Assembly: GCA_030601865.1 (NCBI GenBank)
Contig: JAUWAW010000007.1
Coordinates: 1-32,101 of the forward strand
Length of the DNA stretch: 32,101 bases
Direction: 5' to 3'
From: Candidatus Nealsoniibacteriota bacterium
GTDB taxonomy: Bacteria > Patescibacteriota > Minisyncoccia > Minisyncoccales > JAUWAW01
Shown here one piece after another: positions 1 through 32,101 of this stretch (positions are counted from its first letter, which is position 1; each line of letters opens with the position of its first letter). Position numbers and translations under genes: made by a program. The notes under the pieces were generated by a model, which saw only the letters and a list, made by a program, of their open reading frames with translations, made no database searches and was not told the DNA's origin.

Positions 1-227
1 TGATTTATTTTCGTTAAAGCAAATCTGGCATTCTGCTGAATTTCTTGGTAGGCAATTTCTTTGATATTCCCAGAAATAATATTCCATAAAAATCCGAGCA
101 TTAAAACTAACATCACAGCAACAATAGTTATGTAGATTACAAATTCAATTAAGGTAAACCCCCCACCACTTTTTGTGGAATTTATTTGCAAGAATCTATC
201 TTCTGAAAAGTGGTGGGGGGTTTCCAT
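1..227 (-). CDS. Type IV prepilin-like protein, N-terminal part (runs off the left edge)
   Basis: Not in ORF track. Reverse strand reads METPHHFSEDRFLQINSTKSGGGFTLIEFVIYITIVAVMLVLMLGFLWNIISGNIKEIAYQEIQQNARFALTKIN; GFTLIE-type prepilin motif plus hydrophobic helix. Confidence 0.75.
   Translation of the reverse strand, partial: METPHHFSEDRFLQINSTKSGGGFTLIEFVIYITIVAVMLVLMLGFLWNIISGNIKEIAYQEIQQNARFALTKIN
156..223. repeat. Family A palindrome (AAACCCCCCACCACTTTT / AAAAGTGGTGGGGGGTTT, about 32 nt loop) inside prepilin leader
   Basis: 18-bp inverted arms read directly. Confidence 0.85.
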
Positions 228-245
228 AGTAATATAGGCTAAAGT

Positions 246-860
246 TTAAGGCCCTATCCACGTACATCCTGATTGGGCTTCACAGTTCTTTTGATCCAAG
301 AAATTCTCGCAAGGAGCACAGGTGCCAGTACATTGACGCAATTTCCGGTCCCAATTACAACCATTTTGTCTTTTACATAATTTTCTATCAGCGAACTCCT
401 GACAAGAAGTGCAAGTTCCCTGACATAGAAAAACAATCTTCTGCCAGTTAGTTAGATAGGTAATTAATTTAATTTGTTGAAATCTATCTTCGGTAAATTG
501 CCAGGTTACTTGAGAAGTAACTTTTTTTGCGTCTGAATTTATGTCTTCAATAGTGATTTTTCTAACTCCTCCCCTAAGTTGACCACTAATATCTTCTTGA
601 GCCCCTTGAAAAATCCAGTTATTGCCAGAAATGGCTAAACCATGAGGGCCTGGAGAAAGCTCGTCCCAAGAATTATCCCGAATAGATCTTGCAGCCTCCA
701 CTCCTTCTTCAGCTAAAAAATTCGCCTCGGATATTTCTTTAGCCAGACGGCCAGAAACATAACCATTGAGTATAAAAAAAGCTAAGACGCTAACTACTAT
801 GGCAAAAATCCCGATGGCAATTATTAATTCTAATAATGACTGTCCCTTTCTATATCTCAT
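246..860 (-). CDS. Pseudopilin-like protein with C-terminal Cys-rich repeat module
   Basis: KGQSLLELIIAIGIFAIVVS prepilin-like N-terminus; C-terminus with two CxGTCxxCxxFxDxxxCxxQxGCxW modules. Confidence 0.75.
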   Translation of the reverse strand: MRYRKGQSLLELIIAIGIFAIVVSVLAFFILNGYVSGRLAKEISEANFLAEEGVEAARSIRDNSWDELSPGPHGLAISGNNWIFQGAQEDISGQLRGGVRKITIEDINSDAKKVTSQVTWQFTEDRFQQIKLITYLTNWQKIVFLCQGTCTSCQEFADRKLCKRQNGCNWDRKLRQCTGTCAPCENFLDQKNCEAQSGCTWIGP

Positions 861-870
861 ACTTCATAGT

Positions 871-1512
871 TCATAGTTCTAAATTGATCCTTCCTATTTC
901 ATTTATGTTTATTGTCCTACTATCACTATTACTACTCAAGACAATACTTCCTCCCTGGCTAGGAGGATACCAAGAACAACCTGATTGATCTTCGCAGCTC
1001 GTTTGATCAGAGAAACCATCACAGGAAGTACAAGTGCCAATGCATAGACTCTGCTGTTTTTGCCAGCTACATCCATCCTGTTTTTTACATGACCTTTTAT
1101 CAGTGAAATCTTTACAGGAAACACATTCTCCTCCACAATAGGCCGGGCTCTCTGGTATCCCCTCAAATTTTGAAAAAACTATTTCTTGAAAACCTTTCAC
1201 GGTTATAATCTGAGACAAATCAAAAACTTCATCGAATTCCTTATCACGGTTTAAATAAGAATCTCCTTTAAATAAAATGTAGTTGTCATTTGTTAAATAA
1301 ACTCCGAAACTCGAGTCATCTTCTATAGACATTGCTTTTAGCTGAGCTCGTCTTAAGGTCTGAATCGCCCCTTGGGTATAAATATTAAGCTGCTGACTTC
1401 TATAAAAATCCAGAGATAGAGGAACAAGACCAATCAAAATTGTCAATAACCCGATTACTAACAAAACTTCGATTATAGTGAGTCCATTCTTTTTCTGAAA
1501 AAGAAAGGCCAT
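871..1512 (-). CDS. Pseudopilin-like protein with two Cys-rich modules
   Basis: NGLTIIEVLLVIGLLTILIGLVPL prepilin-like N-terminus; two CxGxCxSCxxFxDxxxCxxQxGCSW modules. Confidence 0.75.
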   Translation of the reverse strand: MAFLFQKKNGLTIIEVLLVIGLLTILIGLVPLSLDFYRSQQLNIYTQGAIQTLRRAQLKAMSIEDDSSFGVYLTNDNYILFKGDSYLNRDKEFDEVFDLSQIITVKGFQEIVFSKFEGIPESPAYCGGECVSCKDFTDKRSCKKQDGCSWQKQQSLCIGTCTSCDGFSDQTSCEDQSGCSWYPPSQGGSIVLSSNSDSRTININEIGRINLEL

Positions 1513-1517
1513 CTATT

Positions 1518-2570
1518 TTAACGCAGACCCTGGAGGCTGCCGATAAGTTTATAAATGGGCGTAATAATAGCTAAGGCTATAAAAGCTACTAAAAGCCCAA
1601 CAAAAATTAGCAAAACTGGCTCCAATAATCCAGAAAGATTTTTAACAGCAGTGTCCACCTCTCCCTCATAAAATTCAGCAAGATACAGCAGACTCCCCTC
1701 CAAAGCCCCGGACCTCTCCCCTACAAGAATCATTTGAGAAAAGACTAAAGGGAAAGTTTTTGGGAATCGTTTAAGGACTTCACTAATTTTTTCTCCTCGT
1801 TCCACTTCAGACCGAACTGAATTCAGTTGGGTTTTGTAAACTTCGTTTGGTAAAGCATCAGCACAAACCTCTAAAGCCTCCAAAATCGGCATTCCGCTTC
1901 TAAAGAGGGTATAAAAAGTTCGGGAAAATCTAGCCAGGCTAAGATTCCTATTAATCTTGCCAAAAAGAGGAAAGGAAAGAATTAATTTATGCCAATAAAA
2001 TCTAATAAATTTTAGCCTTTGAAAAACTTTAAAAATAAAAAAAAGTAAAAAAAGTCCTCCCAAGAGCCAGAGCCAATATTGTTTTAAAAAAGTTCCAGAG
2101 CCTATTAAAATTCTAGTAGCTAAGGGTAATTCAACTTCAAGGGATTGTAAGAGACCAATTATCTTGGGCAAAACAAAAAAAGTGATTAGAGAAACAATAA
2201 TCACAGCTAATGTTATGATAAGAATGGGATAAATTAAAGCTCCTTTTATTTTTCTTTGTAAATTGTGTTGACTGCGGATGCAGGTGCTTAAATATTTTAA
2301 GTTTTCCTCAAGAGTCCCACTTTTCTCCCCTACTCTAACTATATTTTGAAAAAATTTGTCAAAAATTTTAGGATGCCGTCCCAAACCTCGAGCTAAGGTC
2401 TCCCCCTCTAAAACTCTTTCTAAAATATCACTCAAAGCCTTCTTAAAACTTCTAGAGCTAATTTCTCCTCTTAAGACTTTTAAAGCCTCAGCCAAAGGAA
2501 CTCCTCCCCTAATCAATAACGAAAGATGTTCTGCAAAAAACATTTTTTCTTTTGGAGAAACAAACAACAT
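1518..2570 (-). CDS. pilC: Type II secretion/type IV pilus inner-membrane platform protein (PilC/GspF family)
   Basis: Two GspF-like halves (FAEHLSLLIRGGVPLAEALKVL; FSRTFYTLFRSGMPILEALEV; MILVGERSGALEGSLLYLAEFYEGEV). Confidence 0.9.
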   Translation of the reverse strand: MLFVSPKEKMFFAEHLSLLIRGGVPLAEALKVLRGEISSRSFKKALSDILERVLEGETLARGLGRHPKIFDKFFQNIVRVGEKSGTLEENLKYLSTCIRSQHNLQRKIKGALIYPILIITLAVIIVSLITFFVLPKIIGLLQSLEVELPLATRILIGSGTFLKQYWLWLLGGLFLLFFIFKVFQRLKFIRFYWHKLILSFPLFGKINRNLSLARFSRTFYTLFRSGMPILEALEVCADALPNEVYKTQLNSVRSEVERGEKISEVLKRFPKTFPLVFSQMILVGERSGALEGSLLYLAEFYEGEVDTAVKNLSGLLEPVLLIFVGLLVAFIALAIITPIYKLIGSLQGLR

Positions 2571-2677
2571 ACCAATTGAATTATGAATTAAGAATAAAGA
2601 ATTAAGAATATAAAAAGTCTCTAAAAAGAAAGATTAGATTAACATTCCTAGAATTCATAATTCTTGATTCTTGATTC

Positions 2678-4360
2678 TTATTTGACGGCTCTTAAAATTT
2701 CTTCAATGGTGGTGACTCCTACCTCTACTTTCTTTATCCCATCCTCAATCATAGTAGTCATGCCCAGACTCGCTGCCTCTTCTCTAATTCGTGAGGCATT
2801 GGCTTTTTCCATAATTAATCTTTTAATTGATTCATTTATTTCTAAAATCTCAAAAATGCCCACTCTTCCCCGATAACCAGTGTTTTGGCAGAGAGGGCAT
2901 CCCTTTCCTCGAAAAAGACGAACTCGATCTTTTTTTGTTTCTGGTAATTTTGAAGCAAGGTCTTTGTCTAAAAGCGGTTCAATTTCTGAAAAAAAAACTT
3001 CGTAACTTTCAATACATTTTGGACAAATTCTTCGAACCAATCTCTGGGCAATAACAATATTAATTGTCGAGACGATTAAAAATGGCTCAATTCCCATGTC
3101 CAAGAGCCTGGGCAAAGTAGTGGGAGCATCGGTAGCATGAAAAGTTGATAAAACCAAGTGACCAGTCATTGCAGCATTTACTGCTAACTTTGCGGTCTCT
3201 GTATCTCTTATTTCTCCCACCATTATAATATTTGGGTCCTGCCTTATGACAGCCCGGAGACCTTGGGAAAAGGTCAAATTAGCTTTGGGGTTGACCTGAA
3301 TTTGATTAATTCCAGGGACATCATACTCAATGGGATCCTCAATGGTCATAATATTAAGTTTCCTGGTATTTAAAATTTTTAATATCGCATACATAGTAGT
3401 GGTCTTGCCGCAACCAGTAGGGCCTGAAGCCAAAATCATTCCCCAAGGCTTTCTAATGTTTTTATTAATGATTCCAAGACCCTCTGCTCGTAACCCCAAT
3501 TCTTCTAAATCAAATCTCTTTGCTTTTTCTGCCAGCATCCTCATTACCACCTTCTCCCCTTCTTCAATTGGAACCACTGAAATTCTAACGTCAACTTTCT
3601 CAGCTGGAACTGAAAATGAAAAATGGCCATCCTGAGCAGCATCATGGATGTCAATTCTAAGCTTAGCTAAAATCTTAATTCTTGAAACTAAAAAATCATG
3701 CAAGACCTTGGGAAGAGTTAAGATATCGTACAAAACTCCGTCAATGCGGTATCTTATTATTGTTTTTTCTTCATAGGGTTCAATATGAATATCTGAAGCT
3801 CGATTTTCGTATCCATAATTTAAAATAGAATCTACCATTTTGATTACTGGCAAGGGCCGAGCTTCTCTTTTGGTCCTTTTGAATTCTTCAAGACGTTCTT
3901 TAATAATTTCTTCAAATTCCTCTTTTATCTCTTTTTTATAATGCTTCAGAGCCTCTAAAATATCATCTTTTGTAGCAAAATAAGGAATAACACGCTCCCC
4001 GGTTTTTCTCTTAATAAATTCTCGGATTTCTAAGTTTTCGGGATTATGCATTGCCATCTTCAATCCTTTTTTAGTTTTATCAAAAACAATAATTTTCTGT
4101 TTCTTTGCCACAATTTCTGGCACAATTTTAAGAACTTCTTTGTCTATTTTTACCCTTCGTAAATTGACAAAAGGGAAGCCTGATTCATCAGCTAAGAGCT
4201 TCCCTAATTCTTCGTCTGAAATAAAACCCTTTTCCTTCAAGATGTTCTCTAGAGGTTCTTCTTTAGCACTGGCTTCTTTTTTGGCTGCCTCAAAGTTCTT
4301 AGGTTCAATCAACCCCGAATCAACCAAAACTTTTTTTAATAGTAAAGACGTAATTTTCAT
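2678..4360 (-). CDS. pilB: Type IV pilus assembly ATPase (PilB/GspE family), copy 1
   Basis: Walker A GPTGCGKTTTMYAIL, Asp box EDPIEYDVPGINQIQVN, GEIRDTETA, CPKC...CPLC zinc motif. Confidence 0.95.
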   Translation of the reverse strand: MKITSLLLKKVLVDSGLIEPKNFEAAKKEASAKEEPLENILKEKGFISDEELGKLLADESGFPFVNLRRVKIDKEVLKIVPEIVAKKQKIIVFDKTKKGLKMAMHNPENLEIREFIKRKTGERVIPYFATKDDILEALKHYKKEIKEEFEEIIKERLEEFKRTKREARPLPVIKMVDSILNYGYENRASDIHIEPYEEKTIIRYRIDGVLYDILTLPKVLHDFLVSRIKILAKLRIDIHDAAQDGHFSFSVPAEKVDVRISVVPIEEGEKVVMRMLAEKAKRFDLEELGLRAEGLGIINKNIRKPWGMILASGPTGCGKTTTMYAILKILNTRKLNIMTIEDPIEYDVPGINQIQVNPKANLTFSQGLRAVIRQDPNIIMVGEIRDTETAKLAVNAAMTGHLVLSTFHATDAPTTLPRLLDMGIEPFLIVSTINIVIAQRLVRRICPKCIESYEVFFSEIEPLLDKDLASKLPETKKDRVRLFRGKGCPLCQNTGYRGRVGIFEILEINESIKRLIMEKANASRIREEAASLGMTTMIEDGIKKVEVGVTTIEEILRAVK

Positions 4361-4755
4361 GTTTCATGTTTCATGTTTTTTACCAGCCATTCTTTAACCT
4401 TTTCCACTACTTCCGACAAGCTGACCTCAGTTTTCACTAAATAGTCCTGAGCCCCTAAAGAAAGTCCTCTTTGAATGTCTGATACCTGGCCAAGGTTAGA
4501 AAGAATAATTACTGGGATATCCCGGAAGGCTCTGTTTCTCTTCATGTCAATTAAAACGTCAAAGCCATTTTTTCTGGGCAAGATTAAATCCAATAAAATT
4601 AAATCTGGTTTTTCAGAAATAATTTTACTTATGCCTTCTAGGCCATTGGTGGCTTCAATAAATTCAAAACCTGCTCGAGTCAACTTATCTCGATAAATCT
4701 TCCTTAAAAACCTATCATCTTCAATCATTAATATTTTTTGTTTTTTATTATTCAT
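4357..4755 (-). CDS. Single-domain response regulator (receiver)
   Basis: ILMIEDDRFLRKIYRDKL...PDLILLDLILPRKNGFDVL...VIILSNLGQ...YLVKTE. Confidence 0.93.
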   Translation of the reverse strand: MNNKKQKILMIEDDRFLRKIYRDKLTRAGFEFIEATNGLEGISKIISEKPDLILLDLILPRKNGFDVLIDMKRNRAFRDIPVIILSNLGQVSDIQRGLSLGAQDYLVKTEVSLSEVVEKVKEWLVKNMKHET

Positions 4756-4800
4756 AACTAACGGTAAACGGTAAACGGTAAAACGTTTAACGTTAAATTT

Positions 4801-5526
4801 CTAATGTTTTAATGAATTAGCAATGGGAAGTGTGAAATAAAAAGTCATTCCTTGATCCTTGTTTTTTAAAAACCAAATTTTACCCCCGCCCAATTCAATG
4901 GTGGCTTTGTCTATATAAAGGCCGAGGCCGGTGCCACCGGGGTCTACTTCCATTGATTTTTCTGATCTGTAAAATTTAGTAAAAACTTTTTTAAAATCGT
5001 CCTGTGGAACACCAATTCCATTATCTTTACAGCAAAACAAAACCTCTTTATTTCTTTTCTCCAAAGATACTTCTATTTTTCCTCGACCAAGGGGTTTAAA
5101 CTTTAAAGCATTGGAAATTAGATTTTCAACTACATGACGAATTTTAAAAGGGTCAGCTAAAACCAAGGGCAATTTTTTTGGCTTTTTAAAAAAGATTTCA
5201 CAGTTTGAGGCCCGGACCCAATCAGAAAACTCGTTTGTTACCTCAGAAATTATCTTTCTCAGGTCTATTGATTTTAGTTTCAGTTCGTATTTCCCTTCCT
5301 CTATTCTTGTAACATCTAAAAGATAGCCAACTATCCTGCTCATTCTCTTTGTGTTTTCCAGGGCATCTTTAAGATATTCTCTTTGTCTTTGATTGATTCC
5401 ACCAAAATCTTCTGAAATTAAAACCTCAAGATAACCCTTTAGTACTGCGATAGGGTTTTTTAGCTGGTGGGCAACAATAGAGATTACCTCGGATATTTTT
5501 GGTTTTTCAGGAAAAACTTCTGCCAT
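4801..5526 (-). CDS. Sensor histidine kinase (HisKA + HATPase_c)
   Basis: VAHQLKNPIAVLKGYL H-box, NLISNALKF N-box, DNGIGV, GGTGLGLYI. Confidence 0.93.
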   Translation of the reverse strand: MAEVFPEKPKISEVISIVAHQLKNPIAVLKGYLEVLISEDFGGINQRQREYLKDALENTKRMSRIVGYLLDVTRIEEGKYELKLKSIDLRKIISEVTNEFSDWVRASNCEIFFKKPKKLPLVLADPFKIRHVVENLISNALKFKPLGRGKIEVSLEKRNKEVLFCCKDNGIGVPQDDFKKVFTKFYRSEKSMEVDPGGTGLGLYIDKATIELGGGKIWFLKNKDQGMTFYFTLPIANSLKH

Positions 5527-5609
5527 TTATTCGTGTGGCGTATTCGTAACGCTATTTACATTATAACTGATTATGACCAAAAGACAACAATACAAAACCC
5601 CCATTTTGG

Positions 5610-6335
5610 TTACCCCCGGGCCACCACTACGCCCCAGACCTCTTGCGCGCCTGCCTTTTTCAGCACGCGGCCGCACTCTTCCATGGTAGCACCAGTGGTA
5701 TAAATATCATCAACCAAGAGAATTTTTCGGCTCCGCACCTCCTCAGGCTTTTGACAAAAAAAGGCGCCTTTAATATTTTCCTCTCTTTCCGATTCTGAAA
5801 GTTCTACCTGGGCTTGGGTCTCTTTAATTTTTAATAAAGAATCGCCGACTACTGGAATCCTCAAAAACTTCCCCAGTTCTTTGGCAATCTCCTCGCTTTG
5901 GTTAAAACCCCGCTCTCTCAACTTGCTTTTATGAAGGGGTACTGGCAGTAAAACAAACCTGGAAAAGTCAGGCGGTTTGTCCAATAAATGAAAATGGGTT
6001 ATTATTAAAGAAGCTAAAGTGTTAGCCAGGCCTTTAAAATAAGGTGGGTATTTAAACTGCTGAATTAATCTTTTGGTCAAAAAATTCTCATAGGGCAGAG
6101 CAGAGTATAAACCATGCAAAATTTTGCCTCGGCATTTTCTACATTTGCCCTTCACCATTTTTGTTCCAAAAATGGTGAAGGGTTCTTTGCAGAGACAATG
6201 TTGCTCTTCTGAAACCTCTAACAAGGCCTGACAATCTTGACAGAGATAACTCCCCTCTTTGCCACAACTGAGACAAAACCGAGGGAAGAAAATGTCCAGG
6301 AGAAAAGCTTTTATTGAAATTAATATTTTTTTCAT
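5610..6335 (-). CDS. comF: ComF family phosphoribosyltransferase-like protein
   Basis: N-terminal zinc finger CLSCG..CQDC; PRTase motif ILLVDDIYTTGATMEEC. Confidence 0.93.
   Translation of the reverse strand: MKKILISIKAFLLDIFFPRFCLSCGKEGSYLCQDCQALLEVSEEQHCLCKEPFTIFGTKMVKGKCRKCRGKILHGLYSALPYENFLTKRLIQQFKYPPYFKGLANTLASLIITHFHLLDKPPDFSRFVLLPVPLHKSKLRERGFNQSEEIAKELGKFLRIPVVGDSLLKIKETQAQVELSESEREENIKGAFFCQKPEEVRSRKILLVDDIYTTGATMEECGRVLKKAGAQEVWGVVVARG
6148..6182. repeat. Family A palindrome CCCTTCACCATTTTTG-TTC-CAAAAATGGTGAAGGG inside comF
   Basis: 16-bp perfect inverted arms, 3-nt loop. Confidence 0.88.
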
Positions 6336-6443
6336 GCTTAGTATATAAACATTTTAACATCTTAACATTTTAACAAAAACAAGCTTCACAATGTTAGTAT
6401 GTTAATATGTTAATATGATATAATGATCTGGACTTCTTTGAAA

Positions 6444-7520
6444 ATGTTTCCTAAAAAATTTTTAGGGGTGGATATTGGAACTTCTGGTGTAAAGATGGTA
6501 GAGCTCAGAAAATTTGGCGCAAAAATCAAATTGGAAAATTATGGAGAACTCAAACCCTTCGCTTTCTATGAAACGCCCTTGCGGACCTTTGAAAAAAGCA
6601 CGCTCGCACTTTCCAGTCAAGACATTGCCAAAAGCCTCTCGGCCATTTTAGAAGAAGCCAAGATAAAGACAAAAAAGGCTGTCTTTTCCATTCCCGACTT
6701 CTCCACTTTCTTTACCTGGTTCAGACTTCCTCCCATGAGCAAAGAGGAAGTACCCTCGGCCGTCCGCTATGAAGCCCTTCAACACATTCCCTTACCTTTG
6801 TCAGAGGTAACCTTAGACTGGCAGGTTATTGAAGGTAAGCTTTCTGAACAAGAAAAAAACAGGCTCAAAATATTATTAGTGGCTGTGCCCAAAGAAATCC
6901 TTAATCAATACCAAGAAATCGCCACCCTGGCCCAACTGGAACTTCAGGCGGTAGAGGCAGAAGTGTTTGCTCTTTCCCGGGCTTCAATAAAAAATGAAAA
7001 AGGAGTCATAGCTCTCTTGGACATCGGTGCTCAAAGCACCACTATCAGTATTATTGACAAAGGAATCTTAAAAAGAAGCCATAGCTTTGATATCTCTGGA
7101 AACGAAATGACCAAAGTTGTATCCAAGTCCTTGGGAGTTGATTACTCAAAAGCAGAGGCGCTCAAAAAAAAGTATGGCTTAAATCCTATCTCACAGTTTT
7201 TAGAACCGGATATTCCCTATGGACAGGATCTAAAAAAAATTCTTTGCCCTTTCTGTGATATAATCTTAGCGGAGGTCAAAAAAACTGCTCAGGATTTTTA
7301 TCAAGTTGAATCAAAAGAAACTCAAAAGATTATTTTAGCGGGTGGAACTGCTCTTTTGCCGGGTCTCAAAGAATATTTTGTAGAAGAACTGAGAAAAGAA
7401 ACAGAGGTGGCTAACCCCTTCAGCTATATTTTTTGCCCCCCCATTTTGGAAACAGAATTGAAGGCAATGGGACCCAGCTATGCCATTGCTATTGGCGCGG
7501 CATTGCGCGGCCTGGAATAG
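6444..7520 (+). CDS. pilM: Type IV pilus assembly protein PilM (start MFPKKFLGVDIGTSGVK preferred over track start 6423)
   Basis: FLGVDIGTSGVKMVEL; IALLDIGAQSTTISII; IILAGGTALLPGL actin-like fold motifs. Confidence 0.93.
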   Translation: MFPKKFLGVDIGTSGVKMVELRKFGAKIKLENYGELKPFAFYETPLRTFEKSTLALSSQDIAKSLSAILEEAKIKTKKAVFSIPDFSTFFTWFRLPPMSKEEVPSAVRYEALQHIPLPLSEVTLDWQVIEGKLSEQEKNRLKILLVAVPKEILNQYQEIATLAQLELQAVEAEVFALSRASIKNEKGVIALLDIGAQSTTISIIDKGILKRSHSFDISGNEMTKVVSKSLGVDYSKAEALKKKYGLNPISQFLEPDIPYGQDLKKILCPFCDIILAEVKKTAQDFYQVESKETQKIILAGGTALLPGLKEYFVEELRKETEVANPFSYIFCPPILETELKAMGPSYAIAIGAALRGLE

Positions 7521-7663
7521 GGAATAACCAATAACCAAGAAACAATCACCAAACAATAACCAATCATCAAACACCAATACCCAAACCGTTTGATTATTGG
7601 TTATTGAGATTTGTTTGGTTATTGTATCTTGTATCTTGGTGATTGTTTTGCGAAGCAAAAGCT
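7521..7663. repeat. Word-repeat leader (ATAACCA-type direct and inverted words) ending in TTTTGCGAAGCAAAA hairpin before pilC2
   Basis: ataaccaataaccaag... ttattggttattg...; near-duplicate at 22969-23121. Confidence 0.8.
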
Positions 7664-8869
7664 ATGAAATTCAACTACCAAGCCAGAACTAAAGAGGGAG
7701 AGATTCAAACAGGAACAGTAGAAGCTCCTTCCAGGGAAGCAGCCTTGAATTTATTACGTAAACATGGACTCTATCTCACGGCTCTGGAAAAAATAGCAGC
7801 ACGACCCATTTACGCTAGAAAAATAAAAATCTTTCAAAGAACCTCCCGAAAAGATATTGTTCTCTTTTCCCGTCAACTTTCTATTATGTTCAAATCAAAG
7901 GTTTCGCTCAGCGAGACCTTGCGAACCTTAGCCAGCCAGACCAAAAATCCTGATTTCAAAGAGAAACTCCTAACCTTAGTTGAAAACGTGGAAGGAGGCA
8001 CTTCCCTATCGCAAGCCCTCAAGAATTATCCAAAACTCTTCTCTCCTTTCTATGTGGCCATGGTTAAATCTGGAGAGGTCTCGGGAAATTTCTCTGACGT
8101 CCTAAATTATTTGGCTAACCATTTAGAAAAAGAATATCACTTTTTGTCTAAAATAAGAGGGGCTATGATTTATCCTGCTATGATTGTCTTTGTTGTCCTA
8201 ATTGTTCTGGCCCTGATGATGTTTTTCGTTATTCCCAACTTAATGAAACTAATGGAAGAGACCCAACAAGAACTCCCTTTTATTACTAAGGTCGTTATGG
8301 GATTGAGTGTTTTTCTAAAACATTGGGGATGGCTCGTGCTGGCCGGCTTGGTTGGCTTAATATTTTTAGGCCTGCAATATTATAAGACCTCAGCTGGCAA
8401 AAAGCGGCTTGATAGACTTGTTTTAAGATTACCTTTAATAGGTGATTTTTTGAAAATGCTTTACCTCTCTCGGTTTGCCAGCAACCTATCTACCCTCATC
8501 TCCGGGGGACTGCCCATTGCCCGGGCCCTAAAGATTACGGGAAACATTATTGGCAATAGTGTTTACAAAGACATCATTCTCAAAAGCCAGGAGGGAGTTC
8601 GCCGAGGCGTGCCCATAAGTTCCATTTTAGAAAAATATCCTCAGGCCTTCCCGGCCATGTTTTGCCAAATGACTCTGGTCGGTGAAAAAACCGGCACTTT
8701 AGATAAAACTTTAATGGATGTGGTTTCTTTTTACCAAAAAGAAACAGATAGAAGAATTGATATTCTTTTAAGTATTCTGGAACCACTCTTGATTATCTTT
8801 TTAGGACTGGTAGTAGTAGGATTAATGGCCGCTGTTTTGTTGCCTTTATATAGCATGATGAGCATCTAA
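7664..8869 (+). CDS. pilC: PilC/GspF family platform protein, copy 2 (start MKFNYQARTKEGEIQTG)
   Basis: FNYQARTKEGEIQTGTVEAPSREAAL...FSRQLSIMFKSKVSLSETLRTL...GEKTGTLDKTL. Confidence 0.95.
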   Translation: MKFNYQARTKEGEIQTGTVEAPSREAALNLLRKHGLYLTALEKIAARPIYARKIKIFQRTSRKDIVLFSRQLSIMFKSKVSLSETLRTLASQTKNPDFKEKLLTLVENVEGGTSLSQALKNYPKLFSPFYVAMVKSGEVSGNFSDVLNYLANHLEKEYHFLSKIRGAMIYPAMIVFVVLIVLALMMFFVIPNLMKLMEETQQELPFITKVVMGLSVFLKHWGWLVLAGLVGLIFLGLQYYKTSAGKKRLDRLVLRLPLIGDFLKMLYLSRFASNLSTLISGGLPIARALKITGNIIGNSVYKDIILKSQEGVRRGVPISSILEKYPQAFPAMFCQMTLVGEKTGTLDKTLMDVVSFYQKETDRRIDILLSILEPLLIIFLGLVVVGLMAAVLLPLYSMMSI

Positions 8870-8961
8870 ATCATTTTAACATACTAACATTGTTCAAATG
8901 TATTTCTGTTAAAATGTTTAAATGTTAAAGTTATCCACAGGTCTCTCTTGTAAAAATTTGC

Positions 8962-8967
8962 TATAAT
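8962..8967 (+). promoter_or_regulatory. Extended -10 (TGcTATAAT) 8 nt before the pilin ATG; possible leaderless start
   Basis: tttgcTATAATaaataaaATG. Confidence 0.55.
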
Positions 8968-8974
8968 AAATAAA

Positions 8975-9418
8975 ATGGTAATAGAGAACAAAACAGGGTT
9001 CACCTTAATCGAGCTTTTAGTGGTCATTGCCATTATTGGGATTTTGGCCACCATGGTCTTGGTTTCCTTGAGTGATGTCCGAGCCAAAGCCAGAAATGCC
9101 AGGAGAGAGTCAGATATTCGGCAAATTGTCTTAGCTATGGAATTGGTTTACTCAGAAGAAGAAGAGTATGTCAGGTCAGATACTATGCCCTTAAAAATCC
9201 CAGACACTGGTAAATATTTAGACCCGGTCCCCGGAGACCCTTCAGGAGGCCCCTATAATTGGAGGCCTAATCATGTAGGAAGTGCCAATGAGTGCGGCGG
9301 TAAACATTATTGTGTCTGGGCTAACTTAGAATTAGAGGAAGGCTATTTTGCCGGCTCAGAAAAGGGGACGCGAAAATTAGACTCTGAGCCACCCGCCGCC
9401 GGTAAATGCTGCTGGTAA
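8975..9418 (+). CDS. Type IV pilin 1
   Basis: [38 protein letters not shown]. Confidence 0.93.
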
Positions 9419-9423
9419 AATTT

Positions 9424-9906
9424 ATGGAAAACAAAAAAGCTTTTACCCTCATAGAACTCCTGGTTGTCGTTGCGATCATTGGTTTACTTGCTTCCATTGT
9501 CGCGGTCTCGGTGGGACCGGTCAGGAAAAAAATTCATGATGCCAGAAGGCAATCTGACATAAGACAAATTGGCCTGGCCATGGAAATGTGTTACGAGGAT
9601 ACGGCCTGCGCAGGCCTTGACAAATATCCCGATGGATGCGATGCCGCCCTCTGCGCCAATGTTCTGAGCACGATTGGCGAGTATTTAGATATTGTTCCCT
9701 GTGATCCTCTTGATGAAACCTGCTCAACCGCCAGTACCGGCGATTATGTCTACAAATGGACTGATGGCACCGACCAATATTACTGTGTCTACGCCAAATT
9801 AGAAGCTGTAGCAGATACCTGGTTCTGTGCGTCCAACAAAGGGACTGAACAAGGTAACACTGCCCCCACCAATCTTAATTGCTGCGGCTATGATGTAACA
9901 AGATAA
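9424..9906 (+). CDS. Type IV pilin 2 (start MENKKAFTLIELL)
   Basis: [38 protein letters not shown]. Confidence 0.93.
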   Translation: MENKKAFTLIELLVVVAIIGLLASIVAVSVGPVRKKIHDARRQSDIRQIGLAMEMCYEDTACAGLDKYPDGCDAALCANVLSTIGEYLDIVPCDPLDETCSTASTGDYVYKWTDGTDQYYCVYAKLEAVADTWFCASNKGTEQGNTAPTNLNCCGYDVTR

Positions 9907-10025
9907 AGATGTAACAAAATAAAAGGTCGAATAAAGATAATGCGAATCTACGAATGAAATGCGAATGCTCCGAATAATTCATTTGTAGCATTCGGATACA
10001 ATTCGCATCATTCGGATTATATTTC

Positions 10026-10523
10026 ATGAAAAATAAAGGTTTTACATTGATTGAACTTTTGGTAGTCATTGCCATTATTGGCATCTTGGCCTCCATTGTT
10101 TTGGTCTCTTTGGGCGGAGCTCGCTCAAAGGCCAGGGATGCCAAACGTCAATCTGATATGAGGCAGGCTGTTACTGCTCAAGAGATGGTTATGGGTGATG
10201 ATGAGGTCTACTTTACGGCTGATGCTCAGGATGACATACCGGCCATTGTCAATATTGCTACCACAGAATATTTTCCCACTACCAAGGACCCTCAAGCTGC
10301 TAATCCTTATAAGTGGTTATCCAATGATGGTACCGTCGCCACTGACTGCACCGCCGGCACCTATTTCTGTGCCTATGCAACTCTGGAAAAAGACAGCGCA
10401 ACTACTGGCAACACCATATACTTTGCCGCTTCAGAGAAAGGAACAAGGCAATTAGACCGAACCGCTGCTGAAGGTGTGCCCGCCTATGGCGCTGCGCCAG
10501 CTGATTGTAATTGCTTCGACTAA
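10026..10523 (+). CDS. Type IV pilin 3
   Basis: [41 protein letters not shown]. Confidence 0.94.
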
Positions 10524-10561
10524 AAAAGCCTGACTGCTAATAGACAGAGATTGAACACACA

Positions 10562-10598
10562 AAAAAACAGGACGGCCTCCTGCGTGTCCTGTTTTTTT
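10562..10598. terminator. Bidirectional hairpin terminator between pilin 3 and tRNA-Glu
   Basis: AAAAAAACAGGACggcctcctgcgtGTCCTGTTTTTTT. Confidence 0.8.
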
Positions 10599-10599
10599 G

Positions 10600-10671
10600 C
10601 GGCGCATACGGGAGTCGAACCCGTCTTGCCAGATTGAAAATCTGAAGTCCTCACCACTAGACGAATGCGCC
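10600..10671 (-). tRNA. tRNA-Glu (TTC)
   Basis: GGCGCAT/ATGCGCC acceptor, CAGATTTTCAATCTG anticodon arm, ACGGGTTCGACTCCCGT T arm; CCA not encoded. Confidence 0.95.
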
Positions 10672-10697
10672 AAATCATCATAATTCTACCTCAAAAA

Positions 10698-10726
10698 TTG
10701 AAAAAAAGCAAGAGTTGAGATAAGAT
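10698..10726 (+). promoter_or_regulatory. Sigma70-like promoter for tsaD: TTGAAA-17-TAAGAT, ATG 7 nt after -10
   Basis: ttgaaaaaaagcaagagttgagataagatggaaacATG. Confidence 0.6.
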
Positions 10727-10732
10727 GGAAAC

Positions 10733-11920
10733 ATGATTATTCTAGCCATTGAAACTTCTTGCGACGATACCTGTGTCGCCATAGTCAAGGCCTCTGGAAA
10801 AAGAAGACCGCATTTTGAAATTTTGTCAAACATTATCTCCTCGCAAGTAGAAATCCACAAAAAATGGGGAGGCGTCTATCCTAGTTTAGCCAAACGAGAA
10901 CACCAGAAAAACTTACCCTTGGTCTTAAAAAAAGCCCTTAAGCCGTTGACATCGGATGTCAACATCCGATGTCAACGGCAGAAAAAGATTGATGCTATTG
11001 CTGTGACAGTTGGGCCGGGGTTGGAGCCGTGCTTGTGGGTGGGCCTAAATTTTGCCAAGGATTTGGCGCAGAAATGGAACACACCCCTTATCTCTGTCAA
11101 CCATATTGAAGCGCACATACTCGCCAATTTCATCAGTCCCACCTGTCATTCTGAGCGAAGCGAAGAATCCCGCGGTCAGTGCACAAACAACGGGACCCTT
11201 CGCTCTGCTCAGGGTGACCCCCCACCACTTTTGGAACAAAAGTGGTGGGGGGTCAATTTTCCGGTTGTATGCTTGGTGGTCAGTGGGGGTCACACACAGT
11301 TAATTTTGATGAGAGATTTCGGTCATTATAAAATTCTGGGGGAGACCCGCGATGATGCGGCTGGCGAATGCTTTGACAAAATAGCCCGGCTTTTAGGGCT
11401 GGCCTTTCCCGGCGGCCCAGCTATCGCCGCCGAAGCAAAAAAATATGTTCGTGGTAAAAAACCTACGATCGTAGGTTTTTTACCACGAGGGTTGCCGCGG
11501 CCGATGATTTACCAAAAGAATTATGATTTTAGTTTTTCCGGGTTGAAAACTGCTGTTTTGTACAATTTTAGAAGTCAATCACCCGGGGTAAGGAAATCAA
11601 AAAAATATATCCAAGAAATGTGTACTGAGGTACAACAAGCCATAATTGATGTTTTAATTCACAAAACCATAAAAGCTGCTAAAGACTACCGAGTACAAAC
11701 TGTCATCTTGGGCGGCGGCGTGGCTGCTAACAAAGAGCTACGTAAACAATTCCAGCAAAGACTTAAAAAAGAGAAATCAAGTTTCAAGTTCCATGTTCCA
11801 AGTTTCAAGTTCTGTACTGACAATGCCGCCATGGTCGGAGTGGCTGGATATTTTCAATGGTTAAAAGGAAAAAAAAGAAACTGGAAAGACATTGAAGTAA
11901 ATGCCAATTTAAGGGTATAA
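10733..11920 (+). CDS. tsaD: tRNA threonylcarbamoyladenosine transferase TsaD, with multiple in-frame repeat insertions
   Basis: MIILAIETSCDDTCVAIV, HIEAH, VSGGHTQL, FSFSGLKTA, GGGVAAN, CTDNAAM all present. Confidence 0.97.
   Translation: MIILAIETSCDDTCVAIVKASGKRRPHFEILSNIISSQVEIHKKWGGVYPSLAKREHQKNLPLVLKKALKPLTSDVNIRCQRQKKIDAIAVTVGPGLEPCLWVGLNFAKDLAQKWNTPLISVNHIEAHILANFISPTCHSERSEESRGQCTNNGTLRSAQGDPPPLLEQKWWGVNFPVVCLVVSGGHTQLILMRDFGHYKILGETRDDAAGECFDKIARLLGLAFPGGPAIAAEAKKYVRGKKPTIVGFLPRGLPRPMIYQKNYDFSFSGLKTAVLYNFRSQSPGVRKSKKYIQEMCTEVQQAIIDVLIHKTIKAAKDYRVQTVILGGGVAANKELRKQFQQRLKKEKSSFKFHVPSFKFCTDNAAMVGVAGYFQWLKGKKRNWKDIEVNANLRV
10942..10979. repeat. Palindrome in tsaD: GCCGTTGACATCGGATGT-CA-ACATCCGATGTCAACGGC
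   Basis: 18-bp arms; encodes PLTSDVNIRCQR. Confidence 0.9.
11145..11218. repeat. REP-like inverted repeat in tsaD (GTCATTCTGAGCGAAGCGAAGAATCC ... GGACCCTTCGCTCTGCTCAGGGTGAC)
   Basis: Imperfect arms; encodes CHSERSEESR...TLRSAQGD. Confidence 0.85.
11216..11254. repeat. Family A palindrome in tsaD: GACCCCCCACCACTTTTG-GAA-CAAAAGTGGTGGGGGGTC
   Basis: 18-bp perfect arms, 3-nt loop; encodes DPPPLLEQKWWGV. Confidence 0.92.
11449..11488. repeat. 40-bp perfect palindrome in tsaD: TCGTGGTAAAAAACCTACGA/TCGTAGGTTTTTTACCACGA
   Basis: Perfect self-complementarity; encodes VRGKKPTIVGFLPRG. Confidence 0.92.
11779..11813. repeat. Short-word repeat in tsaD (aagtttcaagttccatgttccaagtttcaagtt)
   Basis: 7-bp AAGTTTC/AAGTTCC words; encodes SSFKFHVPSFKF. 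Confidence 0.75.
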
Positions 11921-11921
11921 T
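11892..11921 (+). promoter_or_regulatory. Sigma70-like promoter for valS: TTGAAG-18-TATAAT, ATG 7 nt after -10, overlapping the tsaD stop
   Basis: ttgaagtaaatgccaatttaagggTATAATaaaattATG. Confidence 0.6.
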
Positions 11922-11927
11922 AAAATT

Positions 11928-14045
11928 ATGAAGCTTTCTAAAACTTACAGCCCTAAACAAGTTGAAGATAAAATTTATCGCTTGTGGCAAAAGTCCGGCT
12001 TTTTTAATCCTGACAAACGGCCTGCTCAGCGCAAAAAAACCTATTGCATCACCATTCCCCCTCCAAATATTACCGGCTCGTTGCATATGGGTCATGCCTT
12101 AAACACAGTGGTTCAGGATATTTTAATTCGCTTCAAGCGGCTTCAAGGTTTGAGAACCCTTTGGTTGCCGGGCACCGACCATGCTGGCATTGCTGCTCAG
12201 AATGTAGTGGAAAAAGAACTAAAAAAAGAGGGTAAAACTCGCTTTGACTTGGGTCGTGAAAAATTCATTGAAAGAATGTGGGACTGGAAGAAAAAGTACG
12301 GAAATATAATCTTAGACCAATTAAAAAAGCTGGGGGCCTCCTGCGACTGGTCAAGGAAAGTATTTACCTTAGACAAAAACTATTCCGAAGCAGTGAAAAC
12401 CGCCTTTTTGCATTACTATAAAAAGGGCTGGATTTATAGAGGGAAAAGAGTCATTAATTGGTGCCCCAGGTGCCAAACGAGTTTGTCAGATTTGGAACTG
12501 GAATACAAGGAAGAAAAGGGGAAACTATGGTATATTAAGTATCCACTGGAACAAAAAAACAAAAGAACAAAAGAACAAAAGAACAAATATGTCCTTGTGG
12601 CCACGACCAGGCCGGAAACAATGTTAGGTGATATGGCTGTGGCTGTCAATCCAAAAGACAAAAGATATAAAAATCTGAAGGGTAAAAAAGTGATTTTGCC
12701 TTTGGTGGAACGGGAAATTCCAGTTGTGGCAGATAATCTGGTAGACCCCAAATTCGGCACCGGCGCAGTAAAAGTCACTCCAGCCCATGACTTTACTGAT
12801 TACAAAATTGCCCAAAATCATAATCTAACATTTTGCCAAATTATTGATGAGCAAGGGAAAATTACCGAAGAAGCCCCCCTCTCCTATCAAGGATTAACTA
12901 TTCTAAGAGCCCGGCAAAAAATAATTGAAGATTTGAAATCAAAAAAACTCTTGGAAAAAGAGGAAGCTTACAAAATCTCTATTCCCAAATGTTATCGCTG
13001 CTCAACCACAGTGGAATTTATCCCTTCTCAACAGTGGTTTTTGAAAATGGACAAATTAGCCAAGATGGCGGAAAAAGCAGTCAGGCAAGGCAAAATAAAG
13101 TTTATTCCCAAAAGGTTTGAAAAAACATATTTTGATTGGCTGAAAAATGTTCGGGACTGGTGTATCTCGCGACAAATCTGGTGGGGGCACAAAATACCAT
13201 TGAAGGACGAAAGTGATGTCTTGGATACCTGGTTTTCTTCTGCTCTGTGGCCTTTTGTCACTCTTGGCTGGCCCCAAAAAAATAACGACCTAAAAAGATT
13301 TTATCCTACGGATGTCCTTTCTACGGGTCGTGATATTATCAATCTCTGGGTGGCCAGGATGATTTTCTCCGGTTTGGAATTTATGAAAAAAGTTCCCTTT
13401 AAAGATGTCTATGTCCATGCTACTGTCTTAACGCGGGAAGGAAAAAGAATGTCAAAATCCCTGGGGACTGGAGTTAACCCTTTAGACCTTATTGAAAAAT
13501 ACGGCGCTGATGCCACTCGCTTCGGTATTGCCTGGCAAGTGATGGGAGGCCAGGACATAAAATTCGTAGAAGATAATATTATGATGGGCAAAAAGTTTTG
13601 TAACAAAATCTGGAATGCAGCCCGCTTTGTCCTTTTAGAAATAGAAAGCGCTAAAACTCTGCTGCTACATAGCAGCAGAGTTTTAGTCGAAACAAAGAAT
13701 TTAAATAATGTCGATAAAAGAATTCTTGGGGAGTTAAACAAAACAATAAAATCAGTCAACAAACATTTAGAAAATTTTCAATTTGGCAAGGCAGCTCAGG
13801 TTTTATACGATTTTTTCTGGCATGATTTTTGCGACCGCTATATTGAAGAAACCAAGCGTGTTGACATCGGATGTCAACAACGCACTCAAAAAATCTTATT
13901 ATATGTCCTTTTGACCTCTCTTAAACTCCTGCATCCTTTTGTGCCGTTTATTACGGAAGAAATCTACCAGAAATTACCTTTGAAAGATAAAAAACCCTGC
14001 CTAATGGTAGAAACCTGGCCAAACTCGCTTCACTCGCACTTATGA
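11928..14045 (+). CDS. valS: Valyl-tRNA synthetase
   Basis: PPPNITGSLHMGHAL, TTRPETMLGDMAVAV editing domain, WCISRQIWWGHKIP, DVLDTWFSSALWPF, KRMSKSLGTGVNP. Confidence 0.96.
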   Translation: MKLSKTYSPKQVEDKIYRLWQKSGFFNPDKRPAQRKKTYCITIPPPNITGSLHMGHALNTVVQDILIRFKRLQGLRTLWLPGTDHAGIAAQNVVEKELKKEGKTRFDLGREKFIERMWDWKKKYGNIILDQLKKLGASCDWSRKVFTLDKNYSEAVKTAFLHYYKKGWIYRGKRVINWCPRCQTSLSDLELEYKEEKGKLWYIKYPLEQKNKRTKEQKNKYVLVATTRPETMLGDMAVAVNPKDKRYKNLKGKKVILPLVEREIPVVADNLVDPKFGTGAVKVTPAHDFTDYKIAQNHNLTFCQIIDEQGKITEEAPLSYQGLTILRARQKIIEDLKSKKLLEKEEAYKISIPKCYRCSTTVEFIPSQQWFLKMDKLAKMAEKAVRQGKIKFIPKRFEKTYFDWLKNVRDWCISRQIWWGHKIPLKDESDVLDTWFSSALWPFVTLGWPQKNNDLKRFYPTDVLSTGRDIINLWVARMIFSGLEFMKKVPFKDVYVHATVLTREGKRMSKSLGTGVNPLDLIEKYGADATRFGIAWQVMGGQDIKFVEDNIMMGKKFCNKIWNAARFVLLEIESAKTLLLHSSRVLVETKNLNNVDKRILGELNKTIKSVNKHLENFQFGKAAQVLYDFFWHDFCDRYIEETKRVDIGCQQRTQKILLYVLLTSLKLLHPFVPFITEEIYQKLPLKDKKPCLMVETWPNSLHSHL
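12550..12588. repeat. 8-bp tandem array (AACAAAAG) inside valS
   Basis: aacaaaaaaacaaaagaacaaaagaacaaaagaacaaat; encodes EQKNKRTKEQKNK. Confidence 0.85.
13651..13686. repeat. Family B palindrome in valS: CTAAAACTCTGCTGCT-ACAT-AGCAGCAGAGTTTTAG
   Basis: 16-bp perfect arms, 4-nt loop; encodes AKTLLLHSSRVLV. Confidence 0.92.
13860..13878. repeat. GTTGACATCGGATGTCAAC unit in valS, same unit as in tsaD 10942-10979
   Basis: Identical 19-mer. Confidence 0.85.
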
Positions 14046-14114
14046 ACCTAAGAACCTAAGAACTTATGAACAAGGGGTTCTTCAGTTCTTTTGTTCTTCG
14101 GTTCTTTAGTTCTT

Positions 14115-14822
14115 ATGTCTTATTTCTTCTACATCATCTTTGGGCTCGCGCCCAGCATCATCTGGCTGCTTTTCTATCTCCGTAAAGACAGTCATCCTGA
14201 ATCAAACCGAATGATTTTGAAAATCTTCTTTTATGGAGCTGTGGCCGCAGCCGTGGCTGCTTTTTTGGAGTTGGCAATTTTTAAAGGCATAAACAGATTA
14301 AATCTGGCAAAAATTTTAACTTTAATTTTAAACACCTGGCTGGCAGTAGCCCTAGTAGAAGAAATGCTGAAGTATTTGGTAGTTAAACTAAATGTCTTGA
14401 AAGATAAGGAATTTGACGAACCTCTGGATGCTATGCTCTATATGATTATTGCTGCTTTGGGATTTGCCGCCTTGGAAAATGTCTTAATTTTATGGTTTCA
14501 AGAAACGCCGTTTTATCTTTTGGAAACCTTTGCCTTTAGTATTTTTCGCTTTGTCGGGGCGACATTTTTACACGCTTTGTGCGCTGGAACCATAGGTTAT
14601 TTTCTTGCTCTCTCTTTTTTTGAAAGCAAAAAGAGAGTACGGCTCATAAGTTTGGGGCTGTGGATAGCCATCCTCTTGCATGGCACTTATAATTTTTCTA
14701 TAATGTATATTAGAGGAAACCAAAGGTTCATCCTGCCCGTCATCATTTTAATTGGCTTGGCCTTATTTGTTTCTTGGGGCTTTAGAAAACTCAAAAGGTT
14801 GAAAAGCGTATGTAAAATATAG
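14115..14822 (+). CDS. PrsW family intramembrane protease-like membrane protein (start MSYFFYIIFG preferred)
   Basis: LVEEMLKYLVVK (EExxK), HALCAGTIGY, LLHGTYNF, multiple TM helices. Confidence 0.8.
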   Translation: MSYFFYIIFGLAPSIIWLLFYLRKDSHPESNRMILKIFFYGAVAAAVAAFLELAIFKGINRLNLAKILTLILNTWLAVALVEEMLKYLVVKLNVLKDKEFDEPLDAMLYMIIAALGFAALENVLILWFQETPFYLLETFAFSIFRFVGATFLHALCAGTIGYFLALSFFESKKRVRLISLGLWIAILLHGTYNFSIMYIRGNQRFILPVIILIGLALFVSWGFRKLKRLKSVCKI

Positions 14823-14953
14823 CCCTACGCATTACGAATAAGTACAAATATACGAAATAACCCTACGAATTACGAATAAACTACGAATATACGAATAATC
14901 ATTCCTTATAAGAAATTCGTATATTCGTAAAAATTAGTAATTCGTAGGAGAAT
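14822..14953. repeat. Word-repeat spacer (ACGAAT[T/A]-type words, direct and inverted)
   Basis: ctacgcattacgaataagtacaaatatacgaaataaccctacgaattacgaataaactacgaatatacgaataa ... ttcgtatattcgtaaaaattagtaattcgtag. Confidence 0.8.
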
Positions 14954-15454
14954 ATGTCTTTTTTCGATAAAATCAAAAAAGGGATAGGCGTTGAGGAGGA
15001 GGAAGAAATTAAAGAGAAAAAACCTGCTGCCGGAAGAACAAAAAAAATACCTGCCTTGCGGCAAGGCGGGCCGGCTCAAAATCCGAAAAAGCTTATCCCA
15101 AAGAAAGAAGGTTGGCCCGAGTCAGAGGGACAATTAGCCATTGATGTTTATCAAACTCCGGAGGAGATTGTTATTCAATCCACTATTGCTGGGGTAAAAG
15201 CAGAAGACCTGGATGTTTCCTTTGAGAATGATATGGTCATTATAGAAGGAAAACGAGAAAAGTTTGAGGAAGTACAAGAAAGAAATTATTTTTATCAGGA
15301 ATGCTATTGGGGGGCTTTTTCCAGAAAGATTCTTCTACCAGAGGAAGTTGATACCTCCCAAGCAACTGCCACCATGGAAAAGGGGATTTTAACCATCAGG
15401 GTGCCCCGGGCCCGAAAGCGAAAAAGAAAGAAAATCGCCATCAAAGAGGAGTAG
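14954..15454 (+). CDS. Hsp20/alpha-crystallin small heat shock protein
   Basis: ACD: LAIDVYQTPEEIVIQSTIAGVKAEDLDVSFENDMVIIEGKRE...KGILTIRVPR; SD-like aggag upstream. Confidence 0.93.
   Translation: MSFFDKIKKGIGVEEEEEIKEKKPAAGRTKKIPALRQGGPAQNPKKLIPKKEGWPESEGQLAIDVYQTPEEIVIQSTIAGVKAEDLDVSFENDMVIIEGKREKFEEVQERNYFYQECYWGAFSRKILLPEEVDTSQATATMEKGILTIRVPRARKRKRKKIAIKEE
15050..15070. repeat. Small palindrome in hsp20: CCTGCCTTGCGGCAAGGCGGG
   Basis: Near-perfect inverted arms; encodes PALRQGGPA. Confidence 0.7.
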
Positions 15455-15539
15455 TCGGCCAAAAAAGCGTCATCCTGAGCGATAGCGAAGGATCTCATAG
15501 TAGAATTAAAGGTCGTAAGGAATTCTTTAGATTTTATTT

Positions 15540-16724
15540 ATGCAAAAATTTAAAATTATAGTTTGTGTCTTAATTCTCTCTTCTTTGGCAATCCCCTCCA
15601 ATTATGCTAAGGGACAAGGGATTCTGGATATTTTCGCCTGTTTAGGAGAAGGATTAGATCTTGTGGGAAATCTTTTCGGATGTATTGATAACATCCAAAC
15701 AGTCTGGCAAGAATGTGAAGCAAAAAAGAAGGCCTATACGGGGTACACAGAAGGTGAGATTTACTACCCGGGCAAGTGCGATAGATATCCGGAGAAAGCT
15801 GAGACGTATGTTAAAGAGGAAGAAGGTCAAGTTTCTTTCCCCAAATGTGATTTAAAATATGATTGTGATAACCCAGAATCAAAATGCGTAGAGAAGTATA
15901 CAAACTATGTTGACAAATGCAAGACAAGCTATACAAACTCTCTTGGCAAATGCAGCCAACGGTATACGACTTCTCTTGGCAAATGCCAAGATAAAGATGA
16001 AGTATACCGGAGGAAGTACGAGAGTAAAAAGGAAAAAAGCCTGGACAAATATTGTGATAAATATTGTGAAGAATGCGAAAAAAAGGAAGAAGAAATAACG
16101 AGAACAGACCTTATCACTGGAGAAACAGTAACGATAACAGTAAAAGTAAGAGAGTGTAAAAAATATGTAGAAAAGAGAGGAAAATCACTGGAAAGTAAAT
16201 TTATCAAATATCATCAAAAAACAATAGATAAATACCTTAGATATCTTGATAAGGCAGACGAGAAGAAGAAACGTTGTGATACAAAAACTAATAACAAAAA
16301 GAGTCGCTGCGATACGAGGACAATTGCACGTAAGGAATCCTGTGATGAAAGGGCTGAAAAGTTGAAAAAAAGATACCAAACAAAATACGCAGGATGTAAG
16401 ACCAAGTCCCTCCAAAAAAGAGACAAATATCTTCTCGGATATAGAAAATGCCTCGTCAAGGCTGAGATAGTCAAGGAAAAGTGCAAGATAGGGTTAACTA
16501 GAAGACGGATACGAGCAATCAGGAGATGCCTGAAAAGCATTGAACGATCTGTCAGGAGTTTTATAAAAGCCTGTGCGAGCTTTGAGGCGGCCACAAAAAT
16601 AATAGACACACAAGCTGAAGCTGCAAGACAAAACGCGGAGCAAATAGAATCAAGCGAGCAAGCCAAGATAAAGCAAAGTGAGACAAATATAGAAAAGCTA
16701 CGAGAACAGTTAGATGAGTTATAG
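15540..16724 (+). CDS. Secreted Lys/Cys-rich repetitive (coiled-coil-like) protein, unknown function
   Basis: Signal peptide MQKFKIIVCVLILSSLAIPSNYAKGQG; roughly two dozen Cys, many about 10-11 residues apart. Confidence 0.8.
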   Translation: MQKFKIIVCVLILSSLAIPSNYAKGQGILDIFACLGEGLDLVGNLFGCIDNIQTVWQECEAKKKAYTGYTEGEIYYPGKCDRYPEKAETYVKEEEGQVSFPKCDLKYDCDNPESKCVEKYTNYVDKCKTSYTNSLGKCSQRYTTSLGKCQDKDEVYRRKYESKKEKSLDKYCDKYCEECEKKEEEITRTDLITGETVTITVKVRECKKYVEKRGKSLESKFIKYHQKTIDKYLRYLDKADEKKKRCDTKTNNKKSRCDTRTIARKESCDERAEKLKKRYQTKYAGCKTKSLQKRDKYLLGYRKCLVKAEIVKEKCKIGLTRRRIRAIRRCLKSIERSVRSFIKACASFEAATKIIDTQAEAARQNAEQIESSEQAKIKQSETNIEKLREQLDEL

Positions 16725-16730
16725 AAGAAC

Positions 16731-16765
16731 AAAAACTACCGAGGTCATTCCTCGGTAGTTTTTGT
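16731..16765. terminator. Bidirectional hairpin terminator
   Basis: AAAAACTACCGAGGtcattCCTCGGTAGTTTTT. Confidence 0.85.
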
Positions 16766-16769
16766 TTGT

Positions 16770-16850
16770 GCGGACGGTGGGACTCGAACCCACAAACCTT
16801 TCGGCATAGGATCCTAAATCCTAAGTGTTTCCCAATTTCACCACGTCCGC
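16770..16850 (-). tRNA. tRNA-Leu (TAG)
   Basis: GCGGACG/CGTCCGC acceptor, TAGGA-TTTAGGA-TCCTA anticodon arm, long variable arm, TGTGGGTTCGAGTCCCACC T arm. Confidence 0.93.
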
Positions 16851-16857
16851 AAGATTC

Positions 16858-17004
16858 ACCCCCACACCAAACCGGGCAAGGGCTAAATTATAATGATGTT
16901 CAAAGCCGATAGGCGGTTTCGCCCCCACCACCAAATTCTGGTGTGGGGGCTTCGCCTCTCGTCCATCAACGTTCAATGGCCGTCGCTGGGTTTGGTATGG
17001 GGGT
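16858..17004. repeat. 147-bp element with 16-bp terminal inverted repeats ACCCCCACACCAAACC, nested internal palindrome
   Basis: Right end GGTTTGGTATGGGGGT (1 mismatch); internal GCCCCCACCACCAAATTCTGGTGTGGGGGC at 16921-16950. Confidence 0.75.
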
Positions 17005-17069
17005 AAACAAAACAAGAGAGCAAGCGCCTTCGCTCTCTTGCTGTTATTTCAAAAGCAATGTGTCCGGCT

Positions 17070-17504
17070 CTATTTCTTTATAATCTGCGTAACTATTCTG
17101 ACTAGTCCTCTGGAGATAAAAGCAACAATCACACCCACCAAGGCCCAGATAAGTTTATTGCGCGCAGCGGTTACTTTTTCTGGGTCTCCACCAGAAAGAA
17201 CAAATCCGAAAGCACCCCAGATGATAAACAGAGCAGCCACCACTAACAAAATAACAAATATCCAATCAGCAATGGTATAAACTCTGTCCAAAAGGCAGCA
17301 GGCCTCAATGTTACACTCTCCCCCTTTCTGACAATTCGTAACATCGCCCGGACTCTCCGGATCCGGCATATTTGCCGTGCATCCCTTTACATCATGCACC
17401 ATAGTGCAAGGAGCCAAGCCACCCGGCACTTCCTCCTGAGCCAGAGCCAGTATTGGAGTAGCCAAAACCACACCTAAAATCAAAATTGAAAGAACCTTTT
17501 TCAT
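17070..17504 (-). CDS. Two-TM VirB2/TrbC-like small secreted membrane protein, paralog 1
   Basis: Signal peptide, Cys-rich middle, YTIADWIFVILLVVAALFIIWGAFGFVLSGGDPEKVTAARNKLIWALVGVIVAFISRGLVRIV. Confidence 0.65.
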   Translation of the reverse strand: MKKVLSILILGVVLATPILALAQEEVPGGLAPCTMVHDVKGCTANMPDPESPGDVTNCQKGGECNIEACCLLDRVYTIADWIFVILLVVAALFIIWGAFGFVLSGGDPEKVTAARNKLIWALVGVIVAFISRGLVRIVTQIIKK

Positions 17505-17541
17505 AATAAATTTTTCCTAGGTTTTTCCGACCTTTTCAAAA

Positions 17542-17988
17542 TTATTTAGCAATAATCTGGGTGATTATCCTCACCAAGCCACGGGAGATAAAAGCAACAA
17601 TCACACCCACCAAAGCCCAGATGAGCTTGTTGCGAGCTGAGGTTATCTTTTCTGGATCTCCTTTGGAAAGCACGAAATCAAAAGCGCCCCAGATGACAAA
17701 CATACCAGCCACCACTAACAAAATAACAAATATCCAATCAGCAATGGTATAGACCTTATCCATCAGGCAACAGACTTCAACGTTACAACTTTCCGTCCCT
17801 GCCTTTTTACTACAATCTGTTTCTTCATCTGGGTCATCAGGGTCTGTCATATCCTCGTCACACCCCTTTACCTCATGCTTCATCTCACAAGGAGATAGTC
17901 CTTCGGGTAATCCATCCTGAGCCAAAGTAACCACGGGCACAGCCAAGATACTGGCCAAAATCAAAATTGTGATAAATTTTTTCATCAT
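17542..17988 (-). CDS. Two-TM VirB2/TrbC-like protein, paralog 2
   Basis: Very similar to paralog 1 throughout. Confidence 0.65.
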   Translation of the reverse strand: MMKKFITILILASILAVPVVTLAQDGLPEGLSPCEMKHEVKGCDEDMTDPDDPDEETDCSKKAGTESCNVEVCCLMDKVYTIADWIFVILLVVAGMFVIWGAFDFVLSKGDPEKITSARNKLIWALVGVIVAFISRGLVRIITQIIAK

Positions 17989-18037
17989 AATACTTATTTG
18001 GTTTTTTTACCGACCCTTCTACTGGTCTTTTCTCCTG

Positions 18038-18367
18038 TCATTCAAATATCTCTGTTACCAACGTCACTAGCCCCCTAGCTAATAAAGCTACTGCTATACC
18101 AACTAGGGCCCAAACTATCATTCTCTTTGCTTTACCCAATTGCTCTGGAGAGCCCCCGGCAGTGACAAATAGATAACCTGCTATAACAAGGATAATTACT
18201 GCCAACGCCATGAGAATTGAGAAAAGGTATGTGCCAATGGTTGCAAATAACGCTTCAAGATCTAGCTCTAGCTCAGGTAATTCTTCTTCCTCATATATTT
18301 GGGCAAAACTTAAAACAGGCGTCAGTAAAATGCTTCCCAGCAATAAAATTAATAAAGCTTTTTTCAT
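18038..18367 (-). CDS. Two-TM VirB2/TrbC-like protein, paralog 3
   Basis: VTAGGSPEQLGKAKRMIVWALVGIAVALLARGLVTLV. Confidence 0.6.
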   Translation of the reverse strand: MKKALLILLLGSILLTPVLSFAQIYEEEELPELELDLEALFATIGTYLFSILMALAVIILVIAGYLFVTAGGSPEQLGKAKRMIVWALVGIAVALLARGLVTLVTEIFE

Positions 18368-18425
18368 TTTTTCTTTTTCTGAATTTATTGAACGACCTTT
18401 TTGACTTAATTTTACAAAGTAAAAT

Positions 18426-18782
18426 TTACGGGCCCACTCCTAATATCTCCTCTCGAAGAAAAGTAATTAAACCCTTTGATAATAAAATAACACTAAATCC
18501 AATCAATGTCCATACAATGATTTTTTTACCTCGACTAACATATTCTGGCCTGCCCCCGGAGAAAAGGAAAAAATATGCCCCGATAACTATCATTAGAGGG
18601 GCAACCCATAAGGCAACGACATAGATAAAGTTAATAATCGCATCAACCAATTCCTGAAATGTCTCTGCCTCTAAGGGATTTTCAATTTCAATGCTCTCCC
18701 CCGCTCCCGGCACAGCCAAAAGCAAACTGGACAGAATTAAGACAAGAAATATCCGTTTGAAAATTGAAAATTGAAAATTCAT
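18426..18782 (-). CDS. Two-TM VirB2/TrbC-like protein, paralog 4
   Basis: LFSGGRPEYVSRGKKIIVWTLIGFSVILLSKGLITFLREEI. Confidence 0.6.
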   Translation of the reverse strand: MNFQFSIFKRIFLVLILSSLLLAVPGAGESIEIENPLEAETFQELVDAIINFIYVVALWVAPLMIVIGAYFFLFSGGRPEYVSRGKKIIVWTLIGFSVILLSKGLITFLREEILGVGP

Positions 18783-18828
18783 TGTAAATTGAAAATTGAA
18801 AATTGAAAATTATTACTATCATTATACC

Positions 18829-19368
18829 CTATTCTTTAATTAACACCAATCCCCAGTGGTAAATGCCTGCTTTGAATTCTTTTTTCAGCTCAAAACCCTG
18901 TTCTTCAGCCAGTTTTTTCGTTTCTTCAGCAGAAACCCTGTCTTCTTTGGGACCCAAGGGCGTCTCTTTCAGCCAATCCACAACCAAAACCTGAGCTCCT
19001 TTTTTCAAAACCCTTTTTATTTCTTTAAGTATAGCAGATTTATCTTCAATCTGAAAGAAAAGATTGGTGGCTAAAACCAAATCTAAAGAATGGTTTTTGA
19101 GAGTAGAACCCTTTTCCCTTTCTAAATCCGCAGTAATCGTTTTAATATTAGAAATCTTTTCCAATTTAGCCCTGCTCTGAAGCACTGAAAGTGGCTCTTC
19201 CAATATATCTAAGCCATAAACCAGACCATAAACCTTGCCCTTTTTTAATCTCTTGGCCAAGGGAATGGTCCAGCCGCCCGAGCCACAACCAAAATCCGCG
19301 GCCGTCATATCTGGCCAAAGCGCGAGTTCACCAAGTATTTTATCTGGGTTTAGGAAACCAACAGTCAT
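18829..19368 (-). CDS. Class I SAM-dependent methyltransferase (start MTVGFLNPDKIL preferred)
   Basis: TAADFGCGSGGWTIPLAKRL; LDLVLATNLFFQIEDKSAILKEIKRVLKKGAQVLVVDW. Confidence 0.88.
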   Translation of the reverse strand: MTVGFLNPDKILGELALWPDMTAADFGCGSGGWTIPLAKRLKKGKVYGLVYGLDILEEPLSVLQSRAKLEKISNIKTITADLEREKGSTLKNHSLDLVLATNLFFQIEDKSAILKEIKRVLKKGAQVLVVDWLKETPLGPKEDRVSAEETKKLAEEQGFELKKEFKAGIYHWGLVLIKE

Positions 19369-19484
19369 AATTTTCAATTTACAATTTTCAATCAAATCCC
19401 AATTTTCAATGAGATCCTTCGCTTCGCTCAGGATGACAGCGAAACTGTCAGTTTGAAAATTGAAAATTAGGTCATTGAAAATTT

Positions 19485-19542
19485 ACCCCGTTAAATAATT
19501 TGCTGCGCAAATTAAAAATCTTTGATTTTTATTTAACGGGGT
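19485..19542. repeat. Three-way-junction-capable repeat: 14-bp outer stem enclosing two hairpins
   Basis: ACCCCGTTAAATAA [TTTGctGCGCAAA-type hairpin][AAAAATCtttGATTTTT] TTATTTAACGGGGT. Confidence 0.8.
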
Positions 19543-19576
19543 GAATTGTAAATTGGTACTTGAAAATTGGAAATTA

Positions 19577-21355
19577 TTACTCCTCTGTTACTCTCAGCAC
19601 TTCCTCAATCGTGGTAATGCCGTCTAATGCTTTCAAAATGCCATCCTGTTTCATGGTGAGCATTCCCTGACGAACCATCTCTTGGGCAATTCCCTTTTCA
19701 GTGACGCCTTCCAAAATAAGGTCAGACAGCTCATCGGTCATGGCTAAGGCCTCAAATATCCCAATTTGACCAATAAAGCCAATGTCGGCACATTTTCTAC
19801 AACCCTGAGCCTGATAAATGTAAAGAGGCTTGGGGGGTTTGATTCCTTTTACCCCCACACCAGAAGGGGGGCTGGCTTCGCCAATTTTAGCGCCTTTGGC
19901 GCTCTGCCCCCGTTTGGTGTGGGGGTGAAGTTCTTTCAAAATCCAATCGCGAATTTCTTTTTTTGGTTTCACCTTTTTTCTACAATGAGGACACAATTCT
20001 CTTAGCAATCTCTGGGCTATGGCACAGCTCAAAGTGGGAAGAATTAAATAAGGTCGGATTCCTAAATCTATCAAGCGAGGGATGACCCCCAGAACATCAG
20101 TGGTATGTAAGGTAGACAAAACAATATGACCGGTCAGAGCAGCATGGATGGCCAAAGAGGCGGTTTCCTCATCTCGGATTTCCCCCACCATAATGATGTC
20201 AGGGTCTTGACGCAAAACATGACGGAGACCAGTGGCAAAGTCATAGCCAATTTCTGGCCTCACTTGGGACTGATTAACTCCTTCTATAAAGTACTCTACC
20301 GGGTCTTCCAGGGTAACAAGATTTACTCCTTCTTTATTTAATCTCCTCATCATAGCGTATAGAGTGGTGGTCTTGCCACAGCCGGTGGGACCGGTAGCCA
20401 AAATGAGTCCAAAGGGTTTTTTGATGGCTTTTTCTGTTGCTTCAAGGTTCTTCCTTGCCAAACCCAGTTTTTCAAAAGGCTTCAAACCCACGCTCGGATC
20501 AAGTACCCTGATAGCTACTTTCTCTCCCAAGGTAGTGGGAAAGGTAGAGACCCGAAAATCAATCTCCTTATCCTCAACTTTAGTAGTAAATCGGCCATCT
20601 TGGGGAATTCTGGTCTCATCAATTCTAAGATTAGAAAGAATCTTAACTCTGGCTACCACTGCTGGATGTATCCTTATGGGCAAAAGGATGGAAGAATGTA
20701 AAATCCCCAGCAGGCGAAAACGGATTCTTAACTTTTCTTTGGTTGGCTCAATATGAATATCGGACGCCTTCCCTTCTACGGCGTGCCGCAAGAGAACAGC
20801 CATCACTTTGCTAATGGGCGCTTCCTCTACCAATCTCTCAAATTCAGCTGGAGTAGGAGGACGTTTCTCAATTTTTTCAGCCTGTATCTCCACCTCCAGT
20901 TCTTCCAAAGCTTTCTTCACCTCTCTTTTAAGAGAACGATATTTTTTGAACAGATTCTTATGGTCAGATAAGCTAATCAAGCAAATTTTATAAGAGAATT
21001 TACCCTGACGGGCTAAAAACTTCAAGGCCTCCTGGACTTTAAGGTCTTCAGGATAAACCATACCCACCTCTAAAACATTATCTTTTAAGGATATGGGTAT
21101 CATCTGATAAAATCTGGCTGACTCTTCGGGAATGAATTCTAAGGTCTTGAGGGGTATTTCTTCCAAGGCAACTTCTTTTAAGGGAATTTTTAAATTTTCG
21201 CTTTTTAAGCCAAATAAAAAACCTTCAGAAGCAATTCTTTTTTCCAAAAGAACCTCTTCTTCTCTCCTCCCAGAACTTTTAATTTCAAACTCAAGAGAAG
21301 TGGCTTTCTCCTTGTCTAAGACTCCTTTTTTAACTAATTGTTGTATAAGAGTCAT
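19577..21355 (-). CDS. pilB: PilB/GspE family type IV pilus assembly ATPase, copy 2
   Basis: GPTGCGKTTTLYAMM, EDPVEYFIEGVNQSQV, GEIRDEETASLAIHAALTGH, CPHC...CRKC. Confidence 0.95.
   Translation of the reverse strand: MTLIQQLVKKGVLDKEKATSLEFEIKSSGRREEEVLLEKRIASEGFLFGLKSENLKIPLKEVALEEIPLKTLEFIPEESARFYQMIPISLKDNVLEVGMVYPEDLKVQEALKFLARQGKFSYKICLISLSDHKNLFKKYRSLKREVKKALEELEVEIQAEKIEKRPPTPAEFERLVEEAPISKVMAVLLRHAVEGKASDIHIEPTKEKLRIRFRLLGILHSSILLPIRIHPAVVARVKILSNLRIDETRIPQDGRFTTKVEDKEIDFRVSTFPTTLGEKVAIRVLDPSVGLKPFEKLGLARKNLEATEKAIKKPFGLILATGPTGCGKTTTLYAMMRRLNKEGVNLVTLEDPVEYFIEGVNQSQVRPEIGYDFATGLRHVLRQDPDIIMVGEIRDEETASLAIHAALTGHIVLSTLHTTDVLGVIPRLIDLGIRPYLILPTLSCAIAQRLLRELCPHCRKKVKPKKEIRDWILKELHPHTKRGQSAKGAKIGEASPPSGVGVKGIKPPKPLYIYQAQGCRKCADIGFIGQIGIFEALAMTDELSDLILEGVTEKGIAQEMVRQGMLTMKQDGILKALDGITTIEEVLRVTEE
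19852..19927. repeat. 76-bp palindromic insertion inside pilB2, ends ACCCCCACACCA/TGGTGTGGGGGT
   Basis: Shares terminal motif with 16858-17004 element; encodes HPHTKRGQSAKGAKIGEASPPSGVGVK. Confidence 0.85.
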
Positions 21356-21646
21356 TTAATATGGTAAGAATGGGTTTTCCCTTCCAATCTCTTCCTCGGG
21401 AAGTTTAGTTTCTTCAAATGGCTTAATCTCTTCAAAAGGCTCAAGTTCCTTTAAGAAAGAACTCTCCAATATCTCAAAATTTATTTTTACTTCCCTTTTA
21501 GGTTTAAAAACCTCTTCTGGAGAAGGAGGTGCTTCCTTTTTCCTAAATCCCAGCCAAAGAATAAGCGCGATAATTAAAAGCACCACGATGAAAACCAAGA
21601 TTAGATATCTTTGTATTTTTTTCTTTTGTAAAAAAGTAATAGCCAT
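21356..21646 (-). CDS. Small one-TM protein in pilus cluster (possible PilP-like)
   Basis: N-terminal TM, Pro/Glu-rich linker, C-terminal GRENPFLPY; location next to pilO-like. Confidence 0.5.
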   Translation of the reverse strand: MAITFLQKKKIQRYLILVFIVVLLIIALILWLGFRKKEAPPSPEEVFKPKREVKINFEILESSFLKELEPFEEIKPFEETKLPEEEIGRENPFLPY

Positions 21647-21647
21647 T

Positions 21648-22163
21648 TTAATAACTGTGCATTTTTACATTCACACTAAAATCAAAAATCTCTCCTTTGG
21701 GCGGCAGGGAAAAGGCAAGCGATGTTACTCCAATCAATCGGGCTGATTTTTGCAAAGTGGCCAGAAAATTTTTGAAAGATGGATAAGAACCCACTACTGA
21801 AAGTGAAATCTTAATCTCTCGCCCTGAAATTTTTTCTGAGGTTGTGATAGCAGCAGGGTTTATTGATTTTAAAACTAAACCGTTTTGAGAACTTGCTTTT
21901 TGGAAATAACCAAATAAAGCTGGTAAATTGGGAGAGGGGGGAAGAGCCGAATTGATTTTTTGTAGTTCCTGAGTATATTCTTTTAAGTTCTGGGAAGCCT
22001 CTTCAAGGTCTGATAAATATTTTTCTTGATATTCAAGCTCCTGGCTTTTTTTCTTAATTTCTTGTTGTAGTTCTTTCAACTCTTTATATCTCGGCCCAAT
22101 CAAAACAACTCCAAGGATAAGGGTAATAATAAGACATATGACAACGATGGAGTAACGAGACAT
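21648..22163 (-). CDS. pilO: PilO-like type IV pilus assembly protein
   Basis: TM, coiled coil, PNLPALFGYFQKASSQNGLVLKSINPA, VVGSYPSFKNFLATLQKSARLIGV. Confidence 0.8.
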   Translation of the reverse strand: MSRYSIVVICLIITLILGVVLIGPRYKELKELQQEIKKKSQELEYQEKYLSDLEEASQNLKEYTQELQKINSALPPSPNLPALFGYFQKASSQNGLVLKSINPAAITTSEKISGREIKISLSVVGSYPSFKNFLATLQKSARLIGVTSLAFSLPPKGEIFDFSVNVKMHSY

Positions 22164-22178
22164 AATTCGTAGGGCTAA

Positions 22179-22450
22179 TTCAAGATTATATATTTATACC
22201 TTAACGAATCAAGGTTCTGACGAGCGTTAGCGAGGCAGGTTCTTAATTCAAGACTATATATTTATTCCTTAGCGAATCAAGGTTCTGACGAGCGTTAGCG
22301 AGGCAGGTTCTTAATTCAAGACTATATATTTATACCTTAACGAATCAAGGTTCTGACGAGCGTTAGCGAGGCAGGTTCTTATTTCAAGACTATATATTTA
22401 TTCCTTAGCGAATCAAGGTTCTGACGAGCGTTAGCGAGGCAGGTTCTTAT
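22179..22450. repeat. Tandem repeat, 4 x 68 bp, alternating A-B-A-B variants
   Basis: ttcaaga[t/c]tatatatttat[a/t]cctta[a/g]cgaatcaaggttctgacgagcgttagcgaggcaggttctta; units start 22179, 22247, 22315, 22383. Confidence 0.95.
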
Positions 22451-22968
22451 TTAAATACTTCGGGAGCAAGGAATAAACTCAAACTAAATAGGGCACCGCC
22501 TTCTTTTCTAATGGAGATTTTAGACAAATGAACAGATTTAATTTCCGGGGCTTTTTTAAAAATAAGAATTTGCTGGCCCAGGGTTTGAAAACTCTCAGCA
22601 TTTCCGGAAAGTCCAGCTCTAAGCTCCTCAGAATTGAGACTAAGTTCTGTGAACTGAACCTGGGGATGGCAAAGTTTTTCTAAAAAGGAAAAGAAATTTA
22701 AAGGAACCTGATGTTCAGCAACAAGTACGGAAAAATCGTTTATTTTCTCCTGGCAGCTGAAGACCTCCTTTTCTAAAAGTTCCTGAGAAGGTTTTTTTTG
22801 AGAGATAACCGCCTCTAAATTTTGCAGGGTTTGAGAGGCTCTTTTTTGAAACAGACTTAAAAAAAATAGCGCTAAAACCGAAACTAAAAGTATAGTTATT
22901 GAAACATAGAAAAGAATACCCAGCCAAAGAGGAAGTTTAGCTACGCGCTTGGGAATTATTTCAACCAT
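22447..22968 (-). CDS. pilN: PilN-like type IV pilus assembly protein (start MVEIIPKRVAKLPLW preferred)
   Basis: One N-terminal TM, coiled coil, position upstream of pilO-like. Confidence 0.65.
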   Translation of the reverse strand: MVEIIPKRVAKLPLWLGILFYVSITILLVSVLALFFLSLFQKRASQTLQNLEAVISQKKPSQELLEKEVFSCQEKINDFSVLVAEHQVPLNFFSFLEKLCHPQVQFTELSLNSEELRAGLSGNAESFQTLGQQILIFKKAPEIKSVHLSKISIRKEGGALFSLSLFLAPEVFK

Positions 22969-23121
22969 AACTTTTGCTTTGCAAAACAATCACCAAGATA
23001 CAATAACCAAGAAACAAACAATAACCAATGTTTCAATAACCAATAATCAAACGGTTTGGAATTTTGGTCATTGGTTATTGGAATTTGTTTGTATCTTGTA
23101 TCTTGGTCATTGGTTATTTTA
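22969..23121. repeat. Word-repeat leader upstream of pilN-like gene; near-duplicate of 7521-7663
   Basis: Shared on coding strand: accgtttgattattggttattga...tatcttggtgattgttttgc[a/g]aagcaaaag. Confidence 0.85.
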
Positions 23122-23127
23122 GGTCTG

Positions 23128-24195
23128 TTATCTTGCTAATTTGCGAAGTTCAGCTGGATTTAAAGAATAGCTAAGGGCATTTTCTAAAATGATTTCTTTG
23201 GCCTTGACTAAATTAGATAAGGCTCTATTTAAAGAAATCATACCAGCTTCAGCTGAAGTCTCAATAACTAAAGGCAATTCATGAATTTTGTTTTCCCGGA
23301 TTAGGTTTGACACCGCAGCTGACGAAAACATAATCTCGCAGGCCGGAATCAGCCCTCCTTTAATACTGGGGATAAGTCGCTGAGAGACAATGCCCAGCAA
23401 AGAGCCTGAGAGTTGAGCTCTAATCTGGTTTTGCTGCGAAGCCACGAAACTATCAACAATGCGATGAATGGTCTGGCTGGCCGAGTTAGTATGTAGGGTG
23501 GCAAAAACTAAATGGCCGGTCTCAGCAGCCGTAATGGCTGTTGACATTGTCTCTGGGTCTCTCATCTCGCCCACCATAATTACATCTGGATCCTGACGAA
23601 AAGTAGAACGTAGGGCCCTGGCAAAACTTAAAGTATCTTGATAAACCTCTCTTTGGTCAATAATGGCTCTGTCATCTTTGAAGATATATTCAATCGGGTC
23701 TTCAATGGTAATAATATGGTCACTTCTCGTACGGTTTACCTCATCAATTAAAGCAGCTAAGGTAGTGGATTTGCCATGGCCAGAAGGCCCGGTGATTAAA
23801 ACAAATCCTTGGGTAGATCTGGTAAACTCGTGCAAAATCGGCGGCAGGTTTAATTCTTCTAAGGTGCGGATTGCGACTGGAATAAGCCGTAGAGAAACGC
23901 TGATATCTCCTCTTTGGAAAAAAACATTGACTCTAAATCTTGCCTTCCCTTCAAAATTATAGGAGAAATCAACCTCCTTTTTTTCAGAAAGTCTTACCCT
24001 CTGCAAATCGGTCATCAGGCCAAAAGCTAAACCCTGGGTATCTGCCGGACCCAATTGCGCGAACTTAACCAAGGGGACCAACCTGCCGGTTATCCTTAAA
24101 GTAGGGGAATTCTCAGTAGAAAGATGCAAATCAGAGGCCTGTTCTTTAATTGTCAGGTCTAATAGTTTTTTAACTTGTGTGGCGTAGTTCATCAT
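23128..24195 (-). CDS. pilT: PilT twitching motility ATPase
   Basis: EQASDLHLSTENSPTLRITGRL, GPSGHGKSTTLAALID, EDPIEYIF, GEMRDPETMSTAITAAETGHLVFATLHT. Confidence 0.96.
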   Translation of the reverse strand: MMNYATQVKKLLDLTIKEQASDLHLSTENSPTLRITGRLVPLVKFAQLGPADTQGLAFGLMTDLQRVRLSEKKEVDFSYNFEGKARFRVNVFFQRGDISVSLRLIPVAIRTLEELNLPPILHEFTRSTQGFVLITGPSGHGKSTTLAALIDEVNRTRSDHIITIEDPIEYIFKDDRAIIDQREVYQDTLSFARALRSTFRQDPDVIMVGEMRDPETMSTAITAAETGHLVFATLHTNSASQTIHRIVDSFVASQQNQIRAQLSGSLLGIVSQRLIPSIKGGLIPACEIMFSSAAVSNLIRENKIHELPLVIETSAEAGMISLNRALSNLVKAKEIILENALSYSLNPAELRKLAR

Positions 24196-24271
24196 TTTAA
24201 CATCTTAACATATTAACATCTTAACATTTCTTAAAATTTCTTTTTGTTTAAATGTTTAAATGTTAATATGT

Positions 24272-24637
24272 TTAAATGATTTTTTGTATTTCCTTGACGA
24301 CCTCTGAAGGGGTATAATGCGCCTTGATAAGATATTTTATGGCTCCCAGTTTTAATCCTTTTTCCACTTCTGATTTCTGGCCAAGGCTGGAAAGAATCAC
24401 CACTTTTAGATCTTTGAATGGTGAAGGTTTGTTCTTAATTGTTCTTAAAACCTCCCAGCCATCAATGTGAGGCAAAACAATGTCCAAAAGCAAAAGGTCG
24501 GGTTTTTTCTCTTTGAGAAATCTTAAGCCCGTATCTCCATCCGTAGCTACCTCAACCTCAAAACCAGCCTCCTTTAATTTCGTAGTATAAATATCTATTA
24601 GTAATGGGTCATCCTCTATGAGCAATATTGACTTCAT
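24272..24637 (-). CDS. Single-domain response regulator (receiver), second copy
   Basis: ILLIEDDPLLIDIYTTKL...PDLLLLDIVLPHIDGWEVL...VVILSSLGQ...YLIKAH. Confidence 0.93.
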   Translation of the reverse strand: MKSILLIEDDPLLIDIYTTKLKEAGFEVEVATDGDTGLRFLKEKKPDLLLLDIVLPHIDGWEVLRTIKNKPSPFKDLKVVILSSLGQKSEVEKGLKLGAIKYLIKAHYTPSEVVKEIQKII

Positions 24638-24642
24638 ATTTT

Positions 24643-27136
24643 TTAGATACAGGCGACTGAGGCCACCTTATCATCAACATCTAAACGCATTATTTTTACC
24701 CCCTGGGTGGCTCGGCCCAAAATGGGAATCAAAGCAATCTTGACCCTAATAACCTGCCCCTTCTGGGAGATAACAATTAAATCTTCTTCTGTCCCTATAA
24801 GCACTCTAGAGGCAATCAGGTCTCCTGTTTTGGCAGTAAGTCGAGCTGCTTTAACTCCCATACCTCCCCTTTGCTGAACTTTAAATTGTCCGAGCTCTGT
24901 CCTCTTGCCATAGCCATTTTCCGTAATTACTGATAAATATTGTTTTTCTGTTTTTCTGTTTTTCTGTTTTTATCACCTCCATCCCAATAACTTCATCTAC
25001 CTTCCTCAATCTAATGCCTCGGACTCCAGCAGCTTGTCTGCCCATTGGTCTTATCCCCTTCTCGGCAATACGAATGCCTTGTCCCTTCTTGGTAAACAAA
25101 ATTATTTGGTCCTCTCCTCTGCTTTTTGAAACCTTTCTCAGCAGGTCTCCCTTTTTAAGGGTAATGGCCCGCAATCCAGTTCTGCGAACATTTTCAAAAG
25201 CTGCCAGGGGCGTTTTTTTAATTATACCATTTTTAGTCACAAGCACTAAATAGTTTATCCCCAGTTCAATATCCTTTTTAGATAGAGGGAAAAGCGATAA
25301 AACCTTCTCTTGAGAAGAAATCTCCAGAAAATTAGCCAGACCTCGTCCCTTGGCCACCCGGGGTAAACTGGGAATTTCATAGGCCTTGATGCTAAAAACT
25401 TTTCCTAAATCAGTAAAGAAAAACAAAGAATCATGGGTCTGGCAGGAGAGAAAATGCTCAACAATATCTTCTCCAAAGGTTTTCATGCCCAAAATGCCTT
25501 TGCCTCCCCGCTTTTGAATTTTATAAACTTGGGGGGCAATTCTTTTAATATAGCCCCCCTGGGTGAGGGTGATAATAGTTTCTTCCTGAGGAATTAAATC
25601 CTCTTCTGCTATCTCTCCAACGGCTCCAATAGAAACCTTGGTTCTTCTCCGGTCTTCAAAATTCTCCTTCAGTCCTAAGAGCTCTCTTTTGACAACCCCT
25701 TTTATTCTTGCCGGGCTTTTTAAGATAGCGGTAAGTTCTTTAATTTTAGTCAAGATTTCTTTAAGTTCTTGAGCAATTTTTTCTCGCTCTAAGCGAGCTA
25801 AGGCAGCCAGCTTCATCTCCAAAATGGCATTGGCCTGGATAGCGGTAAGCCTAAATTTCTTAATCAGATTCTTCTGGGCCTCTTCCCTGTCCTTAGAGAC
25901 CTTAATGGTTTTTATGACCGCATCAATTTTAGATAAGGCCTTATGCAGCCCTTCTAAGATATGAGCTCTTTCTTTTGCTTTTCCTAAATCGTATTTTGTT
26001 CTTTTAAAGACTACCTCTATTCTATGTTTCAGAAAATAAGTCAAGAGTTCAGCCAAAGACAGGACCTTTGGCTGAATGCCATCCACCAAGGCCAGCATAT
26101 TCAAATGGAAGGTCTTTTGCAGGTCAGTAAATTTATAGAGGCGGTTGAGAATTTTTTGGGGATAAACGGCTCTACCCAGGTCCAAAACTATTCTTAGGCC
26201 TTCTTTATCCGACTCATCTCGAATATCTTTTACTCCCTCAATCCTTTTCTGAGAAGCCAAATTGGCTATCTGTTCCAATAAAGAGGATTTACGGACCTGA
26301 AAGGGAATCTCAGTAATGATAATCTGCTGCTCACCTTTGTTCTTTCCTTCAACAATCTCAGCTTTACCTCTTATCACTATGGGCCCTTTCCCCTGAGAAT
26401 AAGTGGAGATAATCTCTTTCCGGTTATAAACCAGACCTCCGGTGGGAAAATCTGGCCCCTTAATAAAACTAAAAAGGTCTTCGGTGGTGGCTTTGGAATG
26501 TGCTATTAAATAAACTGCCGCATCCACCACTTCAGAAAGATTGTGAGGAGGAATGTTTGTGGCCATACCCACGGCAATTCCCAAGGTGCCATTTAAAAGA
26601 AGTTGGGGCAAGGGCGAGGGTAGGACAGTCGGTTCCTTCCTTGTCCCATCATAGTTATCCACAAAATCCACCGTGTCTTTCCCAATATCTTTAAGCATTT
26701 CCTCGCTAATTTTGGAAAGCTTCGCCTCGGTGTACCTCATAGCAGCAAATTCACTTGGGTCGTCAACCGACCCCCAATTACCTTGACCATTAACTAAAGG
26801 ATAGCGCAAAGAGAAATCTTGAGCCATCCTAGCCATAGCTGCATAAACTGCTTGGTCACCGTGGGGATGGAATTTTCCTAAAACCTCACCAACGACCGTG
26901 GCTGATTTTCTAAATTTAGCTGCGTGTCCCAATCCCATACCATGCATGGCATACAAAATCCGGCGGTGGACTGGCTTTAGACCATCTCTGACATCAGGCA
27001 AAGCGCGGGAAATAATCACTGACATGGCATAGTCAATGTATGAATCTTTCATCTCCTCCACAATCTCCCGCGGCTTAATATAGCCGATTTCATTCTTTGA
27101 TTGTATATTTGGTTGTGATTGTCTCTTCTTGGGCAT
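24643..27136 (-). CDS. gyrA: DNA gyrase subunit A, frame broken in the C-terminal domain (ORFs 24881..27136 and 24643..24861)
   Basis: [43 protein letters not shown] continues in another frame: [36 protein letters not shown]. Confidence 0.93.
24941..24972. repeat. 8-bp tandem array (AAAAACAG on coding strand; 3 exact + 1 with last base changed) at the gyrA frame break
   Basis: tgtttttc tgtttttc tgtttttc tgttttta. Confidence 0.95.
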
Positions 27137-27195
27137 AAGCGATGTTTAAAATTCCTTTTTAAACATATTTAAACATATAACAATCCCATTCCCCA

Positions 27196-27237
27196 AACTT
27201 CCCAGTTTCTTCACGACCGTGAAGAAACTGGGAAGTT
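27196..27237. repeat. Palindrome AACTTCCCAGTTTCTTCACG-AC-CGTGAAGAAACTGGGAAGTT between gyrA and MBL-like gene
   Basis: 20-bp perfect arms. Confidence 0.9.
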
Positions 27238-27871
27238 ATGGTCTTAAGACAACTATTTCCATTTCTTCTGCCGGGAGGTCTTTCTTTTTAATCACTAATT
27301 TATCTTGCGGTTCAATGCTCTTTTGACCCATTGTTTTTAAAAATTTATCTAAGTTGCCCTTGTCATATATGGGGATAACTACTCTTGGTTCAATTTGGGA
27401 AATTATTTTTTGAGATAAATCACCCGCCGGAATCATCAGAATATCTACATTGCCAATCTTCTCCAACTGGTCATCCGTTAATTCTTTTTGTTCCAAAGCT
27501 GCCAGATGGCAAAGCCGTATTTCCTCTGCCTCAATAGTATAATAAGTCACCTCCCCGCCTGCAACGCTATGCCAGCCCGCATGACTTGCGTCAGCATGTC
27601 TGGCGGGCGTAGCATTGCGGGCAGGTCCTCTGTCAGCAGAGATGCCCTGAAAAAATACCCCTTTTGTCTCATATTCCCCGGGCCCATCAATTAAAAAAGG
27701 CCCTGCCTGCCCCCCACCACTTTTGCTCCAAAAGTAGGGCTGGGCAGAACTAATTAATAAAACATCCGCCTTTCTTGCCCTGAGAGGGTCAATGACAATG
27801 TTAACTTTCTCCCGTTTCGGGTTTTGAACCATAACCTGAAAACAAGATTGTCCGTGCCAGATAATGTGCAT
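27236..27871 (-). CDS. MBL-fold (UlaG/UPF0173-like) protein with degenerate active site and two palindromic insertions
   Basis: MHIIWHGQSCFQV..VNIVIDPLRARKADVLLIS, GPFLIDGPGEYETKGVFFQGI, QLEKIGNVDILMIPAGD. Confidence 0.8.
   Translation of the reverse strand: MHIIWHGQSCFQVMVQNPKREKVNIVIDPLRARKADVLLISSAQPYFWSKSGGGQAGPFLIDGPGEYETKGVFFQGISADRGPARNATPARHADASHAGWHSVAGGEVTYYTIEAEEIRLCHLAALEQKELTDDQLEKIGNVDILMIPAGDLSQKIISQIEPRVVIPIYDKGNLDKFLKTMGQKSIEPQDKLVIKKKDLPAEEMEIVVLRP
27548..27628. repeat. Palindromic insertion in MBL-like gene (gcctgcaacgctatgccagcccgcatgacttgcgtcagcatgtctggcgggcgtagcattgcgggcagg)
   Basis: Imperfect long inverted arms; encodes GPARNATPARHADASHAGWHSVAG. Confidence 0.8.
27703..27747. 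repeat. Family A palindrome in MBL-like gene (CCCCCCACCACTTTTG-CTC-CAAAAGTAGGGCTGGG)
   Basis: Imperfect arms, same core as 11216-11254; encodes AQPYFWSKSGGGQAG. Confidence 0.82.
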
Positions 27872-27912
27872 ACTAAATTATCATACCATATACCAATTTT
27901 TGCTTCAACACC

Positions 27913-27941
27913 TTGTCATGTTAGAATTTTCGTTGTATACT
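27913..27941 (+). promoter_or_regulatory. Sigma70-like promoter TTGTCA-17-TATACT, ATG 7 nt after -10
   Basis: TTGTCAtgttagaattttcgttgTATACTaaaaacATG. Confidence 0.65.
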
Positions 27942-27947
27942 AAAAAC

Positions 27948-28784
27948 ATGAAGATAAAAAAGATTTCTAAAAAAAATGCGCTTTTAATGCCCCCTAAAGA
28001 AGGTGAAATCATAGAGGGGAAGGTTATTAAGCTTAGTAAATCAGCTATCTTTTTAGATTTGGGCGCTAAGGGCACAGGAATAATTTATGGACAAGAGTTC
28101 TTAGAGGCAAAGGGACTCTTAAAAGATTTCAAAATCGGAGACAATGTTTGGGGTAAGGTGGTGGAACTTGATAATGAAGAAGGTTACATTGAACTTTCTG
28201 TGGCTCAGGCCCAGAAAGAATTAATCTGGCAAGAGCTTGAAATAAAAAGAGAGAAAGATGAAACTTTAAAAGTAAAAATTTTAGGAGCAAATAAGGGAGG
28301 GCTACTCTCAGAGGTTTCTGGCATCCCGGCGTTTCTGCCGGTCTCTCAGCTATCTGCCAAGTATTATCCTAAGGTAGAAGGCGGAGACAAGCTCAAAATC
28401 TTAAGAGAGCTGCAAAAGTTTATTGGCCAAGAGCTAAAAACAAAAATCATTGACCTTGACCCAAAGCAGAAAAAACTCATTTTATCTGAAAAAGTAAGGG
28501 GTGAGAAAGAAATAAAAGAAATTTTAAAGAACTACCAAGTAGGAGATGTGGTAGAAGGGAAAATTACAGGACTAGCAGATTTTGGAGCTTTTATGTCGTT
28601 TCCCTTCAAAGAAAAAGCTGAGCCCATTGAAGGACTTATCCACATCTCTGAACTCGATTGGCAGTTAATCAAAGATCCATCTGAGATAGTAAAAAAGGGG
28701 CAAACCATCAAAGCAAAGATTATTGAGATTTCTGATAATAGAGTCGCATTATCTTTAAAAGCCTTGAAAGCTTTAAAAAAATGA
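27948..28784 (+). CDS. S1 RNA-binding domain protein (ribosomal protein S1-like)
   Basis: EGEIIEGKVIKLSKSAIFLDLGAKGTGIIYGQEF; VGDVVEGKITGLADFGAFMSF..EGLIHISEL. Confidence 0.9.
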   Translation: MKIKKISKKNALLMPPKEGEIIEGKVIKLSKSAIFLDLGAKGTGIIYGQEFLEAKGLLKDFKIGDNVWGKVVELDNEEGYIELSVAQAQKELIWQELEIKREKDETLKVKILGANKGGLLSEVSGIPAFLPVSQLSAKYYPKVEGGDKLKILRELQKFIGQELKTKIIDLDPKQKKLILSEKVRGEKEIKEILKNYQVGDVVEGKITGLADFGAFMSFPFKEKAEPIEGLIHISELDWQLIKDPSEIVKKGQTIKAKIIEISDNRVALSLKALKALKK

Positions 28785-30691
28785 AAAAACAAATAAAAAA
28801 TTTGATCAAAAATTTTATCTTTATTCTCCTGATTTTTCTGATTATCTCCGGCCTCTTTAGTTTGTTTTTCCAGCCCTTTGAAAAAGAAATAGAGCTCTCT
28901 TTAACCCAGGTTGTGGAAGAAATTAACCAGGGGAAGATTAAGAAAATCACTGTCTCTGGCAATGAACTTTTAATTTTAAGGCAGGATGGAGAAAAAGCTA
29001 AATCCTTCAAAGAAGTAGAAGCTGCCCTCTCTCAATCTTTGCTCAACTATGGAGTAGAAAAAGAGAAGTTAAAAGAAGTGGAGATTGAAACAAAAGAAAA
29101 GGGAGGAATTTGGGTTTGGTTAGGACCGATGGCAATCTTTTTGTTTCCCCTGCTTTTGTTTGTTCTCTTTTTCTTTTTTATCTTCAAGCAGGCAAGAAAG
29201 GGAGCTGGCCAGGCCTTTAGTTTCCTCAAAGCACCGGCCAAACTTTTTGGACAGGGCAAGCAGAAAGGCAAAAAAGTTACTTTCAAGGATGTGGCTGACT
29301 TAAAAGAAGCAAAACAGGAACTGCAAGAAGTAGTTGACTTCTTGAAAAACCCCAAAAAGTACTTAAAAATGGGGGCGAGAATCCCACGGGGCGTTTTGCT
29401 GGTAGGCCCACCGGGCACAGGAAAAACTTTATTGGCGCGCGCAATCGCCAATGAGAGCGGAGTCCCCTTCTTTTCCATCGCTGGCTCTGCTTTTGTAGAG
29501 TTATTTGTAGGAGTTGGTTCGAGCAGAGTACGAAATTTGTTTGAAACAGCAAAAAAGCAAGCGCCTTCGTTAATTTTTATTGATGAATTAGACGCCATTG
29601 GAAAAATAAGAATGCCTGGAATTGGCGGCGGCCATGAAGAAAGAGAACAAACCTTGAATCAAATTTTAGCTGAAATGGACGGCTTTGAAAAAGATACAAA
29701 CGTAATCATTCTCTCTGCGACTAACAGACCTGAAATGTTGGACCCTGCTCTTTTAAGACCAGGGAGGTTTGACCGAACGATTGTCTTAGACCTGCCCGAT
29801 GTTAGGGGAAGAGAAGCAATTTTAAAAATTCACTGTCGGGGTAAGCCATCGGCCCTGGATGTTAATTTAAAAGAGATTGCTGAACGCACGCCCGGTTTTT
29901 CCGGAGCCGACATAGCCAACCTGGTTAATGAGGCGGCTATCCTGGCTGCCACAAGAAATAAAACTCAGATATATCAGGGAGAACTTTTAGAATCAATTGA
30001 AAAGGTTTTACTCGGTCCGGAAAGAAAAAGCCATCTTTTATCAGGTAAAGAAAAAGAAATCTGTGCCTTTCACGAAGCAGGCCATGCTTTAATTTCAGCC
30101 AGTTTGCCCGAGGCAGAAGAGGTGAGAAAAGTTTCCATTGTGGCTCGGGGAATGGTTGCTGGCTATACCTTGGCATTGCCTAAAAGAGAAAAAAGGATTA
30201 AAACCAAATCAGAATTTTTAGCAGAACTTGTTATCTTATTGGGCGGCTATTGCTCTGAAAAATTGAGATTCAAGGAAATTTCTACTGGGGCCAGCAATGA
30301 TTTAGAAAAGGCAAGTTTGCTGGCTCGGAGATTGGTAACCAAATATGGCATGTCAAAATTGGGTCCTATGTCCTTTGGCAAAAGGGAAACTCTGCCTTTT
30401 CTTAACTGGGAGCAGGAAACAGAAAGAAACTATTCAGAAAAAATCGCCTCAGCCATTGACAAAGAAACAGAAAGATTTATAAAAGAGGCGGAAACGAAAG
30501 CGACTAAACTTTTAAAGCAAAAGCGGAAAATCCTTGAAAGAATAGCCCAGATCCTCATTAAAAAAGAAACCATTGAGAAAGAGGAGTTTGAAAGATTAAT
30601 AGGAGAAAAAGAAAGGCAACCGGCCAAAACTCAAGAGAAAGCCTTGCCAAAAAAACAAAAATCTCTCAAAGTAAAAATCAAAGGTATTTAA
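28781..30691 (+). CDS. ftsH: ATP-dependent zinc metalloprotease FtsH
   Basis: GVLLVGPPGTGKTLLARAIA, FIDELDAIG, LRPGRFDR, FHEAGHAL; ATG overlaps upstream stop. Confidence 0.97.
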   Translation: MKKQIKNLIKNFIFILLIFLIISGLFSLFFQPFEKEIELSLTQVVEEINQGKIKKITVSGNELLILRQDGEKAKSFKEVEAALSQSLLNYGVEKEKLKEVEIETKEKGGIWVWLGPMAIFLFPLLLFVLFFFFIFKQARKGAGQAFSFLKAPAKLFGQGKQKGKKVTFKDVADLKEAKQELQEVVDFLKNPKKYLKMGARIPRGVLLVGPPGTGKTLLARAIANESGVPFFSIAGSAFVELFVGVGSSRVRNLFETAKKQAPSLIFIDELDAIGKIRMPGIGGGHEEREQTLNQILAEMDGFEKDTNVIILSATNRPEMLDPALLRPGRFDRTIVLDLPDVRGREAILKIHCRGKPSALDVNLKEIAERTPGFSGADIANLVNEAAILAATRNKTQIYQGELLESIEKVLLGPERKSHLLSGKEKEICAFHEAGHALISASLPEAEEVRKVSIVARGMVAGYTLALPKREKRIKTKSEFLAELVILLGGYCSEKLRFKEISTGASNDLEKASLLARRLVTKYGMSKLGPMSFGKRETLPFLNWEQETERNYSEKIASAIDKETERFIKEAETKATKLLKQKRKILERIAQILIKKETIEKEEFERLIGEKERQPAKTQEKALPKKQKSLKVKIKGI

Positions 30692-30694
30692 CCT

Positions 30695-30767
30695 GCGCAC
30701 GTAGCTCAGTGGTAGTAGCACAGATCTTATAAGTCTGGGGTCGTTGGTTCGAATCCAACCGTGCGCA
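30695..30767 (+). tRNA. tRNA-Ile (TAT anticodon)
   Basis: GCGCACG/CGTGCGC acceptor, CAGAT-CTTATAA-GTCTG anticodon arm, GTTGG-TTCGAAT-CCAAC T arm, discriminator A. Confidence 0.9.
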
Positions 30768-30847
30768 CATTTCAGAAGGATATAACTTGCAAGTAAAACG
30801 TAGGTGGCGGTGGTAAGATTTCAATAATTGTGATATAATAAGCTAAT

Positions 30848-30921
30848 GGGCGCGTAGCTCAGTTGGTTAGAGCGCTTCAGTGACATTGAAGAGGTCAGGG
30901 GTCCGAGTCCTCTCGCGCCCA
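30848..30921 (+). tRNA. tRNA-Val (GAC)
   Basis: GGGCGCG/CGCGCCC acceptor, CTTCA-GTGACAT-TGAAG anticodon arm. Confidence 0.94.
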
Positions 30922-30972
30922 CAATTTTGAAAACTCAAAAAGGTCGACATAACTAACTACTACAAATAAATT

Positions 30973-31719
30973 ATGAATAAACAAAACCCCTCTATTTCTA
31001 CAAGCCAAACATCATCTCTGATTAGCATAGGTGAACTATTAAGCAAGACCTGGCAGGTTTATAAAAGCAAGATTAAAGTTTTTCTGGGCATAATGCTTCT
31101 GCCTGTTCTTATTAATATAGTTTTTTTCCTCGTTGCCGCCGGCGCAGGACTGGCCGGTTTAGCTGGTAAACAGTTTTTAAAAATATCTTTAGGAGGCGCT
31201 CTGCCTTTTATGATTGTATTAGGCATTATTCTCTTTCTTGGTGTTATTATTATTGGACTCTGGGCCCAGATAGCTTTACTTTTTGCTATTAAAGAAAGAA
31301 AACAGCAAATAGGCATTAAAGCTTCATTCGCTAAGGGCTGGCATAAAATAATTTCTTTTCTATGGATAAGCATTTTGACTAGCCTTGTCACTATGGCTGG
31401 TTTTTTGCTCTTGGTTGTGCCAGGTATCATCTTTGCCGTCTGGTTTTCTTTAGCGCCTTATGTTTTGGTTTCCGAGGGTTTGAAAGGGAAAAAAGCCCTG
31501 TCCAGAAGCAGACAATTAGTAAAGGGAAATTGGGGCAAAGTTTTTTGGAGATTATTCATCATCACAGCCATTTCTCTTATTATTTCTATATCTCTTTCTT
31601 TCATCACTAATGTGGCTAATTTGATTATTCCGCTTTTCTTAACGCCTTTTGTCATTGTTTATACTTATCTCCTGTATGAAAACATAAAGCGGCTCAAGGA
31701 AGGAAGAATCGCTGTCTAA
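30973..31719 (+). CDS. Multi-pass membrane protein (glycerophosphoryl diester phosphodiesterase membrane-domain/YciC-like)
   Basis: SIGELLSKTWQVYKSKIKVFLGIMLLPVLI...LLVVPGIIFAVWFSLAPYVLVSEGLKGKKALSRSRQLVKGNWGKVF. Confidence 0.7.
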   Translation: MNKQNPSISTSQTSSLISIGELLSKTWQVYKSKIKVFLGIMLLPVLINIVFFLVAAGAGLAGLAGKQFLKISLGGALPFMIVLGIILFLGVIIIGLWAQIALLFAIKERKQQIGIKASFAKGWHKIISFLWISILTSLVTMAGFLLLVVPGIIFAVWFSLAPYVLVSEGLKGKKALSRSRQLVKGNWGKVFWRLFIITAISLIISISLSFITNVANLIIPLFLTPFVIVYTYLLYENIKRLKEGRIAV

Positions 31720-31737
31720 GCTTCCACCTTAAACAAT

Positions 31738-31770
31738 AAAAAATACACGGGTCCGACCCGTGTATTTTTT
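31738..31770. terminator. Hairpin terminator
   Basis: AAAAAATACACGGGT-CCG-ACCCGTGTATTTTTT. Confidence 0.85.
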
Positions 31771-31772
31771 AT

Positions 31773-31837
31773 TTCAAGAATATATGTTTATACATTAGCG
31801 AATCAAGGTTCTTGAGCGAAGCGAAAGGTTCTTATTT
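31773..31837. repeat. Diverged single copy of the 68-bp unit seen at 22179-22450
   Basis: ttcaagaatatatgtttatacattagcgaatcaaggttcttgagcgaagcgaaaggttctta. Confidence 0.8.
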
Positions 31838-31948
31838 CTTGTGGGCTTTGTTTTTGAACACTCTCTGGCATTTCTGACGGATAAAGCTGCTGGGAGTCCG
31901 ATAAGCCAGCTTCCCCTTTTTAGCTCTTTTTGAAGAGTATTTTTTCAC
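31832..31948 (-). CDS. Possible very small basic protein (38 aa, GTG start)
   Basis: V/MKKYSSKRAKKGKLAYRTPSSFIRQKCQRVFKNKAHKK. Confidence 0.35.
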   Translation of the reverse strand: MKKYSSKRAKKGKLAYRTPSSFIRQKCQRVFKNKAHKK

Positions 31949-31967
31949 TTCAATTCAATAAAAAATT

Positions 31968-32003
31968 CCAAAAGTATGCTGCTATGTAGCAGCATACTTT
32001 TGG
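31968..32003. repeat. Family B palindrome CCAAAAGTATGCTGCT-ATGT-AGCAGCATACTTTTGG
   Basis: 16-bp perfect arms, 4-nt loop; same 36-bp architecture as 13651-13686. Confidence 0.92.
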
Positions 32004-32092
32004 CCTAAATTATAGTTTAAAGAATTTAGTCGCCTTTGAGCTTTAAGTTTTTCGCTGATAGAAATTTTGCTTTTTTTAATGCCGCGCTCCAT
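31982..32092 (-). CDS. Possible small basic protein (may extend off right edge), stop codon inside palindrome
   Basis: MERGIKKSKISISEKLKAQRRLNSLNYNLGQKYAAT*. Confidence 0.3.
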   Translation of the reverse strand: MERGIKKSKISISEKLKAQRRLNSLNYNLGQKYAAT

Positions 32093-32101
32093 AATTTCTA
32101 A

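Follow-up and report, generated by a model that had tools for sequence, protein, structure and literature searches.

A palindrome carried in frame by tsaD, together with its copy in valS, is best explained as a REP-like non-autonomous element that was spread by, or along with, the Y1/HUH transposase encoded on contig C14 of the same genome; the probability of this reading is put at roughly 0.8. What was observed directly is the pairing of a transposase gene with its cognate palindrome, the return of this arrangement with different palindromes at orthologous loci, the number of copies, and their placement in frame within genes. The window (the whole stretch of DNA that was analysed, 32,101 nt) comes from a multi-contig assembly of an uncultured organism with a size of 0.59 Mb (590,907 bp) and a completeness of 96%. 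About 230 kb of this genome was read directly, and the counts for families A, B, C and CHSERSEES and for TTGGAGTT were obtained by genome-wide pattern searches. The host genome is alone in its family within the collection, and the relatives compared belong to other families of the order.

The tsaD product (tRNA t6A37 threonylcarbamoyltransferase) scored 351.5 bits in a profile search with the curated TsaD model TIGR03723 (cutoff 296.1). The motifs HIEAH, SGGHT, FSGLKTA, GGGVAAN and CTDNAAM are all intact, in agreement with the preliminary description of a gene that stays open through its repeats with five preserved catalytic motifs. That description had counted five in-frame insertions; four of these repeat elements are real and they occupy three sites (Table 1). 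The limits given for the palindromes at sites 1 and 3 were correct and both are perfect, the palindrome placed at 11216–11254 extends by one base on either side, and the 74 bp element that had been called a palindrome is a true inverted repeat of a dispersed family but an imperfect one. The latter two elements share 4 bp and thus form one compound insert of ∼38 residues. The three perfect palindromes reached stem scores of 18, 19 and 20, compared with 10 for the best hairpin in 300 dinucleotide-preserving shuffles of tsaD. The peptide encoded by the palindrome at site 1 is PLTSDVNIRCQR.

Table 1. Coordinates of the tsaD and valS genes, the repeat elements and the cognate transposase gene (window positions unless a contig is given).
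Feature	Position	Strand	Remarks
tsaD	10733..11920	+	395 aa, open, motif-complete
Family A palindrome, tsaD site 1	10942..10979		38 bp, perfect; core GTTGACATCGGATGTCAAC plus overlapping partial second copy
CHSERSEES-family inverted repeat, tsaD site 2 (left part)	11145..11218	+	74 bp, imperfect
Family C palindrome, tsaD site 2 (right part)	11215..11255		41 bp, perfect
Family B palindrome, tsaD site 3	11449..11488		40 bp, perfect; encodes RGKKPTIVGFLPRG
13 bp direct repeat in tsaD	11779..11813	+	AAGTTTCAAGTTC, two copies; ordinary loop, no insertion
valS	11928..14045	+	705 aa; two palindromes (families A and D)
Family D palindrome in valS	13651..13686		36 bp, perfect; AKTLLLHSSRVLVETK
Family A core in valS	13860..13878		encodes VDIGCQQ (other open frame)
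Family C palindrome in comFC-like gene (5610–6335, minus)	6148..6182		in frame; encodes FTIFGTKMVKG
Degenerate family C copy in gene 27236–27871 (minus)	27710..27744
Second family D palindrome	31968..32003		36 bp, intergenic
Y1 transposase gene (this genome, G000)	C14:26451-27185		family A palindrome upstream, inside and downstream

The peptides had been described as foreign to TsaD, and this was borne out by an alignment with TsaD from 24 relatives of the same order: no insert residues recurred at the same place. Alignment to solved homologues placed the family A copies in tsaD and recG in variable stretches between conserved motifs. Relative to Thermotoga TsaD the net gain at sites 1 and 3 is ∼9 residues each, and the compound site is the sole large net insertion with respect to distant homologues. 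The length of 395 aa, previously regarded as exceeding the usual one, is owed in part to the palindromes, but TsaD proteins across the order span 343–443 aa in any case, with other repeats in the same loops. The fifth candidate insertion (SSFKFHVPSFKF, 11779–11813) was rejected because it aligns without gaps to relatives (for example LPNVKFFVPETKFSTDNA) as an ordinary shared loop; the repeated word had no other occurrence in the 230 kb of genome read. A single-sequence structure prediction of TsaD (mean pLDDT 41.6) was too poor and was set aside. The cell apparently makes TsaD and other essential enzymes with extra loop peptides.

The palindrome at tsaD site 1 belongs to family A, the core of which (GTTGACATCSGATGTCAAC) is a perfect palindromic 19-mer that is nearly invariant between copies (19–21 bp are shared). 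A genome-wide pattern search located 22 exact copies in the 590,907 bp genome; the reversed control pattern of the 19 bp core gave zero copies in the same sequence. Among the other 246 genomes of the order, two have a single copy each and the rest have none. GTDB genomes totalling 264 Gb, in a scan that may omit records of the window's own genome, yielded four stretches, all from Patescibacteria (Nealsonbacteria and AH-259-L07, with two contigs each), and no copy was present in IMG/VR. The 22 exact copies comprise 11 firmly in genes, one just upstream of topA, three in doubtful ORFs and seven that are intergenic. The 11 in-frame copies are spread over nine recognizable genes: tsaD, valS, rsmA (two copies), recG (two copies), the Y1 transposase gene, the indolepyruvate ferredoxin oxidoreductase α subunit, a GT4 glycosyltransferase, an HTH regulator and a sigma-like factor, the last two labels being our reading of the sequence. 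Two of the three frames of the core are open, which holds in either orientation since the core is palindromic, and both are used (LLTSDVN in seven copies, VDIxCQQ in four). The recG product has ∼23 residues more than Thermotoga maritima RecG at the family A site. The copy in valS is length-neutral with respect to Thermus thermophilus ValRS, those in rsmA are almost so relative to solved homologues, and the palindrome in the glycosyltransferase of a genome from another family (G008) is nearly so relative to its homologues; loop replacement is therefore as possible as pure insertion at these sites. The feet of family A show a bias to GTCT/GTTT (13 of 44) on both sides. Canonical feet are absent: within 8 nt of the 44 family A feet, GTAG occurs once, GGAG once and CGTC twice. 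G061, a relative from another family, contains a variant of family A, TTGACATCWGATGTCAA, in five copies (L087, L094, L097, L099 and L101), which lie mostly between genes or at ORF ends.

Four Y1/HUH genes were identified in the genome by a profile search (PF01797, above the cutoff), and the PNHFHLLL and YIQVxN/YIHxN motifs are present. Two of them also matched the NCBIfam model NF047646 (REP_Tyr_transpos), at 35 bits against a cutoff of 80, and comparison of the Y1 protein with PDB sequences gave no meaningful match. The palindrome at tsaD site 1 is the cognate of the transposase gene listed in Table 1. Its upstream copy (26392–26414) lies ∼36 nt ahead of the start, its inner copy (26607–26629) is in frame and its downstream copy (27187) follows the stop by 1–2 nt. 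The two Y1 genes on contig C17 have palindromes of their own, with cores AACTATTGGAGTTSAACTCCAATAGTT and TGTTGGAGTTWAACTCCAACA, each upstream, inside and downstream, and the remaining C14 gene has a TGTCCGAGANGGCNNCTCGGACA-like palindrome upstream and inside. The cognate palindrome is dispersed in the genome in the case of family A (22 exact copies), and dispersal is weak for the others: the C17 family TTGGAGTTNAACTCCAA has eight copies genome-wide, of which six belong to the two C17 units and another lies near the N-terminal end of the phosphoglycerate kinase ORF.

A match to the C14 Y1 protein was present in 133 of the 247 genomes of the order. Thirty Y1 loci were read, of which 29, including the genome's own gene, could be parsed: 15 have the palindrome upstream, inside and downstream, one upstream and inside, six upstream and downstream only, and seven have none. 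The palindrome sequence differs from locus to locus among the relatives, and the inner copies all map to a single variable loop that precedes the HUH motif. Exact copies of the cognate palindrome in the two relatives checked numbered two (G080) and five (G065), mostly at the Y1 unit; one G065 copy outside its unit lies in a 402 aa open frame. With so few copies there, the expansion of family A in the present genome looks unusual.

By analogy with the chemistry of TnpA-Y1 and REPs, the Y1 enzyme would bind the palindrome when it folds in the single-stranded DNA of replication and cleave at it, after which the element would be moved or copied to new places, probably at replication forks. Copies within genes would persist only if they preserve the reading frame and add their peptide to a loop that tolerates it, and under this proposal tsaD and the other essential genes would for that reason be read straight through. 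Loops that accept one element may accept more, as tsaD would have done in gathering families B and C and the CHSERSEES repeat, and part of the native loop may be lost or replaced at sites such as those in valS and rsmA.

The other tsaD repeats share the habit of palindrome 1. A search of the genome with the elements, as the preliminary description had proposed, returned families A, B, C and CHSERSEES at further places. Family B is present three times, each time in frame and with the same encoded peptide, KKPTIVG; the two outside tsaD are near C14:25205 and C14:27425, in genes beside the C14 Y1 transposase. The hosts of family C include tsaD, comFC, a phosphohexomutase gene and a UPF0102 gene, among others. 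At the family D site, ValRS is ∼8 residues longer than its T. thermophilus counterpart. The CHSERSEES repeat is widespread (its 24 nt word was found in 33 IMG/VR stretches), and a related copy occurs in a P-loop/ferredoxin-domain gene of this genome. No Y1 partner for families B, C and D, or for CHSERSEES, was found among the loci read, which makes the mechanism for B, C and CHSERSEES less certain.

The palindromes might instead have formed in place by template switching at replication (fold-back copying or quasi-palindrome repair), with no transposase involved. In favour of this, the TsaD genes of relatives (L015, L020 and L022) contain palindromes whose left arm coincides with the conserved codons for ILAN or AIAQ, and in families B, C and D the outer arms vary from copy to copy yet remain self-complementary. 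For family A this origin is refuted by the occurrence of one 19–21 bp core in 22 unrelated contexts, and the three matching copies at each of many Y1 loci also speak against it. The complementarity of family A past position 10 from the centre is at the level of shuffled partners, so that the flanks were not folded in; extension of its outer arms by copying of the flanks was accordingly ruled out. As an account of the palindromes in general, template switching is considered improbable.

A nearly invariant, perfectly palindromic 19-mer also suggests a dimeric DNA-binding site, and some copies of family A are intergenic, as would suit sites for a regulator or a replication/segregation factor that fall in genes by chance. 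About half of the copies, however, are within the coding regions of genes that have no function in common, the core is all but confined to this genome (the four Patescibacteria stretches in 264 Gb) and each Y1 gene has its own palindrome, and we therefore give this explanation very little weight. An assembly or amplification artefact in the form of chimeric inverted repeats would be a natural concern with an uncultured organism and a multi-contig assembly; it is contradicted by identical cores across different genes and contigs, by preservation of the frame in conserved genes and by the fact that many independent genomes show the three-copy layout, each with a different sequence, and its likelihood is negligible. 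Spread by or with the C14 transposase is the favoured reading for family A.

Comparison with relatives points to recurrent use of tolerant loops over one ancient inherited insertion. The single family A copy of G008 lies in the same glycosyltransferase loop as one of the copies in the present genome, the two proteins being 52% identical. Orthologues are palindrome-free at this loop in some genomes and contain other palindromes in others; in G125 the loop holds the palindrome that brackets that genome's own transposase. Five of the 18 hairpins in these glycosyltransferase genes fall at this one loop, and two more loops of the glycosyltransferase in the family of G008 (L147, L148 and L149) contain palindromes that differ by genome. 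Site 2 of TsaD is occupied by another palindrome in G044 and by fold-back palindromes of native ILAN codons in G049 and G015; other relatives have short-word repeats there. A swap of one palindrome for another in shared loops is possible. It may even be, although this is doubtful, that throughout the order each Y1 transposase keeps its own in-frame palindrome as a working part (for self-address or autoregulation) and that the palindromes are exchangeable loop cassettes which match the resident transposase. The TsaD gene of G049 (L022) also contains two identical copies and one variant of a repeat, HPVKSFASSKRKSEILFNRV, with the ends ACCCTGTTAAAT and ATTTAACAGGGT.

The system is of the RAYT/REP type with intragenic repeats and is a variant of a published phenomenon, as both intragenic REPs and in-frame REPs in tnpA-REP genes have been reported. 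Quentin et al. (2018; PMC6006769) described tnpA-REP genes of subclass 2.4 (RAYT group 4, 'double-foot' REPs) that contain in-frame REPs, generally between HUH and Y, and mentioned REP insertions in unrelated genes. As in RAYT/TnpA-REP systems, that subclass especially, a Y1/HUH gene is flanked by its own palindromes (a REPtron), palindromes occur in frame inside the transposase gene itself, several distantly related cognate pairs coexist in a genome and the palindrome is dispersed in the host (PMC6006769). The present system differs in that the inner copy lies before HUH, in the lack of a GT[AG]G foot (a weak GTYT is found on both sides) and in having tens of copies at most, in a 0.59 Mb Patescibacteria genome. 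RAYT/REP repeats are mostly extragenic, unlike family A, half of whose exact copies (11 of 22) are firmly intragenic. Di Nocera et al. (2013; PMC3733652) described intragenic GTAG/CGTC REPs, many of them in DNA synthesis and repair genes, for example in Opitutus terrae. These share with the present repeats the in-frame location in many unrelated genes, often ones for DNA synthesis and repair, and the presence of both single and grouped or dimeric inserts, but here there is no GTAG/CGTC tag, and the genome has a cognate transposase gene that holds an inner copy.

Rickettsia palindromic elements (RPEs) from R. conorii are also described in PMC3733652. The resemblance to RPEs proposed earlier, with several unrelated palindrome families in frame in a single gene, is borne out by four of the five tsaD elements, the fifth being no insertion; palindrome 1 is, however, genome-wide and tied to a Y1 gene that is flanked and entered by it, so that RAYT/REP systems are the closest match rather than RPEs alone. 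Judged by description, the likeness is that short palindromes sit in frame in genes whose proteins are functional, with several families per genome. RPEs are not known to have a cognate transposase gene. RPE-1 is much longer than the 19–21 bp core of family A. Coding palindromes of Nematomorpha mitochondria are likewise perfect inverted repeats inside protein-coding genes; they are reported to be up to 284 bp in length and to be embedded in the coding genes (PMC6649704), with no dispersed core, unlike family A, and they resemble the ILAN/AIAQ palindromes in the TsaD of relatives more closely. A literature search of open-licence papers found no report of such repeats in Patescibacteria. The present case differs in its lineage and its minimal genome, in palindromes that are perfect and carry no tag, in the position of the inner copy ahead of HUH and in the presence of several families in one essential gene.

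The repeats amount to an insertion mutagenesis performed by nature on the essential proteins of a minimal genome, and they mark tolerant loops of TsaD, ValRS, RsmA and RecG. Coevolution within the many matched transposase–palindrome pairs makes the question of how REPs spread open to direct testing. Peptides encoded by palindromes also muddle the annotation and structure prediction of Patescibacteria proteins.

Some further repeats were noted. Gene 27236–27871 has an insert-like stretch, RGPARNATPARHADASHAGWHSVAGG, at 27540–27640, the peptide of which resembles the palindrome insert PARNASRSDAGG in the TsaD of G044; contig C17 of the present genome likewise contains a word from the G044 repeat. 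An insert-like stretch in a PilB-like ATPase (HTKRGQSAKGAKIGEASPPSGVGVKGIKPPKP, 19848–19929) overlaps an inverted match to 16855–16883. A 68 bp direct repeat at 22176–22515 of the window comprises approximately four tandem units, and one more related unit lies 9 kb away at 31766–31812.
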